Source of the DNA: Alphaproteobacteria bacterium
GTDB taxonomy: Bacteria; Pseudomonadota; Alphaproteobacteria; Rhizobiales; Beijerinckiaceae
Length of the DNA stretch: 61,080 bases
Assembly (NCBI GenBank): GCA_021325385.1
Contig: JAJPHH010000085.1
Coordinates: 1-61,080 of the forward strand
Direction of reading: 5' to 3'
The translations under genes were made by a program, and so were the position numbers. Of this stretch, positions 1-61,080 are shown piece after piece. Under the pieces are notes generated by a model. The model saw only the letters and a program-made list of their open reading frames with translations. It searched no databases and was not told the DNA's origin. Within the stretch, counting starts at the first letter, position 1; every line of letters starts with the position of its first letter.

Positions 1-189
1 TCGCAAAGCCGCGCTCGCCCGCCATCTCCACGAACCGCCGCGGCGACGCGCCTATCAACGCTTCGCCCGGACTTTTTAACGCCTATGCGCTTGCGCGGGA
101 ATGACAAAGCGCCGTCGTACGAAGGCGTATCTCGCAATGAGGAGCGCGGCTGGCCTGGATAAGCCGGCTCGGGCGCGCGCCTCTCTGGA

Positions 190-1674
190 TTATTGCGTGA
201 GGTGCGAACTCTGCAGCGCCATCTGGAACAGGGTGACGAGGGCGGCGGAGATGTTCTGCCCGACGCTCACCTGGTAGAATAGGCCGGGCGAGGCGCAATT
301 GTTCATCAGAGCCGGGCCGATCTGATCGGTTCCGTTTCGCTGGAACTGATAGATGAACCGATCGTACCAGCTGCCGGTTGAGCCGTTGTCGAGCGGATAG
401 TAGGTCGTATAGAGGATCGCGATCTTGATACCGCGCGCCTTGATCGCGGCGCAGGTGGCGGTGGATGGGACGTTCGAATTGAAAGCGATAGGGGCTTGCT
501 GGCGATTGCCGCTAGGCGTGCCCGCGGTCACGCTGGCGACCGTTTCGTCCTCGACGCCGTCGGTGACGATCATCAGCACCTCGGCGGGTTGGCTCCCCGA
601 AGCGCCGGTGCCTGGATTGGGGATGTAGTAGGGGCTCGAACTGTTGTTCAAGGAATTAAGGGCGTCGTCGATATCGGTATCGGTGTCGCTGTTGCCCTGC
701 CAGGCGGTGCATGTCGTCGTCGTCACGCCGTGGCTCGTCGTCGTTTGCGTCGCCGTGCAGATGTTGTTGTTCGAATAGACCTCCATCACTTGGATGGGGC
801 TGGGACTGGCGTTCAGGCTCGACTGCAAACTGTTGAGGTTGCTGGTCAGGGGAAACAATTGACGGATCGAGGTCCGGGTCGAGGGATTGTAGGCGTCAAA
901 CGAGTCGATCGCGATACGATAGCTCGGCGTCCAGCCGTAGTTCGTGGTATTTTGGTTCATCGTCGAAATCGCCGACCCGACCATGGCCGCCGTCGCCTGG
1001 CCGACCATGTCGATGCGCAGGGTGAGGCCGAGATTCCGCGCCAGCGCATAATTGTCTTCGCCGTTGGGATTGCCGAGATTGTCGGCGGCCGGATTATATT
1101 CGTGGCAGGCGAAGGCGCAGCCGGTCGTGCTGCCGTCCTGCTGGCTCCTTGTATTCTGAACCATCGTGTTGATGCCGTTTTGATCGGCCGGAATCGCCAT
1201 CGACGGCGAAGTATCGAGCAGCAGGTAGAAGTCGACATTCGGCGGCGTCGCGCCGTTCGCCTGGGCGTGGCCGCTCACGGGCATCGTCTGTTGGCCGAGG
1301 ATGCCGCCGAAAATGTTGTAGATCTGAGCCGTGTAGTACACGTCGACCTTACGAATGAGGCCGTTGTCCTGGATTTGCGGATTGACCGACAGAGAGCCGG
1401 GCACGATGTTCGAAATCGCGTTGGCTTGCCCGGTAAATATGTCGGTCGCCGCGGTCTGGGCGGTGGCGTCCGACGCCGCCATCATGGCGGGGGTGACGGC
1501 GGCCAGAGCGGCGGCGTCGGCGGCGGCGTTGAGCTGCGACCACTTGCGCGCATTGTTGCCGTAGTCGACGGCCATGCCCATCGCGAAGATCAAAGGAATG
1601 GCGGCGAGACCGAAATACATCGCCACATTGCCGCGGCGGTCTTCGGCGAAACGGCGCAACACATCGAAACGCAT
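190..1674 (-). CDS. TadG-like pilus assembly protein with vWA domain
   Basis: This 494-residue protein resembles TadG, an inner-membrane-anchored component of Flp/Tad pilus systems. Its N-terminus has a basic stretch (RRGN, residues 13-16), one hydrophobic segment (about 17-36) and an alanine-rich helix, which is the layout of TadE/TadG pseudopilin-like proteins. A von Willebrand A domain follows: the MIDAS-type motif DTSPS lies at 154-158 and a second acidic strand (VTDGVEDE) lies near 365. A cysteine cluster (CAFAC, near 187) sits in an insertion of the vWA domain. No other tad gene is in the window, so it is an orphan here. The family assignment is strong; a role in pilus assembly is inferred from the family. 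Confidence 0.85.
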   Translation of the reverse strand: MRFDVLRRFAEDRRGNVAMYFGLAAIPLIFAMGMAVDYGNNARKWSQLNAAADAAALAAVTPAMMAASDATAQTAATDIFTGQANAISNIVPGSLSVNPQIQDNGLIRKVDVYYTAQIYNIFGGILGQQTMPVSGHAQANGATPPNVDFYLLLDTSPSMAIPADQNGINTMVQNTRSQQDGSTTGCAFACHEYNPAADNLGNPNGEDNYALARNLGLTLRIDMVGQATAAMVGSAISTMNQNTTNYGWTPSYRIAIDSFDAYNPSTRTSIRQLFPLTSNLNSLQSSLNASPSPIQVMEVYSNNNICTATQTTTSHGVTTTTCTAWQGNSDTDTDIDDALNSLNNSSSPYYIPNPGTGASGSQPAEVLMIVTDGVEDETVASVTAGTPSGNRQQAPIAFNSNVPSTATCAAIKARGIKIAILYTTYYPLDNGSTGSWYDRFIYQFQRNGTDQIGPALMNNCASPGLFYQVSVGQNISAALVTLFQMALQSSHLTQ

Positions 1675-2003
1675 GGCGTCCTCGGACGACTCCGCCGTCG
1701 GGCGCGCGCCAGCGCGGCCCTTCCGGCCCGTTCGCGGAACTATGGCCGCAGCGGCGCTAAAGAAGCGTTACGCGAATGTGCGAATCTGGGGCGAATTGCC
1801 CAGTTTTCTCTCGAGATTGGAAATGAGACGGGAGGCAACGCCGCGAGCCGCGCAATACGTTGTGGGTCACGCCGCAATCAACCGACCGGCGGCTTTCGGC
1901 GCATGGCGTCGATCTGCGGCTTTGGCCCTTGGCGGGCAGTCGCCTTGACAGGCCCGACCAATCATTGTCTCTGCGCGCCCGACGTTAAGGCTAAATCAAG
2001 GCG
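1675..2003. promoter_or_regulatory. Divergent intergenic region tadG-like / fabD
   Basis: No gene is visible in these 329 bases. The stretch should carry the promoters of both divergent genes. A TTGACA box lies at 1945-1950 on the plus strand, 54 bases before the fabD start. The -10 sequence at 17-nt spacing (TCTCTG) is poor, so this promoter call is weak. Confidence 0.35.
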
Positions 2004-2969
2004 ATGACGGGCACGGCGTTTCTCTTCCCTGGGCAGGGCTCCCAGGCGGTCGGCATGGGCAAGGCGCTCGCCGAGCGCTTCGCGACGGCGCGGGAGATTT
2101 TCGCCCGCATCGACGCTGCTTTGGGCCAGAACCTGTCCCGGCTCATGTTCGAGGGGCCGGAAGCCGAGCTCACCCTGACCGCGAACGCTCAGCCGGCTCT
2201 GATGGCGGTGAGCCTCGCGGTGGCGCGCGTCTTGACCGAGGAGGCCGGGCTCGATTTCGGCGCCGACGCACAGTTTCTCGCCGGCCATTCGCTCGGCGAA
2301 TATTCGGCGCTGGCGGCGGCCGGGGCCCTGAGCCTCGAAGACGCCGCGCGGCTCTTGCGCATCCGCGGCGAGGCCATGCAGAGCGCGGTTCCCGTCGGCG
2401 AGGGCGCGATGGCCGCGCTGCTCGGCCTCGACTTTGCGCAAAGCGCCGCAATCGCCGCCGAGGCGCTGAGCGAGCTCGCGGCGGCGGGCGCGGTCTGCCA
2501 GGCCGCGAACGACAATGGCGGCGGCCAGGTCGTCATTTCGGGCACCCGGCAAGCCGTCGAGCGGGCGATGGATATCGCCAAGCGCAAGGGCGCCCGGCGC
2601 GCGGTGCTCTTGCCGGTCTCGGCGCCGTTCCATTGCGCGCTGATGCAGCCCGCGGCCGAGACCATGGCGGCGGCGCTGGAGAAGGTCGAGATCAAGCGCC
2701 CCAAAGCGCCGATCGTCGCCAATGTGACGGCGCGGCCGATGCAGGAGCCGGCCGAAATCCGCAAAAATCTCGTGGCGCAAGTCGTCGGCGCCGTGCGCTG
2801 GCGCGAAAGCGTCCTCTTCATGGCCGAGCGCGGCGTCGGGCGCTTCGTCGAACTGGGCGCCGGCAAGGTCTTGAGCGGCTTGGTCAAGCGCATTGTCGAG
2901 GGCGCGACGGCGACCCCGATCGGCGGGCCGGCGGAGGTCGACGCGTTCCGCCTGGCGGCGGTCACCTGA
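2004..2969 (+). CDS. fabD: Malonyl-CoA:ACP transacylase
   Basis: FabD moves the malonyl group from malonyl-CoA to acyl carrier protein, supplying the elongation unit for type II fatty-acid synthesis in the cytoplasm. The 321 residues show the FPGQGSQ N-terminus, the catalytic serine in GHSLG (Ser96), Arg121 in a conserved position for the malonyl carboxylate, and the catalytic histidine in APFH (His210). The length is normal. It is the first gene of fabD-fabG-acpP-fabF-mltG, all on the plus strand, and fabG starts 21 bases after its stop. Confidence 0.97.
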   Translation: MTGTAFLFPGQGSQAVGMGKALAERFATAREIFARIDAALGQNLSRLMFEGPEAELTLTANAQPALMAVSLAVARVLTEEAGLDFGADAQFLAGHSLGEYSALAAAGALSLEDAARLLRIRGEAMQSAVPVGEGAMAALLGLDFAQSAAIAAEALSELAAAGAVCQAANDNGGGQVVISGTRQAVERAMDIAKRKGARRAVLLPVSAPFHCALMQPAAETMAAALEKVEIKRPKAPIVANVTARPMQEPAEIRKNLVAQVVGAVRWRESVLFMAERGVGRFVELGAGKVLSGLVKRIVEGATATPIGGPAEVDAFRLAAVT

Positions 2970-2990
2970 CGCTTCAGATAGGGACGGAAA

Positions 2991-3728
2991 TTGTTCGATC
3001 TCCACGGCAGAGGCGCGCTGGTCACCGGCGCTTCGGGCGGGCTCGGCGGCGCGATCGCCAAGGCGCTGCATCGGCAAGGCGCGCGCGTGGCTCTGTCCGG
3101 CACGAGACGCGAAGCGCTCGAAAAGCTCGCGGCCGAGCTCGGCGACGGCGCCTTCGTCTTGCCGGCCGATCTTTCCGATCCCCAGGCGGTCGAAGCCTTG
3201 CCGCCGGCGGCCGAGGCGGCTTTGGGCGCGGTCGACATTCTCGTCAACAATGCCGGCGTGACGCGCGACAATCTGTTCATGCGCATGAAGGACCAGGAAT
3301 GGGACGAGGTTCTCGCCGTCGACCTGACCGCGGCCTTCCGCCTGACGCGCGGCTGTCTGAAAGGCATGATGCGCCGCCGCTATGGGCGGATCATCGGCGT
3401 CAGCTCGGTGGTCGGGGTCACCGGCAATGCCGGCCAGGGCAATTACGCGGCGGCCAAAGCCGGCCTGATCGGCATGTCCAAGGCGCTGGCCTACGAGGTC
3501 GCGAGCCGCAACATCACCGTCAATTGCGTGGCGCCGGGCTTCATTCAGAGTCCGATGACGGACGCCTTGAACGAGAAGCAGCGGGAGGGGCTGCTCGCCC
3601 ATGTGCCGCTGGGGCGATTGGGCGTCGGCGACGAAGTCGCCGCCGCAATCGTCTTTCTCGCCAGCCAGGAAGCCGCCTACGTGACCGGCCATACCCTCCA
3701 TGTGAATGGAGGAATGGCCATGATTTGA
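2991..3728 (+). CDS. fabG: 3-oxoacyl-ACP reductase
   Basis: FabG is the NADPH-dependent reductase that converts 3-oxoacyl-ACP to 3-hydroxyacyl-ACP. The 245-residue sequence is a classical short-chain dehydrogenase. It has the cofactor motif TGASGGLG at 12-19, NNAG at 86-89, and the catalytic Ser139, Tyr152 and Lys156. It begins with a TTG codon; no better ATG lies upstream, and the reading frame fits the family start (MFDLHGR). It sits 21 bases after fabD, which indicates co-transcription. The 291 bases between it and acpP may hold a separate acpP promoter. Confidence 0.97.
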   Translation: MFDLHGRGALVTGASGGLGGAIAKALHRQGARVALSGTRREALEKLAAELGDGAFVLPADLSDPQAVEALPPAAEAALGAVDILVNNAGVTRDNLFMRMKDQEWDEVLAVDLTAAFRLTRGCLKGMMRRRYGRIIGVSSVVGVTGNAGQGNYAAAKAGLIGMSKALAYEVASRNITVNCVAPGFIQSPMTDALNEKQREGLLAHVPLGRLGVGDEVAAAIVFLASQEAAYVTGHTLHVNGGMAMI

Positions 3729-4019
3729 ATGACTTGCTCCAAGGGGCCGAGCGCCGCGCGGGGCCGGCGCTCAAGCTCTCGCCTTGCTTATCGAGATATG
3801 CTATCGGAGCGCGGGCCGCCCGAAGCGGCCAAAGGCGGGCGGAAATTTGACCTGATCATAGCTTTAAGCGACGGGCGGCGCGTTCAGATCTTGAAAGACG
3901 CGCTGGCGCCGGACAGGGGCGATGCGCCGTTTACGGACGGCGCGCCAGGCGCGATCAGGTTAGGGGATCCAACAAAGCGGGCGTTTCAAAAACGCCGCGA
4001 GTCTTTAAGGACAGGAAAA

Positions 4020-4262
4020 ATGAGCGATGTCGCTGAGCGCGTGAAGAAAATCGTCGTCGAGCATCTTGGCGTCGACGCCGACAAGGTGGTGGAGAACGCC
4101 AATTTCATCGACGACCTTGGCGCCGATTCGCTCGACACGGTTGAGTTGGTCATGGCCTTTGAAGAAGAGTTCGGCGTCGAGATTCCCGACGATCAAGCCG
4201 AGACGATCGTCACGGTCGGCGACGCGATCAAATTCCTCGAAAAGGCCGCGGCGGCCAAATAG
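4020..4262 (+). CDS. acpP: Acyl carrier protein
   Basis: AcpP carries growing acyl chains on a phosphopantetheine arm. The 80-residue acidic protein contains the DSL modification site (GADSLD, Ser37) and the acidic helix II that docks partner enzymes. The ATG at 4020 follows a purine-rich ribosome site (AAGGACAGG), and the sequence [10 protein letters not shown] is the usual start. An open frame continues upstream to 3729 but lies outside the conserved protein. The 291-bp gap after fabG, larger than the other gaps in this operon, is consistent with acpP having its own promoter, as is common because it is needed in large amounts. Confidence 0.98.
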
Positions 4263-4316
4263 GTTAACCCGTCGCCGATCAGCCTTGGCGGCGGCAAGGC
4301 CGCGTTTGTCCATCCG

Positions 4317-4338
4317 AGGGCCGGCTCCGACCGGCCCT
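4317..4338 (+). terminator. GC-rich hairpin between acpP and fabF
   Basis: A perfect 8-bp stem (AGGGCCGG / CCGGCCCT) closes a 6-base loop 55 bases after the acpP stop. There is no following T-tract. It may be a processing or attenuation hairpin that stabilises the abundant acpP transcript rather than a true terminator. Confidence 0.45.
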
Positions 4339-4387
4339 TGTCGCATCAGGGAGGGCGCGCTCGGGGCGCGCCATTTTGAGGGTCGTC

Positions 4388-5653
4388 ATGAGGCGCGTGG
4401 TGGTCACGGGGCTTGGCATGGTCACGCCGCTCGCTTGCGGCGTCGAGGCCACGTGGCGCCGGCTGCTCGCCAGCGAGAGCGGCGTCAACCGCGTCGAGAA
4501 TGTCGACGTCTCCGACATTCCCTGTCAGATCGCCGGGCAGATCCCGCGCGGACCCTTGAGCGAAGATCGCTTCAATCCGGACGATTGGATGGAGCCGAAG
4601 GAGCACCGCCGCGTCGACGATTTCATCGTCTATTCGATGGCGGCCGCGACCCAGGCGCTGCAAGACGCCCGTTGGGCGCCCTCGACTTATGAACAGGAAA
4701 TCGAGACCGGCGTCCTGATCGGCTCGGGCATTGGCGGCATCGGCGGCATTTACGACGCTTCGATTCTGCTGAAGGAGCGCGGCCCGCGCCGTCTCTCGCC
4801 GTTCTTCATCACCGGTCGGCTCATCAATCTGACCAGCGGCTATGTTTCGATCGCCCATAAGCTCAAAGGGCCCAATCACTCGGTCGTCACCGCCTGCTCG
4901 ACCGGCGCGCATGCGATCGGCGACGCTGGCCGCTTGATCGCGCTCGGCGACGCCAATGTCATGGTCGCGGGCGGCGCCGAATCGGCGATCAACCGGCTCG
5001 GTCTCGCCGGCTTCGCCGCCTGCCGGGCGCTCGCCACCGGCTTCAACGATCGCCCGACCCAGGCCTCCCGCCCCTATGATCGCGACCGCGAAGGCTTCGT
5101 CATGGGCGAAGGCGCGGGCTGCGTCGTTCTCGAAGAGCTGGAGCACGCCCAGGCCCGCGGCGCGCCGATCTACGCCGAGTTGATCGGCTATGGCCTTTCC
5201 GGCGACGCCTATCACATCACCGCCCCGGCCGAAGACGGCGACGGCGGCTATCGGGCGATGGTCGCGGCGTTGAAGCGGGCCAATCTGACGCCGGCCGACA
5301 TCGACTACGTCAACGCCCATGGCACGTCGACGCCGGTCGGCGACGAGATCGAGCTGCGCGCCGTCGAGCGGCTGATGGGCGCCGCCGCAAGCTCGTTGAC
5401 CATGTCCTCGACCAAATCGTCGATCGGTCACCTGCTCGGCGCGGCTGGCGCGGTCGAGGCGATCTTCTCGATCCTCGCCATGCGCGATCAGATCGCGCCG
5501 CCGACGCTCAATCTCGACAATCCTTCGGTCGAAACCGCGATCGATCTTGCTCCGCACAAAGCCAAGCCGCGCAAGATCGACGTGGTCCTGTCGAATTCCT
5601 TCGGCTTCGGCGGCACCAACGCCTCGCTGATTTTCAGGAAATTTGCGGGTTAA
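4388..5653 (+). CDS. fabF: 3-oxoacyl-ACP synthase II
   Basis: FabF condenses malonyl-ACP with acyl-ACP in the elongation step. The start is taken at the ATG at 4388 (MRRVVVTGLG), the family-typical beginning; an in-frame TTG at 4376 would add only four residues. Counting from 4388 there are 421 residues, with catalytic Cys170 (TACSTG), His311 (NAHGTSTP) and His348 (SIGHLLG), and Lys343 in the usual place. It follows acpP and precedes mltG, a synteny seen widely in Alphaproteobacteria. Confidence 0.97.
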   Translation: MRRVVVTGLGMVTPLACGVEATWRRLLASESGVNRVENVDVSDIPCQIAGQIPRGPLSEDRFNPDDWMEPKEHRRVDDFIVYSMAAATQALQDARWAPSTYEQEIETGVLIGSGIGGIGGIYDASILLKERGPRRLSPFFITGRLINLTSGYVSIAHKLKGPNHSVVTACSTGAHAIGDAGRLIALGDANVMVAGGAESAINRLGLAGFAACRALATGFNDRPTQASRPYDRDREGFVMGEGAGCVVLEELEHAQARGAPIYAELIGYGLSGDAYHITAPAEDGDGGYRAMVAALKRANLTPADIDYVNAHGTSTPVGDEIELRAVERLMGAAASSLTMSSTKSSIGHLLGAAGAVEAIFSILAMRDQIAPPTLNLDNPSVETAIDLAPHKAKPRKIDVVLSNSFGFGGTNASLIFRKFAG

Positions 5654-5740
5654 GACCGAATCCCGATTTCGCCATATTGGCGCTTAAGGGTTAGGATCAA
5701 GTTTCGGCGCCCTCTCCCGGGGCGTCACGACGGGCGCTAA

Positions 5741-7480
5741 ATGAGCGACGGATCGAAGAAGGACGGCCCTGAAGGCCAGAGCCCGCGCGTCAGTCTCTTC
5801 GGCCGGCGCGCCACGCCGCGCTCGCCGACCGAGGCCTTGCAACCTCAGGCCGCGCCGCCGCCGCCAGAGCCGCCGCGAAAAAAGGAGCGGCGCGAGGGCC
5901 TGTCGCGCTTGAGCGGACTTCTTTCGTTTCTCCTCATCGCCTCGCTCATCGGGATCGGCGCTTTCGCCTGGGCGCTGCAAAAGGCGCGCGAGCCGGGCCC
6001 GCTCGCCGCGGACAAGATCGTGATCCTGGCGCGCGAAGACGAAGCGGAAGGGGCGACAATCGCCGACCAGCTCGAAAAGGCCGGGGTGATCGACAGCACG
6101 CTTTGGTTCAACCTGGTCGTGCTGGCCGACGGCAATCGCGGCAAGCTGAAGCGCGGCGAATATCTGTTCAAGGCGCGCGCCAGCCTGCGCGACGTCGAGG
6201 ACACGCTGGTCAACGGCAAGCCGGTCCAGCACAAGATGACCATTCCGGAGGGACTGACCAGCCAGCAGGTCGTCCAGAAGCTGCGTGCGGACGATGCGCT
6301 GGTCGGCGAGATCAGAGAGATTCCGCGCGAAGGCTCGATCCTGCCCGACACCTATTTCTTCCAACGCGGCGAGACCCGCGAGGCGCTGCTCGCGCGAATG
6401 GAGAAGGCGCAGACCAAGACGGTCGATCAAATCTGGCAGAGCCGCGCGCCTAATCTGCCGATCAAATCGCCCGGCGAGCTCGTCACCCTCGCCTCGTTGG
6501 TCGAGAAGGAGACGGGCAAGGCCGATGAGCGGCCGCATGTCGCGGCTGTGTTCGTCAATCGGCTCAGCAAGCGGATGAAGCTGCAATCCGATCCGACGAT
6601 CGTCTATGGCTTGGTCGGCGGCAAAGGCACGCTCGATCACCCGATCACCAAGAGCGAGCTCGAGCAGCCGACGCCGTACAATACGTACGTGATCGAAGGA
6701 TTGCCGCCCGGGCCGATCGCCAATCCCGGCAAGGCCGCTTTGGAGGCGGCGGCCAATCCTTCGCACACAAAGGACCTCTATTTCGTCGCGGACGGGACGG
6801 GCGGCCACGCTTTCGCGGAGACGCTCGACCAGCATTTGAAAAATGTCGAGCATTGGCGGCAGATCGAAAAGGACGCCAAGGAGGCGAAGGATCGCGTCGC
6901 TCCCGACCTTCTGCCGACAATGCCCGCCGCCGGGCAGCCCGGCGCGCTGGCGGGTCAGAAGAAAAGCGAAATCGAGACCGACCCGAAGGCGTTCGGCGCG
7001 CTCGTCCCGCGGGCCAAGCCCAGCGCGGCGCCCGCGGCCTTCGTCTCGCGTCTCGCCAGGCTTGGCGCGTCGCGACAATCGCGCTTCGCCTTGCTGGGGC
7101 CCAATGGACCGCTTTCTCCCGCCGCGGCCGGCAAGAATCTGGCGGATAGCGGCATCATCGTCGAAGGGGTCAATGACGAAGCGCCGAGTTTCGGCGCGGC
7201 CGCCGACGACGCGGCGACGCCCGGTCCGGCGCAGAGCTATCCGATGCCCGCGCAGATGGTCGCCGATCAGATGAAGCGCGAGGCCCGTTACGGCGTCGCG
7301 GCCGCAACGCAGGGCAAGATGACGAGTTCGGAGAGCGACTCGGCGAACCTGTCGAAATTCGCGCCGAACGGCCGGCCGCGGATCTACGACGCCTCCGAAG
7401 GCACGCCGCTCGACCCGCTGCTGAACACGACCTACGACCTCAATTACCCGAAAGCCGTGCCGCAGATGCGGCTGCAATAG
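5741..7480 (+). CDS. mltG: Endolytic murein transglycosylase MltG
   Basis: MltG cleaves nascent glycan strands at the inner membrane and helps set glycan length. The protein has a cytoplasmic proline-rich N-terminus, a single membrane helix at about 60-79, and a YceG-type domain with the catalytic glutamate in SLVEKET (Glu255), followed by FVNRL and the QSDPT / VYG segment. It is 579 residues, well above the 340-400 usual for the family. The extra ~190 C-terminal residues are low-complexity and rich in Ala, Pro and charged residues, and may be a periplasmic linker or protein-interaction tail. It lies 87 bases after fabF and is probably in the same operon. Confidence 0.93.
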   Translation: MSDGSKKDGPEGQSPRVSLFGRRATPRSPTEALQPQAAPPPPEPPRKKERREGLSRLSGLLSFLLIASLIGIGAFAWALQKAREPGPLAADKIVILAREDEAEGATIADQLEKAGVIDSTLWFNLVVLADGNRGKLKRGEYLFKARASLRDVEDTLVNGKPVQHKMTIPEGLTSQQVVQKLRADDALVGEIREIPREGSILPDTYFFQRGETREALLARMEKAQTKTVDQIWQSRAPNLPIKSPGELVTLASLVEKETGKADERPHVAAVFVNRLSKRMKLQSDPTIVYGLVGGKGTLDHPITKSELEQPTPYNTYVIEGLPPGPIANPGKAALEAAANPSHTKDLYFVADGTGGHAFAETLDQHLKNVEHWRQIEKDAKEAKDRVAPDLLPTMPAAGQPGALAGQKKSEIETDPKAFGALVPRAKPSAAPAAFVSRLARLGASRQSRFALLGPNGPLSPAAAGKNLADSGIIVEGVNDEAPSFGAAADDAATPGPAQSYPMPAQMVADQMKREARYGVAAATQGKMTSSESDSANLSKFAPNGRPRIYDASEGTPLDPLLNTTYDLNYPKAVPQMRLQ

Positions 7481-7540
7481 CCCGCAAGGACGCTATAGCG
7501 CTTTCCGACCAGACGGAGGCGCAGGAGCGCCAAACGCGCC

Positions 7541-7905
7541 CTATCCTGCATGCCATCGCCGTGCTCGGCGTCAATCCCAAGCCGCTTCGCGGTCGCCTCG
7601 CCAAAATAAAGCTCGGAGCACATTCATTTACCCCCGCGCTGTGGCGAGGCGAGGATTGACGCCTCCGCGCGGCGATAGCGTTTTTGCAATCAAGACGTTT
7701 TGCTGACGAAACCGGCCAGACAGCCGGTTTCGTCAGCAAAACATCTTGATTGCCAACATGCCACGCCGGACGATCGTCGTCACCCGCAAGGGCCGAAACG
7801 AAGTGAAGGACCCGCCATAGCGGCGCGCAGACGGACGTACTTTCGCGCGAACGTTCGTGGCGCTATGGCGGGTTGACGGCGATCGGCCGGCGTGGCGCCG
7901 CAGTC
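7541..7905. repeat. Structured intergenic element A, copy 1
   Basis: About 365 bases are shared with 31883-32248. The segment contains two long hairpins. The first (7687-7752) has 30-nt arms pairing at 29 positions around a 6-base loop. The second has a perfect 13-bp stem (7810-7822 with 7861-7873). The two copies differ in the outer part of hairpin 1, yet each stays self-complementary. It fills the gap between mltG and the convergent methyltransferase gene. No convincing reading frame is conserved between copies. Function is unknown; a non-autonomous mobile element or a structured RNA are both possible. Confidence 0.8.
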
Positions 7906-7921
7906 CTGGTCGGAAACCGCT

Positions 7922-8782
7922 CTAACCCTCTTCGCCGAGCTTGGCCCGCACGATGGTCAGCGCCACGGCGCAGGCGTTCGAGACATTGAGGCTCTTGATC
8001 GGCCCGGGCATATCGAGCCTGGCGAGCGCATCGCAATTTTCGCGCGTCAGGCGGCGCAAGCCCTTGTCCTCGGCGCCGAAAACCAGCGCGAGCGGCCGCG
8101 ACAGGTCCATGCGCGTCAAGGATTGCGGCCCTTCCGAATCGAGCCCGACGCGCCAATAGCCGCGATCGCCGATCTCCTGCAGCGCGCGGGCGAGATTGAC
8201 GACGCTGCAGACCGGCACGAATTCGAGGCCGCCCGAGGCGGATTTGGCCAGCGCGCCGGAAAATTCCGGCGAATGGCGCTCGGTCGTGACCAGCGCGTCG
8301 ACGGCGAAAGCGGCGCAGCTGCGCAAGATCGCGCCGACATTGTGCGGATCGGTGACCTGGTCGAGCACGACGACGAGGCCGCGTTCGGGGAGTTCGGATA
8401 TGTCGATCGGCGCCAGCGGCCGCGCTTCGAGCAAAACGCCCTGATGGACGGCCTGGCGCGGCGCGCGCAGCGCGATCTCCTCGGCGCTCATCACCACGGT
8501 TTCGACGCCGCGCGCCGAAGCTTCGCCGGCGAGGCGCGCTGCGGCGGCCGGCGTCGCATAGAGCCGGATCAGCTTGCGGCGCGGCGCTTTGAGCGCGGCT
8601 TCGACGCTGTGAAAGCCATAGATTTGCGCGACCTCGCTCGCCGAGCGGCCGTCGCGACGCAGCGGATGAGCGGGTCGGCGCTCATGCGCCGCCGGCTGCC
8701 GGTGGTCGCGGCCGTCCTCCGGCGCAAACCGCGACGGCCGGCGCTCGCCGCCCTGCCCGGCCCGGCCTCTTTTCTTGGGCAA
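7922..8782 (-). CDS. rlmB: SpoU/TrmH-family RNA 2'-O-methyltransferase (RlmB-like)
   Basis: This SPOUT-class enzyme methylates ribose 2'-OH groups; RlmB acts on a 23S rRNA guanosine. The C-terminal half holds the knot-forming motifs: VLDQVTDPHNVGAILR, then VFGAEDKGL, then a segment ending SLNVSNACAVAL that binds S-adenosylmethionine. The N-terminal half has the substrate-binding domain (IYGFHSVEAAL). A longer open frame reaches 8953, but its first part is basic and low-complexity. The TTG at 8782, preceded by AGGAG, gives a more credible 286-residue protein. The RlmB-versus-TrmH subfamily choice rests on overall resemblance only. It is divergent from tRNA-Tyr. Confidence 0.85.
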   Translation of the reverse strand: MPKKRGRAGQGGERRPSRFAPEDGRDHRQPAAHERRPAHPLRRDGRSASEVAQIYGFHSVEAALKAPRRKLIRLYATPAAAARLAGEASARGVETVVMSAEEIALRAPRQAVHQGVLLEARPLAPIDISELPERGLVVVLDQVTDPHNVGAILRSCAAFAVDALVTTERHSPEFSGALAKSASGGLEFVPVCSVVNLARALQEIGDRGYWRVGLDSEGPQSLTRMDLSRPLALVFGAEDKGLRRLTRENCDALARLDMPGPIKSLNVSNACAVALTIVRAKLGEEG

Positions 8783-8969
8783 AACGCTCTCCTGACGCCG
8801 CTGACGCGCGGTGTCCTGCCACGCGGTTCGGCCTGGCGCAATCGCGCCTCCGCCGGCGTCGCCGCCCACGTTTTTGGGTTGACAGGAGAGGCCGCGGCGC
8901 AACATAAGCGCCGGGCTGGGGCCCCGGTTCGCCGGGGCCTTTATCGTCGGCATCCTCGAGGCCGGCCAA

Positions 8970-9054
8970 GGGGGAGTGTCCCGAGCGGCAAAGGGGGCGG
9001 ACTGTAAATCCGCTGGCTATGCCTTCGTAGGTTCGAGTCCTACCTCCCCCACCA
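8970..9054 (+). tRNA. tRNA-Tyr (GTA)
   Basis: The acceptor stem GGGGGAG pairs with CTCCCCC, followed by discriminator A and an encoded CCA at 9052-9054. The anticodon loop CTGTAAA gives GTA at 9004-9006. A long variable arm and a GTTCGAGTC T-loop complete a class II tRNA of 85 bases. Confidence 0.98.
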
Positions 9055-9146
9055 GCCAGATATTTGATTTCGAAACCGTTTGAGACCCGCTCCAATCCCA
9101 AATCCCGTGCTATGCATCTCGAGCGAGCTAGGCGGGTGGAGACGGC

Positions 9147-9644
9147 ATGAAGTTTGCGGCTTTCGGGGCGCTGTCGGTCGCCATAGGGTTGTCCGGCTCG
9201 GCTTACGCGGACGGGCTCCAAAAGGCGTATTCGGCCGTGGGAAGCTACCTCCAGAGTCGCGGCGGCGGCCTCGCCCCGTTCTATGCTTCGTGTCCGAAGG
9301 TCGATAACGACGAGTGGCAATCGGTCGCGTCAGCGCTGGTCGTACCTTTGAGCCAGACGGACAGCGCCGTGCTGGTCAACACCAGCATGTGCAACGGAGG
9401 CAACGGATCGGGGCAATATCTCGCGATCACGCAGCGCGGCGCAACGCGACTCGTCCTCGATGCCGGATTGGGCGATATGAGTTTCCTCGCCAGCAACGCC
9501 TATTTCTACGGCGACACTCTGACGCTCTACGGAAGCCGGTGGCTGCCAAACGACCCTCACTGCTGCCCCTCGAAGAAGGCTAACCTGGAGTTCAATCTCA
9601 AGACGGGCGGCCGGAAGCTCACCATTCTGAACGACAGCAACTGA
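9147..9644 (+). CDS. Secreted protein of unknown function
   Basis: The 165-residue protein starts with a clear signal peptide (hydrophobic core at 4-18, likely cleaved after AYA-D at about 22). The mature part has paired cysteines and ends with a segment, GSRWLPNDPHCCPSKKANLEF, that recalls the CCPS region of LppP/LprE-type lipoproteins, but that similarity is from memory and is weak. It lies just after tRNA-Tyr on the same strand and is the first gene of a lower-GC patch. Likely periplasmic. No enzymatic motif is visible. Confidence 0.7.
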   Translation: MKFAAFGALSVAIGLSGSAYADGLQKAYSAVGSYLQSRGGGLAPFYASCPKVDNDEWQSVASALVVPLSQTDSAVLVNTSMCNGGNGSGQYLAITQRGATRLVLDAGLGDMSFLASNAYFYGDTLTLYGSRWLPNDPHCCPSKKANLEFNLKTGGRKLTILNDSN

Positions 9645-9711
9645 TCGCCAACCACGCGGCTCTTTTCGATCGCTTGAAAGATGATGTGGCGAGAGCCCGG
9701 TGGCCGCAAGG

Positions 9712-10557
9712 TCAGGGCGACCCCACCTCGAAGACCGCGCCCTCGCAGCCGGGAGAAACTGCGAAGCCCGGCTTTACCTTCCGAATTTCATCCGACAGCA
9801 GGCGATCAAGCTTTTCATCGTCATGATCCGGATCATGGTGAAATGGAACCAACTCCTTTGCGCCGACATAGGCTGCGAATTCAAAAGCGTGTCGGTACGA
9901 GCTATGCCCCCATCCTACGCATCGTTCGTACTCCGCGTCCGTGTATTGGGCGTCGTGAATAAGAAGGTCGGCGTCGACTGCGAGATCGAAACCGGACACC
10001 CACTCGCGTCCAGGCCATTGGCCGCGGCGCAAACAAAGAGCAGGTTCGTGATCGCTCATATAGGCAATGACGCCGCCATCCCCCTCGATTCGGTACCCCA
10101 CCGTCGGCCCAGGATGGGAAACGAGCGACGTCAGAATGCAAAACGGCCCCACATCGAACTTCGACCGCGGCACGTGATGACAGGTGACCCTCGGCAGATC
10201 GCGAAGATGTACGGGAAACAGCGGCGGAGAGAGATAGCGTGAGAGGCGGGCCTCCAGCGGGAGCGCGCTGCTTGCGGGTCCCCAAATGTGAACGTCGATA
10301 GCCGGATCATAAATTGGCGGAAAAAATCCCAGCCCTTGAATATGATCCATGTGGAGATGGGTCAGAAGGATGTCGACGCGAGTCGTCGCTGCCGATAGTT
10401 GAGCCCCTAGTCGACGGATCCCGGTCCCGGCGTCCAAGACCAGGAGAGCGCCGTTTTTTGCACACACCAGGACTGCAGGCGTGTTTCCCCCGTAGCGCGT
10501 CGTTTCGGGCCCGGGCGCCGGGATTGAGCCGCGAGTTCCGTAAAGCTTGGCGCGCAT
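9712..10557 (-). CDS. Metallo-beta-lactamase-fold phosphodiesterase-like hydrolase
   Basis: The 281-residue protein opens with KLYGTRGSIPAPGPETTRYG, the hallmark start of a family of MBL-fold proteins related to cyclic phosphodiesterases such as PhnP. The metal-binding motif HLHMDH occurs at residues 67-72, a further aspartate lies in SDHEP, and the last histidine is near the C-terminus (PFHHDPDHDD). Its ATG overlaps the stop codon of the PAS gene by one base (TGATG), so the two are translationally coupled. Substrate is not determinable. The region has lower GC than its neighbours. The longer frame to 10782 lies inside the PAS gene and is rejected. Confidence 0.82.
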   Translation of the reverse strand: MRAKLYGTRGSIPAPGPETTRYGGNTPAVLVCAKNGALLVLDAGTGIRRLGAQLSAATTRVDILLTHLHMDHIQGLGFFPPIYDPAIDVHIWGPASSALPLEARLSRYLSPPLFPVHLRDLPRVTCHHVPRSKFDVGPFCILTSLVSHPGPTVGYRIEGDGGVIAYMSDHEPALCLRRGQWPGREWVSGFDLAVDADLLIHDAQYTDAEYERCVGWGHSSYRHAFEFAAYVGAKELVPFHHDPDHDDEKLDRLLSDEIRKVKPGFAVSPGCEGAVFEVGSP

Positions 10558-10946
10558 CAGTCGCTCAACTCCCAGAATAGCGCGACTGCGCCGAGAAATT
10601 CGCCCTGAACGCCATGAATCGGGATTGCCGACACTTCGAGGTGACGCTTGACGTCGTTGAGAGCGCGAATGAAGAAGCGCTGGCAGGCCGGACGCTGCTT
10701 GTGAAGGGCGATCATCAGCGGAAGTTCCTCGGGCTGTATAGGCCGGCCCTCGGCGTCGATCGGAGCAAAAACCGTCGACCATTCTTCAGCGGGCATGACG
10801 CCGGTCTCGTCGAACCGCCTCCCCAGTAGAATCTCGGCCGGCTCGTTGTAGAAGAGCAGTTTCCCGTTTGGATCAACAAGAAAGGTCGGAACGCTCAGGT
10901 ATCCGGCAAGTTGCCTTGTCAAAATGATCTGGATCGGGTGCGCCAT
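10557..10946 (-). CDS. PAS-domain protein
   Basis: The protein is 129 residues and is essentially a single PAS fold: YLSVPTFLVDPNGKLLFYNE, then PAEILLGRRFDE, and a C-terminal beta sheet ending GEFLGAVALFWELSD. There is no attached kinase, cyclase or DNA-binding domain. It is the first gene of a two-gene unit with the MBL-fold enzyme (one-base overlap of stop and start), so it may sense a ligand and modulate that enzyme; this is inference from coupling. Confidence 0.8.
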   Translation of the reverse strand: MAHPIQIILTRQLAGYLSVPTFLVDPNGKLLFYNEPAEILLGRRFDETGVMPAEEWSTVFAPIDAEGRPIQPEELPLMIALHKQRPACQRFFIRALNDVKRHLEVSAIPIHGVQGEFLGAVALFWELSD

Positions 10947-11287
10947 CGCGACTCTCCTGGAACGCTGTCATTTTCTTGCCTGGCGCTGGGAGCGGCTATT
11001 AAAACTGACCGAAAAAGCCGCCCCAAACAACCCCTCCGAATCGGCGGTCGCCCTCAGCCTCGACTCTGAGGGTCGCCATCAAGTCGGCGTACGTTCGTAA
11101 ATGGGTCCGGGACGGCTTCCATTTTGCTCCAAATCACGGATTGTTGCGGCCGGTTCGAACCCCGGAGCGGTGGCCTCTCCGAGCGCCGTCGCCTCGCGCT
11201 CGACCGGCCTGTTTGAATCCGGCCCGCACGGACATGATAACAAGGACTTTCGAGAGCGCCGCCGCGCGAGCCCGCAATGGAGTTCCC
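10947..11287. promoter_or_regulatory. Divergent intergenic region PAS gene / dac-like gene
   Basis: No gene is visible in these 341 bases. They must hold the promoters of the divergent PAS-MBL unit and the carboxypeptidase gene. An AT-rich stretch (about 11001-11020) is the most promoter-like part. The GGTTCGAACCCC at about 11151 resembles a tRNA T-arm but has no surrounding cloverleaf. Confidence 0.3.
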
Positions 11288-12094
11288 ATGAAGAGAATCG
11301 CCTTGCTGCTGATGCTTTTGATTTCCGCTGGCGCCGGCGCCGCGGCCGCCGAGACGCAAACCAAGGCGCCCTATGCGCTGCTGATCGATTCGAGCTCCGG
11401 CAAGGTCCTGCTGCAAAAGAATGCCGACACGCCGATGGCGCCCGCCTCGACCACCAAAATCCTCACCGCCGAAATCGTCTTCAGCGAGCTCGCCTCGGGG
11501 CGCCTGAAACTGGACGACACGTTCGTCGTCTCCGCTCATGCCGCGACCGAAGGCGATGCGGAATCGGGCGGGTCGAGCATGTTCGCTGAGGCGGGCAGCC
11601 GCGCGCGGGTTGAAGATCTCTTGCGCGGCCTGCTCGTCGCCTCGGGCAACGACGCTGCGATCGCCTTGGCCGAGGGGATCGCCGGCACGGAGGCGGCGTT
11701 CGCCAGGCTCATGAACGCGCATGCGCGCGCTATCGGCATGACGCATTCGCGCTTCGCCAATCCATGGGGCGGCCCGGGCAACCGCGCCACCCCGCGCGAC
11801 ATGGCGCGTCTCGCCGCTTACGTGATGACGACCTACCCGCAATATTATCACTATTTCGGCGAGAGCGAGTTCACGTGGAACGGCGTGCGACAGCAGAACC
11901 GCAATCCGCTGCTCCAGTTCGGCGCAGACGGCCTCAAGACCGGACATCTGGCGGCGAGCGGCTACGGGCTCGTCGCGTCGGGGGCGCGCGCCGGCCGCAG
12001 GCTGATCCTGGTGCTGAACGGCCTGAAGTCGGAAAAAGAGCGGGCGAGCGAAGGTCGGCGATTGCTCGAATGGGGGTTTCAGGAAGCGCGCTGA
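11288..12094 (+). CDS. D-alanyl-D-alanine carboxypeptidase (peptidase S11, low-molecular-mass PBP)
   Basis: These enzymes trim the terminal D-Ala from peptidoglycan stem peptides in the periplasm. A signal peptide (residues 1-21) is followed by the three penicillin-binding motifs: STTK at 54-57, SGN at 119-121 and KTG at 217-219. At 268 residues it ends shortly after the catalytic domain and lacks the C-terminal beta domain and amphipathic membrane anchor of DacA/DacC, so it is probably a soluble periplasmic enzyme like PBP7/8. The ATG at 11288 places the signal peptide at the N-terminus; the longer frame from 11141 does not. Confidence 0.92.
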   Translation: MKRIALLLMLLISAGAGAAAAETQTKAPYALLIDSSSGKVLLQKNADTPMAPASTTKILTAEIVFSELASGRLKLDDTFVVSAHAATEGDAESGGSSMFAEAGSRARVEDLLRGLLVASGNDAAIALAEGIAGTEAAFARLMNAHARAIGMTHSRFANPWGGPGNRATPRDMARLAAYVMTTYPQYYHYFGESEFTWNGVRQQNRNPLLQFGADGLKTGHLAASGYGLVASGARAGRRLILVLNGLKSEKERASEGRRLLEWGFQEAR

Positions 12095-12105
12095 CGGCCC
12101 GCGAG

Positions 12106-13266
12106 TCAACGAAGGCCGAACCAGGCGAACGGCAAGGCGGCGGCGCAGAGGGCCGCCATCGGAAAGAACGCCGCGCCTCCGTACCTGGCGTAGAGAAATC
12201 CTGATGACAGGGTGACGGCCGCGGTGACGAGCCCTGCTGCAAAGCCATAAACGGATTGGGCGGTTGCGGCGACGTTGCTCGGTATCGAGGCGCTCATCAT
12301 TCGCATGCAGGCGAGGTGGAGCAGCGCGAAGGTCAGTCCATGGAGCGGCTGCAGGATCGAGAGCGTCCAGACGGAGTTCGTGACGGCTTCGACGCTCCAC
12401 CTCGTTATTCCCGCTGCCGTCGCCAGCGCAACCGCTCTACGCTCGCCGAGCCGGTCGAGCAATATCGGACCGATCAGAAGGAAAACGACGACTTCGGCGA
12501 CGACCGATTCCGACCATAGCAGGCTTATCGCCGGAGCGCCGATTCCGGCGCCGCTCCACCGGATCACCGCAAATGTGTCATTCATCGCATGACTGCCGAA
12601 GACCAGCGCCGCGACCAGGATCAAATTCCGAAATCGCGCGATGCGCACCAGGCGAGCCAATTCAATCGCGCCGGGCGCCGATCCGGCGCTGCGCGGCGCT
12701 GTTCGGGGGTCGGCGCTCGGCAGCAAGGCGGCGGCGCCGACCGCTGCGATCAGCATGGCCGCGTTGATCCAGATGGCCGGCGAGAGATCGCGGGGGCTTA
12801 TGAGCTGTCCCGCGACCACCGTACCCGACGCGAAAGCCGCCGAACCCGCGCCTCGAATCCAGCCGTATTCAAGCGGCGCGCCGTCTATCTGAGGTTTTGC
12901 TATATTGACCGACAACGCGTCGGCGATCGAGGTCGTCGGAGCAAGCGCCGCAGCCTGTACCAGGAACAAGATCAGGAGCAGCCAGAACGTATGAGCGCCT
13001 AACAAGGATAGGGCCGCCGCGGCCGCAAGAGCCGCACAGGATGCGAGCACAAGCCGCGGCGCGGCGATGAAATCGGCCAGAGCGCCGACCAGGGGGCCGG
13101 CGGCAAGCCGTATCAATATCGCTGCGCCGAGGATGAGCGAAATTTGCGGAGATGTTAGAGTTCTGGTCTCCAAGAACTTTGGCCAGAACGGCGACGCCAC
13201 GCCGAAGGCGCCGTACAAGGCGGTATAGAGAGCGATATAGGCGATGGACCGGTTAACGCTCGACAA
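12106..13266 (-). CDS. MFS transporter, MFS_1-like / PPP family
   Basis: The 386-residue protein is a 12-helix major facilitator. It begins NRSIAYIALYTALYGAFGVA and continues with PFWPKFLETRTLTSPQIS and the loop GPLVGALAD, typical of the phenylpropionate-permease-like (HcaT) group. Its start overlaps the end of the upstream MFS gene by 14 bases, so the two are translationally linked. The substrate is unknown. Confidence 0.85.
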   Translation of the reverse strand: MSSVNRSIAYIALYTALYGAFGVASPFWPKFLETRTLTSPQISLILGAAILIRLAAGPLVGALADFIAAPRLVLASCAALAAAAALSLLGAHTFWLLLILFLVQAAALAPTTSIADALSVNIAKPQIDGAPLEYGWIRGAGSAAFASGTVVAGQLISPRDLSPAIWINAAMLIAAVGAAALLPSADPRTAPRSAGSAPGAIELARLVRIARFRNLILVAALVFGSHAMNDTFAVIRWSGAGIGAPAISLLWSESVVAEVVVFLLIGPILLDRLGERRAVALATAAGITRWSVEAVTNSVWTLSILQPLHGLTFALLHLACMRMMSASIPSNVAATAQSVYGFAAGLVTAAVTLSSGFLYARYGGAAFFPMAALCAAALPFAWFGLR

Positions 13267-14515
13267 GACGCCCGCCGCGACCCTGCAGGGTCGGCTTCTC
13301 GGCCTCGAGAGCGTCGCGCCCGGATTTTGCGATCCCCGCCTTGCTTTCGCCGATCGGGTCGGGCGAACGCGCCGCGCCGCGCCGCTCCATCATCCGCGCC
13401 ACGAGAAAGCACAGCAGAATGGCGACGGCGAGGATGGGCGCAATGAGGTAGGCGCGCGAGAGGCCGACGCGATCGGCAAGCGCGCCAAGCGCAATGGGCG
13501 CGGTCAGCACCGCGGCGCCGGCGGCGAGGCCGCTTCGCGCGCTCGCAGCGCCGCCCGCGCTTCCGGCCGCGCCAATCGCGAAACTCAACGCCAGCGGATA
13601 AAGCAGCGCGATGGCGAGGCCGGCGAGAAACAAGCCGAACACTGTCACGACAGCCGGCGCTCCGCCCCAGAACGCGAGAAAGCCGGGCGCGATGAGGCAC
13701 AGCATCGCCGGACATAGAATCGCGGGCGCGATGCGCCGGACAAGCACGCTGCCAGCCGAGCGGCCGAGCAGCATCGCCGCCGGGAACGCCGCCGCGCTCG
13801 CCACCGCCGCCGGACGCGGCAGGCCTGCGACTTGCTCCAGATAGGCGGGGCTCCAGAGCAGCATGGTCATCTCCAGGGCCACGCCGAGCCCAAGCATGAC
13901 GAGAAACGCCCAGCTCGCCGGCGGCACCCGCTGGCCCGCGGCCAGCGCATGGGAGGGCCTTTCCGGCATCCGGTCCCGGAAAAACACCGCCGCGAGCAGC
14001 AGGCCGGAGGCGACGCCGAAGGCCAGCGCCGCGCGCCACCCTAAAGCGAGCGCGACAGCAATGCCGGTGGCGAAATTCGCGGCGATCGCGCAGGCGTAGG
14101 TCACTGCGCCGCACTCGGCGAACGCCTGATCCCGCGCGCCGCGATGCAAGTCGGCCAACAAATCTCCGACCACGCCAGGCAGCATGCCGCCGGTAAGGCC
14201 GATCAGCGCGCAGCCGGCGACGCTTGACGCGGCGTCGCCGGCCGTCGAGATCGCCAGCAGCCCTCCGATGCAGCCGGCCAAGCCGACCAGACAGGTCCAA
14301 CGCCGGCCGAGAGCGGTGAGCGCCCGCTCGGTGAACAAGCCGGTCGCCATCATTCCCCCGGCCATTGCGCTTGGATGGAGGCTGACGGCCGTGTAGCTCA
14401 GCCGCAATTCGTCGCGCAGGAAGGGGATGATGTTGCCTTGAAGGCTGATGATGAACGTGAAGAAGCCGCTCAGCAGGTAGGCGTACCAGGTCAGGCGCGT
14501 GCGGATCAGGGGCAT
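13253..14515 (-). CDS. MFS transporter
   Basis: A second major facilitator of 420 residues with about 12 hydrophobic helices. The early segment LLSGFFTFIISLQGNI and the GGMMATGLFTERALTALGRR motif-A-like loop support the call. It is first in the two-MFS unit and overlaps the next gene by 14 bases. It is not closely similar to its neighbour, so this is not a recent tandem duplication. Coupled MFS genes can form a two-part exporter, but each could also act alone. The C-terminal tail after about residue 385 is polar and basic. Confidence 0.85.
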   Translation of the reverse strand: MPLIRTRLTWYAYLLSGFFTFIISLQGNIIPFLRDELRLSYTAVSLHPSAMAGGMMATGLFTERALTALGRRWTCLVGLAGCIGGLLAISTAGDAASSVAGCALIGLTGGMLPGVVGDLLADLHRGARDQAFAECGAVTYACAIAANFATGIAVALALGWRAALAFGVASGLLLAAVFFRDRMPERPSHALAAGQRVPPASWAFLVMLGLGVALEMTMLLWSPAYLEQVAGLPRPAAVASAAAFPAAMLLGRSAGSVLVRRIAPAILCPAMLCLIAPGFLAFWGGAPAVVTVFGLFLAGLAIALLYPLALSFAIGAAGSAGGAASARSGLAAGAAVLTAPIALGALADRVGLSRAYLIAPILAVAILLCFLVARMMERRGAARSPDPIGESKAGIAKSGRDALEAEKPTLQGRGGRLVER

Positions 14516-14743
14516 GGGCGTTGTTTAGCGCCCTTTCGCGATCGACGCGCGCTTTTCTACGCTCGCCTTCGCTGCGGAGAGCGGCTAGCCAGGGCCGCCA
14601 TGGTCTGGAACGGTCGCTGGAACGCGCCGGCGGCGCATCGGCCTCGGTTCCGAACAATGGCGGCTTTGCGCCTCCATCGCCGCCCCGCTGGACACGCATT
14701 CGCTTGAAGGCCCGACGCGCGAGAGAGCCCCTACTTTGCCGCG

Positions 14744-15925
14744 CTACAGCTCGGATTCGATCGCGCGAAGCAGCCGGAAGCGGACCTCGCCGTCATCGGT
14801 CGCGAGCGAGATCACGAAGCGGACCCGCCCATGGCTCGACGTGTCGGCATAGCCGGCGAGCGTGCTGACCCCTTCCATGGTCCCGGTCTTGTCCATGCCG
14901 CCGTCATGGCCGTGGAGCAGGCCGGCATAGGGCGAAAAGAGCGCAAGGACCTCGGCGAGGCCGCGGGCGGTGAAGCGGTTGTCGCGGCTGATGCCGGAGC
15001 CCTCCTCGAGATGGATGGCCGAAGCAAGGCCATGCGCGGCGAGCATCTGGTTCGCGACTTGGAGCGATTTCTCGAGGCTGACCGGCGCGCCGAGCCGGCG
15101 CGCGCCGATCTCCAAGAAGACCTGGTTGGCGATGTAATTGTTCGAGGCGCGCAGCAGTTCAACGAGGATCTGCGACAGCGTCCGCGATTGACGGTGAATA
15201 TAGACGGGCGCCAGTCCGGCGGGCGCGGTCCCGGTCGTGATCTTGCCGCTCACGCTGCCGCCGGCTCGCTCGATGAAAGCTGCGATCAGTTCGCCCGCGT
15301 ATTGAAGGCTCGCCGCCGGGTCCTGGCTCAGGCTGATGCGGCCGCCGCCGTTCGGGGCCCGCGCCCGGAATTCGGCGATCGCGAGCGGAGTGAGCGGGGT
15401 CTGCTTCTCGCCGGAACGAACCTTGTCGCCGCTGCGCACCGCGGCGACCGTGTTGAAATTCACCGCGAGCGCGGAATTCGGCGCGTCATAGGCCTCGCTG
15501 TCGTTCTCGATTCCCGGAATGCGGAGGTTTGAAGGATAGTAGCTCGCGTCGAGCACGATGCCGGCGATCGGCGCCTTGCCGATCGCGGCGACCAATTCGG
15601 TCGCGAGCCGCGCCAGCTCCTCGGAGATCAGGAACGGATCGCCGCCGCCGCGGATATAGAGCGTCCGCTTGTCGTCGAGATAGAAGCTGGTCTGGAAACG
15701 GTAATCGCCGCCCAGGACCTCCATCGCCAGCCAAGCCGTCACGATTTTGGCGACGGAGGCCGGGACGAAGGGCTCGTCGGCGTTCTGGGCGACCAATTCG
15801 TCGCCCTGCCCGTCCACGACCAGCACGATCCCCTGCGGAGCGAGCGCGGCGACCTTCTCCTTGAGGCCAGCCATAGCCGGGATGGGCGCCAGCAGCAAAG
15901 CGAGGGCGAACAGGCGCGGCCACAT
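14744..15925 (-). CDS. dacB: D-alanyl-D-alanine carboxypeptidase/endopeptidase (peptidase S13, PBP4 type)
   Basis: This periplasmic enzyme cleaves D-Ala-D-Ala termini and DD-crosslinks during wall remodelling. It has a signal peptide (1-19) and the active-site motifs SVAK (57-60), SNN (261-263) and KTGT (346-349), with the inserted domain between SVAK and SNN that defines the S13 family. Length (393) is normal to slightly short. It lies 30 bases downstream of the MltB-type gene on the same strand, so a DD-endopeptidase and a lytic transglycosylase are likely produced together. Confidence 0.93.
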   Translation of the reverse strand: MWPRLFALALLLAPIPAMAGLKEKVAALAPQGIVLVVDGQGDELVAQNADEPFVPASVAKIVTAWLAMEVLGGDYRFQTSFYLDDKRTLYIRGGGDPFLISEELARLATELVAAIGKAPIAGIVLDASYYPSNLRIPGIENDSEAYDAPNSALAVNFNTVAAVRSGDKVRSGEKQTPLTPLAIAEFRARAPNGGGRISLSQDPAASLQYAGELIAAFIERAGGSVSGKITTGTAPAGLAPVYIHRQSRTLSQILVELLRASNNYIANQVFLEIGARRLGAPVSLEKSLQVANQMLAAHGLASAIHLEEGSGISRDNRFTARGLAEVLALFSPYAGLLHGHDGGMDKTGTMEGVSTLAGYADTSSHGRVRFVISLATDDGEVRFRLLRAIESEL

Positions 15926-15955
15926 CGCGAGGTTCCGGAGCGGGCGCAGCGTCCG

Positions 15956-16777
15956 TCACTCCGCCAGACGGTCGGCGAATTCGGCGAGCGTCTTGGCGTA
16001 GACCTCGGCGGCGTTCCATTCGAGCAGCACGGCGAAGTTCGGATCGCCCGGATCCCATTTCGCTCCCCTCTTCCAGCCATGCTGTTGCAGGAAATTGGCG
16101 GTCGAGGCGAGCGCGTCCGCCGCGTTGCTCATCAGATCGCCGCCGCGCGCCCCGTTCGAGGTGACCGCGAATTTGAGATAAGCCGACGGCATGAACTGCG
16201 TCTGGCCGAGTTCGCCGGCCCAGGCCCCGCGCATTTCCTGCGGCGTGAGAAGGCCGCGCTGGACGATCGTCAGAGCGTCGATGAGCTCGGCCCGATAGAG
16301 GTCGGCGCGGCGGCAATCGTAAGCGAGCGTCGCCAGCGCGCTGAAGGTCGGGTATTTGCCGAGATCGGCCCCGTAACTTGTCTCGAGGCCCCAGATCGCG
16401 ACCAGGACCGGACCTGGCACGCCGTAACGCTGTTCGATCCGCTCGAGCGGCTCGGCATAGGCGAGCAGCATGGTCTTGCCCCGCTTGATCCGGGCGGGCG
16501 TGATGTGCTGGGCGGCGAAGGCTTCGAAATTGCCCTGCCAGCCGGCTTGCCCGCGATCATGCGACAGGATGGAGCGATCGAACGTCGCCGTCGCCAGGGC
16601 GCTGTCGGCGACTTCCGGCGATATGCCGTCCTTCACCGCGACCTCTTTGAAATTCTCGAGCCAGGCCTTGAAACCCTCCGGACTGTCGCCGCAATCCGCC
16701 GCCCGCGCCGGCGCGACGAAAGCCAAGGCGAGGGCGAAGGCGAAACTGGCCACGAGTTTCCGATCTCTCCCGTGCAT
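15956..16777 (-). CDS. Lytic murein transglycosylase, MltB family
   Basis: MltB-type enzymes cleave the MurNAc-GlcNAc bond with formation of an anhydro sugar. The 273-residue protein has a signal peptide (about 1-27), the catalytic glutamate in WGLETSYG (Glu132), and the downstream GELGQTQFMPSAYLKFA segment characteristic of the family. No lipobox cysteine precedes the mature region, so it is probably soluble rather than lipid-anchored. No peptidoglycan-binding domain follows the catalytic domain. It is upstream of dacB. Confidence 0.93.
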   Translation of the reverse strand: MHGRDRKLVASFAFALALAFVAPARAADCGDSPEGFKAWLENFKEVAVKDGISPEVADSALATATFDRSILSHDRGQAGWQGNFEAFAAQHITPARIKRGKTMLLAYAEPLERIEQRYGVPGPVLVAIWGLETSYGADLGKYPTFSALATLAYDCRRADLYRAELIDALTIVQRGLLTPQEMRGAWAGELGQTQFMPSAYLKFAVTSNGARGGDLMSNAADALASTANFLQQHGWKRGAKWDPGDPNFAVLLEWNAAEVYAKTLAEFADRLAE

Positions 16778-16993
16778 GACCGCTCCACGTTTATCGAAAA
16801 GGATTTGGAGAAACGCCTAGCGGCCAATCGGGGCCGAACCTTGGCCGAGCCGGCGAGGCTGGCCCCAGGCGGGCGAGGCGCAGACGGCGTTTTCCGCCGT
16901 CGCCGAGCGGCGCTCCAGCTCTCTGGAGCGGCGGCAGGAGCCATTGTCGAGCGAGCGCGACAGCGCCGCCGGCGGAGCGGCGCGTCCTTTCGG

Positions 16994-17935
16994 CTATTGC
17001 AAGCCGGCCTGGATCAAGCCGCTGACGGTCACGTCGAAGCCGTTGTCGCCATAGGTGTAGATCGCGCCGCCATTGCTGACGGAGGTCGCTGCGCTATTGC
17101 CGACCACGACGGACCGGCTGAGCCGCAAAGCCGCGTTTGGTCCAATTGCGCCGAGCCCCGCGCCATTGTTGATCGAGGCGGAATCGCGGACCGTCAAAAC
17201 CGTCGCCGCCTGGTTTGCACTGGTGTCGGTGAAGAAGCCGCCGCCGCTATTGGCCGCGATGCTGTTGACGACCGAAACGCCGAGGGCCGAGGTCGAGGTC
17301 GAAAAGGAGCCGCTGAGGTCGACGGCTTCGGCGCCCGCATTTTCGATCGACACGTTCGAGACAAGCCCGTCAATTCCGGCTGATCCGCTCGGGATGACAT
17401 AAATCCCGTAGAAGCCGATATGGGAAATGACGGTGTCGGATATGGCGAAGGAGCTCGTGCTGCTCGGAGAAATAAAGACGCCCTTGCCGGTGAAATCCCG
17501 GATCGTACATTTCTCGATCACCAGCGAGGCGCCGGAGGAGAACTGGACGCCGATCGCGCCGATTCCGGTCCCCTCGATCGTCAGGCCGCGCAGGAGCACG
17601 GCGTCGTTCGCGCCGGCCGCGACGGTGATCGCCGTTCCGCCGGAGCCGATTTGCACGCCGGCCGTGCCGACGCCGTCATTGATGATGCTGATCGCCTTGC
17701 CGATCGTCACCGCGCCATAGCCGGCCGGGTCGAGCACGTCGACCTCGCCGCCGGCATTGGTCTGTGTGATGGCGTAGGCGAAGGTGCGGCAGGGCGTCGC
17801 GAGCCCGCAGGCGCCGCTATCGGCGCCCTTGCCGGAGACCCAGGTTCGGTTCGATAGCGCCTCGGCCGGCTGGACTGCGACGCCGAGCGCGAGGCTCGCG
17901 CCAAAAGCGGCGCTCAAAAAGGCGGTCCGATTCAC
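16994..17935 (-). CDS. Secreted right-handed beta-helix protein, paralogue 1
   Basis: The 313-residue protein has a signal peptide (1-26, AEALS) followed by RTWVSGKGADSGACG, a short cysteine pair, and a long run of irregular beta repeats rich in N, S, G and V, as in parallel beta-helix proteins. The conserved block VDVLDPAGYGAV is shared with the neighbouring gene. It has no catalytic residues of a pectate-lyase type that I can identify. It lies 25 bases downstream of its paralogue on the same strand, and both are probably exported. Confidence 0.8.
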   Translation of the reverse strand: MNRTAFLSAAFGASLALGVAVQPAEALSNRTWVSGKGADSGACGLATPCRTFAYAITQTNAGGEVDVLDPAGYGAVTIGKAISIINDGVGTAGVQIGSGGTAITVAAGANDAVLLRGLTIEGTGIGAIGVQFSSGASLVIEKCTIRDFTGKGVFISPSSTSSFAISDTVISHIGFYGIYVIPSGSAGIDGLVSNVSIENAGAEAVDLSGSFSTSTSALGVSVVNSIAANSGGGFFTDTSANQAATVLTVRDSASINNGAGLGAIGPNAALRLSRSVVVGNSAATSVSNGGAIYTYGDNGFDVTVSGLIQAGLQ

Positions 17936-17960
17936 GACGAATCTCCTTTCGCCAGGCTTT

Positions 17961-18896
17961 TTATTGCAACGGAGCGGAGGTCATGCCGGCCGCCGGCCCG
18001 TCCATGACGTTGTTCCCGTAGGTGATGATCTGAGCGCCATTTTGCGTCAGCACCCTAGACGAGCTGTTCGTCACGATCGCCTGGTACAGCCGCACGACCG
18101 CGCCTGCGCCAGTCGCGGCAATGCCGACGGTGTCGCCGCTCGCGGACGAGTTGTCGATGATGAGGTTCATTTGCGCGGCTCCGCCGTTGGAGCCGATGGC
18201 GCTGAAGCCGGCGGAGTCATAAATCTGTCGAGAATAGACGACCGTAGCCATCGAAGGCGTCGAGGACGTCGCCTGAGACCCGTCTAACCGAATGCCGAAA
18301 GAGCCAGAGATGCCTTCGCCCACGATCCTGACGGTTTCTATGTTTGCGTTGACGGACCCGCCCGCTTGCGGCGCCATATTGATGCCGCGGACGCTAAAAG
18401 CAAACGAAGAGTGACGGACAGAGAGGGAGCTTGTCGTCGTCGGCAAGAAGTCGATTCCGCCGACGGTGATAAAATGGCAATCCTCGACCTCCAGGGACGC
18501 GCCGGAATTGAAGCGTATTCCTGTGGCGCTGACGCTGAACGTCAAACCTTTCAGATACACCGCATCGCCTTCGCCGGCGCTGATCGTCATCCCGACGGCG
18601 CCTGACGACGACTGGACGCCTGCTTCGCCGACGTCGTTGTTGACGATGCTGATCCCCTTGGTGATGATCACCGCCCCGTACCCCGCGGGATCAAGCACGT
18701 CGATCTCGCCGCCCGGCGCGATGATGTTGTCGTGCACGTATTGAAAAGTGCGGCAGGGCGCGCCCGGCGCGCCGCAACCCGCGGCGTCCGTACCATGGCC
18801 GGACACCCAGGCGCGACTTAGAAGCGCGTGGGCTGGCGATACGGCGAAGATGAGCGCGGCGATCGTCGCCGCGCCGAGAAAGCGTGACCTGATCAT
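17961..18896 (-). CDS. Secreted right-handed beta-helix protein, paralogue 2
   Basis: This 311-residue protein (start at 18896, M-I-R-S; an ATG at 18908 would add four residues) is clearly related to the downstream gene. Both share RxWVSGxGxD, the CRTF cysteine, GGEIDVLDPAGYGAV or VDVLDPAGYGAV, and a C-terminal ITYGNN / YTYGDN motif. A signal peptide ends near AHA (about 23). The core is a beta-helix-like array. The two copies have diverged through most of the helix, suggesting selection for different surfaces. Surface or cell-wall location is inferred. Confidence 0.8.
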   Translation of the reverse strand: MIRSRFLGAATIAALIFAVSPAHALLSRAWVSGHGTDAAGCGAPGAPCRTFQYVHDNIIAPGGEIDVLDPAGYGAVIITKGISIVNNDVGEAGVQSSSGAVGMTISAGEGDAVYLKGLTFSVSATGIRFNSGASLEVEDCHFITVGGIDFLPTTTSSLSVRHSSFAFSVRGINMAPQAGGSVNANIETVRIVGEGISGSFGIRLDGSQATSSTPSMATVVYSRQIYDSAGFSAIGSNGGAAQMNLIIDNSSASGDTVGIAATGAGAVVRLYQAIVTNSSSRVLTQNGAQIITYGNNVMDGPAAGMTSAPLQ

Positions 18897-19177
18897 GAAT
18901 GCCCCCAAGAGCCGGCGAGCGCGCGGCCCGCTGCGGCAAGCCTATGGCATTTCAGCGGGCGACGCCACGTCGAGACTTGCAAAGGGTTCCGATTTCATCG
19001 ACGCGACGCCAAAGGCGACGAGGCGGCGGCCTCAGCCAATTCGAGAAGCCAGCCTGACGATGTTTTTGAGGGCCGATCGGAACTGAAACCCTCGGCTGCG
19101 CCGCTCCTGGTTCGAGCCGTTAAGGGCCCATCCTGACAGGACGGCCTCGCTTCAAGCGCCGGAGGCGCCGTCCTCTG

Positions 19178-20206
19178 TCACTGCGCCGAGAGTTCCGAGC
19201 GAACGATCTTCGCGCCTTCGACCATCGCCTTCATCTTGGCGAAGGCGGCTTCGCGCGGCAGATATTTGAGACCGCAATCAGGCGCGACGATGATGTCCTC
19301 GGCTTTGCGGAACCGAAGAGCGCGTCGGATTCGCGCGGCGACGGTCTCGGGCGACTCGACTTCGCTCGTCGAAAGATCGAGCGTCCCGACCATGATCTTC
19401 TTGTCCGGCAACTCCGCCAGGATCGAACAATCGAGATTCGATTGCGCCGTCTCGATCGAAATCTGGTTGCAGCGGCAGTTCTTGAGCTGAGGCAGGAACG
19501 AATAGGCGCTCGGACGCTGATGGATGATCGCCGCATAGCCGAAGCAAATATGCACCGCGGTGACGCCGGTCACGCCGTCGAGCGCGCGATTGAGCGCGGC
19601 GAGGCCGTACTCTTCGGCTGGTTTCGGCCGGGCCTGCATATAGGGCTCGTCGATCTGCACGATGTCGGCGCCCGCGGCGAAGAGGTCCTTGATCTCGGCG
19701 TTGACCGCGTCGGCATAGTCCATGGCGGCGTCGGCGAGATTTGCGTAATGCTCGTTCTGCGCTTGTTGGCTCATGGTGAAGGGGCCGGGAACGGTCATCT
19801 TGATCGGCTTCGCCGTGTGCTTGCGCAGGAACTTCACATCGTCGACTTCGACCGGCCGGTTGCGCCGGATTTTGCCGACAATACGCGGCACGGGATTGGG
19901 ATGGCCCGACCGGTCCAAAGCTGTGCCGGGATTGTCGATATCGACGCCGTCGAGCGCGGTCGCGAAGCGGTTCGAGTAACTCTCGCGGCGAATTTCGCCG
20001 TCGGTGATGATGTCGAGGCCCGCCTCCTCCTGCGCCTTGATCGCCATGATCGTCGCATCGTCTTGCGCCTCCGCCAGGAACGGTTCTGGGATGCGCCAAA
20101 GTTCTCGCGCGCGCACCCGAGGCGGGAATCGCCCGGCGAGCTTCTTGCGGTCGATGAGCCATTCCGGCTGGGCGTAAGATCCGACAAGCGTCGTCGGCAA
20201 CAGCAT
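19178..20206 (-). CDS. Cobalamin-independent methionine synthase-like methyltransferase (MetE C-terminal domain family)
   Basis: The 342 residues match only the catalytic half of MetE. The zinc ligands of that domain are recognisable as His219 and Cys221 (VHICFG), Glu252 (SIETAQ) and Cys311 (PDCGLKYLP). The first segment TTLVGSYAQPEW corresponds to the start of the C-terminal MetE barrel. The N-terminal folate-binding half is absent, so the methyl donor is probably not triglutamyl-folate presented by an N-terminal half. Such stand-alone proteins act on other thiol or methyl donors. It is 78 bases downstream of the Rieske-FAD reductase, possibly in one operon. Confidence 0.82.
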   Translation of the reverse strand: MLLPTTLVGSYAQPEWLIDRKKLAGRFPPRVRARELWRIPEPFLAEAQDDATIMAIKAQEEAGLDIITDGEIRRESYSNRFATALDGVDIDNPGTALDRSGHPNPVPRIVGKIRRNRPVEVDDVKFLRKHTAKPIKMTVPGPFTMSQQAQNEHYANLADAAMDYADAVNAEIKDLFAAGADIVQIDEPYMQARPKPAEEYGLAALNRALDGVTGVTAVHICFGYAAIIHQRPSAYSFLPQLKNCRCNQISIETAQSNLDCSILAELPDKKIMVGTLDLSTSEVESPETVAARIRRALRFRKAEDIIVAPDCGLKYLPREAAFAKMKAMVEGAKIVRSELSAQ

Positions 20207-20284
20207 CGCGCTCCCTCCCGGCTGGAACCGCGCCTCAGAGGGACAATAGGTCGCATCGAGCGCCCTGACCAGAGCCGCCGCCGG

Positions 20285-21814
20285 TCAGGGCGAGCGCCCC
20301 TGCTCCATCGCGCGCTCCGCCGCAAGGCTCGCCTCGCTGCGGAAGATGGTCGCGACCGCGAGCGTGCGGCCGCCCTTCCGGAATCGCAGCGCCACGTTGT
20401 AAGCGCCTGGATCGCCGTCCTGCTCGATCGCGTCCCAGGAAGCGGCGTGGCCGACATAGTCGATCGAGGCGTCGTATTGCTGCGTCCAGAAGAAAGGCGG
20501 CGCGGCGTAGCGTTCGCGGCGCCCGAGCATGTTGCGCGCGGCGATCTGCCCCTGCCGCTCCGCGACGACCCAATGCTCGATGCGCAGTCGCTCGCCGCTG
20601 TAAGGATCGGGCCAACGGGCGATGTCGCCGGCGGCGAAGATATCGGGGGCGCTGGTCTCGAGATACTCATTGACCAGAACGCCGCCGTCCACGGCCAAGC
20701 CGGCCTTCTCGGCGAGGCTGAGGCGCGGCCGCACGCCAATGCCGACCAGAACGAAATCGGCGTCGATCGAGGCGCCGTCGTCGAGCCGCACGCGCCGCGC
20801 GTCGATTTCAGCGACGGTCCGGCCGAGATGAAACGCCACGCCCTGCCCTTCATGCAGCGTGCGGATGAAATCGCCCATCGCCGGGCCGAGAACGCGCTCC
20901 ATCGGCCGCGCCTCGGGCGCGACCACATGGACCGCGACATCGCGGCGCCGCAAAGCCGCGGCCGCTTCGAGACCGATGAAGCTCGCGCCGATGACGACGG
21001 CGCGCGCGCCCGGCTTGGCCAAGGCGATGATGGCCCGGCAATCGGCGAGCGAGCGCAGGGTTCTAACATGCGGCAGGTCCGCGCCGGGCGTTTTCAGCCT
21101 GACCGGCTCGGCGCCGGTCGCGAGCAGCAGCTTGGCGTAGGAAAGGGTCTCGGCGCCGACCGTCAGCCGATGCGCCGCGGGGTCGATCGCCGTGACCGTC
21201 GCGCCAAGCCGCAATTCGATTCCCTGTTCGGCGTAAAACTCGCTCGGGCGCAGCGGGATCCAGTCTTCGGGCGCCGAGCCGGCGAGATAGTCCTTGGAGA
21301 GATTGGGACGGTCGTAAGGCGGCGCGTCGTCGGCGCTGATGAGAGTGAGCTTGCCGAGATGGCCTTCCCGCCGCAGCATCTCGGCCGCGGCGAATCCGGC
21401 CGCGCCGCCGCCGACAACGACCATATGCGCCGACGCGTCCGCGACGGGCTGCGTCACAACTCGTTTTTTGGCCGGCTCTATCTTCTCCTTGACGAAGATC
21501 CGGCCGTCGCGGCGCTCGACGCGCCAGCACGAAGTCGGCGTGAGCGCCGGCGCCGCCAGCGCTTCGCCGGTGCGCAGGCTGAAACAGGCATGGTGCCAGG
21601 GACACCTGACCGTGTCCTCGACCAGCAGCCCCTCGCCGAGCGGCCCGCCATAATGCGTGCAGGTTGCGCCGATGGCGAAGACCTCTTCGCCGCGGCGCGC
21701 CAGCAGGACAGCCTCTTGCCCGACATGGCCGACGAGCGCGGCGCCGTCCGACAATTCAGCTTCCGGGACGCCGCTTTCGAAATCCGGACCGCTCGCCTGA
21801 GACGCTTCGCTCAT
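20285..21814 (-). CDS. Rieske-domain FAD-dependent oxidoreductase (AIFM3/ferredoxin reductase type)
   Basis: This 509-residue fusion begins with a Rieske [2Fe-2S] domain whose ligands are Cys52-x-His54 and Cys71-x2-His74 (CPWHH). A glutathione-reductase-type flavoprotein follows: a first dinucleotide motif VVVGGGAAGFAAAEML near 130, an NAD motif VVIGASFIGLEAA near 240, and the FAD-contact aspartate in IFAAGDIA. A C-terminal reductase domain ends the protein. It should pass electrons from NAD(P)H through FAD to the Rieske centre or an external ferredoxin. Neighbouring MetE-like and alpha-mannosidase genes do not define a pathway. Confidence 0.9.
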   Translation of the reverse strand: MSEASQASGPDFESGVPEAELSDGAALVGHVGQEAVLLARRGEEVFAIGATCTHYGGPLGEGLLVEDTVRCPWHHACFSLRTGEALAAPALTPTSCWRVERRDGRIFVKEKIEPAKKRVVTQPVADASAHMVVVGGGAAGFAAAEMLRREGHLGKLTLISADDAPPYDRPNLSKDYLAGSAPEDWIPLRPSEFYAEQGIELRLGATVTAIDPAAHRLTVGAETLSYAKLLLATGAEPVRLKTPGADLPHVRTLRSLADCRAIIALAKPGARAVVIGASFIGLEAAAALRRRDVAVHVVAPEARPMERVLGPAMGDFIRTLHEGQGVAFHLGRTVAEIDARRVRLDDGASIDADFVLVGIGVRPRLSLAEKAGLAVDGGVLVNEYLETSAPDIFAAGDIARWPDPYSGERLRIEHWVVAERQGQIAARNMLGRRERYAAPPFFWTQQYDASIDYVGHAASWDAIEQDGDPGAYNVALRFRKGGRTLAVATIFRSEASLAAERAMEQGRSP

Positions 21815-21903
21815 GATTGTCCTCCGCGTATCGCGACCATTCCCCTTAAGATAAAGGAGCGGCTAAAGTTCGGCCGGCTCTCGCGCTGGCGACAAGCGGG
21901 GCG

Positions 21904-24900
21904 CTACGCTTTCCTCATCCGCCAGCTGCGTACCGCGAACGGCGTCACGTCGAAATTTTCCCCTTGCCCGTCAGGCTCTTCGAGCAAATTGACCGGTCCT
22001 GAGATCGCCCAACCTCGCGGCGGCGCGACGGCGATCCGGCCCCGGCGGCCAGCGGGTTCGTAGACGCGCAGGACCAAGCCGTCGCCGTCCTCCGCCGGCT
22101 TGAGCGCGGCCAAAGCGACGTCGACGCCAGTAACCGAGAGCGGCGCGAAATGGCCCGGCGCAAGCCCACTTTTAATCGCGGTCAGCAGCGGCTGGTTCAA
22201 ATCCTCCGCCTCCTCGCGCACGCCGCCTTCACGCCAGTCGCCGGCATGAGGCATGAGCGCGTAGGTGAAACGATGGCGGCCTTCGTCCGCCAGCGGATCG
22301 GGATAGACCGGCGAGCGCAGCAAGCTGAGGCCGAGCACCTCGCCGCGAACGCTGTGGCCATATTTGCCGTCGTTCAAGATCGCCAGGCCAAAGCCGGGCT
22401 CCGACAAATCGACGAAGCGATGCGCGGCCGCCTCGAACATCGCCATGTCCCAGGGCGTGTTGGCGTGGGTCGGCCGGTTGACCACGCCGAACGCGCATTC
22501 GAACGTCGCCGTCATGGACCGTACCGCCGCGGGCGTCAGCGCGCGCAGGAGAATGCGGCGATCGCGCCAATCGATCTCCGTCTCGATGTCGAGCCGCCGG
22601 CTGTTGGCGTAAAGCACGAAAGTCTGAACGATGGTCGATGCGCGATAACGGCGCGTGATCCGTATCCGGCCGCAATGGGGACCGTTCTCCACCAGCTCCA
22701 TCTTGTCGAGCGAGATCACTTCCTCGCCGCGCTCGGCATAGTCCTCCTCGATTTCCCAGGCGTCGAACTGGCGCGGCTTGTCCATCGGATAGGCCCAGAG
22801 CTGGTTCCCCCGCCCGGCGAGCGCCTGGCGCCCGCTCGGCTTATGGACGAGGCTTTCGATCGCGCCGTCGGCGCCGAACTCGACGGCCAGGACGTCGTTT
22901 TCGAGGCGGGTCGCGCTCGCCGCGAGGCCGCCTCGCGGCCGAAGCGCGGCGAGATCGAAGACGGAGACGCCCAGCGGCGCCGCCTCGCCTTCCGGCGCGA
23001 TCCTGCGCCCTTCTGGCAATTCCGCCCGGAGCGCGCGCGGCGCGAGTGACGGGTTGACGACGACCAAAGCTTCGCTCAGCGCGCCCTGCGGCAGGCGCGC
23101 CGCGATCGCATCGAGCGCGGCGCGCTGCGCGGCGAGGCCGGCCTCATGCGCGCCCCCAAGCTCCGCCTCGGCGTCTTCGCAGACCTCGCGAATGCTCGAC
23201 CCGGCCAGAATGTCGTGGAACTCGTTCTTCAGGACGATCCGCCACTGGCTTTCCAGATTCTGCGGCGGCGGCCCGCCGATCAGATGCGCCAGGGCGGCGA
23301 CGGTCTCGGCCGTGATCAGCGCGCGCTCGGCGGCGCGATGCAGGCGCTTGATCGCCGCCTGCGTCGTCAATGTCCCGCGATGCAGTTCGAGGTACATCTC
23401 GCCGACCCAGATAGGGATGTTCCTGGTTTCTGCGCTCCGCCGCGCCTCGCTGAAAAAATCCTTCACTCTTATCCAGCGCGTCCGCGGCAAGGCGGGAAAA
23501 TCGGCAAGCTGGCGCGCGCGCTCGATCATTTCCGGCGTCGCGCCGCCGCCGCCGTCGCCATGGCCGACGGCGAGCAACGAGGCGGGATGAAAGAGCTTGC
23601 CGCGGAAGTTTCGCCAGGTCAGAGCCAAAGTCCGCGGCCCAACGACGCCGTTATAGCCGTCGCCGGGATTATCGAACGTGTGGGCGAGGACGCGGCTGCC
23701 GTCGAGCCCTTCCCACCAGAAGAAATCCGAGGGGATGCGGTTGGCCTCGGACCAATTGACCTTGATCGTGAAGAAACTATCGATTCCTGCTTGGCTGAGG
23801 AGCTGCGGCAACGCCGCCGAAAAGCCGAACGTGTCGGGCAGCCAGCACACTCTGTGTCGTTCGCCAAAGGTCTTCTCGAAATATCTTTGCCCGTAGAGGA
23901 GCTGGCGAACCAAGCTCTCGCCTGTCGGCATGATCGTGTCCGGCTCGACCCACATGCCGCCGATCGTCTCCCACGCGCCCGATCTGGCGGCGGCGACGAT
24001 CTTGGCGAACAGCGCCGGATCGTCTTCTTCGATTTGCGCATAATATTGAGCGGTCGACTGGTTGAATCGGAACTCTTCGTACCTTTCGATCAAGGACAGC
24101 GCTGTGTAGAAGGTTCGCCGGATCTTGCGGCGGGTCTCTGCATAGGGCCAGAGCCAGGCCAGGTCGATATGAGCGTGCCCGGTCAGGGCCAGCTCGCCTT
24201 GCGGCGGAAACTTCGTTTGCAGCGAACGCAAAGCCTGCGCCAATGTCGCGGCGGCGGCGACGACGCTGTCGCGCTGGCCGCTGTCGAGCCCGGCCGGATG
24301 ATCGGCGGTTTCGGGCGATCGCCAGAGGCTTTGCTGCGCCGGCGAGGCGGCGACGCGGGCGATGTAGTCGGGCGTGTAAGAGGGCCAGTCGACGGCGCGG
24401 AGCGCCTGCTCGGCGGCGTCGAGCAGATGCGGCGCGACGTCGTGATCGATCAGGCTTTCGATCGTCTCGCCGATCTGCGCCAGCAGCAAGCGAAGGCGAT
24501 CGACCGGCTCATCGAGCCGGATCAGGCAGGCGCGGTTGAGCTGCGGGCGGCGCACGGGTTCGCCGAACGGCAGGCGCGCGACGCTCTCGGCCGCGATCGA
24601 GAAACGCGGGCGCTTCAGCGGGAATTCCTGATGATTGGGATCGACGCCGAACCGCTCCGTTTCGCCGTCCTCATAGGTCAGGGACAGGAGGCTTTCGCCG
24701 CCGAGGTCGATCGCCAGCCGCGCTTCCGAAATGGGCCAATGGGACGGCGCGACGGCGCTCGCCGAAAAGCGTATGACGCCGTCGCGGCGCGGCCACGCAT
24801 CGCCAACCGCGATCGCCGCGCCGTCCGCCGACCAATTCGCAATGTCGAGTTTCTCGCGCGCCCGCCAATGCGAAAGTTCGGCGGTTCTGACCTTCAGGCG

Positions 24901-24933
24901 GGAGAGACGCTGCTGGATGGAAAGGTAGGACAA
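21904..24933 (-). CDS. Alpha-mannosidase, glycoside hydrolase family 38
   Basis: This large (about 1009-residue) enzyme should hydrolyse alpha-mannosides by a retaining, zinc-dependent mechanism. The zinc-site motif HIDLAWLWPY lies near residue 255 and the nucleophile region CWLPDTFGFSAALPQ near 365. A central helical bundle and a C-terminal beta-sandwich (YDxRxxRRxLDIETEIDW-like region) follow. The TTG at 24933, seven bases after AAAGGTG, is chosen; an ATG at 25056 adds a basic, unconserved 41-residue stretch. No signal peptide is visible, so it is probably cytoplasmic. It may process mannosides imported by the sugar transporters in this window. Confidence 0.92.
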   Translation of the reverse strand: MSYLSIQQRLSRLKVRTAELSHWRAREKLDIANWSADGAAIAVGDAWPRRDGVIRFSASAVAPSHWPISEARLAIDLGGESLLSLTYEDGETERFGVDPNHQEFPLKRPRFSIAAESVARLPFGEPVRRPQLNRACLIRLDEPVDRLRLLLAQIGETIESLIDHDVAPHLLDAAEQALRAVDWPSYTPDYIARVAASPAQQSLWRSPETADHPAGLDSGQRDSVVAAAATLAQALRSLQTKFPPQGELALTGHAHIDLAWLWPYAETRRKIRRTFYTALSLIERYEEFRFNQSTAQYYAQIEEDDPALFAKIVAAARSGAWETIGGMWVEPDTIMPTGESLVRQLLYGQRYFEKTFGERHRVCWLPDTFGFSAALPQLLSQAGIDSFFTIKVNWSEANRIPSDFFWWEGLDGSRVLAHTFDNPGDGYNGVVGPRTLALTWRNFRGKLFHPASLLAVGHGDGGGGATPEMIERARQLADFPALPRTRWIRVKDFFSEARRSAETRNIPIWVGEMYLELHRGTLTTQAAIKRLHRAAERALITAETVAALAHLIGGPPPQNLESQWRIVLKNEFHDILAGSSIREVCEDAEAELGGAHEAGLAAQRAALDAIAARLPQGALSEALVVVNPSLAPRALRAELPEGRRIAPEGEAAPLGVSVFDLAALRPRGGLAASATRLENDVLAVEFGADGAIESLVHKPSGRQALAGRGNQLWAYPMDKPRQFDAWEIEEDYAERGEEVISLDKMELVENGPHCGRIRITRRYRASTIVQTFVLYANSRRLDIETEIDWRDRRILLRALTPAAVRSMTATFECAFGVVNRPTHANTPWDMAMFEAAAHRFVDLSEPGFGLAILNDGKYGHSVRGEVLGLSLLRSPVYPDPLADEGRHRFTYALMPHAGDWREGGVREEAEDLNQPLLTAIKSGLAPGHFAPLSVTGVDVALAALKPAEDGDGLVLRVYEPAGRRGRIAVAPPRGWAISGPVNLLEEPDGQGENFDVTPFAVRSWRMRKA

Positions 24934-25280
24934 GCGGCACCTTTTGTTGGCGCGCCGCGAGTGTCCGCGAGCTTGGGCTTCGCGTTCGCGGCCGAGACGG
25001 CGCCGATCGGCGCGATGAACCTTATGCGCCGGCTTACTTACGCAATCTTCCGGCAATGCACGACGAAATTGTCACGTCTTGCTGAATCAAATGACCGACG
25101 GCCGAACGGTTGCGCTCGATCGCGGCGCTCGTCGGAGACGATCGCGGTCCCCCAGCAAAGTAGATCGCGGTTCTGAGCGGATTTCGCCCAAATTAAGGCG
25201 CCTGCGAGCAAGAACCCGCGCCGAGATCGCTTGAGGCGCGGGCGCGAATCCGGCAAAACGCTCCCCCAGGGCGGCGGAGA
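24934..25280. promoter_or_regulatory. Divergent intergenic region mannosidase / TolA-like gene
   Basis: No gene is seen in these 347 bases. A perfect 8-bp inverted repeat (CCCGCGCC 25215-25222 with GGCGCGGG 25235-25242) lies 39 bases before the TolA-like start and could be a leader hairpin. No clear -35/-10 pair is visible. Confidence 0.3.
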
Positions 25281-25952
25281 ATGAGGAATCAATTGCCCGG
25301 ACCTAGCCGCAAGTCCAAAAGAGGCTCCGAAACAGCGCGACGGACGGTCGGCGAGAGGAGCGACGGCCGACGCGCCGCTCGCGCGACCTTGCTGGCCCTG
25401 CTGCCGCGGCCGGGGACTCTCGGCTTGATTTTAGCGGCGGCGGCGATGGTCGCCGGCGGCGTTTACGCTCTGAACGGCTTCGGCGGAAAATCGGAGAGGC
25501 GCAGCAGCGTCGCCTCGCTCCCGCAGCCGCCCGCCCCGCCCGCTCAAACTCGCGCCTTGGCGAGTCCGCCGGCCGCGACCGCGTCGGATGAAGCCGCCAA
25601 GTCGCGCAAGCCGACGCGGCGCGAAGCGTCCGCTCTCGCTCAAGACGACCCGGCCATGGACCGCTGGTTCATGGAGGCCTATTTGCGTTGCTGGTCGCCG
25701 CCGACGAAAACGCCGGCTGACGGCGATTACGCCGCCAAGATTCGCGTGCAGCACAATGCCGACGGCTCGCTCGCCGGCGCGCCCGTCCTGGTCAATCCGC
25801 CGAGCGATCCCGATTGGCGCGCCTATGCGGAGAGCGCAGTCCGTGCGGTGAAGAAATGCAATCCGCTATCGGTGCCGACGGAATATGCGCCGCGCTACGA
25901 TCGCTGGCGGAGACTGACGCTCTATTTCAGCCCGGACAGCGCCCACGAGTAG
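25281..25952 (+). CDS. TolA/TonB C-terminal-like membrane-anchored protein
   Basis: The 223-residue protein has a basic cytoplasmic N-terminus, one membrane helix (about 47-65), a Pro/Ala-rich linker, and a C-terminal domain of the alphaproteobacterial TolA type: a lone Cys in RCWSPP, then KIRVQHNADGSLAGAPVLVN, AESAVRAVKKCNPL and RLTLYFSP. It is far shorter than true TolA because the long helical domain is missing. No tol-pal gene is nearby. It may be an energy-transducing or envelope-tethering paralogue. Confidence 0.72.
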   Translation: MRNQLPGPSRKSKRGSETARRTVGERSDGRRAARATLLALLPRPGTLGLILAAAAMVAGGVYALNGFGGKSERRSSVASLPQPPAPPAQTRALASPPAATASDEAAKSRKPTRREASALAQDDPAMDRWFMEAYLRCWSPPTKTPADGDYAAKIRVQHNADGSLAGAPVLVNPPSDPDWRAYAESAVRAVKKCNPLSVPTEYAPRYDRWRRLTLYFSPDSAHE

Positions 25953-25977
25953 CGCCAAGCCGCGGTACGGCTGATCG

Positions 25978-26063
25978 TCATTGCGAGGAGCGAAGCGACG
26001 AAGCAATCCATTCATAGGGCGTCGCCCTACGAATGGATTGCTTCGCTTCGCTCGCAATGACGG
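25978..26063. repeat. Extragenic palindrome of the 'GTCATTGCGAGG...AAGCAATCC' type, copy 1
   Basis: The two arms (GTCATTGCGAGGAGCGAAGC and its near-complement ending GCTCGCAATGAC) form a long hairpin around a short centre. It sits between two convergent genes, where it can act as a bidirectional terminator. A second copy with a different central part is at 32281-32356. Confidence 0.85.
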
Positions 26064-26107
26064 CATCGCGCGCAAGGCAGTATCTCTGCCACGATGGTCG
26101 GCGTCTT

Positions 26108-28372
26108 TTATCCTGCCGGCGTCAGCACATCCTCGAGCTTGATCGGAAACCGCCGAACGCGCATGCCGGTCGCGTGCCAAACCGCGTTGGCGACGGCGCC
26201 GGCCGCGCCGGTGACGCCGATCTCGCCGACCCCTTTGACGCCGAGCGCGTTCACGTAAGGGTCGTCCTCGTGAACGAGCAGCGCTTCGATGGAGACGATG
26301 TCGGCGTTGACCGGGACATGGTACTCGGCGAGATCGGCGTTCATCACGCGGCCGGACCTTCGGTCGATGATCGCCTGCTCGTTCAGCGCGAACGAGACGC
26401 CCCAGATCATGCCGCCATGATATTGGCTGCGGACCAGGCGCGGATTGATGACGCGGCCCGCCGCGAACGCGCCGACGAGGCGCGTCGCCCGGATCTGGCC
26501 GAGATCGGGATCGACCTTCACTTCCGCGAAGACTGCGCCATGCGCATGCATGGCGTAGGTCGATTGCGCGGCCGGATCGGCGGCGCTGGCGCCGCGGCCT
26601 TCGATTTCGCCAAGGCCCGCTCGCGCCAAAATCTCGGCGTAGCTCTCGCTGCGGCTTTCGTCGTCGCGCCGGCGCAGGCGGCCGTTGCGGGCGACGAGGC
26701 CGGCATTGCCGGCGCCATAGAGCGGCGAGCGCTCATCGCGCGTCGCCAATTCCGCCAGCTTGGCGATCGCGTCGGCGCCGGCGCTGTGGATGGCCATGCC
26801 GGCGGTCGCGGTATGAGCCGAGCCGCCGGCTATGCCGGCGTCGGGCAGGTCCGAACTGCCGGCTCTGAACTCGATCTGATCGAGATCGAGCGCCAGCCCG
26901 TCGGCGGCGATCTGGGCGAGCGCCGTCCACGCGCCCTGCCCCATGTCATGCGCGCCGCTCTCGACGAGGCCTGTACCGTCGCGGCGGATGATGGCGCGCG
27001 CCTCGGCATGGAACATCAGCGCCGGGAAGGTCGCGGTGCCGACGCCCCAGCCGACCAGAAAGCCGTCCTTGTCGCGCATTTGCCGCGGCGCCAGCGGCCG
27101 CCGCGCCCAGCCGAAGCGCTCGGCGCCCTGCGCATAGCATTCGCGCAGCGCCTTCGAGGAAAACGGCTTGCCCGAGATCGGCTCGACTTCGGCGTAATTC
27201 CTCACCCGAAACGCCAGCGGGTCGAGGCCGCACGCCGCGGCCGCTTCGTCGATCGCGCTTTCGAGCGCGATCGATCCGGTCGCCTCGCCCGGCGCGCGCA
27301 TGAAGAGCGGCGTTCCGATATCGATCCGCACCGCCTCATGCGAGGTCGCGATCGCCGGGCTGGCGTAGAGCGTATGCGAAATATCGGCGGCGGCTTCGAA
27401 GAAATCGTCGAACGTGCTCGAGGCGGTCTTGGCGCGATGATCGAGCGCCGTCAGCCGGCCTTCGCCGTCGACGCCGATCCGCAGCCTTTGCCGGGTCGGC
27501 GGACGATGGCCCACCGGTCCGTACATCTGGTCGCGGCGCAGCACGAGCTTGACAGGACGCCCGACCAGTTTCGCCGCGAGAACGCCGAGGATCTGCGGGC
27601 CGGAGATCAGGCCTTTCGAGCCGAAGCCGCCGCCGAGGAAGGGGCTGCGGATATGGATGTTCTCGGGCGAGAGGCCGAACAGTCCGGCTATGCGGCCCCG
27701 CGCCATGGCGAGACCTTGGCTCGGCGTGTCGATCGACAGCCGATCACCGTCCCATGCGGCGACGATCGCGTGCGGCTCCATCGCGTTATGGTACTGCGAT
27801 GGCGTCTCATAGGTCGCGTCTATGCGCTTCGTCGCAGCGTCAAGGCCGGCTTCGACGTCGCCCTTGCGGATTTCCGCCGGCCCGCCGACGCCGACGCCAG
27901 GCGGTACGAAACTTTCGGCGCCATCGAGGCCGACTCGCGCCGGCTCGGCCTCGTATTGCGGAGCGAGCAAGGCTGCGCCCTCCGTCGCCGCCTCCAAACT
28001 TTCGGCGATGACCACGGCGATCGGCTGATTGGCGTAGCGAACCCGATCGTTCTGCAGAAGATCGAGCCGGAACATGAACGGGTTCGACTTTTCGTCCGGA
28101 TCTTGCGCCAGCTTCGGCCGGTTGACGGAGGTCATCACGTCGACCACGCCCTTGTGGCTCTTGGCGGCCTCGACGTTCAGCGATTTGACGCGGCCGCGCG
28201 CGATGCTGCTGACGGCGAGAACAGCGTAGAGCATGCCGGGCGGATGATTGTCGGCGGCGTAGCGCGCCCGGCCCGTGACTTTGAGGACGCCGTCGCGGCG
28301 GGTCAGCGGCTGGCCGATATTCGAACCGTGCCGGATATGCGGCGAAGCCTGGGGCAGGATTTCAAGCGTCAT
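26108..28372 (-). CDS. Xanthine dehydrogenase-family molybdopterin-binding large subunit
   Basis: The 754-residue subunit binds the molybdenum cofactor of a hydroxylase of the xanthine oxidase family (CoxL/YagR type). Visible hallmarks are the early GQPLTRRDGVLKVTGRARYAADN, a central GGGFGSKG-type substrate-site loop, and the C-terminal KGVGEIGVTGAAGAVANAV, which carries the active-site glutamate. The chosen ATG (28372) overlaps the FAD-subunit gene by 11 bases; the longer frame is antisense-like basic sequence. It is last in an S-M-L operon. No Tat signal is seen, so the enzyme is probably cytoplasmic. Substrate (aldehyde, purine or aromatic heterocycle) cannot be told. Confidence 0.93.
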   Translation of the reverse strand: MTLEILPQASPHIRHGSNIGQPLTRRDGVLKVTGRARYAADNHPPGMLYAVLAVSSIARGRVKSLNVEAAKSHKGVVDVMTSVNRPKLAQDPDEKSNPFMFRLDLLQNDRVRYANQPIAVVIAESLEAATEGAALLAPQYEAEPARVGLDGAESFVPPGVGVGGPAEIRKGDVEAGLDAATKRIDATYETPSQYHNAMEPHAIVAAWDGDRLSIDTPSQGLAMARGRIAGLFGLSPENIHIRSPFLGGGFGSKGLISGPQILGVLAAKLVGRPVKLVLRRDQMYGPVGHRPPTRQRLRIGVDGEGRLTALDHRAKTASSTFDDFFEAAADISHTLYASPAIATSHEAVRIDIGTPLFMRAPGEATGSIALESAIDEAAAACGLDPLAFRVRNYAEVEPISGKPFSSKALRECYAQGAERFGWARRPLAPRQMRDKDGFLVGWGVGTATFPALMFHAEARAIIRRDGTGLVESGAHDMGQGAWTALAQIAADGLALDLDQIEFRAGSSDLPDAGIAGGSAHTATAGMAIHSAGADAIAKLAELATRDERSPLYGAGNAGLVARNGRLRRRDDESRSESYAEILARAGLGEIEGRGASAADPAAQSTYAMHAHGAVFAEVKVDPDLGQIRATRLVGAFAAGRVINPRLVRSQYHGGMIWGVSFALNEQAIIDRRSGRVMNADLAEYHVPVNADIVSIEALLVHEDDPYVNALGVKGVGEIGVTGAAGAVANAVWHATGMRVRRFPIKLEDVLTPAG

Positions 28373-29420
28373 GAAGCGCTCCGGGAGCGGACGAGAACGG
28401 CGAGCCGGGCAGCGCCGGCAGGCGAGCCGGGGTTCCCGCCGCGGCGAGGGCGAGCGCGCGCACGACGATCCGGCGCGCCAGCTCGATCTTGAAGGCGTTG
28501 TCGCCGGAAGGCTTGGCGTCGGCGAGCGCCGCTTCGGCTGCGCGGCGGAAAATCGCTTCGCCCGGCCTCTCGCCGGCGAGACTCTCCTCGGCCGCGCGGG
28601 CGCGCCACGGCTTGGCCGCGACGCCGCCGAGCGCCAGCCGCGCCTGCCGGATTGCGCCGTCTTCCATCTCCAGCGCCGCCGCCGCGGAGACGACCGCGAA
28701 GGCGTAGGACGTACGCTCGCGCAGTTTGAGATAGCGCGCATGCCCGGCGAATACGGCGGCTCGAGCGGGAAGACGCAGCGCCACGATCAGATCGCCGGGT
28801 TCGAGCGCGGTCTCCCGCTCCGGCGTGTCGCCCGGCAAAAGGTGCAGCGCGTCCAGCGAAATCTCGCGCCGCCCGTTTCGGCCTTCGATCTCGACGAAAG
28901 CGTCGAGCGCGATCAGCGGCACGCAGAAATCGGAGGGATGGACGGCGATGCAGGACGGGCTCCAGCCGAGCACGGCGTGCAACCGGTTCTCGCCATGGAG
29001 CGCGTCGCAGCCCGAGCCGGGCGCGCGCTTGTTGCAGGCGCTGAACGGATCGTAGAAATAGGCGCAGCGCGGGCGCTGCAGCAGATTGCCGCCGATTGTG
29101 GCGGCGTTGCGGAGTTGCGCCGAGGCGCCCGAGAGCAGCGCTTCGGCGACCGCCGGATAGGATCGGGCGAAGTCCGGATCATGAGCGAGATCGGCGTTGC
29201 GAACCAGCGCGCCGATGCGCAAGCCCCCGTCGGGCAGACGCTCGATCCGGTCGAGCCCGGCAATATGGGTAATGTCGACGAGACGATCCGGCCGCGCGAC
29301 GCCGACTTTCATCAAGTCGAGGAGATTGGTGCCCGAAGCGAGATAGGCCGAACCGGGCGCGGCGGCGGCCGCGACGGCGTCGGGAACCGTGCTCGGCCGC
29401 ACATAATCGAAAGTGTTCAC
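28362..29420 (-). CDS. Xanthine dehydrogenase-family FAD-binding medium subunit
   Basis: The 352-residue protein matches the CoxM/YagS family. It starts NTFDYVRPSTVPDAVAAAA, has the FAD loop YLASGTNLLDLMK, the segment ATIGGNLLQRPRC, and a C-terminal CO-dehydrogenase flavoprotein domain. The cysteine-rich CAYFYDPFSACNKRAPGSGC stretch suggests an additional [4Fe-4S] cluster, as in 4-hydroxybenzoyl-CoA-reductase-like and YagS subunits. It overlaps the genes on both sides (4 and 11 bases). Confidence 0.92.
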   Translation of the reverse strand: MNTFDYVRPSTVPDAVAAAAAPGSAYLASGTNLLDLMKVGVARPDRLVDITHIAGLDRIERLPDGGLRIGALVRNADLAHDPDFARSYPAVAEALLSGASAQLRNAATIGGNLLQRPRCAYFYDPFSACNKRAPGSGCDALHGENRLHAVLGWSPSCIAVHPSDFCVPLIALDAFVEIEGRNGRREISLDALHLLPGDTPERETALEPGDLIVALRLPARAAVFAGHARYLKLRERTSYAFAVVSAAAALEMEDGAIRQARLALGGVAAKPWRARAAEESLAGERPGEAIFRRAAEAALADAKPSGDNAFKIELARRIVVRALALAAAGTPARLPALPGSPFSSAPGALHDA

Positions 29421-29914
29421 GCCGCGTCCCTCCGTCCCGCTTCGGCTATGGCCTTCTGCGCGTCCTGCACCGCTTCGACGATGCCGATATAGGCGGCGCA
29501 GCGGCAGAGATTGCCGCTCATCGCCTCGCGGATGCGCTCGGGATCATCGCCGGCGTGACCTTCGTTGATGAGACCGATGGCGCTCATGATCTGGCCGGGC
29601 GTGCAGAAGCCGCATTGGAAGCCGTCATGCGCGATGAAGGCCGCCTGAACCGGGTGGAGCGCCTCGCCCTGCGCGACCCCTTCGATCGTCAGGACCTCGG
29701 CGCCGTCGTGGCTCAACGCCAAAGCGAGGCACGAATTGATCCTTCTGCCGTTCACCAGGACCGTACAGGCGCCGCATTGGCCGCGATCGCAGCCCTTTTT
29801 GGCGCCGGTCAGATCGAGGCGCTCGCGCAGCAAATCGAGCAGCGTGACGCGCGGATCGTCGAATTCGATGTTCCGCTTCACGCCGTTCACCGTTAAGCTG
29901 ATGCAGAAAGGCAT
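29417..29914 (-). CDS. (2Fe-2S)-binding small subunit of molybdenum hydroxylase
   Basis: This 165-residue electron-transfer subunit has two [2Fe-2S] clusters: a plant-ferredoxin type with Cys42, Cys47, Cys50 and Cys62 (CDRGQCGAC) and a helical type with Cys101, Cys104 (CGFC) and Cys137, Cys139 (LCRC). It is the first gene of the operon, divergent from the tetR gene, and overlaps the next gene by 4 bases. No signal peptide is present. Confidence 0.95.
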   Translation of the reverse strand: MPFCISLTVNGVKRNIEFDDPRVTLLDLLRERLDLTGAKKGCDRGQCGACTVLVNGRRINSCLALALSHDGAEVLTIEGVAQGEALHPVQAAFIAHDGFQCGFCTPGQIMSAIGLINEGHAGDDPERIREAMSGNLCRCAAYIGIVEAVQDAQKAIAEAGRRDAA

Positions 29915-30032
29915 TCAGGAGCTCCGATCAGTGCTCTTGCCGAAGAGGTCGCGGCTGAGGGCGATCGAAAGAAGGCCGATCGCCGAGCGTGGCGGAGGCG
30001 GTTCAAAGCGCCGATCCGACGCGCTAGACTAT

Positions 30033-30049
30033 ACGGAGGCATCCTCCGT
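30033..30049. promoter_or_regulatory. Palindromic operator in tetR / molybdenum-hydroxylase divergent promoter
   Basis: A perfect 7-bp inverted repeat ACGGAGG-CAT-CCTCCGT lies 30 bases before the TetR start, in the intergenic region between the regulator and the operon. Size and symmetry fit a TetR-family operator. Regulation of both directions by the adjacent regulator is inferred. Confidence 0.7.
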
Positions 30050-30078
30050 TTTTCAAGATGGAGCATTGATCTAAATCG

Positions 30079-30666
30079 ATGGCCGCTCGCTCCGCCACAG
30101 CCGCAGCTCCGCGCAAGCCGCGCTCCGATTCGATCCGCAATCGCGAGCTGCTGCTGAAAGCCGCCGCGAAAGTCTTCAGCGCCGGCGGCCCGGAGGCGAG
30201 CTTGGAGGCGGTCGCCAAGCGCGCCGGCGTCGGCATCGGCACGCTCTATCGTCACTTCCCGACGCGCGAGGCTCTGTTCGAAGCCGTGTATCGCCGCGAA
30301 GTGGACGAGCTCGGCGATCTCGCGCAACGCTTGGCGCAAGCCTCAGCGCCGGTCGACGCCCTGCGGCAATGGCTGCGCGCCAATATCCAACTGGTCGCGA
30401 CCAAGAAAGGGATGCTGGCCGCGCTGGCGCTCGCCGCGCACCGGCCGCCGGACCTCTACGCCTATTCTTTCGAGCGCCTGACCAAAGCCGTCGGCCTGCT
30501 GCTGGAGCGCGCCGTCGCCGCCAGGGACATCCGCGCCGACGTCAAGCCAGAGGACCTTCTGCGCGCCCTGGTCGGCCTGTCCTATTCCTACGATCGGCCC
30601 GACTGGCAAGCGACCGTGACGCGCCTTATGGACGTCTTCGTCGACGGGCTCGTCGTGAAGCGATGA
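30079..30666 (+). CDS. TetR-family transcriptional regulator
   Basis: The 195-residue protein has a basic N-terminus and a typical TetR DNA-binding domain (residues 16-62: RNRELLLKAAAKVFSA, then AVAKRAGVGIGTLYRHFPTREAL). The C-terminal helical ligand domain is AcrR/SMC-like and of the type found next to molybdenum-hydroxylase operons. Divergent orientation and the palindrome at 30033-30049 suggest it represses the hydroxylase operon and itself. The inducer is unknown. Confidence 0.93.
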   Translation: MAARSATAAAPRKPRSDSIRNRELLLKAAAKVFSAGGPEASLEAVAKRAGVGIGTLYRHFPTREALFEAVYRREVDELGDLAQRLAQASAPVDALRQWLRANIQLVATKKGMLAALALAAHRPPDLYAYSFERLTKAVGLLLERAVAARDIRADVKPEDLLRALVGLSYSYDRPDWQATVTRLMDVFVDGLVVKR

Positions 30667-31044
30667 CGCCGGCATTGTAGACGCCGCTGGCCGCGTCAGC
30701 CGCGCTCATCGAGCGCCGCCGACGTCATGGCCGGGCTTGTCCCGGCCACCCACGCGGCTCCGCCGAGCGAACCTTTCAAAGCCGGCGCGGGCGACTCGGG
30801 CGTGGATGGCCGGGACAAAGCCCGGCCATGACGACTGAAGGTTGTACTCCCGTTCACGATGTCCTGGCGTCGCGAAAAAGTTTCTTTCCCAGACAGCCCT
30901 GCGGAACGTGGCGCTCTGCTTCTTTTCGGCGAAGCTCGGCGGCCCGGACCGAACGGCGGAAATCCGCCTCTTCCTTTTCCTTCCTTTGCTTTCCTTTTTC
31001 GCCTGTCGAGCTTCCTTTCGGAAGCAAAACGGACCTACTTCTGC
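30667..31044. repeat. Gap with inverted extragenic repeat and a polypyrimidine tract
   Basis: No gene is visible. At about 30724-30833 two inverted copies of a CATGGCCGGGCTTGTCCCGG type repeat face each other across ~50 bases. Further on, 30968-31001 is almost pure C/T (CCTCTTCCTTTTCCTTCC and onward), directly after a short GGCGGA/TCCGCC hairpin. The region separates two convergent genes and may act as a terminator for both. Confidence 0.6.
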
Positions 31045-31716
31045 TCACGTCGAGCGTTTGAAACTGCGCGTAACGATGATCATGGGAATTTCCGCCGGTC
31101 GAAGCTGTTCAACGACTTGCGGGCTATTTTCTTTCCCTGACGCGGGCGCCGCGGCCAATTCCTGAGCGGCGGGCGTTTCCGCCGCCGCAGATTCCAGCGC
31201 CGCCATGGGCTCTTCCGGCGTCGCGGCGGGCGCCTGCGGCGGAGAGGCGGGCTCGGGCGCTTGGACTGACTCGGCCGTCGCCGCGTTGGCCAAGCGGGCG
31301 GCGACTGCGGCGCGACTGGCGCCGAGCCGCTCCAGCCGGCCGAGCACGGCCTCGTCGCGGTCGACCAAGTCGATATCGACCGGCCGCAACTGGCTGCGGT
31401 GATATTTGTCGAGCTGACCGAGCACTCTGACGAGCTTATCGACGGCGCCGGAATCGCCGGCGGCGATTTTCCGTTCGATCAGCCGCAAGGCGGATTCGAG
31501 CCGGGCGATCTGCACGCCGACATAATCCTGCACCGGATCGGCGTCCCAACGTTCGAGCGATTCCTTGATGATCTGGCGGATGCGGCGCGGCGTGACCTTC
31601 TCTTCGTCGGCGATGGACGCGGCGGACTGGCCGTCGAGCAGGCGGGCGAAAATGCGATCGCGCCGCATGGCGCGCTCGTAGGCGTTGAGGCGGGGGGTGG
31701 AAGGGAAGGCGGACAT
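31045..31716 (-). CDS. Helix-turn-helix protein of unknown function (phage terminase-small-subunit-like N-terminus)
   Basis: The 223-residue protein has an N-terminal helical region with an HTH-like segment (RIFARLLDGQSAASIADEEK, then VTPRRIRQIIKESLERW), then a helical part with LDKYHRSQLRP, and a low-complexity Ala/Pro/Glu-rich stretch (about 140-195) before a short conserved tail. The HTH plus 'RRIRQIIKE' pattern resembles small terminase or resolvase-type DNA-binding domains, but there are no phage genes around. It is a single gene with a palindrome 45 bases upstream that could be its operator. Confidence 0.7.
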   Translation of the reverse strand: MSAFPSTPRLNAYERAMRRDRIFARLLDGQSAASIADEEKVTPRRIRQIIKESLERWDADPVQDYVGVQIARLESALRLIERKIAAGDSGAVDKLVRVLGQLDKYHRSQLRPVDIDLVDRDEAVLGRLERLGASRAAVAARLANAATAESVQAPEPASPPQAPAATPEEPMAALESAAAETPAAQELAAAPASGKENSPQVVEQLRPAEIPMIIVTRSFKRST

Positions 31717-31760
31717 GGGAGAATCCTAGGCAAAGGGAAACCCGAAGAGGATAGCACAAA

Positions 31761-31775
31761 TTCTGAATTTCAGAA
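31761..31775. promoter_or_regulatory. Inverted repeat upstream of the HTH gene
   Basis: TTCTGAA-T-TTCAGAA is a perfect 7-bp inverted repeat in an AT-rich stretch, 45 bases upstream of the 31716 start. Position and symmetry suit an operator, possibly for autoregulation by the HTH protein. Confidence 0.45.
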
Positions 31776-31882
31776 AGAAAATTTTTGCGGTGGGAGCCAA
31801 GAAGAGGGGGCAGTTTGATGACCCCACTATTGGGGACGCCCAAGCGCCTCTTCTGGCGATCGGATTTCTGGCAATGGGCGCA

Positions 31883-32248
31883 ACGCGCCTCAACCTGCAT
31901 GCCATCGCCGTGCTCGGCGTCAAGCCCGAGCCGCTTCGCGGTCGCCTCGCCATGTCAGGCTTGGAGTACATCTCTCGGATGCGAGGCGCGGCTCACCCCT
32001 CCGCGCGGCGATGGCTTTTTTGCTTCTGAGAGTTTTGCTGACGAAAGCGGCCCAACGGCCGTCTTTCGTCAGCAAAACTCTCAGGAGCCAACATGACACG
32101 CCGGACGATTGCAGTCACCCGCAAGGGCCGGAGCGAAGCGGAGGACCCGCCATAGCGCCTCTCAGGCGGATGTACTTTGGTACGAGCGTTCGAAGGCGCT
32201 ATGGCGGGTTGACGGCGGTCGGCCGGCGTGGCTCCGCGGCGCTTCCGA
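31883..32248. repeat. Structured intergenic element A, copy 2
   Basis: This is the second copy of the element at 7541-7905, in the same orientation. Hairpin 1 (about 32026-32084) has outer arms CTGAGAG / CTCTCAG where copy 1 has CAATCAAG / CTTGATTG, so pairing is conserved although sequence is not. Hairpin 2 has a perfect 16-bp stem (32145-32160 with 32194-32209). The conserved single-stranded parts include GCATGCCATCGCCGTGCTCG at the left end. No open reading frame is conserved. Confidence 0.8.
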
Positions 32249-32280
32249 TTATCGAGAGATGGCTTTGTGTCGAACCGTGA

Positions 32281-32356
32281 GCCGTCATTGCGAGGAGCGA
32301 AGCAATCCAGGAAACGCCAAGGTTCCTGGATTGCTTCGCTTCGCTCGCAATGACGG
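32281..32356. repeat. Extragenic palindrome of the 'GTCATTGCGAGG' type, copy 2
   Basis: The same arms as 25978-26063 (GTCATTGCGAGGAGCGAAGC and complement) flank a different centre, CCAGGAA...TTCCTGG, which is itself self-complementary. It directly follows element A copy 2. Confidence 0.85.
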
Positions 32357-32825
32357 AACGGTTCATATCACAGGCCACCCGGTCTCCGAACCAATTGGCC
32401 AGTACGAGCGGCGCAGCAGTCAACATGATTGCGCCAGCGGCTAGCGTCATCTCCCAGACGATCCATAGGGCCGGCGGTCAGATCGAGGGCGGCGAAGGCG
32501 TCTCCGACGCCAGCCTCGCCGCCGCGCATTGGCTGCGAGGCGTTGACGAGCAGAAGCGGGCAAAGCGCCGCGGCCAAAGCGAGAAGAAGAAGCAGGCCGG
32601 GCGGCGCGGCTTTTCGATCCGGTCGAGCGGGCGCGGACAGGAGCGATCTCGCATAGAACAGCGTCGGCCGGCAAAATGGCGCAGTTTGAACGCGTTGTCT
32701 CGCTTGAGGCGAACCAGCCGGATCGCTCGTTTTAGTCTCCTTGCCCCTCCCCGCCGCTCATGCAACTCTCCCCGCCTCGGCGACGACGCCGGCCAAAGGG
32801 CGCGTCGCCGCGGGAGGAAATCGCC
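32357..32825. other. Gap upstream of sugar importer with possible gene remnant
   Basis: No intact gene is visible. On the minus strand two short frames encode membrane-like peptides (LLLLLALAAALCPLLLV at about 32560, and AAGAIMLTAAPLVLANW at about 32420), but a TGA interrupts the second frame before it can join the first. This may be a decayed membrane-protein gene. The right end holds the ribosome site GGGAGG of the binding-protein gene. Confidence 0.35.
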
Positions 32826-33758
32826 ATGCTGAAAAGCTTGAAGCTCATCGTCTATGGCGCGGCGCTCGCGCTTGCGCTGCCTTTGGCCGCGGAGGCCAAG
32901 ACCTTCTTCTGGATTTCGCACGGCTCGCCGGCCGATCCGGTCTGGACCTATTTTCTCGCCGGCGCGAACCAGTGGGCGAAGGACACCGGCAACACGGTCA
33001 AGACCTCCTTCCACAATGGCAATGTCGCCGCGCAGCAGGAGGCGGTCCGCTCGGCGATCGCCGCCAAGGCCGACGGCATCGTCACGACCAGCCCCGATCC
33101 CGGCAGCATGGTCGACGTCGCCAAGGAAGCGCTCGACGCGCATATCCCGATCGTCAATTTCAACACGCCCGACCCGAAGGCGCATTTCACCGCCTATGTC
33201 GGCGGCGACAACACCGTCTTCGGGCATAATTGGGCGCAATATCTCGTCGACCACAAGCTGGTTAAAAGCGGCGATTTCGTCTGGACGCCGGTCGAAGTGC
33301 CCGGCGCCACCTATGGCGTTCAGGAGACCGAAGGGATCATGAGCGTGTTCAAGCCGCTCGGGATCACGACGGAGACGACCGAGGTCACGCTCGACCAGGG
33401 CGAAGTGATCACCCGGATGGTCGATTACCTCACCGCCAACCGCAAGAAGATCAAGGCGATCATCGCGCTCGGCGATCTCGCCGACGGCTCGATCAAGCGG
33501 GTCTTCGATCAGGTCGGTGTCAAGCCCGGCGAAATTCCGGTCGTCGGCTGGGGCAACTCGCTCGACACGACCCAGGAAGTCCTGAACGGCTACGTGAACG
33601 CGGCGCAGTGGCAGGACCCGCAGGCGACGAGCTATGTCGCGCTGTCGCTCGCGGCGATGGCGGCGAGCGGCATCCCGCCGGGATTCAACGTCATCACCGG
33701 CGCGCTCTACGAGAAGGACAAGGCGGCGCTCTACGACAAGATTTTGTCCGGCAAATAA
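32826..33758 (+). CDS. Sugar ABC transporter substrate-binding protein (FrcB/RbsB type)
   Basis: The 310-residue periplasmic protein binds the imported sugar. The signal peptide is residues 1-24 (AEA-K). The mature part has the periplasmic-binding-protein-4 fold: ISHGSPADPVWTYFLAGANQ, then KADGIVTTSPDPGSM and a later VVGWGNSLDT. The ATG at 32826, after GGGAGG, gives an ideal signal peptide; upstream frame is basic and rejected. It heads the SBP-permease-ATPase order of the rhizobial fructose (frcBCA) system. Sugar specificity is inferred to be a pentose, hexose or polyol. Confidence 0.9.
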   Translation: MLKSLKLIVYGAALALALPLAAEAKTFFWISHGSPADPVWTYFLAGANQWAKDTGNTVKTSFHNGNVAAQQEAVRSAIAAKADGIVTTSPDPGSMVDVAKEALDAHIPIVNFNTPDPKAHFTAYVGGDNTVFGHNWAQYLVDHKLVKSGDFVWTPVEVPGATYGVQETEGIMSVFKPLGITTETTEVTLDQGEVITRMVDYLTANRKKIKAIIALGDLADGSIKRVFDQVGVKPGEIPVVGWGNSLDTTQEVLNGYVNAAQWQDPQATSYVALSLAAMAASGIPPGFNVITGALYEKDKAALYDKILSGK

Positions 33759-33784
33759 CGCAACATCCTGCAAAACAGCTTCGA

Positions 33785-33872
33785 TCGCACGCCTTCGCGA
33801 CCTTCGTGCTCTCCTTCGTGGCCTTTGTGGTGATTTAAAAACACTAAGGTCACGAAGGCGGCGCGAAGGACA
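33785..33872. repeat. TTCGTG-type palindromic element, copy 1
   Basis: The stretch between binding-protein and permease genes contains ACCTTCGTG...CTCCTTCGTGG and, after a TTTAAAA centre, AAGGTCACGAAGG and GCGAAGGACACG. It is the most degenerate of six related elements between 33.8 and 41.6 kb. Within the operon it may act as an mRNA-stabilising hairpin. Confidence 0.6.
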
Positions 33873-33904
33873 CGATTTTTGACCTTTGTACTCGGCGGGC
33901 TGAC

Positions 33905-34891
33905 TTGGAACAGCGCAAAATCCTTCGCCGCGCGCTGGCGCGGCCGGAATTCGGACCTTTCGTCCTCCTTCTTGTCGAGCTTTTCGGCTTCTGGGCGATC
34001 AATCCCGACTTCCTCTCTCTCCAGAACATCAGCAATACGCTCGCCTTCACCGTCGAGCTCGGCCTCATCGCCCTGACCATGACGCTGTTGATGACGGCCG
34101 GGGAGTTCGACCTTTCCGTCGGCTCGCTGTTCGGCTTTTCGCCGGTTCTGATGTGGACCCTGTTCAATGGCGGCGTGATGCCGCTCGAAGCGGCCTTCGC
34201 GGTTTGCCTGATCGTCGCGGCGCTGATCGGCCTCGCCAATGGCTGGTTCGTGACGCGGCTGAAGATACCCTCCTTCCTGGTGACGCTTGGCATGCTGCTG
34301 GTGGTGCGCGGCGCGGCCTTGCTCATCACCGACGGCTTTCCGCAACGCACCTGGAGCGCCGGCCGCCATTGGCTGGCTAAAGTCCTGGTCGGCGATTTCT
34401 ATATCGGCGACTTTCGCGTCTACATGTCCCTGTTCTGGTTCATCGCCGCTGCTTTCATCCTCAATTACGCGCTCACTCAGACCAAATACGGCAACTGGAT
34501 CCTGGCGACCGGCGGCAATCCCGGCGCGGCGCGAGCGCGCGGCGTCAATGTCGATCGCACCAAGACGATCCTGTTCGCGCTCTCGGCCGTCATGTCCTCG
34601 CTTTCCGGCGTGATTTCGTCGATCCGCACTTCCGCCGCCAATCCGAACAGCGGAACCGGCTACGAACTGGAAGTGATCGCGATGGTGGTGATCGGCGGCA
34701 CCGCGCTGTCGGGCGGGCGCGGCACGATCGTCGGCACGGTGCTCGGGATTTTCATCCTGCGCGTCATGCGCAACGGCATCGTGCTGATCGGCGTGCCGGG
34801 CCTCGCCTACAACATCTTCATCGGCGCGATCATATTAGGGATGATGGCGCTGCATTCGTGGCTGGACCGCCGCGAGCAGGCCGGAGCCTGA
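33905..34891 (+). CDS. Sugar ABC transporter permease (FrcC/RbsC type)
   Basis: The 328-residue inner-membrane protein has about 8-10 hydrophobic helices and the motif GEFDLSVGSLFGFSPVL shared by the ribose-type permeases, plus GGNPGAARARGVNVDR and GGTALSGGRGTIVGTVLG near the end. The start is a TTG codon (MEQRKIL), since no ATG precedes the first helix. The stop is 5 bases before the ATPase ATG. Confidence 0.92.
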   Translation: MEQRKILRRALARPEFGPFVLLLVELFGFWAINPDFLSLQNISNTLAFTVELGLIALTMTLLMTAGEFDLSVGSLFGFSPVLMWTLFNGGVMPLEAAFAVCLIVAALIGLANGWFVTRLKIPSFLVTLGMLLVVRGAALLITDGFPQRTWSAGRHWLAKVLVGDFYIGDFRVYMSLFWFIAAAFILNYALTQTKYGNWILATGGNPGAARARGVNVDRTKTILFALSAVMSSLSGVISSIRTSAANPNSGTGYELEVIAMVVIGGTALSGGRGTIVGTVLGIFILRVMRNGIVLIGVPGLAYNIFIGAIILGMMALHSWLDRREQAGA

Positions 34892-34896
34892 CGCCG

Positions 34897-35640
34897 ATGG
34901 CCGAAGAACTCGTCCGCATGGAGCATATCACCAAATATTATGGCCGCGTTCGCGCGTTGGAGGATGTGAGCCTCGTGGTCGGCAAGAGCGAGATCGTCGG
35001 ATTGCTCGGCGACAACGGCGCCGGCAAGTCGACCCTGATCAAAGTCCTGTCCGGCGCTGCGCCGGCGACGAGCGGCGATATTTATGTGCGCGGCGTGAAG
35101 GTCGATATTCGCAGCACGACCGACGCGATCGCGCAGGGGATCGAAACGATCTACCAGGATTCAGCGCTGGTGACGCAATTGTCGATCGCGCGCAATCTGT
35201 TCCTCGGCCGCGAGCCGATCCGGGGGCCGCGCTTCCTCAATCGCATGGATCATCCGCTGATGGAGAAGGTCGCCGGAGATCTGCTCAAGAAAGTCGGCAT
35301 CGGCAAGACCATTCCCGCCTCGACGCCGATCGGCTCGCTCTCGGGCGGCGAGCGCCAGGCGGTGGCGATCGCCAGGGCGCTGCATTTCGACAGCGACCTC
35401 ATCATTCTCGACGAGCCGACCAACAATCTCGGCGTCGCCGAGACCCAGGGCGTGCTGCGCTTCGTCCGCAATGCGCGCGATTCCGGGCATTCCTGCATCT
35501 TCATCGCGCATAATATTCACCACGTTTTCCAGGTGGTCGATCGCATCGTCGTCATGCGTCGCGGCCGGATCGTCGCCGACGATATCGATCCGAAGCGCAC
35601 GACCGTCGCCGAGGTGGAAGGGGTGATCACGGGGGAATGA
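34897..35640 (+). CDS. Sugar ABC transporter ATP-binding protein, single domain (FrcA type)
   Basis: The 247-residue ATPase powers the importer. It has Walker A GDNGAGKST (38-46), signature LSGGERQ (148-154) and Walker B LIILDEPT (168-175). Unlike RbsA or XylG, which have two fused domains (~500 residues), it has one, as in FrcA. The ATG at 34897 is chosen because the upstream frame overlaps the permease. It might also serve the importer at 50.3-52.3 kb, which has no ATPase gene in view; that is speculation. Confidence 0.93.
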   Translation: MAEELVRMEHITKYYGRVRALEDVSLVVGKSEIVGLLGDNGAGKSTLIKVLSGAAPATSGDIYVRGVKVDIRSTTDAIAQGIETIYQDSALVTQLSIARNLFLGREPIRGPRFLNRMDHPLMEKVAGDLLKKVGIGKTIPASTPIGSLSGGERQAVAIARALHFDSDLIILDEPTNNLGVAETQGVLRFVRNARDSGHSCIFIAHNIHHVFQVVDRIVVMRRGRIVADDIDPKRTTVAEVEGVITGE

Positions 35641-35686
35641 GGACGGGGGCTCGATGGCGGCGAAGGGCGAGCGGATTTACGGGCCC

Positions 35687-35758
35687 TTTCTTCGTGCCTT
35701 CTTCGTGTCCTTAGTGTTAAAAATAAACACTAAGGACACAAAGGGTTCACGAAGGGCA
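35687..35758. repeat. TTCGTG-type palindromic element, copy 2
   Basis: Inverted repeat centred on TTAGTGTTAAAAATAAACACTAA with outer arms GTGCCTTCTTCGTGTCC and GGACACAAAGGGTTCACGAAG. The stretch continues into a decayed copy of the malate synthase 3' end, as does the copy at 36266-36334, so both flanks of the GxxExxY gene carry the same composite repeat. Confidence 0.8.
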
Positions 35759-35764
35759 CGCGTT

Positions 35765-35836
35765 TCAATCGATCAGCTTGTACGCGGGACTCTCCTTCAA
35801 ACGTTTTCTGTCCTTGTGTGCAGGGACGTCCGAGTA
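35765..35836 (-). pseudogene. Decayed duplicate of the malate synthase 3' end
   Basis: Read on the minus strand, this stretch matches the last ~75 bases of aceB (36340 onward): CTCGGAC, TCCCTG, AGGAC, then CCCGCGTACAAGCTGATCGA and TGA. The final block has one mismatch in 27 bases with aceB; the inner part has many substitutions and indels. Together with the adjoining palindrome it forms a ~150-bp direct repeat with the region 36266-36400. Confidence 0.7.
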
Positions 35837-35852
35837 AGCCAGGTTGAACCGG

Positions 35853-36263
35853 ATGACGTCGAAGACGGGCCAGGTTTACGAGCCCCTGCCGCGAGCGACT
35901 GAGGAGAGCGCCAGGAGCGTGATTGATTCTGCGATGGCTATTCATCGCGCGCTCGGACCCGGGCTATTGGAATCCGCGTACGAGGTTTGCCTTGTCTATG
36001 AACTGGAGCGGCGCGGCCGAACTGTCGTTCGCCAGACGGCGCTCCCTGTCGTCTATGAGACGATCAAGCTCGAGGCCGGGTACAGGATCGATTTGCTCGT
36101 CGATAACGCGGTGATCGTTGAAGTCAAATCCATCGAAGCGCTTGCGCCGATCCATGAAGCGCAGCTATTGACCTATCTGAGGCTGTCCGGTCGGCGGTTG
36201 GGATTTCTGATCAATTTCAACGTCGTGCTGCTCAAGCAAGGCGTCAAAAGAATGATTTTGTGA
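35853..36263 (+). CDS. GxxExxY protein
   Basis: This family is named for the motif visible here as GPGLLESAYE (G, E and Y in place). It also has an LLVDNAVIVEVKS segment that looks like the D...(D/E)xK part of a nuclease-fold core, then a C-terminal RLGFLINFNVVLLKQGVKR. The ATG at 35853 is used; a TTG at 35844 would add three residues. About 136 residues is normal. The biological role is unknown. The gene is bracketed by direct repeats (palindrome plus aceB 3' fragment), so it appears to be a separately acquired or duplicated unit. Confidence 0.85.
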   Translation: MTSKTGQVYEPLPRATEESARSVIDSAMAIHRALGPGLLESAYEVCLVYELERRGRTVVRQTALPVVYETIKLEAGYRIDLLVDNAVIVEVKSIEALAPIHEAQLLTYLRLSGRRLGFLINFNVVLLKQGVKRMIL

Positions 36264-36265
36264 AC

Positions 36266-36334
36266 TTCGTGCGTCCTTCGTGTCCTTGGTGTTAAAATTT
36301 AACACCAAGGACACGAAGGGTTCACGAAGGACAC
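36266..36334. repeat. TTCGTG-type palindromic element, copy 3
   Basis: The centre is a perfect 20-bp inverted repeat with a one-base centre: 36277-36296 pairs with 36298-36317. Outer arms partly continue (GTCCTTCGTG with CACGAAGGG). It sits between the convergent GxxExxY gene and aceB and would be a strong bidirectional terminator. Confidence 0.9.
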
Positions 36335-36339
36335 GCGCT

Positions 36340-37947
36340 TCAATCGATCAGTTTGTACGCGGGCAGGGTCAGGAATTCCTCGAAGTCCTGCGCCAGGGAC
36401 ATGTCCGAGAACAGCTTGATCGCCTCGGCGAACCGGCCCGATTCGAATACGGCCGGCGTGAAGGCGTTGCGCAGCTTGTTCATCTCGTCGGCGAGCGTCG
36501 CCTTGAACAGATCGGGCGTGACCTGGCGGCCGTCGTCGAGCGTCGCGCCGAGCTTCAGCCATTGCCAGACTTGCGCGCGCGAAATCTCCGCCGTCGCAGC
36601 GTCCTCCATCAGATGATAGAGCGGCACGGCGCCGCGGCCGCGCAGCCACGCCTCGATATATTGCACGCCGACGCGAATGTTCTCGCGCAAGCCCGCCTCG
36701 GTGCGCTGACCGTCATGGACGCGCAGCATGTCCCCGCGCGAAACGGTCACGTCCTCGCGCAGGCGGTCGAGCTGGTTGGGCTGCGGCATAACGCGATCGA
36801 AGACCTCCATCGCGACCGGCACGAGATCCGGGTGAGCGACCCAGGTGCCGTCATGTCCATTGGTCGCCTCGCGCTCCTTGTCGGCCCGCACCTTGGCGAA
36901 GGCGGTCTCGTTGGCGGCAGCGTCGCCCTTGACTGGAATCTGCGCCGCCATGCCGCCCATCGCGAAGCAGCCGCGGCGATGACAGGTCTTGATGAGAAGC
37001 AGCGAATAGGCGGAAAGGAACGCTTCGCCCATGACCATGCGCGACCGGTCAGGCGTCAGGAAGCGCGGATTTTTGCCGAGCCGCTTGATGAAGGAGAAAA
37101 TATAGTCCCAGCGGCCGCAATTGAGCCCGGCCATGTGGTCGCGCAATTCGTAGATGATCTCGTCCATCTCGAAGGCCGCGGGCAAGGTCTCGATCAGGAC
37201 GGTCGCCTTGAACGTGCCTCTGGCGACGGCGAGCCGCTCCTCGGCGAAATTGAAGACGTCGTTCCACAGGCGCGCCTCGAGATGGCTCTCGATCTTCGGC
37301 AGATAGAAGGCGGGCGTCGCGCCCTGCGCCATCTTCTTCTTGGCGTTGTGGAAGACGTAAAGGCCGAAATCGAACAGCGCGCCCGACATGGCCTCGCCGT
37401 CGACCGTCAGATGGCGCTCCGGCAAATGCCAGCCGCGCGGCCTGACCATCAGCACGGCCGGCTTGGCGGCCAGCTTGTACTCCTTGCCGGTGGAGGGCTC
37501 GACGAAGTCGATCTTGCCGTCCCAGCGGTCTTTCAGATTGATCTGGCCCTCGATCAGGTTGGCGAAGGAGGGCGAGCAGGCGTCCTCGAAATCGGCCATG
37601 AAGACTTTCGCGCCGGAATTCAGCGCGTTGACGATCATCTTGCGGTCGACCGGGCCGGTGATCTCGACGCGACGGTCGAGAAGGTCGGCCGGGATCGGCG
37701 CGACCCGCCAATCGCTTTCGCGGACGGCGCGGGTCTCGGGGAGGAAATCCGGCGTCTCGCCGGCGTCGAAGAGCTTCTGGCGCTCGGCTCTGCGGGCGAG
37801 CAGTTCGCGTCTGGTCTTGTCGAACCGGCGGTGGAGGTCGACGAGGAAAGCAAGCGCGCCGGGGGTGAGGATTTCCTCATAGCGAGGGCCCTTCTGGGCG
37901 TGAACGCCGACGCCCGAAACAGTCTCCAGAGATACGGAATCGCTCAC
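36340..37947 (-). CDS. aceB: Malate synthase A
   Basis: Malate synthase condenses glyoxylate with acetyl-CoA to malate, the second step of the glyoxylate shunt, so it points to growth on acetate, fatty acids or C2 compounds. Recognisable parts are MADFEDACSPSFANLI, AVLMVRPRGWHLPERH, the ATVLIETLPAAFEMDEIIYE segment with the Mg-binding glutamate, and GLNCGRWDYIFSFIK. The GTG at 37947 (after GGAAGG) starts MSDSVSLETV as expected; an ATG at 37989 would add 14 residues. It ends PAYKLID, and the 3' end is duplicated upstream of the neighbouring GxxExxY gene. Isocitrate lyase is not in the window. Confidence 0.95.
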   Translation of the reverse strand: MSDSVSLETVSGVGVHAQKGPRYEEILTPGALAFLVDLHRRFDKTRRELLARRAERQKLFDAGETPDFLPETRAVRESDWRVAPIPADLLDRRVEITGPVDRKMIVNALNSGAKVFMADFEDACSPSFANLIEGQINLKDRWDGKIDFVEPSTGKEYKLAAKPAVLMVRPRGWHLPERHLTVDGEAMSGALFDFGLYVFHNAKKKMAQGATPAFYLPKIESHLEARLWNDVFNFAEERLAVARGTFKATVLIETLPAAFEMDEIIYELRDHMAGLNCGRWDYIFSFIKRLGKNPRFLTPDRSRMVMGEAFLSAYSLLLIKTCHRRGCFAMGGMAAQIPVKGDAAANETAFAKVRADKEREATNGHDGTWVAHPDLVPVAMEVFDRVMPQPNQLDRLREDVTVSRGDMLRVHDGQRTEAGLRENIRVGVQYIEAWLRGRGAVPLYHLMEDAATAEISRAQVWQWLKLGATLDDGRQVTPDLFKATLADEMNKLRNAFTPAVFESGRFAEAIKLFSDMSLAQDFEEFLTLPAYKLID

Positions 37948-38216
37948 TTTCCACGCCTTCCTTCGGGTTTTTCTTCGCTCTGCCGTCAATTAAGGCAAGA
38001 AAGCCGGGATTTGAAGGCCGCAGCGAGCGATTTCGTCAGGCCGGTTAGGCTTAACGCGCGCGATTTGATGCAAGTTGCTGCGGTCGCCCGTATGAAACCG
38101 GCTCAGGCGGCGGACGGTTATCAGAGAAATTGCGTCGACGCGACGAAGCGGCAGGGCTTGACCGGCCGTCCGCTTCGAAGAGAGGCCACGCCGCGTCGAG
38201 CGACGGAGTTGGCGCG

Positions 38217-38468
38217 ATGGCGCAGGACGCGAGCGAAACCGGCCAAGGCGAGGACGACGGCCTCGACAGCGAGCCGCTGCACTTTGTCATCGGCCAAGAC
38301 GGTTCCGGCTATTGGGTCGTCGCCGAAGCGCATGGCCGCTATGGCGGGATTTTCTGCAGCAAGGACGCCGCCTTGCGCTTCGCCAAATTCGAAAGCGGCG
38401 ACCGGCTGGGCGAATGCGCGGTCGTCGACGGGCGACTCGAATTCGACGTGCGCCGATCGCGGCGCTGA
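38217..38468 (+). CDS. Small conserved-looking protein of unknown function
   Basis: The 83-residue protein starts at the ATG 38217 (MAQDASETG). The C-terminal half, FVIGQDGSGYWVVAEAHGRY then GGIFCSKDAALRFAKFE, looks like a DUF2188-type small beta-alpha domain in which a tryptophan and aromatic residues alternate. No membrane or signal sequence. It is divergent from aceB and followed by tandem repeat elements. Confidence 0.6.
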   Translation: MAQDASETGQGEDDGLDSEPLHFVIGQDGSGYWVVAEAHGRYGGIFCSKDAALRFAKFESGDRLGECAVVDGRLEFDVRRSRR

Positions 38469-38474
38469 TTGGGG

Positions 38475-38601
38475 TCGGGTGACGCACAGGGAGCCCGCGT
38501 CGGTGTCCTTCGTGCTTCCTTCGTGAACTTAGTGTTTTAATCTTTCAACACAAAGGTCGCCAAGGAAGCACAAAGGTCACAAAGGGCGCATGATCACCCG
38601 A
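38475..38601. repeat. TTCGTG-type palindromic element, copy 4
   Basis: A 127-bp palindromic unit. Its ends TCGGGTGA (38475-38482) and TCACCCGA (38594-38601) are perfectly complementary and specific to this copy. The core is GGTGTCCTTCGTGCTTCCTT...AAGGAAGCACAAAGGTCAC. It is immediately followed by copy 5 in direct orientation. Confidence 0.8.
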
Positions 38602-38602
38602 A

Positions 38603-38754
38603 GGACCTCCGCAAAATGGCTCTTAAACGCACGCGTCGGTGTCCTTCGTGCTTCCTTCGTGAACTTAGTGTTTTAAATCTTTCAACACAGAGGTCGCCAA
38701 GGAAGCACAAAGGTCACAAGGGCGCATGATAAGAGCTATTTTGCAGAGGTCTCC
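38603..38754. repeat. TTCGTG-type palindromic element, copy 5
   Basis: A 152-bp unit with the same core as copy 4 but different ends: GGACCTCCGCAAAATGGCTC on the left and its near-complement GAGCTATTTTGCAGAGGTC on the right. Together copies 4 and 5 fill the 307-bp gap between the small protein gene and the enoyl-CoA hydratase gene; no gene is there. Confidence 0.8.
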
Positions 38755-38775
38755 AAACGGAGAGGGAAAGTCGCT

Positions 38776-39549
38776 CTACCTATTCTTAAAATTCGGCGGC
38801 CGCTTCTCGATGAAGGCCGCCATCCCTTCCTTTTGGTCGTCGGTGGCGAACAAGGAATGGAAGACCCGGCGCTCGAAGCGCACGCCTTCGGCGAGCGTCG
38901 TCTCGTAAGCCCGATTGACGCTTTCCTTGGCGATCATCACCGCGGGCAGCGAATAGCCGGCGATCGTCGCCGCCGCTTTCAGCGCCTCCTCGATCAGCTT
39001 GTCGGCCGGGACGATCCGCGCGACCAGGCCGCAGCGCTCGGCCTCGGCCGCGTCCATCATCCGGCCGGTCAGAATGAGGTCCATGGCTTTCGCCTTGCCG
39101 ACGAAACGGGCGAGGCGCTGCGTGCCGCCGGCGCCGGGAATGACGCCGAGCTTGATCTCGGGCTGTCCGAATTTGGCGGTGTCGGCGGCGATGATGAAGT
39201 CGCACATCATGGCGAGCTCGCAGCCGCCGCCCAGCGCGAAGCCGGCGACCGCCGCGATGACCGGTTTGCGCGCTTCGGCGACTTTATGCCAGTCGGCGAC
39301 GAAATCGCCGAGAAACGCCTCCATATAGGTTTTGCCGCTCATCTCCTTGATGTCGGCGCCCGCCGCGAACGCCTTGTCCGAGCCGGCGATGACGATCGCG
39401 CCGATCGCCGGGTCTGCTTCGAAATCCGCCAATGCGCCGCCGAGCTCCTTGATCAGGCGGGCATTGAGGGCGTTCAGCGCTTGCGGCCGATTGAGCCGCA
39501 CGAGGCCGACTTTGTCATGCCTCTCGACGAGGATTGTCTCATAGGTCAT
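38776..39549 (-). CDS. Enoyl-CoA hydratase
   Basis: This crotonase-fold enzyme (257 residues) hydrates trans-2-enoyl-CoA in beta-oxidation. The first oxyanion-hole segment is [12 protein letters not shown]; the second, with the catalytic glutamates, is [20 protein letters not shown], followed by [17 protein letters not shown]. The C-terminus KRPPNFKNR is typical of short-chain enoyl-CoA hydratases (PaaF/FadB1-like). With malate synthase nearby it fits fatty-acid or acetyl-CoA use. It is a single gene. Confidence 0.93.
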
Positions 39550-39814
39550 GCGAGCGCCTCCTTGGTCCGCTAGCGCTAGCCGACGGCGGCGCAGATGAAA
39601 AGACGCGCCTTCGCATTCCCGATCGTCGCCGCCTGCGCCGGCCGGTTTTGACGACGCCGCGCGGACCGTAAGTCAGCGGCGCGTCGCTGAGCGGGCATAG
39701 GATCTTTGAAATGGCTTCGCGATCAGCATGGCTTTGCGTTCGGCGACGCCACATTGAAAGGGCGGCGAGCGGGGAATAGCATTGCCCTGCTTGGCGCGAG
39801 ATGGGCTTGACGAG

Positions 39815-41425
39815 ATGCGAGCGGATCGGGTCGAAGCGCATGGGCGGCGGGGCGGACTGGCGGGCGTCCTTTCGCTCCTTTGCGCGGTCGCGGCGTTCTT
39901 GATTTTCTCGACGGCGTCGGCTGCCGCGGCGGCCGAGCATCGCATCGCGCTGGTAATCGGCAACGGCGCCTACAAGATCGCGCCGCGCCTCGACAATCCG
40001 GTGGACGACGCAAAGGCGGTCGCCGCCGCCTTCAAGCGGCTCGGCTTTCAGGTCTTCGAAGGCTATGATCTGACCGGCGACCAGATGCGCTCGGCTCTGT
40101 CGCAATTTTCCGCCGCGCTGGACGGATCGGACGCGGCTTTGGTCTATTATTCAGGCCACGGCGTTGCGCTGGACGGCGAGAACTACTTGCTGCCGACCGA
40201 CATCGACCCGAAGACGCCGAGCGATCTCGATCTCAACGCGATCAGCGCCTCGCAGGTTCTGCGGCAAATGCGCCGCGAGGAACGAGCGATCGTGCTCATT
40301 CTCGACGCCTGCCGCGAAGACCCGTTCGCGCAGGAGCTGGCGCGGACGAAAAGCCGGGCGATCATCGGCGCGCGCGGCCTCAATCCGATCGAGGGCGACC
40401 TTGCTCGCGGCGCCCTGATCGCCTTCGCCACCGATCCGAACAGCGTCGCCTTCGACGGCCCGCCGGGCGGACACAGCCCCTTCACCAAGGCGCTGCTCAA
40501 TCATCTCGCAGATCCCGGCGTGCCGATCGAGACGGTGATGTCGCGCGTAAGGTCGGAAGTCTGGGAAGCGACCAAGAACAAGCAGCTCCCCTGGGTCAAC
40601 ACCTCGATCATCGGCGAATTCGAACTCAATCCGAAGCCCGCGCCCGTGGTCGCGGCGGCCAGCCCGCCCCCGGCGCCGGAAAATCAGTCGACGGAAAATC
40701 TGCTGTGGGAATCGGCGGAGCATTCCAATCTCGCCGCCGATTACCAAGCCTATCTCGACGCTTTTCCAAAGGGCGTGTTCGCGCAGATGGCGCGAAATCG
40801 CATCGCCGCCTTGACGGCGCCGGACGCGGCGGCCTCGACGCCGAGCCCGTCGCGAACGATGAAATCCGACAATGACGCCGCTTTGGCCGAGCAGGGGCTC
40901 GATCTCGGGCTCGCCGACCGCAGGGAGCTGCAACTGCGCTTGGCGGCGCTGAAATTCGACGCCGGTCCGGCGGACGGCGAATTCGGCGACAAGGCGCGCG
41001 CCGCCATTCGCGCCTGGCAGGCGCGCCACGGCCTGGCGCCGACCGGCTATTTCGACGCGCCGCAAGTGGCGATGCTGAAGCAGGAAAGCGAGGAGGCTTA
41101 CCAGCGCCTGATCGCCGCGCCGCCGCCCCGCGTCCAAAAAGCGCCGGCGATCGTCAAGGCGCCCGCAACAGTCGCGCCCGCGCCCCTCATCGAACAGCCG
41201 CGCCGTCGGGCGCAGCGGAAGCGGCCGGATTGCTGGGACGATCCGACCTGCGGCGCAGCCCATCGGCAAGCGCATGCGCCGGCGATCGAAGCGCCGGCGC
41301 GCGAAGCCGCAAAGCCGGCGCAGCATCCGGCGACGGATCAGTTCCTCGGCGGATGCCAAGAGGGCTTCCACAATGTCCCGGCGCCGACGCCTTCCGGCTA
41401 TCGCTGCGTCCAGAACGGGTACTGA
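39815..41425 (+). CDS. Caspase-family (C14) protein with peptidoglycan-binding-like domain
   Basis: The 536-residue protein has a signal or anchor sequence (13-40), then a caspase-like domain starting HRIALVIGNGAYK, with catalytic His115 in YYSGHG and Cys166 in LDACRE. A linker with the WESAEHSNLAADYQAYLDAFPKG-type segment near 300 follows. Then comes a peptidoglycan-binding-like domain (about 375-440: LAALKFDAGPADGEFG, AIRAWQARHGL). The last 30 residues contain four cysteines, one adjacent to a PTPSGYRC motif. It may be a periplasmic cysteine protease tied to the wall. The ATG at 39815 is used; a TTG at 39782 precedes it. Confidence 0.87.
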   Translation: MRADRVEAHGRRGGLAGVLSLLCAVAAFLIFSTASAAAAAEHRIALVIGNGAYKIAPRLDNPVDDAKAVAAAFKRLGFQVFEGYDLTGDQMRSALSQFSAALDGSDAALVYYSGHGVALDGENYLLPTDIDPKTPSDLDLNAISASQVLRQMRREERAIVLILDACREDPFAQELARTKSRAIIGARGLNPIEGDLARGALIAFATDPNSVAFDGPPGGHSPFTKALLNHLADPGVPIETVMSRVRSEVWEATKNKQLPWVNTSIIGEFELNPKPAPVVAAASPPPAPENQSTENLLWESAEHSNLAADYQAYLDAFPKGVFAQMARNRIAALTAPDAAASTPSPSRTMKSDNDAALAEQGLDLGLADRRELQLRLAALKFDAGPADGEFGDKARAAIRAWQARHGLAPTGYFDAPQVAMLKQESEEAYQRLIAAPPPRVQKAPAIVKAPATVAPAPLIEQPRRRAQRKRPDCWDDPTCGAAHRQAHAPAIEAPAREAAKPAQHPATDQFLGGCQEGFHNVPAPTPSGYRCVQNGY

Positions 41426-41440
41426 TGTCAACTCCTTTCC

Positions 41441-41590
41441 CTTCGCAAAATACCCCTTGAGCGCACGCCCCGGCGCCCTTCGTGCTTCCTTCGAGACCTT
41501 AGTGTTTAAAATCTTTCAACACAAAGATCACAAAGGAGGCACAAAGATCACAAGGGCGCATGATCAGGGCTATTTTTGCAGGAGGTCTCC
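41441..41590. repeat. TTCGTG-type palindromic element, copy 6
   Basis: Contains GCGCCCTTCGTGCTTCCTTC, centre AGTGTTTAAAATC, and the right arm with AAAGGAGGCACAAAGATCAC. Its ends GCAAAATACCCC and GGGCTATTTTTGC resemble those of copy 5. It lies between the caspase gene and the aldo/keto reductase gene. Confidence 0.75.
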
Positions 41591-41637
41591 TTCGGAAGAG
41601 AGGCGAGAGCCCGCTTATCGACATCAAGGAGAGCGAC

Positions 41638-42636
41638 ATGGAGCAACGACAGCTCGGAGCGCGCGGACCCAGCGTCTCCGCCATCGGCCTCGGCTGCATG
41701 GGCATGTCGGGCATGTACGGGCCCGCCGATCGCGCCGAGAGCATCGCGACGATCCACGCCGCAATCGACGCCGGAATCAGTCTGATCGACACCGGCGATT
41801 TCTACGGCATGGGCCATAATGAAATGCTGATCGGCGAGGCGCTGAAAGGCGGAAAACGCGATTCCGTCCTGCTGAGCGTGAAATTCGGCGCGATGCGCGA
41901 CCCGGCCGGCGGCTGGCAGGGCTATGACGCCCGGCCGCAGGCGGTGAAGAGCTTCCTCGCCTATTCGCTGCAGCGGCTCGGCGTCGACCACATCGATATT
42001 TACCGGCCGGCGCGGCTCGACCCGAACGTGCCGATCGAAGACACGATCGGCGCGATCGCCGACATGATCAAAGCCGGCTATGTGCGCCATATCGGCCTTT
42101 CCGAGGTCGGCGCCGAGACGATCCGCCGCGCGGCGGCCGTGCATCCGATCGCAGATCTGCAGATCGAATATTCGCTGATCACGCGCGGGATCGAGGACAA
42201 GATCCTGCCCGCCTGCCGCGAACTGGGCGTGGCGATCACCGCTTATGGCGTGCTGTCGCGCGGTCTGATCAGCGGCCATTGGCGCAAGGACGCGCCGGTC
42301 GGCCGCGGCGACTTCCGCGCCCATAGCCCGCGCTTTCAGGCGGGCAATGTCGAGCAAAATCTGGCCTTGGTCGAAAACTTGCGCCAAGTCGCCGAGGCCA
42401 AGGGCGCGAGCGTCGCCCAGATCGCCATCGCCTGGGTCCTGGCCCAGGGCGAGGATATCGTCCCGGTGATCGGCGCGCGCCGCCGCGACCGCCTCGAAGA
42501 AGCGCTCGGCGCGCTCGACCTGCGCCTCGGCGCCGCCGACCTCGCCACCATCGAAGCCGCCGCCCCGAAAGGCGCAGCGGCCGGCGAGCGCTACCCCCCG
42601 GCCGGCATGGCCTCGCTCGACAGCGAGCGCGGCTGA
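41638..42636 (+). CDS. Aldo/keto reductase
   Basis: The 332-residue TIM-barrel protein is of the AKR11/AKR13 type (EQRQLGARGPSVSAIGLGCM). Three residues of the catalytic tetrad are visible: Asp51, Tyr56 (IDTGDFYG) and Lys82 (SVKFG). The position normally occupied by the catalytic histidine (LYYQHR) reads IYRPAR, so His is replaced by Ala125. NADPH-site residues occur in the late segment (QIAIAWVLAQGEDIVPVIG). The start at 41638 follows AAGGAGAG. Activity is probably retained but altered. It precedes tRNA-Leu and the island. Confidence 0.9.
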   Translation: MEQRQLGARGPSVSAIGLGCMGMSGMYGPADRAESIATIHAAIDAGISLIDTGDFYGMGHNEMLIGEALKGGKRDSVLLSVKFGAMRDPAGGWQGYDARPQAVKSFLAYSLQRLGVDHIDIYRPARLDPNVPIEDTIGAIADMIKAGYVRHIGLSEVGAETIRRAAAVHPIADLQIEYSLITRGIEDKILPACRELGVAITAYGVLSRGLISGHWRKDAPVGRGDFRAHSPRFQAGNVEQNLALVENLRQVAEAKGASVAQIAIAWVLAQGEDIVPVIGARRRDRLEEALGALDLRLGAADLATIEAAAPKGAAAGERYPPAGMASLDSERG

Positions 42637-42695
42637 GCAGCCCGGCCGATCGCGCATTGACAGCCCGGCGGCGCGGCCTTTATGAAGCCGCCCGG

Positions 42696-42780
42696 GCCCA
42701 GGTGGCGGAATTGGTAGACGCACTGGTTTCAGGTACCAGCGGCGCAAGCCGTGGAGGTTCGAGTCCTCTCCTGGGCACCA
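42696..42780 (+). tRNA. tRNA-Leu (CAG)
   Basis: Acceptor GCCCAGG pairs with CCTGGGC, followed by A and encoded CCA. The anticodon loop TTCAGGT reads CAG at 42729-42731. The long variable arm (GGCGCAAGCC region) is expected of leucine tRNA. The last 17 bases are repeated at 44667-44683. Confidence 0.98.
42764..42780 (+). other. attL-like repeat in tRNA-Leu 3' end
   Basis: TCCTCTCCTGGGCACCA, the T-arm end, acceptor strand and CCA of tRNA-Leu, forms the left copy of the direct repeat. Confidence 0.7.
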
Positions 42781-42811
42781 GGGCTAGACATTCCCCTGAC
42801 ATCCCAAATAG

Positions 42812-43315
42812 ATGAGCGATTGCCGAGCGTTGCGCCGTCCAAGGTGGTCAACATCGGTGGTCAATTACTGTCAGCGCTGCATACTGTTCACTTTTGGAAG
42901 GTCTCAGCGTCAAGCGATGGCAATTAGGCTCGATCGATGGACCGACGATGCGGAATATTCCTTTCTGACGGACCCTCGAACTATTTCAGGCTGGGCGGCA
43001 GGGGATGCGATCCCATTCAATTGTCGTGTAAGCAAACCCGAAGCTGAAAGGTCGATGGCTCAGACCGGCACGCCGGCACCAGCATCCGTCGCTCGGCAAT
43101 CGAACCTTTCCACCTGCGTCCTCTGCAAAGGAGCCAGACTTATTTCGCGGGATTGGAGATCAAATCAAGGCTCAGCAGCAGCAGAACGGCGCGAGGCAGG
43201 GGCAGGCATGCTCTTGGTGTTCCCACGCGCTGAATGCATTTCAAATGACCCTCAGAGGAGCCTCAAGTCGTCGAGCATGACCGTTAAACGCTTCAGAGAT
43301 ACAGGGGGTCGATAA
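42812..43315 (+). CDS. Small protein of unknown function with two CxxC motifs (island gene 1)
   Basis: I do not recognise this 167-residue protein. It is open for 168 codons in DNA of modest GC, while the other two forward frames are broken. It ends 6 bases before the next gene, so the two are likely co-expressed. Two CxxC pairs (Cys20/Cys23 in CQRC and Cys102/Cys105 in CVLC) could build a split zinc ribbon. That argues for the ATG at 42812; the ATG at 42917 would give a 132-residue protein without the first pair. Neither start has a strong ribosome site. The C-terminus is Ser/Arg-rich. Confidence 0.5.
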   Translation: MSDCRALRRPRWSTSVVNYCQRCILFTFGRSQRQAMAIRLDRWTDDAEYSFLTDPRTISGWAAGDAIPFNCRVSKPEAERSMAQTGTPAPASVARQSNLSTCVLCKGARLISRDWRSNQGSAAAERREAGAGMLLVFPRAECISNDPQRSLKSSSMTVKRFRDTGGR

Positions 43316-43321
43316 ATCGCG

Positions 43322-44518
43322 ATGGTATCTTCATTCCTGCACAAGAGTATCGTCGTTGACGTGGACGAGAGGACATGGCCGGAGAAATCGGTCCCAACCC
43401 AATTAAAAGGCGCTTCAGGTATCCATACAATTGACGTTGGCGGCGCGCTTCACATGCTCGGGACGCTGACTATGCCGAATATTCTCTCACCGGCATCCCC
43501 AGCGCTCTTTTGGGCTTGGCTGAGATATTTTCTCGCTCCTGCGCCGTCTTCCGAGCTACGAATCACGATGGACTTTTCCGACCTTGATCCCCATCAGAAA
43601 GGAGTTCTGAGCGATGACTTTGGTGTCGCCATAGCAACCAAATGGATGCTTGATCGATTCGGAGCATTTACCCATATCGTCGATGGGCGTCGTTTTGCCA
43701 ACCAGTTCACTCATCTCCTTCGTAAGAAGCGCAAATCAAAAGCCAAAGTGGGCATGAGCAAGGCTCCCGATTTCGTCATGCGAGATGCGACCGGCAAATG
43801 GCATGTGCTTGAATGCAAGGGGACGCAAACCAGCCGCGATTACCAGCGGAGAGTATTGGCGACCGCAATGGTTCAGAAGCGTGCACTCCAACTTGTAGGG
43901 TCTATCCGAGGGGAACAACTTGCTTCTTCGCTATACATAGCGAACGAACAGGACAAGACCTCGTCGCATCTTAAAGTAGTTGATCCGGACAATGAAGAAC
44001 CACTGATCCGTTTGACAGGGCAGCATGCCGGCGAGATGGAGGAAAAAGCTAACAGACTTGCAATAGCTCAGGCTCTCGGCTCAATTGGACTTAACGAAAT
44101 TGCCGTGGAGATGACCTTACCCCCCAACATCGACGAGCCAAATGAATTGTTGCTGCCGAGTGAGCTTTATCGACTTCGTTCCCCGCGAGAGGGTCGTGTT
44201 GCTAGCGCTAAGGAGCAAGTTCGGGCTCGTAATCTAAACCAATTTATGCACCGTCATCACCGGTACGAAGGCAGAGACGTCGAATTTGATCTCCCTCCGA
44301 GGGGTATCCACTTTCGGTTTAGAAAGGCACGTCTCCGCCAAGGCGTTTCTGCCGATTTGCTCACCGAGCTTGCCGCAACGGATGGGCTCCAAGAGGATAA
44401 CGTGGATAGCCAGATAAAACCCTATACTGCCGAGGCAGGAATCGTGCTGCAGACCAGAGACCGACAGACATCCCTCGCTTTTGGTGACGTCTTCTACTCG
44501 GAGTTGACCTGGTCATAA
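43322..44518 (+). CDS. Protein with PD-(D/E)xK nuclease-like motif (island gene 2)
   Basis: This 398-residue protein is not a family I can name. Residues 95-113 (VLSDDFGVAIATKWM) look like the acidic helix that opens many PD-(D/E)xK folds. Pro149-Asp150 (SKAPDFVMRD) and Glu164-Cys165-Lys166 (HVLECKG), 13 residues apart, give the core motif, followed by basic, glutamine-rich helices. The remaining ~200 residues show no motif I recognise. No membrane segment or signal is present. As cargo of a small island, a defence-type or recombination-type nuclease is plausible, but unproven. Confidence 0.8.
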   Translation: MVSSFLHKSIVVDVDERTWPEKSVPTQLKGASGIHTIDVGGALHMLGTLTMPNILSPASPALFWAWLRYFLAPAPSSELRITMDFSDLDPHQKGVLSDDFGVAIATKWMLDRFGAFTHIVDGRRFANQFTHLLRKKRKSKAKVGMSKAPDFVMRDATGKWHVLECKGTQTSRDYQRRVLATAMVQKRALQLVGSIRGEQLASSLYIANEQDKTSSHLKVVDPDNEEPLIRLTGQHAGEMEEKANRLAIAQALGSIGLNEIAVEMTLPPNIDEPNELLLPSELYRLRSPREGRVASAKEQVRARNLNQFMHRHHRYEGRDVEFDLPPRGIHFRFRKARLRQGVSADLLTELAATDGLQEDNVDSQIKPYTAEAGIVLQTRDRQTSLAFGDVFYSELTWS

Positions 44519-44550
44519 TCGAGCCAGCTTTGGATTAACGGTGATCGAAA

Positions 44551-44703
44551 ATGAGCACGAACTTTGGCAGGTTTGAAAAAAGCGAGACGATAGTAGTGTA
44601 CATCCTTTGGGCGCTATTCGCAAGTAGACGACAAAATATCAAAGGATTGGCGCTTCGCGATCGCGATCCTCTCCTGAGCACCATCGCAAAAATCAACAAT
44701 TGA
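44551..44703 (+). CDS. Possible 50-residue ORF reading through the right repeat
   Basis: An ATG at 44551 opens 50 codons (MSTNFGRFEKSETIVVYILW...) and ends at TGA 44701-44703. Its last ~12 codons read through the right att repeat, so the C-terminus would be created by the integration event. It lacks a good ribosome site and similarity I can recognise, so it may be a gene remnant rather than a real gene. Confidence 0.25.
   Translation: MSTNFGRFEKSETIVVYILWALFASRRQNIKGLALRDRDPLLSTIAKINN
44667..44683 (+). other. attR-like repeat
   Basis: TCCTCTCCTGAGCACCA matches 16 of 17 bases of the tRNA-Leu end, in direct orientation. It is about 45 bases from the end of the PIN-domain gene. Confidence 0.7.
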
Positions 44704-44730
44704 ATTACCTTGGGCGCGCTATTTCACCGG

Positions 44731-45147
44731 TTAGGACACCAGCCTGAAACCGGCGACGGCAAAGTGGTGATCGAAGCTATAGGCGCGGTGAATGCGCGCC
44801 CGCTTCATAATTACAAAGCTGGTTGCGTCCACGGCTGAGAGTTTGTGCAGGTCCGAACGCCGAAAGTACTCCCACGATTGCTCGAGGTCGCGCAGCTCAC
44901 ATGACAGAACTTTTATCACGCCAGGCCTGTAGACGGCTTCTTTCCATGCCAGCGCCACGTCACGAGCGGCATTGCGGTCGAGAAATGTGAATGTCTCGAT
45001 TACGACCGGAATTGAGGTATGAAGGCTCGCCCCTGCCTCCTGCAGGAGCCCCCACTGCTCACGCGCCTGCGCATGCAATGGATCGCGCGATAGAGCCAGC
45101 GCAATCCACGCTCCGCTATCGACGAAAACCGCCTCCCCCCGCCGCAT
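44731..45147 (-). CDS. PIN-domain toxin (VapC type)
   Basis: PIN-domain toxins are Mg-dependent ribonucleases. The 138-residue protein has the conserved acidic residues Asp10 (FVDSGAWIAL), Glu51 (VVIETFTF), Asp107 (SAVDATSF) and Asp126 (YSFDHHF). Its ATG overlaps the stop of the upstream antitoxin gene by one base (TGATG), the usual coupling of vapBC-type pairs. The target RNA is unknown. It lies just outside the right repeat of the island, convergent with it. Confidence 0.9.
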   Translation of the reverse strand: MRRGEAVFVDSGAWIALALSRDPLHAQAREQWGLLQEAGASLHTSIPVVIETFTFLDRNAARDVALAWKEAVYRPGVIKVLSCELRDLEQSWEYFRRSDLHKLSAVDATSFVIMKRARIHRAYSFDHHFAVAGFRLVS

Positions 45148-45365
45148 CAGGGTTCGTCGTGGACGCTGTCATGCTCGATCGAGGTCTGTTTTGGCTCACC
45201 GTCCCAAAGCGCCGCCGGACCGGTCGACTGGGGCCGGAGCACGACCTTGCGGATCGCCTCGCGTATCAAATCCGCAACGCTACGGCCGGACCGCGCCGCG
45301 GCCTGGCGCAAGCCTTCGAGCTCTTCCTTGGGAAGATAAACCTTGGTCTTCTCCATGTATGTCAA
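45147..45365 (-). CDS. Ribbon-helix-helix antitoxin (VapB/CopG type)
   Basis: The 72-residue protein has the ribbon-helix-helix DNA-binding domain at the N-terminus: a strand (KTKVYLPKE) followed by helices (LEGLRQAAARSG, then VADLIREAIRKVV). The acidic tail (about 45-72) would occupy the toxin active site. The gene precedes the PIN toxin with a one-base overlap, so the two form an operon the antitoxin probably represses. An ATG at codon 4 (MEKTKVYL) is an alternative start. Confidence 0.9.
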   Translation of the reverse strand: MTYMEKTKVYLPKEELEGLRQAAARSGRSVADLIREAIRKVVLRPQSTGPAALWDGEPKQTSIEHDSVHDEP

Positions 45366-45497
45366 TTTAAGGCGATGGATGACATACGTCTATCGCGACC
45401 GCTCAGACCGCAACTGATTGGGGCGCCGAAACAGCTGGCCGGCGCTGGCTAGCTCTGAGCCGGCTGCGGCCACCGTCGCCGCAGGTTAAAAACGGCA

Positions 45498-46736
45498 TCA
45501 TCGATCAACGCCCCCGATTTGCCCGCGGCGCTCATACAGATCCCCCTCCTCCGGCGTGATCGCCGCGACCCTGTCTGCGGGAATGTCGCCGGGCAGATTG
45601 GGCGGGCCGTAGGGGACGTCATCGACGCCGAACACTCTGCCCGGCCGGCCTTTCTTCTTCAGCACGGACCAATGGACTCTTTCATTGATATGCTCGAAAG
45701 CGTCGTCGGTCCGGTTCAAGAAAAGCCCGTGCATGACGGCGGCCGGCGACAGAACCCGGCGAAGATGGGGCCAAGCGTGATCGATCGGCCAGCCGAGCGT
45801 CGAATCGTAGACTTCGCCGTCGACGCTTGCTCGCGCCGCCACGGCGCGCGCCGCCTCGGTATCGAACTCCAAGCCGGTCAGGGCCTGCAACCGCGCCATC
45901 ATCCAGACAAGCGCGACGTCCGAAAGCCGCGCGTCGGCCTCGCCGCCGCCGATATTGCCATGGTCGCCGGCGAACCAAGTCTGCTCGACGCGCCCTTTCG
46001 GCGATTGGCCCCTTCTGATCGTCCAAAAGGTCGGAACAAAGGGGCGCCGCCGCTCGTCGATCGCGACGGCGTGCAAACCGAACTCGACATGGTCGCCGAA
46101 GCTCGTGTCGTGAAAGCCCAGACTGAGCAAGGCGATATAGCGCGCGAGGGGCGCCAGTCCGAAGCCGGCCGGCACGCCGTACGAACCGACCGTGTCCCAA
46201 ACGCCGACGCACTTGACCCTATTGTCGGCATGCGTCTCGCCGGCGTCGCGCATCAGCCGCAAATCTTGCATCGCCTCTTTATCGGCGCCGCTGGCTTTTT
46301 CGGGCGCGGCGCGCTTCGCCGGCGCCACCCGGTAATTGGCCCAAGCGACCTCCAATTTCGCCGGATCGGGCCGGCGGACGATTCCCGACGCGCCGATCAA
46401 GCCGACCAAAGCGCGGGCGGCGTATGCGCCTCTCGAGAAGCCGAGCGCGAAGACATCGTCGCCCTGCTCGTAAAGATCGACCAGCGACGAATAGGCGTCG
46501 AGCACGATCTGTTTGAGGCCGAGGCCGATCGAGCCGCCGAGCCAATGTTTGATCACGTCCGGCTCCGCCCCGACGCCTTTGTGATAGACGACGCGCTGTT
46601 CCATCGCGGCGTTGGTGGTCTTCAGGAGCGGCGCGCCGGCGCCGACATTGGCCGGATCCAATTTGGCGACATTGGTCGGCTCGCCGACCCCTTCCTGGTC
46701 CCACGTGCCGTCGATGAGGATGACGATGCGCTTCAT
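45498..46736 (-). CDS. DUF2235 alpha/beta-hydrolase (Tle1-like phospholipase domain)
   Basis: The 412-residue protein carries the DUF2235 domain, shared with type VI lipase effectors of the Tle1 group. The start KRIVILIDGTWDQEG is typical, the nucleophile elbow is GFSRG (99-103, Ser101), and the second block GVWDTVGSYGVP is also characteristic. No type VI genes, signal peptide or immunity gene are nearby, so it is more likely a house enzyme than an effector. It is single, with MucR 96 bases further on the same strand. Confidence 0.88.
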   Translation of the reverse strand: MKRIVILIDGTWDQEGVGEPTNVAKLDPANVGAGAPLLKTTNAAMEQRVVYHKGVGAEPDVIKHWLGGSIGLGLKQIVLDAYSSLVDLYEQGDDVFALGFSRGAYAARALVGLIGASGIVRRPDPAKLEVAWANYRVAPAKRAAPEKASGADKEAMQDLRLMRDAGETHADNRVKCVGVWDTVGSYGVPAGFGLAPLARYIALLSLGFHDTSFGDHVEFGLHAVAIDERRRPFVPTFWTIRRGQSPKGRVEQTWFAGDHGNIGGGEADARLSDVALVWMMARLQALTGLEFDTEAARAVAARASVDGEVYDSTLGWPIDHAWPHLRRVLSPAAVMHGLFLNRTDDAFEHINERVHWSVLKKKGRPGRVFGVDDVPYGPPNLPGDIPADRVAAITPEEGDLYERRGQIGGVDR

Positions 46737-46832
46737 TCGTCCCTCGAAGCTCGGACGACGAGTTTCGCCGCGCCAGCGGCGGCAGGCTAACGCGACCTTT
46801 TGCGCCTGTCCGCGCTTTGCCTGGGCGCGCCG

Positions 46833-47234
46833 CTACTTCCGTCGCCCCCGCCCCAGCCCCATCTTTTTGGCCAGCGTCGATCGCGTCACCGCATAGGCCG
46901 GCGCGACCATCGGATAGTCGGTCGGCAGGCTCCATTTGGACCGATAGCGTTCAGGCGAAAGGTCGTGCTGAGCGCGCAAATGCCGTTTCAGCGACTTGAA
47001 TTTCTGGCCGCATTCGAGGCAGACGATGTTGTCCTTGAACACCGACTTCTTTGCCGGCACGGCCGGAATCGGGACTTCCGGCTCGGCGATTGCGGCCTCG
47101 CTGGAAAGCCGCGCGAACGCGGCGTACACCTCGCCGATCAAGGCGGACAGCTCGTTTTTCGGCAAGGAATTATTGGCCACAAACGCCGAAACGATCTTTG
47201 CGGCGAGTTCGACCCGGTAGCGTTCGTCCGGCAT
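46833..47234 (-). CDS. MucR/Ros-family transcriptional regulator
   Basis: MucR/Ros proteins are zinc-finger regulators of surface polysaccharides, motility and symbiosis or virulence in Hyphomicrobiales. The 133-residue protein has the ligands Cys72, Cys75, His85 and His90 (VCLECGQKFKSLKRHL, AQH), followed by LSPERYRSKW and a basic C-terminus, and a helical N-terminal oligomerisation region. The ATG at 47234 (MPDERYRV) is the family-like start; the longer frame is rejected. Family members bind AT-rich DNA and often repress themselves. Confidence 0.93.
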   Translation of the reverse strand: MPDERYRVELAAKIVSAFVANNSLPKNELSALIGEVYAAFARLSSEAAIAEPEVPIPAVPAKKSVFKDNIVCLECGQKFKSLKRHLRAQHDLSPERYRSKWSLPTDYPMVAPAYAVTRSTLAKKMGLGRGRRK

Positions 47235-47403
47235 GATGCGACCTGCTGTTAAGCCTCCCCTTGCGCCGCATCTTTCGACAATCCGCCGATTTCGCCGCAA
47301 AGCCTGACCGAAGGCCGACGCCTGGGCAATTAAAAACGCCCGAGCGGGCGCATTATTCAGAAAATATTGTGGATGCGCGCTCGAAGCGTCGGCGCCGCCT
47401 CGG

Positions 47404-47907
47404 CTAATCGTCAAGCCGGCTCGCCCCCAAATCGACGTTCAGGAACCGCGCCAGGGCGTCGGCGACAAGCGTATGATCCTCGCGTTGCGGCAGACCCGAG
47501 ACAGTCACGGCCCCGACGCAGCCCAGGCCTTGCAGCGCGAGCGGGAAGGCGCCGCCATGGACGGCGTAATCGGCGAGCGGCAAGGCGTAGGCGATCTCCT
47601 GGCTGTTTCCCGCCAATTCGAGCGAGCGGCCGACCGCGTAGGACGAGCGCCACAGCCTGAGCACGGCATTGCGCTTGCGCCTGATCCATTCGGAATTGTC
47701 GGTCGTGCTGCCGGGCAGAGCGCAATGAAAGAGGGTACGGTCGCGGAGCGAAATGTCGATCGCGACCGGCGCATGGCGCGCCACCGCCATTTCGCGCAGA
47801 AGCGAACCGAGCGTCCAGGCGTCTTCCGGTCCGAATCGGACGAATAGAAGCAAGCGTTCTTGTTCGGCGAGACGACGGATGTCTTCTTCGAGAGAGGCTT
47901 TGTCCAT
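47404..47907 (-). CDS. Haem-degrading-domain protein of the UPF0303/HbpS type
   Basis: The 167-residue cytoplasmic protein is of the UPF0303 group within the GlcG/HbpS-like fold (PF03928). The start ATG 47907 (MDKASLEEDI) follows GGGGGGAA; the frame to 47922 adds five residues. Characteristic parts are LLFVRFGPEDAWTLGSLL, AIDISLRDRTLFHCALPG, the NAVLRLWRSSYAVG helix and the final HGGAFPLALQGLGCVGAVTV strand. A role in haem or cobalamin-adduct binding is inferred from distant relatives. Divergent from the cyclase gene. Confidence 0.85.
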   Translation of the reverse strand: MDKASLEEDIRRLAEQERLLLFVRFGPEDAWTLGSLLREMAVARHAPVAIDISLRDRTLFHCALPGSTTDNSEWIRRKRNAVLRLWRSSYAVGRSLELAGNSQEIAYALPLADYAVHGGAFPLALQGLGCVGAVTVSGLPQREDHTLVADALARFLNVDLGASRLDD

Positions 47908-48206
47908 ATGGGTTCCCCCCATAAACCCGCGCGGCCCATTATGCCTGCCATTTATCTTAACTCAAGGACGTACGGGCTCGGGCGGCGGCTCGCCGCCGGG
48001 TACGAATTCTCGCGCTGGAGCCGCTCGGGGCGTTTTCGCGAGCGACTTTGTCGTCCCGGCGGCGATCATCGCCCGCCCTCCGCGAAGATTTCCCGTAGCT
48101 CGCCCATCGCCGTGGCGCTACAAATCAGGGGCGACTGGGCATCTCGTCTCGCTCATTTGAACAGCCCCTCCGGCCCGCTCCTCTCAAGCCCGGCTATAAT
48201 CGCGCC

Positions 48207-49412
48207 ATGAACGACGCAGCCATCGCCGAACTCGCCGCCTGGGCCGCCGAAGGCGGCCTGGTCGGCCGCACCGACATCGCCTTGGTCGACGGCTTTTGCG
48301 AGCGCGCCCTCGCGCTCGGCCTGCCGCTCGCCCGCGCGCTTTTGCTGATCGACACGCTTCATCCGGTTTACGAGGGCCGGGCGTTTCGCTGGGAGCGGCG
48401 CGAAGGCAAGGCGACGCCAGTCGATTACGGATCGAGCTCCGAGGGAGAAGGCGCCGCGCGCTGGCGCTCGAGCCCGTTCTATCGGCTGGTGAATAGCGGC
48501 GAGACGATGCTACGGCGACGCCTCAACGACGAGAGCGTGGCGGAGTTTCCCCCTCTCGCCGAGGCCTACGCCGCCGGGATCACGGACTATGTGGCGATCG
48601 TCAACCCGTTCGCCGCCGACGGCGCGATCGGCGAAATGGACTGCTTCTATTCGTCGTGGATGACCGATCGTCCGAGCGGCTTCGCCGATGACGAAATCGC
48701 CGCCCTGGAGCGGCTCATGCCGTTTCTTGGCTTGGCGATCAAATCCGCCTCGCTCGGCCGGATCGCGCGGACATTGGTCGAAACTTATCTCGGCCGCGAC
48801 GCGGGCCAGCGCGTCCTCAGCGGCCGGATCGCGCGTGGCGTCGCCGACCGGATCGAGACGGTGCTGTGGTTTTCCGACCTGCGCAATTATACCCGCATCT
48901 CCGACGCGTCGCCGCCGGAACTGGTCATCCCGCTGCTCAACGACTATGCCGACGCGATCATTTCGGCCATTCACGACAATCGCGGCGACGTGCTGAAACT
49001 GATCGGCGATGGCGTGCTGGCGATCTTCCCCGCGGCCGAGCCTCGCCACGCCTGCGCAGCCGCGCTCGAGGCGGCGCGGCTCGCGCAAAAGTCGGTGCGC
49101 GCCCTCAATGCGAGCCGAAGCAGCCAGGGCCTGCCGGCGACGGACATGTACCTCGGATTGCATATCGGCGAAGTCTATTACGGCAATATCGGCAGCCGCG
49201 AGCGGCTCGACTTCACGGTGATCGGGCCTGCGGTCAACGAGGTCAACCGGATCGCCGCGATGTGCCGATCGGTCGATCAGCCGGTCCTGGTCTCCGCGGC
49301 GTTCGCCGCCTCGGCCGCAGTCGAGCCGAGCCCTTTCGTGTCGGTTGGCCGTTACGCGCTGCGCGGCGTCGCGCGGCCGCAGGAGCTGTTCACGCTAGAC
49401 GAACTGTGGTAG
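48207..49412 (+). CDS. Class III adenylate/guanylate cyclase
   Basis: The 401-residue protein has an N-terminal ~200-residue region without membrane helices (probably a regulatory domain) and a C-terminal cyclase catalytic domain. The first metal aspartate is in WFSDLRNYT (about 224), the second in LIGDGVLAIF (about 268), and the substrate region is VIGPAVNEVNRIAAMC. Substrate-specifying residues cannot be settled by eye, so cAMP versus cGMP is open. A TATAAT at 48195-48200 lies so close to the ATG that the mRNA may be nearly leaderless; no ribosome site is visible. Confidence 0.9.
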   Translation: MNDAAIAELAAWAAEGGLVGRTDIALVDGFCERALALGLPLARALLLIDTLHPVYEGRAFRWERREGKATPVDYGSSSEGEGAARWRSSPFYRLVNSGETMLRRRLNDESVAEFPPLAEAYAAGITDYVAIVNPFAADGAIGEMDCFYSSWMTDRPSGFADDEIAALERLMPFLGLAIKSASLGRIARTLVETYLGRDAGQRVLSGRIARGVADRIETVLWFSDLRNYTRISDASPPELVIPLLNDYADAIISAIHDNRGDVLKLIGDGVLAIFPAAEPRHACAAALEAARLAQKSVRALNASRSSQGLPATDMYLGLHIGEVYYGNIGSRERLDFTVIGPAVNEVNRIAAMCRSVDQPVLVSAAFAASAAVEPSPFVSVGRYALRGVARPQELFTLDELW

Positions 49413-49517
49413 CTCGCCTCGCTGTCTGATCGGCGAACGAACGCCTCGCGTGCGCGCGCCGCGCGTCTCGCTTCCCGCCGAACCATCGACGCGAAGCGGC
49501 GGGCGCTGTCGAACGCC

Positions 49518-50099
49518 TCACATCTTCTTCGGCTGCTGTTGCTCCTCTTGCTCTTGCGGCATTGCGGCCTGAATCTTGTCGAAATTTTTCGTCACCAGTT
49601 CGATATTGCCTGGAAATTGGACGGGCGTCGCGGATTTCAGCGCGGCGTTCAGTTCGTCCAAAGCGTCCTTCTTGTCCTTCGGCGGCATGCTCTTATCCGC
49701 CTTCACTTGCGCGATTTCCTGTTTGATCAGGGTCTCGGCGCCGACATATTTCTTGCTCTGCGGGTCCATGCCTTGCAAGACGAGGCTGATATTGTCCTCG
49801 ACGGCGAGATAGTCGTCGTAACCGGAGAGGCCGCTTTTCTTGGCGATCCCGTCGAGTTGCGCCATCACTTTCGGATCCGGCGCTCCTTGCGCGCTCTCCG
49901 GCAATTTCTCGACGACTGCGTCGATATCCTTTTTCGCCGCCAGGTACGAGTCGATCTGTTTCTGGTTGAGGGCGATCTGTTTGACCGGCTGCTCCGCCTC
50001 CGGCTGCTGGGCCTGGGCGAAGGCGAGCGGAGCCGGCGCGGCGATGGGGGCTGCGAGACCCAGGCTCAGAGCGACAAGGAAGGGGATATTGGCGCGCAT
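49518..50099 (-). CDS. Secreted alpha-helical protein of unknown function
   Basis: The 193-residue protein has a signal peptide (1-29, AFAQA) and a mature region of helical repeats rich in Lys, Asp, Gln and Ala (KQIALNQKQIDSYLAAKKDI, then GLSGYDDYLAVEDNISLVLQ), ending with a Gln/Glu/Lys tail. No catalytic motif is visible. It is likely periplasmic and may be a chaperone-like or stress protein. It stands alone. Confidence 0.75.
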   Translation of the reverse strand: MRANIPFLVALSLGLAAPIAAPAPLAFAQAQQPEAEQPVKQIALNQKQIDSYLAAKKDIDAVVEKLPESAQGAPDPKVMAQLDGIAKKSGLSGYDDYLAVEDNISLVLQGMDPQSKKYVGAETLIKQEIAQVKADKSMPPKDKKDALDELNAALKSATPVQFPGNIELVTKNFDKIQAAMPQEQEEQQQPKKM

Positions 50100-50277
50100 G
50101 CATTCTTCTCCGGAAGGAACGGGTCGTTTCTAAAAAGGCCCGGCAGTATAGGCCGCTTCGCCCGGTTGGTCACCGCGCGCGCCGGCTCCTCTGCGGGTCA
50201 AAAGCTCGTGTAGGGACGAGGCTCTCGCATCCCGAGAGAACCCTGTCGCGACGATCGCCACGAAACCGCGACAGGAG

Positions 50278-51243
50278 CTAACGGCTGCGCAGCTTGCTCA
50301 AACTGCTCGCCGCCACCGCGACGATGACGATCGAGCCGGTGAGCATGTCGCGAACATAAGAGTCGACGTTCATCTGGGTCAGGCCATTGCCAAGCACGCC
50401 GAGAATCAGCACGCCGGCGAGCGTGTTCAAGACTCGCGGCTCGCCCTGCTCGCTGATCGTCGTTCCAAGGAAAACCGCGGCGATCGAATCGAGCATCAGG
50501 CCGGCGCCCTGCGTCGGATTGGCCGAGGCGACGCGGCTCGCGTACATCAGGCCGGCCGTCGCCGCGCCGAGGCCGGAAAGACCGAACGCAGCCAGGCGCA
50601 AAGGCTTGACCGGAATGCCGACGAGCCGCGCCGCCTCGCTGTTGCCGCCGATCGCGTAAATTCTGCGACCATAGACCGTCTGCTCGAGCAGGAGCCAGAT
50701 CACGACCAAGGCGCCGAGCGCGACGAGCGTCAGATCGGGCAGGACGAGGCCGGACCCGCCGAGCGCGACGCCGTCGCGCGCGAAGCCCGAAAAGCTGGCG
50801 GGAATGGCGCCGCCGAACAGGGTCTTGCCCCCGGACAGGCGAAAGGCGAGGCCGCTATAGACGGTCATCGTACCGAGCGTCGCCACGAACGGCAAGATTC
50901 CGACGTACGAGATCAGAAAACCGTTGACCAATCCGCCGATCAGCCCGGCGGCCAAGGCGGCGGCGACGCCGACAATGACGGGGCCGCCCGAAACGAAGAC
51001 CAAGGCCGCGACAATGCCGGCGAGGCTCGCCGTCGAGCCGACGCTCAAGTCGAAATCGCCGACCGCCATCACCACCGTCATCGCGAAGGCGACGACCGCA
51101 AGCATGCTCATTTGCTGCGAAATGTTGAGGAGGTTGCGGCCGGTGAGGAACGTGCCCGGGAGATTGATCCAGAAATAAAAGAGGATCGCGGCGACGCCGA
51201 TCAGCGTGCCGTACTTTCGAGCGATGGCGAGGGCGACGGGCAT
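50278..51243 (-). CDS. Sugar ABC transporter permease (RbsC type)
   Basis: The 321-residue membrane protein contains the family motif GDFDLSVGSTASLAG and a later GGNSEAARLVGIP and SAFGLSGLGAATAGLMYAS-like helices, with about 8-10 hydrophobic segments. Start ATG 51243 (MPVALAIARK) is chosen because the frame up to 51378 runs through repeat sequence. It is 131 bases downstream of its binding-protein gene. No ATPase gene lies between here and 45 kb or beyond the kinase. Confidence 0.9.
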   Translation of the reverse strand: MPVALAIARKYGTLIGVAAILFYFWINLPGTFLTGRNLLNISQQMSMLAVVAFAMTVVMAVGDFDLSVGSTASLAGIVAALVFVSGGPVIVGVAAALAAGLIGGLVNGFLISYVGILPFVATLGTMTVYSGLAFRLSGGKTLFGGAIPASFSGFARDGVALGGSGLVLPDLTLVALGALVVIWLLLEQTVYGRRIYAIGGNSEAARLVGIPVKPLRLAAFGLSGLGAATAGLMYASRVASANPTQGAGLMLDSIAAVFLGTTISEQGEPRVLNTLAGVLILGVLGNGLTQMNVDSYVRDMLTGSIVIVAVAASSLSKLRSR

Positions 51244-51341
51244 TACACGGGGACCGAGCGAAGCATGACGAAGGGGCCGCGGCGGTAGAGGGATAAATCT
51301 CAGACTCGGCGAGCCCTCTCCACCGCGCTGCGCGCGGTCCC

Positions 51342-51364
51342 CCTCCCCCGCTGCGCGGGGGAGG
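51342..51364. repeat. Intercistronic hairpin (REP-like) between binding-protein and permease genes
   Basis: A perfect 10-bp stem, CCTCCCCCGC / GCGGGGGAGG, with a 3-base loop lies 11 bases after the binding-protein stop (minus strand). It likely protects the upstream message and favours higher output of the binding protein than of the permease. Confidence 0.7.
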
Positions 51365-51374
51365 AAATGGCCGC

Positions 51375-52304
51375 TCAATCCTTCACATTGGCCGCGGTGA
51401 TCAGCTTGGTCGGCACATAGATCACGCTCTGCTTGATCTTCTCGCCGGCCAGCGTGCGCTTGACCGCGTCGGCCGTGGTCCGGCCGATGCCTTTGAAATC
51501 CTGCGCCATCGACGCCTCGAAATTGCCGCCCTTCGCAATCGCCTCGCGGGCTTGCGGATTGGCGTCGATGCCGGTGATGACGATGCCCTCGCCGCCGCGT
51601 CCCGCGGCTTCGATCGCCTGCAAGGCGCCGAGCGCCGGTTGATCCCAGGCGGCCCAGACCGCGGCGATGTCGCCCTTGTTCGGGTGAGCGGCGAGCAGCG
51701 CCTCCATCTTGGCGCGCGAATCGGCGATGCCGCCGTCCTTCACGTCGGGCGTGATCCGGTCGAGCACCTTGATGTCGGGATTGTTCTTGAAAATCGCATC
51801 CGCGATCACGTCGCGCGCCTGAACCGGTGGAAACGGATCGTAGACGAACATCACGACATTGCCCTTGCCGTTGATGCGGTTGACGACATAGGCGGCGGTG
51901 TCGGCGGCCATGGCGTAGCCGTTGCTGGTGACGTTGGTGACGAGCAACGGGCTCGCGCCGGCGTCCATGCCGAAGACCGGCACGCCGGCCTTCTTCGCGG
52001 TTTCAAGACCGGCCGCGACTTGCGCGGGATCGACATTGATGACGATCGCGTCGACCTTCTGGTTGGTCGCGTCCTCGATCCGGCTGATCGCGGCGGCGAC
52101 GTCGCCCTTGGTGTCGACGACATTGACCTCCCAGCCATTGGCTTTCGCCTCGCCCTGGAACGCTTCGACATAGAATTGCGTGCCGGGTTGCGCGAGATAG
52201 GGCGTGATCACCGCGATCTTGGCGCCGGCCATCGCCTGCGACGTCGCCAGCACGGCCGCGGCGCCGGCCAGCGCCGCAACGATCCGACGAGATTTCTTGT
52301 CCAC
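51375..52304 (-). CDS. Sugar ABC transporter substrate-binding protein (RbsB type)
   Basis: The 309-residue periplasmic protein has a signal peptide (1-27, AMA-G), then IAVITPYLAQPGTQFYVEAF, QKVDAIVINVDPAQV, and AAVWAAWDQPALGALQAIE, the usual hinge-and-pocket segments of ribose-type binding proteins. It is first in a two-gene unit with the permease and divergent from the FGGY kinase gene, so the three genes probably serve the uptake and phosphorylation of one sugar or polyol. Confidence 0.93.
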   Translation of the reverse strand: MDKKSRRIVAALAGAAAVLATSQAMAGAKIAVITPYLAQPGTQFYVEAFQGEAKANGWEVNVVDTKGDVAAAISRIEDATNQKVDAIVINVDPAQVAAGLETAKKAGVPVFGMDAGASPLLVTNVTSNGYAMAADTAAYVVNRINGKGNVVMFVYDPFPPVQARDVIADAIFKNNPDIKVLDRITPDVKDGGIADSRAKMEALLAAHPNKGDIAAVWAAWDQPALGALQAIEAAGRGGEGIVITGIDANPQAREAIAKGGNFEASMAQDFKGIGRTTADAVKRTLAGEKIKQSVIYVPTKLITAANVKD

Positions 52305-52408
52305 CTGATCCCCCCTACTCTCTCTGGGCGCCGCAGGCTCAAACTAGCATCGGGACTGCAAAGCGCAAACAAGCCGCTATAGTCGGCCGGCGGCAGGGAT
52401 TTCACAGC

Positions 52409-53839
52409 ATGGACGACGCCTTTCTGATCGGCCTCGACGTCGGGACGACCTCGGTCAAGGGCGCGCTTTTCGATCTGTCGGGGCGAGTCCGGAGGACCTA
52501 TGCCAGCGCCTATCCGACGACGCGGCCCGCGGCCGATCGCGCCGAGCAAGATCCTGGCGATTGGATGAGGCGCGTTCTTGCCGCGCTCGCGGATCTTGTC
52601 GCGGCCGCGCCTGACGGCGCGATCGTTGCGCTCGGCCTGTGCTCGCAGGTCAACACGCATGTCTTCGTCGACGAGAACGGCGAAGCGCTGCTGCCGGCGA
52701 TCCTCTGGCAGGACGGCCGTTGCGCCGAGGAGGCGCGCAAGCTCGACGAGCGCGTCGCGACCGAGGATCGGCTGAAATGGTGGGGGGCTCCCTTGCCGAT
52801 CGACGCCAGCCACGTCCTGAGCCGGGCGGCTTACGTCCAACGGGCCCATCCTGATATTTGGCGGAAGACGCGCTGGGTCATGGCGCCGAAGGATTATTGC
52901 CTTCTGCAATTGACCGGCGAAGCGGCGGCCGATCCGATGGCTTCGTTCGGCGTCGTCGACCGGAACCTCGCTTATATTCCCGAATTGATCGACCTCGCGC
53001 CGGGCGCGGCCGGGCGGCTGCCGCCGCTTCGCGGCGTCGCTGCGCCGGTCGGGCGCGTGCGCTCCGGCTTGCCCGGCGCCGGGCTCCTCGCGATCAACAG
53101 TACGATGGACGCCTGGGCCGGCATGCTCGGCGCCGGCGCGGCGACGGACGGCGACGCCGCCTATCTCAGCGGCACGAGCGAGGTCGGCGGCGTCGTCTCC
53201 CGTCGCCGCATTCCGACGCCGGGCGTCATCGCGTTCCCGGCTTGCGAAGGCGTCACGCTCCATGCCGGGCCGACGCAAGCCGGCGGCGCCTCCGTCGCCT
53301 GGCTGGCCGCCTTGCTCGGCCGCAGCGCCGACGAAATCTCGACGCTCGCGGCGGCCAGCGATCCGGCGCGGCCGGCGCCGATTTTCCTGCCGCATCTGCA
53401 AGGCGAGCGCGCGCCGCTTTGGGACATCGCCGCGCGGGCCTCGTTCTCAGGCCTGGACGCTTCCATGGGCGCGCCCGAAATGGCGCGCGCGGTGCTTGAA
53501 GGCGTCGCCTATTCGGTGAGGCTCTTGCTCGGCGCGCTCGAAGCCTCGTCAGGCGTGAAGGCGACGAGGCTGCGCCATGCCGGCGGCGGCGCGCGCTCCG
53601 ATCTTTGGTGCCAAATCCGCGCCGATATTCTCAATTGCGAGATCGAACGCATGGCGACGCTCGATTCGGGCGTCGTCGGCGCGGCGATTCTCGCCGGGGC
53701 CGGCGCCGGGCTGTTCGATTCGCTCGGCGAAGGCGCGGAGCGCCTCGTCAAGCGGGACCGCATTTTCGCGCCGAACGCCGCGCGGCGCGCGCGTTATGAC
53801 GACGGCTTGCGCGTTATCAGGATCTCTACAGGCGATTGA
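52409..53839 (+). CDS. FGGY-family carbohydrate kinase (xylulokinase-like)
   Basis: The 476-residue kinase phosphorylates a sugar or polyol with ATP. It has the first phosphate motif IGLDVGTTSVKGALFD, the sugar-contact ILWQDGR, the catalytic aspartate region MDAWAGMLGAG, the ATP-site motif YLSGTSEVGG, and a C-terminal HAGGGARSDLWCQI with the adenosine loop. It resembles xylulokinase and related kinases, but the substrate cannot be fixed. It is divergent from the importer genes with a 104-base shared promoter region. Confidence 0.93.
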   Translation: MDDAFLIGLDVGTTSVKGALFDLSGRVRRTYASAYPTTRPAADRAEQDPGDWMRRVLAALADLVAAAPDGAIVALGLCSQVNTHVFVDENGEALLPAILWQDGRCAEEARKLDERVATEDRLKWWGAPLPIDASHVLSRAAYVQRAHPDIWRKTRWVMAPKDYCLLQLTGEAAADPMASFGVVDRNLAYIPELIDLAPGAAGRLPPLRGVAAPVGRVRSGLPGAGLLAINSTMDAWAGMLGAGAATDGDAAYLSGTSEVGGVVSRRRIPTPGVIAFPACEGVTLHAGPTQAGGASVAWLAALLGRSADEISTLAAASDPARPAPIFLPHLQGERAPLWDIAARASFSGLDASMGAPEMARAVLEGVAYSVRLLLGALEASSGVKATRLRHAGGGARSDLWCQIRADILNCEIERMATLDSGVVGAAILAGAGAGLFDSLGEGAERLVKRDRIFAPNAARRARYDDGLRVIRISTGD

Positions 53840-53866
53840 AAGGATTCGCCGCCGCTTGAGGCGCGA

Positions 53867-54094
53867 TCATTTCGGCGACCAGCTTTTCCTTACCTCCACG
53901 CCGGCGGAAACATAGCCGCTCACTCTGAGGCAGACGCGGCTGCCGGCGACATAATAGCCCTCCATGCCGCCGACTCGACAACGCCGCGCGTGCCTCGGCG
54001 GTTCGGACCGCATGGTCGGCAATTCCGCGGCGGCGACGGTTGACGCGAGCGTCGCCCCCGCCAAAAGGCCCAACGCCAATCCCTTCGCTCGCAC
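53867..54094 (-). CDS. Short porin-like N-terminal protein
   Basis: The 75-residue protein has a signal peptide (1-23, VAAAE) followed by a segment MEGYYVAGSRVCLRVSGYVS that strongly recalls the N-terminal strand region of the Hyphomicrobiales Porin_2 family (GFYYIPGTDTCLKIGGYVR type). It stops after that first strand, whereas real porins exceed 400 residues. It could be a truncated porin gene or one of the small porin-like proteins that occur in this order. Outer-membrane function is doubtful. Confidence 0.6.
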   Translation of the reverse strand: MRAKGLALGLLAGATLASTVAAAELPTMRSEPPRHARRCRVGGMEGYYVAGSRVCLRVSGYVSAGVEVRKSWSPK

Positions 54095-54253
54095 GCGCTG
54101 CTCCGTATTCGCTAACTATTCCGGCAAACCGCGCCTAGAATTGCCCGAGACTTGGTCTAGGCTCACATGCGTCGAACCTGAGCGCAAGGCGCCGAGCAGA
54201 GGCGCCGCGCCTCGCGTCGTGCTTTCGACATAGAAGGGAAGGAAGCGCAAATT

Positions 54254-54691
54254 TTGGACGACGAGGAGCGACGCATCCGGGAAATCGCGCATCTCCTCTG
54301 GGAGACTTCCGGCCGGCCGGCGGGCCAGGCCGAACGGCATTGGGAGCAGGCGCGACAAATTTTCGAGGCGCAGCGAGCGGCCTCCGTCAACCAACCGCCA
54401 ACATCTTCTGTATCATTTTTTCAATCGTCCCTATCATCAACGCCGCAACGAAAGATGGAAGCCTCCATGCGAAATTTCGACGAGTTGGTGGCCGATGCGC
54501 AAAAGGCGCTCGCGCTTTCCCTGAGAGAAGCATTCGACGCCGGACGAGCGCACACGGCCTCCGAGCTGAAGCACAGAATGGCCGCGCTTTTCGAGGACCT
54601 GATCAGCGGCCCGGCCACGCATGGCCACCCAGCGCCCTCCGCCCCCGCGCCGGAAGGCCAAGGGCAACATTCCGAACACCCTCCCGGCTGA
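54254..54691 (+). CDS. DUF2934-containing protein
   Basis: The 145-residue protein starts with TTG at 54254, preceded by GGAAGGAAG. Residues 5-40 (RRIREIAHLLWETSGRPAGQ, then HWEQARQI) are the DUF2934 motif, a short helical hairpin. The rest (ELVADAQKALALSLREAFDA, then helices and a Pro-rich tail) is unconserved as far as I can tell. An ATG at 54455 could start a separate 78-residue product. Role unknown. It ends 7 bases before a perfect 23-bp hairpin. Confidence 0.65.
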   Translation: MDDEERRIREIAHLLWETSGRPAGQAERHWEQARQIFEAQRAASVNQPPTSSVSFFQSSLSSTPQRKMEASMRNFDELVADAQKALALSLREAFDAGRAHTASELKHRMAALFEDLISGPATHGHPAPSAPAPEGQGQHSEHPPG

Positions 54692-54697
54692 TCGCGG

Positions 54698-54750
54698 CGC
54701 CGGCGGATCGTGCGCGCCCGTCAATAGCGGGCGCGCACGATCCGCCGGCG
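54698..54750. terminator. Perfect 23-bp hairpin between convergent genes
   Basis: The arms (54698-54720 and 54728-54750) are exactly complementary and flank the 7-base loop TCAATAG. The loop contains the stop codon of the small lipoprotein gene (TGA on the minus strand), and the 3' arm encodes its last codons. It can terminate transcription from both sides. Confidence 0.85.
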
Positions 54751-54963
54751 ATGATGACGATAATAATGATGATGCGCGAAGGTGCGGCCGGCGGCGCATC
54801 CGTAATTGACGATTTCGCCGCCGCCCTGCGGCCCCTTCGGGCAGAGGCTGTCCTCGTAAGCGGTCGGCTCGAAATTCAGCGGGTGCACGACTGCGTCCAA
54901 GCAGCCGCCGAGCGGAAGGGAAAAAGCCGCTGCAAAGCCGATGCGCCGCAAGAGGAGCTTCAT
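54721..54963 (-). CDS. Small putative lipoprotein
   Basis: The ATG at 54963 gives an 80-residue protein with basic residues, a hydrophobic core and a lipobox-like LPLGGC (Cys about 21), so lipid attachment is likely. The mature part has a short His/Tyr/Arg-rich tail (HHHYYRHHRRRIVRARY). The stop lies in the loop of the 23-bp hairpin. No function is recognisable. It is convergent with the DUF2934 gene. Confidence 0.6.
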   Translation of the reverse strand: MKLLLRRIGFAAAFSLPLGGCLDAVVHPLNFEPTAYEDSLCPKGPQGGGEIVNYGCAAGRTFAHHHYYRHHRRRIVRARY

Positions 54964-55099
54964 GCCAGCCTCGAAGTGAGAAGGACGGGCGAGTTCCCCA
55001 CGTTTTTCCCAATAATGCAAGCTGCGTCGCGCGCCGTCCCCAGCCCGCGCGCACCGCAGGCGGCGCGCCGCGACGTCGAAAAAAAATTTCCGAACGCCC

Positions 55100-55125
55100 G
55101 GAACATCGTCCGCCGGTGGAGTGTT
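55100..55125 (+). promoter_or_regulatory. Candidate EcfG-type promoter of a small RNA
   Basis: GGAAC (55100-55104), 17-nt spacer and TGTT (55122-55125) match the general-stress sigma-factor pattern GGAAC-N16/17-cGTT at all but one position. It points into a region without ORF that ends in an intrinsic terminator. Confidence 0.45.
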
Positions 55126-55130
55126 TAGGC

Positions 55131-55208
55131 GTTTGGTGCGGCGCGCCTCTTGCCCCCCAGCCCGCGCGCCGTTCAGTCGGCTCCGCCCTCAGGCGGAGCC
55201 GACTTTTT
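55131..55208 (+). ncRNA. Candidate two-hairpin small RNA with C-rich loop
   Basis: Between the promoter-like site and a strong intrinsic terminator lies about 78 nt. Hairpin 1 has a perfect 7-bp stem (55140-55146 with 55164-55170) and a 17-base loop CTCTTGCCCCCCAGCCC, C-rich like the anti-ribosome-site loops of several trans-acting sRNAs of Alphaproteobacteria. Hairpin 2 is the terminator. No ORF lies on this strand. The start site is estimated from the promoter. It could also be an attenuator-like leftover. Confidence 0.5.
55175..55208 (+). terminator. Intrinsic terminator
   Basis: A perfect 13-bp stem AGTCGGCTCCGCC / GGCGGAGCCGACT with loop CTCA is followed by a TTTT run at 55205-55208, which is canonical for the plus strand. 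No plus-strand protein gene precedes it within 480 bases. On the minus strand the 76-residue ORF ends near it, but there is no T-tract in that direction. Confidence 0.85.
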
Positions 55209-55218
55209 GTTCAGACCT

Positions 55219-55449
55219 TTACTCGTCGTTGCTGGCGTTGAGACTCTCGAGCGGGATCGTGGCCGCGCGGTCAGGCAGCGTCGCGCGCTCCAAAATGTCG
55301 CCGACCAGGCCGTGAGCCTCGGCGGCGGTCAATTGGTCGGCGAGCAGGCGATGATTGAAGAACAAGCGGAAAAGGCTACGCGAATCCCCGCGCGTCTCGG
55401 GCTCGATGGTGATCGCCTCGAGGGGCTCGATTTCGAATTCGCTCATCAT
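55219..55449 (-). CDS. Small acidic protein of unknown function
   Basis: A 76-residue product starting at ATG 55449 (an adjacent ATG at 55446 is equally possible) is acidic, helical and lacks membrane segments: FEIEPLEAITIEPETRGDSR then LFFNHRLLADQLTAAEAHGL. A longer frame to 55692 overlaps the divergent gene and is rejected. No function is recognisable. It may be a small regulator or chaperone-like protein. Confidence 0.5.
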   Translation of the reverse strand: MMSEFEIEPLEAITIEPETRGDSRSLFRLFFNHRLLADQLTAAEAHGLVGDILERATLPDRAATIPLESLNASNDE

Positions 55450-55642
55450 TCGCCACAACTCTTTGAGGAAGTTTAAGGTTCCTATCCTTGGCGGCGGCGG
55501 CGTGGTCGAAGATTCATTGCGTCGCGTCTGCTCCCATCCCTCGGCGGTGACGCGTTGAGATTGACGCTTCGCGGCGACTTGCTTGAGGTCAGCGTCGCCC
55601 TCCAATGAGGGCCGCCAATCGCCGCCGCGGCGTGGAGAGATA

Positions 55643-56161
55643 ATGCCGGCCGACAATTTGACCGAGCGCCATTTGCTCCTGTTTGGGACCATTATCCAAT
55701 GGTTCGCGCGCTACGAGCGACTGATGGCCGAAATTACGGCGAGCCTCGCCAGGATCGATCCCACCGCCGTCGCGCTGATGACGCGCGGCCTCAGCTTCGA
55801 AGACAAGCGCCGGGCTTTCCTCAACATACTGCGCTATCGCAAGGTCGAGATCGGCCAATATGACCGCATCTGCGAATATTTGCGGGTCCCGCACGGCCTC
55901 AGCGCGCTGCGCGACAACATTGTCCACTCGACCTGGACCGCCAGCCGCGAGCCCAATCTGGTGCAGCCGGATTGGGTCCTCGATCTCCCGCCGAGCGTCC
56001 AGCCCTCGCTTGGCGGGACGGACGCCGAACTCATCGAGGGAGCGGAGGACAAAGTCGGCTATACGCTGGACGATTTGGCCGAGGCGGCGCGCACGCTCGG
56101 GGCGAATTACGCCGCGTTCGCCGATTACGCGAGGGAGCTCCGTCCGACCGCCCCGCATTGA
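55643..56161 (+). CDS. Protein with HEPN-like RxxxxH motif
   Basis: The 172-residue protein is all-helical by composition. The sequence RDNIVHSTW (Arg90 to His95, spacing R-x4-H) is the pattern of HEPN ribonuclease-type domains. The N-terminal helix (LLLFGTIIQWFARYERLMAEITASL) also fits. No partner nucleotidyltransferase gene is adjacent. Its start ATG 55643 follows GGAGAGA. The HEPN assignment is a motif-level call and many members lack RNase activity. Confidence 0.6.
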   Translation: MPADNLTERHLLLFGTIIQWFARYERLMAEITASLARIDPTAVALMTRGLSFEDKRRAFLNILRYRKVEIGQYDRICEYLRVPHGLSALRDNIVHSTWTASREPNLVQPDWVLDLPPSVQPSLGGTDAELIEGAEDKVGYTLDDLAEAARTLGANYAAFADYARELRPTAPH

Positions 56162-56335
56162 GACCGGACGGGCCGCCAATCGATCGCGGTCGACGGCGCG
56201 GCCTGGCAAGCACGGCCCTTGCGAGCCCCTCTGCCGGGCCGCGCAGCCCGGCGCAAACCGTACGCGAATGGCCTCGGCAGCGGCGGCTCCGGCCGTCGCC
56301 TCGGCTGTTGACAGCGGCTCCGCTTGCCGGACATA

Positions 56336-56358
56336 TAATTCGGCTCCAGTCCGAACTA
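56336..56358. promoter_or_regulatory. ROK operator overlapping its own promoter
   Basis: TAATTCG-N9-CGAACTA overlaps a TATAAT (56334-56339) and lies 14 bases upstream of the ROK gene. A TTGACA at 56308-56313 is 20 nt upstream of that -10, longer than ideal. The same half-sites at the same spacing occur before the binding-protein gene (58870-58892), so this is probably the autoregulatory operator. Confidence 0.72.
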
Positions 56359-56371
56359 ACTCCCCGGCGCG

Positions 56372-57589
56372 ATGCTGCAGCAAATCCCGCAACCCCGAGT
56401 GACCCGGCAGCTTTCCCAGCGCGCGGTGTTCGAGGGCCTGTTGCATAGAGGCCCGATCTCGCGGGCCGATCTCGCCAAGGCCACGGGCCTCTCCAAGCAG
56501 ACGATTTCCGAAGTCGTCGACGCGTTCGAACAGCGCGGCTGGGCGCGGCCGGTCGGCCGCACCAGCGGCAATATCGGCCGGACCGCGGTGCTTTACGAAC
56601 TCTGTCCCGAGGCCGGCTATGTCGTCGGCGTCGATCTCGGCGGGACCAAGGTGACGGCCGCAATCGCCGACATGACTTGCGCCACGCTGCTCGAAGTCAC
56701 CGAGCCGACCGATCGGCGCGGCGGCAAGGCGGTTCTCGATCAGATCGCGCGGCTCGCCGCCAAGCTGGCGCGGGACGTCAAGGCCCATCCTTCGCGCGTG
56801 CTCTGCGCCGCGATCGGCACGCCGGGCGTCGTTAACAAAAGGACTGGCGCGATCGACCTCGCGCCGAACGTGCCCGGCTTCGACGAATTGGAGGTCGGCG
56901 GCCTGTTGAAAGACAAGCTCGGCGGCCATGTCCTGATCGAGAATGACGTGAATCTCGCGCTGCTCGGCGAAATCTGGCAAGGCCGGGCCCGCGACGCGGC
57001 GCATGTCGCCTTCCTCGCCTTCGGTACCGGCGTCGGCCTCGGCCTCGCCGCCAATGGCCGGTTGATCCGCGGCGAGAATGGCGCGGCCGGCGAGATCGGC
57101 TACCTGCCGATCGGCGGCGACGCCTTTTCGTCCGAGACGCGCAGCCACGGCGCGCTGGAATATGAAATCGGCGCCGGCGGCGTGTTGCGCCGCTATCGCG
57201 CCGCCGGCGGCGGCGCAGAGAGCGTGAAGGAGATTTTCGAGCGCCTGGCCGCGGGCGAACAGCTCGCCGCCAAGATCATCGACGAGACCGCGCGCATCGC
57301 CGCGCTCGCCGCCGCCGCCGTCGCGGCCCTGTTCGATCCGCAGCTCATCGTCGTCGGCGGCTCGATCGGCGGGCGACAAGAATTCCTGGATCGGCTCCAG
57401 GCTCACGCCGCGCGCTGCGCGCCGCGGCCGCTCGACATCTGCGCCAGCGCCCTGCAGAACCGAGCGGGCGTGGTCGGCGCCCTGGCGGTGGCCTTGAACT
57501 GGCTGCACGAAGAGCTGTTCGGCCTGCCGGATCTGCCCGGCGAATTGCCGCTGCCGGCGCCGAAAGTCCTGAGCGGAGCGTCGCGATGA
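56372..57589 (+). CDS. ROK-family transcriptional regulator
   Basis: The 405-residue protein has an N-terminal winged HTH (about 15-60: VFEGLLHRGPISRADLAKAT, GLSKQTISEVVDAF) and a C-terminal sugar-kinase-like domain (VGVDLGGTKVTAAIAD at 85-100; ENDVNLALLGEIWQG). The zinc-ligand cysteines of NagC/Mlc-type ROK repressors (CxCGxxGC) are missing; the region reads GEIGYLPIGGDAFSSETRSH. It therefore probably responds to a sugar or metabolite by a modified mechanism. Its stop overlaps the peptidase ATG by 4 bases. It likely represses itself and the importer. Confidence 0.92.
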   Translation: MLQQIPQPRVTRQLSQRAVFEGLLHRGPISRADLAKATGLSKQTISEVVDAFEQRGWARPVGRTSGNIGRTAVLYELCPEAGYVVGVDLGGTKVTAAIADMTCATLLEVTEPTDRRGGKAVLDQIARLAAKLARDVKAHPSRVLCAAIGTPGVVNKRTGAIDLAPNVPGFDELEVGGLLKDKLGGHVLIENDVNLALLGEIWQGRARDAAHVAFLAFGTGVGLGLAANGRLIRGENGAAGEIGYLPIGGDAFSSETRSHGALEYEIGAGGVLRRYRAAGGGAESVKEIFERLAAGEQLAAKIIDETARIAALAAAAVAALFDPQLIVVGGSIGGRQEFLDRLQAHAARCAPRPLDICASALQNRAGVVGALAVALNWLHEELFGLPDLPGELPLPAPKVLSGASR

Positions 57590-58836
57590 CCAAAGTCGAC
57601 GAGCGGCTCATCGCGCGCCTCAGGGAAGCTTTCGAGCCGGAAGCTGCGCTCGCCTTGCTCCGGCGGGCGATCGGGACGCCGAGCGTCACCGGCGAGGAGG
57701 CGGCCTTCGCCGGTCTGCTTGCCGAGGAGCTGAAAGCGATCGGGGCGCAGGATGTCGAGCTAAGGGATTTTGCGCCAGGCAGACCGAACGTATCGGCGCT
57801 GCGCAAAGGTCGGCCTGGCGCCGATACGCTCCTTTTGATCGGCCACACCGACACGGTGCATGTGCGCGGCTGGCGCGAGCGCTGGGCCGGCACGGAGCGC
57901 GAGAGCCCCTATTCCGGCGCGCTGATCGACGGCGCGGTCTGGGGCCGCGGCGCGAGCGATCTGAAGGCGGGACTCTGCACGATCCTTTCTGCGGTACGTA
58001 TTCTGGACCGCGCCGGTCTGCCGCTCGAGCCAACCGTGCTCTTCGCCTTTGTCGGCGATGAGGAAAGCGGCGAGCCCGGCAGCGGCGTCAGCGCCGGCGC
58101 GCGCGCCTTGGCCGATCGCATCGGCAAGGGCGAATTGCCGCGACCGGATTTCGCCATCTATGTCGAGCCGACCATGCTCGACCTCTATGTCGCGCATATG
58201 GGCTTCTTCATCTGCGATATTACGCTGACCGGCAAGTCCGCTTATTTCGGCGTGCCGGAACTCGGCGTCGACGCCTTGAAAGCGGCCAACCAGGCGCTGA
58301 CCGCGCTGTGGCGCTATTCAGACGAATTGGCGAAAGGCGAAAGCCATCCGCTGGTCGGCGCCGGCTTCGTCCTGCCGACCGGGATCAAGGGCGGCGGCTC
58401 TATCGCCGTGCCCGGCGAATGTACCATCGATCTCATCGCCAAAATCCCGCCCCGCGTCGAGCTCGAGCCGGTTCGGCAGAGAATGGAGGCCGCAGTGCGC
58501 GCGGCGATCGCCGATCATCGCGTCAAAGTCGACTTCGCCTATCCAGCCGGCCGCGATCATCCGATCGGCGGGCGCCCGTTCGAGAGCCCGCCTGACCGCG
58601 GCAGGGTCGATCGGCTCGCCGCTTCCGTCCGCGCGCTCAGGCCGGATCGCGGCCGCGTGGAGGCCGCGCCCTATTGGTCAGAACTGCCGTTCTTCGCGGC
58701 TTTGGGCGTTCCCGGCGTCTATTTTGCGCCCGGCGACATAACCATCTGCCACACGCTCGGCGAAAACGTGAACCTTAAGGATTATTACGACGGAATCCTC
58801 GCCCTCGCCGCTTATCTTGCCGGCGCTGCAGGATAG
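57586..58836 (+). CDS. M20-family metallopeptidase (ArgE/DapE/carboxypeptidase G2 type)
   Basis: The 416-residue enzyme carries two zinc ions. His87 and Asp89 (LLIGHTDTVHV), Asp125 (RGASDLKAGL), Glu159-Glu160 (VGDEESGEPG) and a later histidine near DITICHTLGENV make up the site. It probably deacylates an N-acyl amino acid, peptide or amino sugar. It overlaps the ROK gene by 4 bases and is followed 145 bases later by the importer, so it likely handles an N-acylated or peptide-linked substrate from the same uptake pathway. Confidence 0.92.
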   Translation: MTKVDERLIARLREAFEPEAALALLRRAIGTPSVTGEEAAFAGLLAEELKAIGAQDVELRDFAPGRPNVSALRKGRPGADTLLLIGHTDTVHVRGWRERWAGTERESPYSGALIDGAVWGRGASDLKAGLCTILSAVRILDRAGLPLEPTVLFAFVGDEESGEPGSGVSAGARALADRIGKGELPRPDFAIYVEPTMLDLYVAHMGFFICDITLTGKSAYFGVPELGVDALKAANQALTALWRYSDELAKGESHPLVGAGFVLPTGIKGGGSIAVPGECTIDLIAKIPPRVELEPVRQRMEAAVRAAIADHRVKVDFAYPAGRDHPIGGRPFESPPDRGRVDRLAASVRALRPDRGRVEAAPYWSELPFFAALGVPGVYFAPGDITICHTLGENVNLKDYYDGILALAAYLAGAAG

Positions 58837-58867
58837 GCCGGCTCTTGACAGAGGGTGAAGCCTCGCC

Positions 58868-58894
58868 TTTAATTCGTCAATTAGACGAACTAAA
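58868..58894. promoter_or_regulatory. Operator upstream of the third sugar importer
   Basis: TTTAATTCGTC and GACGAACTAAA are inverted repeats (one mismatch in 11) with a 5-base centre, 88 bases before the binding-protein start. The core TAATTCG-N9-CGAACTA is identical in half-sites and spacing to the site before the ROK gene. It follows TTGACA-like sequence at 58846, which may be the -35 element. Confidence 0.75.
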
Positions 58895-58981
58895 GGGGCA
58901 AAAACGACGGCGAGCGCATACGGCGTTGCGTTCGCGCCACGAGGAGGAGCTGTCCAACAGCGGAAAAGGGAGGAGCGAATC

Positions 58982-60061
58982 ATGACCAGCAGAACACGTC
59001 TTTTGAGCCGAGCGCTCGCGGCCGCCCTGGCCGGCGCGTTCGTTGCGAGCGGCGCCGCCGCCTATGCGGGCGAGACGGTCGGCCCCGGCGGCGAAAAGGC
59101 GACGCCGTCCAGCGCCCTGACTTTGAGCGACAGCGAAGTCGCCAAGCTGAAGGCGGGCAAATATACCGCGGCCCTGCTCTGGCACACGTCCTCGGATTTC
59201 GTCACGGCGGTGACGGCCGGCGCCAAGGACGAATTCGATCGTCTCGGCATGAGCGTCATCGCCCAGACCGACGCCGGCTTCGACGCGGCCAAGCAGAAGA
59301 GCGACGTCGAGACCGTCCTCGCCAAGAAGCCCAGCGCCATCCTCGCCTTGCCGCTCGACCCTGTGACCTCGGCCGAGGCGTTCAAGCCGGCGGTCGCCTC
59401 GGGCGTCAAGATCGTACTTCTGTCGAACAAGCCGAAAGACTTCGTGCAGGGCAAGGATTACGTCGCGATCGTCACCGACGATCTGTTCCAGATGGGCAAG
59501 CACGCGGCCGACGCGCTCGCCGCCTCGCTCGGCAAAAAGGGCAAGATCGCCTGGATCTATCACGACGCGCAGTATTACGTGACCAATCAACGCGACAATT
59601 CCTTCAAGGCGACGATCGAATCCGACTATCCCGACATCAAGATCGTCGCCCAGCAGGGCATAACCGATCCCGCCCGGGCGCAGGACATCGCCCAGGCGCT
59701 GCTGCTGAAGAATCCGGATTTGGACGGCGTCTACGTGACCTGGGCCGAGCCGGCCGAAGGCGTGCTCGCGGCTTTGCGCGCGGCCGGCAACAAGCATACG
59801 AAGATCGTCACGCTCGATCTTTCCGAGCCCATCGGCCTCGACATGGTCAAGGGCGGCAATGTCGTCGCGATCGTCGCGGATAAAGCCTACGAGCTCGGCC
59901 GCGCCATGGCGACCGCCGCCGGCTACGGCCTGATCGACAAGCCCGCGCCGGCCTTCGTCGTCGCGCCGGTCCTGACCGTCACCAAGGACAATATCGCGCA
60001 GGGCTGGCAGGAATCGCTGCACCGCGAGCCGCCGAAATCCATCCTCGAGGCGCTGAAGTAA
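58982..60061 (+). CDS. Sugar ABC transporter substrate-binding protein
   Basis: The 359-residue periplasmic protein has a signal peptide (about 1-29, AYAGE) and then a PBP4-type domain: AALLWHTSSDFVTAVTAGAK, AKKPSAILALPLDPV, DLDGVYVTWAEPAEG, and KGGNVVAIVADKAYELG. It is larger than the other two binding proteins in the window and belongs to another subfamily. The ATG at 58982 follows GGGAGGAGCG. It heads the third importer operon and carries the ROK-type operator. Confidence 0.92.
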   Translation: MTSRTRLLSRALAAALAGAFVASGAAAYAGETVGPGGEKATPSSALTLSDSEVAKLKAGKYTAALLWHTSSDFVTAVTAGAKDEFDRLGMSVIAQTDAGFDAAKQKSDVETVLAKKPSAILALPLDPVTSAEAFKPAVASGVKIVLLSNKPKDFVQGKDYVAIVTDDLFQMGKHAADALAASLGKKGKIAWIYHDAQYYVTNQRDNSFKATIESDYPDIKIVAQQGITDPARAQDIAQALLLKNPDLDGVYVTWAEPAEGVLAALRAAGNKHTKIVTLDLSEPIGLDMVKGGNVVAIVADKAYELGRAMATAAGYGLIDKPAPAFVVAPVLTVTKDNIAQGWQESLHREPPKSILEALK

Positions 60062-60163
60062 TCTGGAGCGAGTAGGCGGCGCGGCGCTCAGCCGCGCCGC
60101 TGGTCGGAGCCGATGCGCGATAGTCGAACGAGCGCCGGTCTGCGCTCACAGGGACAGGAAACA

Positions 60164-61080
60164 ATGCCGCCGGCGCGCTCCGCTCGCCTCGATCCGGCAA
60201 GCGCCATCTTGGCGGCGGTCAAGGCCATGCCGCCGAGCCGCTATGTCATCTATGTCGGCTTTCTGGCGATTTTCGCGGCGTTCAGCGTCATCCTCCGCGA
60301 CGACGGCTTCGTCACCCCGACCAATCTCGTCAACATCGTGCAGCAGACGACGCCGGTCACGGTGATGGCGGTCGGGACGGTGTTCGCGCTGACCGCCGGC
60401 GAAATCGATCTCTCGCTCGGCTCCGTCGTCGCGGTCTCGGCGCTGCTCGCCGCGATCGTCCTGCGCGCCTGGCCGTGGCCGATCGGCGTCGCGGCCGGGC
60501 TCGCCGCAGGCGCGTCGATCGGCGCGCTCAACGGCGCGCTGGTCGCCTATGGCCGCCTGCCGTCCTTTCTCGTCACTCTGGCGACCATGGGCGTCTTCGC
60601 CGGCGTCGCGCGGCGGATGACCGACTTGAAATCCGTGCCGATCGAAAACGACGCGTTCAACGCTCTGTTCGGCTCAGGCGCGCTGTTCGGCGCGCCTTCC
60701 CTGATCCTTTGGACGATCGCCGCCGTCGCGATCGGCGCCTTCGCCTACCGCGAGACGCGGTTCGGGGCGCATGTCCATGCCGTCGGCGACAGCGCCGAGG
60801 CGGCGCGCGCCGCCGGCATCAAAGTGCTGCGCCTGCGTTTCGCCGTGATGCTGCTCAGCGGCGTCGTCGCCGCCCTGGCCGGCCTGCTCTATGCCGGCCG
60901 GCTCAACGGCGCTCGCTATACTTTGGGCGAGACGGACCTTTTGACCGTCATCGCCGCGGTGATCGTCGGCGGGACCAAGCTCAATGGCGGCGTCGGCTCG
61001 ATCCTCGGCGCGCTGATCGGCTCTCTGCTCATGGGCATGCTTAATAACGGCCTGATCCTGATGGGCTTTCAACCCTCCGA
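60164..61080 (+). CDS. Sugar ABC transporter permease (RbsC type), partial at window end
   Basis: The ATG at 60164 follows AGGAAACA. The first ~305 codons encode a multi-helix permease with GEIDLSLGSVVAVSALLA, DSAEAARAAGIKVLRLRF and GGTKLNGGVGSILGALIG, the family landmarks. No stop is reached by 61080, so the gene is truncated by the window edge. The ATPase gene, if present, would lie beyond. It is 102 bases after the binding-protein gene. Confidence 0.93.
   Translation, partial: MPPARSARLDPASAILAAVKAMPPSRYVIYVGFLAIFAAFSVILRDDGFVTPTNLVNIVQQTTPVTVMAVGTVFALTAGEIDLSLGSVVAVSALLAAIVLRAWPWPIGVAAGLAAGASIGALNGALVAYGRLPSFLVTLATMGVFAGVARRMTDLKSVPIENDAFNALFGSGALFGAPSLILWTIAAVAIGAFAYRETRFGAHVHAVGDSAEAARAAGIKVLRLRFAVMLLSGVVAALAGLLYAGRLNGARYTLGETDLLTVIAAVIVGGTKLNGGVGSILGALIGSLLMGMLNNGLILMGFQPS

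Follow-up and report, generated by a model that had tools for sequence, protein, structure and literature searches.

A 1.9-kb islet behind tRNA-Leu(CAG), most likely the remnant of an integrase-deleted element with one probable nuclease gene

The DNA 3′ of the tRNA-Leu(CAG) gene in this bacterium, a relative of Methylocapsa, is a 1.9-kb islet of foreign origin (Table 1). We analysed it within a window of 61,080 nucleotides, referred to below as the 61-kb window. The terminal 17 bases of the tRNA gene recur in direct orientation at the far end of the islet with one substitution (16/17 identical), as the earlier note had claimed, and neither strand of the window holds a further copy at up to four mismatches. 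A match of this quality is expected at 6.1e-9 per position, or about 1.2e-4 in 20 kb. A control search (16-mer, up to two mismatches, both strands) found no copy in 208,705 bases 3′ of tRNA-Leu(CAG) in eight relatives, 3.8 to 92.7 kb being covered in each, and a chance repeat was ruled out by these figures. GC content between the repeats is 52.6% versus 65.1% for the window. The drop in GC that had been described is thus present, but it does not end at the right repeat: the value is 57.5% in 44684-45147 and 57.5-62.4% as far as 45365. The only frames above 60 aa in the islet are ORF1 and ORF2, and no recombinase was detected inside it, again in line with the earlier note.

Table 1. Features of the islet and its flanks, in window coordinates
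Feature	Position	Strand	Basis
tRNA-Leu (anticodon CAG), integration target	42696..42780	+	ARAGORN; Rfam tRNA
Proximal attachment repeat, the final 17 bases of tRNA-Leu(CAG)	42764..42780	+	
Left-end segment homologous to G005 DNA, equal distance behind tRNA-Leu	42791..42859	+	42/59 identical
ORF1, 167 codons, probably not a gene	42812..43315	+	Codon-position GC, shuffles, lack of relatives
Direct repeats GGTGGTCAA spaced by 13 bp, probably arm-type sites for a lost integrase	42843..42864	+	
ORF2, 398 aa, probable PD-(D/E)xK nuclease, unnamed family	43322..44518	+	32-row alignment, AlphaFold2, Foldseek
ORF2 codons 150-169: D150, E164-C-K166-G-T-Q motif	43769..43828	+	32-row alignment
Distal attachment repeat, 16/17 identical to proximal	44667..44683	+	
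PIN-domain toxin-like gene, just beyond the right repeat	44731..45147	-	PF01850; absent in genus relatives
Ribbon-helix-helix antitoxin-like gene, paired with the PIN gene	45147..45365	-	PF01402

Two genes had been proposed for this DNA; we find one that is credible. ORF1 is probably not a gene: its GC by codon position (.53/.60/.54) and codon score carry no coding signal, the score being no better than that of other frames of the same DNA, and an open stretch as long arises in 97 of 2,000 shuffles. No Pfam family scored above cut-off (best E 0.22) and no match was found among plasmids. On this evidence of codon-position GC, frame scores and shuffles, and for want of relatives, we rejected it as a partner gene. 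Derivation by decay from the 155-aa frame that precedes the ORF2 relative L070 was likewise rejected, with two chance-level pieces alone in the comparison (E 0.48 and 0.59).

ORF2 probably encodes a PD-(D/E)xK nuclease, judging from its sequence and predicted fold. Asp150, Glu164 and Lys166 are invariant in 32 of 32 aligned family sequences (alignment A2, which omits L069, the same DNA as L070, and L079, L083, L092, L093, L104 and L105). In the AlphaFold2 model the motif strands span residues 151–155 and 160–168, and the core runs helix-strand-strand-strand-helix-strand across the models. Foldseek returned proteins that we take to be PD-(D/E)xK proteins as the top seven rows for the full model and as most of 50 rows for the core, with best E values of 0.028 and 0.087 and no match at E 0.001; sliding clamps fill roughly half of the full model's 50 rows. 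The core bears a weak structural resemblance to Cas4/RecB-like nucleases (ACE1, AdnA and lambda exonuclease), but ORF2 has no significant sequence or fold match to them and the domains flanking its core are without structural match. Shedu (SduA) is a single-gene PD-(D/E)xK defence nuclease, and PADLOC-DB contains Shedu models. ORF2 is like it in one-gene size and core, and SduA appears in the core list at E 0.67, yet none of the 32 family members matches any PADLOC family at E 0.1. Searches of these members against Pfam, NCBIfam and PADLOC gave no credible match (best E 0.037), and a literature search returned nothing on ECKGTQ or on six accessions of the family. Differences between ORF2 and its nearest relative number 90/61/255 by codon position, a bias towards third positions, with a dN of 0.22.

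The ORF2 family comprises 37 GTDB loci, eight plasmid records and one viral contig. Its spread is patchy: ORF2 occurs once in its own genome, and this genome alone was matched among 385 sampled from the class. The nearest relative (69%) has a metabolic gene on either side, and the 15 kb examined there contain no tRNA. Defence genes often neighbour the relatives, and no partner, a methylase included, is constant; the commonest neighbour occurs at no more than 5 of 44 loci, in a tally that keeps up to two proteins per side and omits proteins above 1,300 aa, below 120 aa or more than 4 kb away, the plasmid loci, and L069, L081, L083, L101, L102, L105 and L106. Within the window, three PADLOC models matched among 44 proteins but gave no convincing defence gene near ORF2. 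Matches in E. coli were set aside: those listed fall on an IS element that adjoins the gene, and none covers 80% of the query. None of 59 viral-contig stretches with the tRNA 3′ end holds the islet's left end or an ORF2 relative.

These results modify the proposal of a two-gene PD-(D/E)xK defence module: the cargo is a single gene, while the motif and the company that relatives keep agree with the proposal. It is possible, though we consider it somewhat unlikely, that ORF2 instead serves DNA repair or plasmid maintenance, or is an orphaned restriction enzyme. Repair and processing nucleases are indeed among its fold-mates, and relatives sit on eight plasmid records; against this stand the patchy distribution, the varying neighbours with defence genes close to many relatives, and the lack of a constant methylase partner.

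The left end of the islet ties it to other DNA behind the same tRNA. Among nine flanks compared, the islet (G000) and the relative G005 form the sole pair with at least 30 matching bases, agreeing at 42 of 59 positions at identical offset. The G005 left end in turn matches those behind tRNA-Leu(CAG) in Neorhizobium galegae and in G877, a member of another family; a profile built from N. galegae and G877 only matches G005 in register at E 3.1e-8. With G005 added, the resulting four-row profile matches the islet left end in register at E 2.8e-5 (window plus strand) and at E 0.0017 against all loci examined, with no second match in the window. The three-row profile without G005 finds nothing at 42781-42900 or elsewhere in the window. 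The left-end link between the islet and the integrase-bearing kind hence hangs on G005. G005 was first noticed through its resemblance to the islet.

The left end also carries a direct repeat pair, 9/10 identical and at offset 63 behind the tRNA, which 3 of 2,000 shuffles equal; GGTGGTCAA has just two exact copies in the window. Of six left ends, five have a pair with 13-bp spacing at offset 63–68 that scores 9 or 10 out of 10, and G005 has one that scores 8; among 66 control flanks none reaches 9 and one scores 8. The spacing was picked after inspection of these six ends, three of which are from N. galegae. The pair probably represents integrase-binding, arm-type sites. The arm pattern occurs in G005 alone among 199 family genomes, and its tRNA-anchored form in none of 385 class genomes. 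A single match in viral contigs lay inside a coding frame, on a contig that is unrelated, and was discarded. At the right end, repeat words number two in N. galegae and one (with one mismatch) in G877, and the islet has none; its right inner end bears no resemblance to that of either.

N. galegae HAMBI 1141 carries a complete element at this tRNA. Its attachment copies lie 14.5 kb apart, repeat words are present at both ends, and a 575-aa frame starting at +87 nt encodes an intact DUF6538-type integrase. The islet shares with it the target gene, the attachment core and the 13-bp-spaced pair in the same place. Their left-end sequences are linked through G005, a direct profile match being undetectable. 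The HAMBI 1141 element differs in its 14.5-kb size, intact integrase and other cargo, and the stretch read there contains no relative of ORF2. Left ends with a broken or missing integrase are found in G877, HAMBI 540, the second unit of HAMBI 1141 and G005, and the tandem units of N. galegae, the second defective, show accretion at one site. G877 holds a 2.15-kb islet with perfect 21-bp attachment repeats, one long frame and no PF00589 domain. The frame is 53% identical to the integrase over its first 111 residues and continues as other sequence; the islet looks like a product of decay, since the integrase N terminus is retained. In S. gei, 2.7 kb separate tRNA-Leu(CAG) from an ORF2 relative downstream, and the integrase encoded between them is of another type; the left end there has no repeat pair, and no second attachment copy was found in the stretch examined. 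The DUF6538 integrase gave one partial match in phages, was confirmed in none of three viral-contig stretches and drew nothing from a literature search. The islet's own genome has six PF00589 loci, the best matching the DUF6538-type integrase at 25.8% over 233 aa.

The earlier note had named an empty site as the proof of insertion; no clean empty site was found in ten genus relatives. tRNA-Leu(CAG) was located in eight of them (not G007 or G008), where the immediate downstream flanks differ, and the genes on the islet's right flank adjoin it in no relative within the stretches examined. G002 and G006 have a common stretch about 4 kb further downstream of this tRNA. Foreign DNA may continue beyond the right repeat, because the PIN gene has no match in any of the ten other genus genomes. 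The acquired unit might then be larger (about 42781-45365) and include the PIN/ribbon-helix-helix pair, whether gained in one step or through accretion; the right repeat would in that case be an internal attachment site lying between two units. The reduced GC up to 45365 and the accretion seen in N. galegae fit this account, but no third attachment copy occurs in 18.3 kb downstream and the window offers no second left-end match; we hold it to be plausible at best.

We favour, with a probability of roughly 0.65, insertion of an element with a DUF6538-type integrase at tRNA-Leu(CAG), followed by deletion of the integrase to leave a remnant with one nuclease gene. The islet is most likely such an integrase-deleted, CIME-like remnant, because its left end is chained to the integrase-bearing kind via G005, the repeat pair is common to them and a second islet lacks a recognised integrase domain. 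The in-register match to G005, the match of G005 to DUF6538-type left ends and the 13-bp-spaced pair all lend weight to the decayed island that the earlier note had envisaged. The element would have integrated at the tRNA 3′ end, the two repeats arising from crossover within its last 17 bases. The lost integrase gene would have begun some 87 bp downstream of the tRNA, right after the putative integrase-binding repeat pair, and a later deletion presumably took it together with other genes. What is left would be a cis-mobilizable anatomy: two attachment copies and the repeat pair at the left end, plus a single gene that appears to be under purifying selection. Its predicted product is a stand-alone protein of 398 aa, with an N-terminal domain, a PD-(D/E)xK core at about residues 90–205 and a C-terminal domain. 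We infer that it most likely cuts invading DNA alone, with neither methylase nor other fixed partner.

The islet could alternatively be a living satellite, that is, a streamlined mobile unit with one cargo gene, on whose attachment and left arm sites the integrase of a helper element would act in trans. The retained left repeat pair, the similarly sized islet that G877, from a different family, has behind this tRNA and the N. galegae tandems with a defective second unit can all be read in its favour. Borrowing of an integrase, which the earlier note had also raised, is weakened because the right arm repeat is missing, the distal attachment site carries a mismatch and the genome's six PF00589 loci include no close match to the DUF6538 type; moreover, ORF2 is single-copy in the genome, and G877 still has an integrase N terminus, resembling decay. 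We consider a satellite improbable. Equally speculative is a guild of integrase-free miniature islands at alphaproteobacterial tRNA-Leu(CAG), each reduced to its attachment and arm sites plus a lone cargo gene. They would move by borrowed DUF6538 integrases, disseminate one-gene defence nucleases, of which the ORF2 family is an example, and be discarded by island finders that demand an integrase. Least probable, and to our minds very much so, is that no element integrated at all and that ordinary recombination placed a low-GC gene behind the tRNA next to a chance repeat. Such uptake would suit the tRNA-free setting of the nearest ORF2 relative, the low GC past the right repeat and the silence of the left-end profile without G005, but it must contend with a repeat probability near 1e-4, the eight relatives devoid of copies and the conjunction of the in-register G005 left end with the repeat pair.

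The integrase-deleted remnant that we favour resembles a cis-mobilizable element (CIME), as defined in PMC5704250: it keeps both attachment copies, has no integration or transfer genes and occupies a site where complete elements integrate too. The accretion observed at this site in N. galegae is a further likeness, whereas the islet differs in being just 1.9 kb, with one gene and no right repeat word. A tRNA with a displaced 3′ fragment in direct orientation is also the arrangement of islands found by Islander, whose search, as described in PMC4383910, demands an integrase gene. Islets like this one are consequently filtered out, and such remnants would escape it together with their cargo. The left end gives an orphan, integrase-less islet a probable parent kind, and with it a searchable signature. 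ORF2 belongs to a widespread, stand-alone and unnamed family of probable PD-(D/E)xK proteins, and anti-phage systems are encoded close to many of its members. Should the protein prove active, ORF2 would represent a compact defence nuclease made by a single gene.

We interpret the ~1.9 kb islet behind tRNA-Leu(CAG) as the remnant of an integrative element from which the integrase has been deleted, with a probability of about 0.75, lowered from 0.8 because a left-end profile built without the relative G005 failed to find it. The window corresponds to contig C50 in a draft genome (5.35 Mb, 97.9% complete), whose genus takes in Methylocapsa sp. S129; Methylocapsa is a genus within Beijerinckiaceae. 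The match between the tRNA end and its distal copy stops exactly at the CCA end with no extension on either side, and a repeat this good is expected by chance about 1.2e-4 times in 20 kb. The tRNA was found in 8 of the 10 other genomes of the genus, and the 208,705 bases downstream of it in these relatives hold no such copy on either strand. The tRNA-end direct repeat, with one mismatch in 17, is thus borne out. The accompanying claim of a low-GC island holds between the repeats (52.6% GC), but reduced GC continues past the right one (57.5% in 44684–45147 and 62.4% in 45148–45365), where none of the 10 other genomes of the genus has a match to the PIN gene. Because of this composition and this gene, the right repeat may separate two acquired units instead of closing the foreign DNA.

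Locations of features in the window and in collected loci
Feature	Location	Remark
Islet, repeats included	42764-44683	
tRNA-Leu(CAG)	42696-42780	integration target
Distal copy of last 17 tRNA bases	44667-44683	one mismatch; sole recurrence
Left-end profile match	42791-42859	plus strand
ORF1	42812-43315 (+)	167 codons
ORF2	43322-44518 (+)	398 aa
PIN/RHH (VapBC-like) pair	44731-45365	adjoins distal repeat on its right
PIN gene	44731-45147	
Tle1-like phospholipase gene	45498-46736	PF09994, E 2e-66
Ros/MucR regulator	46833-47414	accompanies the phospholipase gene
Caspase-domain protein	39782-41425	with peptidoglycan-binding domain
tRNA-Tyr	8970-9054	
Low-GC stretch	9001-10500	right behind tRNA-Tyr
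G877 att-bounded islet	L120 7650-9803	integrase-like N-terminus fused in frame to long protein
N. galegae HAMBI 1141 tandem	L183 1327-16279	
155-aa frame ahead of ORF2 relative	L070 7493-7960	R-x4-H motif
Decayed ORF2 relative, Methylocapsa sp. S129	L052 about 9500-10400	beside TIR-domain WD40 protein

Other features of the contig were recorded alongside. In three genomes of the genus, other contigs carry DNA that matches the Tle1-like phospholipase gene. Genes for the caspase-domain protein and an aldo/keto reductase separate an enoyl-CoA hydratase gene from tRNA-Leu, a gap of just ~115–135 bp in the relatives G002 and G006. GC drops to ~0.59 behind tRNA-Tyr, possibly marking another tRNA-linked insertion.

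The probable relationship of the islet to integrase-bearing elements lies in its left end. Local alignment with the flanks of eight relatives gave 42 of 59 bases identical to G005 at an identical offset behind the tRNA, the only pair among the nine flanks with at least 30 shared bases. A search with the G005 left end across 397 sampled genomes of the order gave a single match, also directly behind tRNA-Leu(CAG), in G877, a genome of another family; this search was not sensitive, since the source genome itself went unreported. A four-row profile of Neorhizobium galegae (two strains), G877 and G005, with the source genome left out, has one significant plus-strand match in the window (E 2.8e-5; E 0.0017 against all loci collected). 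The match is in register, with model positions 11–79 at tRNA offsets 11–79, and scores 18.2 bits against 7.5 bits for the best of 60 shuffled windows. On 72 flanks behind tRNA-Leu 3′ ends (62 viral contigs) the profile matched only the islet and G005 at E 0.1, G005 being a training row chosen for its likeness to the islet. Without G005, the three remaining rows recover G005 in register (E 3.1e-8) and miss the islet. Hence, the predicted homology must be read as a chain, in which direct alignment joins the islet to G005 and a profile joins G005 to the integrase-bearing kind.

The complete member of that kind is in N. galegae HAMBI 1141, reached via the G877 search. Its intact 575-aa integrase frame begins 87 nt behind tRNA-Leu(CAG). 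The att copy, free of mismatches, returns 14,524 nt beyond the tRNA and is followed in tandem by another left end that carries pieces of an integrase; the att repeat is 53 bp long. The frame is a predicted tyrosine recombinase by its sequence motifs and by relatives annotated as integrases. In HAMBI 540 only the first 195 integrase residues were seen in the 40 kb examined. G877 has a single long frame in 2.15 kb bounded by two perfect 21-bp repeats of the tRNA end; its first part matches DUF6538 (E 1.6e-4, below the Pfam cut-off), its start agrees with that of the N. galegae integrase at 53% over 111 residues, and no PF00589 domain was reported. The C-terminal part resembles SEL1/TPR proteins. 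G005 retains an integrase-like stretch of at most 23 codons (E 0.55) and a 40-aa integrase-like fragment 17.5 kb farther on. One left end is complete and five are integrase-deficient (the islet, G005, G877, HAMBI 540 and the second unit of HAMBI 1141); N. galegae supplies two of these five. In two viral contigs ~10.4 kb separates tRNA-Leu(CAG) from a repeat of its 3′ end, which has one mismatch in one of them; neither contig matches the DUF6538 integrase.

All six left ends contain two direct repeats 13 bp apart, starting at offset 63–68 and identical at 9 or 10 of 10 positions in five ends and at 8 of 10 in G005. None of 66 control flanks reaches 9 and one reaches 8, and 3 of 2000 shuffles of the islet flank reach 9, for a spacing that was picked after inspecting these six ends, three of them N. 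galegae. The repeat word varies by group (GGTGGTCAA in the islet, TGTGCTACAA in G877, TGTAACAA in N. galegae), and the pair appears to support the relationship separately from the profile. The word is found again at the right end in N. galegae and G877, as arm-type sites would be, which is why we read these words as putative arm-type integrase sites. The islet's right end has no copy of its word, and the inner part of that end is unlike both G877 and N. galegae. Mobility in trans is possible, but disfavoured by the missing right-end word. As for the earlier note's choice between a decayed island and a satellite, the left-end chain and repeat pair make an integrase-deleted remnant most likely, and the missing right-end word tells against a satellite.

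The remnant seems to hold one gene. GC of ORF1 by codon position is flat (.53/.60/.54) with no coding signal, frame preference is absent in a codon-score comparison, and an open stretch as long occurs in 97 of 2000 shuffles. No Pfam family scores above cut-off, and tblastn against 72,556 plasmid records found nothing; on these grounds ORF1 is probably not a gene. The conserved left-end sequence extends into it. ORF2 and its nearest relative, at locus L070, differ 90, 61 and 255 times at codon positions 1, 2 and 3 and share 273 of 398 residues (dN 0.22, dS not computable), the mark of purifying selection.

ORF2 relatives are scattered. Eight of the 72,556 plasmid records contain one (tblastn; 87–98% query coverage, 30–33% identity); H5 and H6, two of these, are both 204,886-base plasmids from Methylocystis parvus. 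The same kind of search in 50,697 phage records gave no relative. Confirmed candidate stretches number 1 of 61 in a viral scan and 37 of 81 in GTDB, two of the 37 (L069 and L070) being one and the same DNA. Those two share an identical 3,289 bases, binned once in a Binataceae MAG and once in a MAG of the Xanthobacteraceae for which like-named isolates exist; contamination of one of the bins is probable. Within the genus only Methylocapsa sp. S129 (1 of 10 relatives) gave a match, weak and split over frames, and among 385 sampled class genomes only the source genome did.

Residues D98, D99, D150, E164, C165, K166, G167, T168, Q169, Q185 and K186 are invariant in 32 aligned sequences. AlphaFold2 models were obtained for the full protein (mean pLDDT 85.5, pTM 0.88) and the core alone (81.3, 0.75). 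The core consists of a D98/D99 helix, strands bearing or following D150 and E164/K166, and a Q185/K186 helix, the usual order for PD-(D/E)xK. Taken singly, the Foldseek matches are weak, with best E-values of 0.028 and 0.087. PD-(D/E)xK proteins, for example AdnA, McrC and Card1, take the first seven places listed for the full model, but sliding clamps make up about half of the best 50 listed; for the core, most of the best 50 listed are such nucleases (including ACE1, BsaXI, AdnA, lambda exonuclease, McrC and SduA). The 32 members have no credible Pfam or NCBIfam match (single members, E 0.037 or worse) and no PADLOC match; six match phrog_36857 (best E 1.5e-5), a family whose function is not known. 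A nuclease fold is likely. Of the proposed two-gene PD-(D/E)xK defence module, the motif survives, with D150/E164/K166 invariant, and the second gene probably does not.

Each neighbour family of ORF2 relatives is limited to at most 5 of 44 loci. In 4 of 7 plasmid neighbourhoods, genes with a clear defence or restriction name lie within 6 kb (dcm with DUF4928; dCTP deaminase; Shedu; PaeR7I with an Eco57I-type methylase). At 1e-10, 112 neighbours from 31 genome loci matched 168 PADLOC models against 3 for 44 window proteins, which is not a rate, since the tally counts models, many per family, and the control is one chromosome. Six of 10 neighbours chosen after this tally, from 5 of 9 source loci, have matches: PDC-S06, BovA, MzaB and DruA (one locus), GajB and LmuA. 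In Sphingomonas gei, of another order, a relative lies 2.7 kb behind tRNA-Leu(CAG), the same site as the islet; the gene right after this tRNA encodes a tyrosine integrase (PF13356, PF22022, PF00589). The left end there lacks the repeat pair, and the stretch scanned has no second att copy. Of the 38 loci scanned, just this one and one more contain a tRNA. The L070 relative sits between luciferase-like monooxygenase and dihydroorotate-dehydrogenase-like genes, so genes of the ORF2 type travel by more than one route. The motif of the 155-aa frame ahead of it presumably resembles that of HEPN proteins; the frame has no Pfam match at E 0.01.

In anatomy the islet is like a CIME. Its single maintained cargo gene, ORF2, is probably a nuclease, and we lean towards a role in defence, plausibly as a one-gene system.
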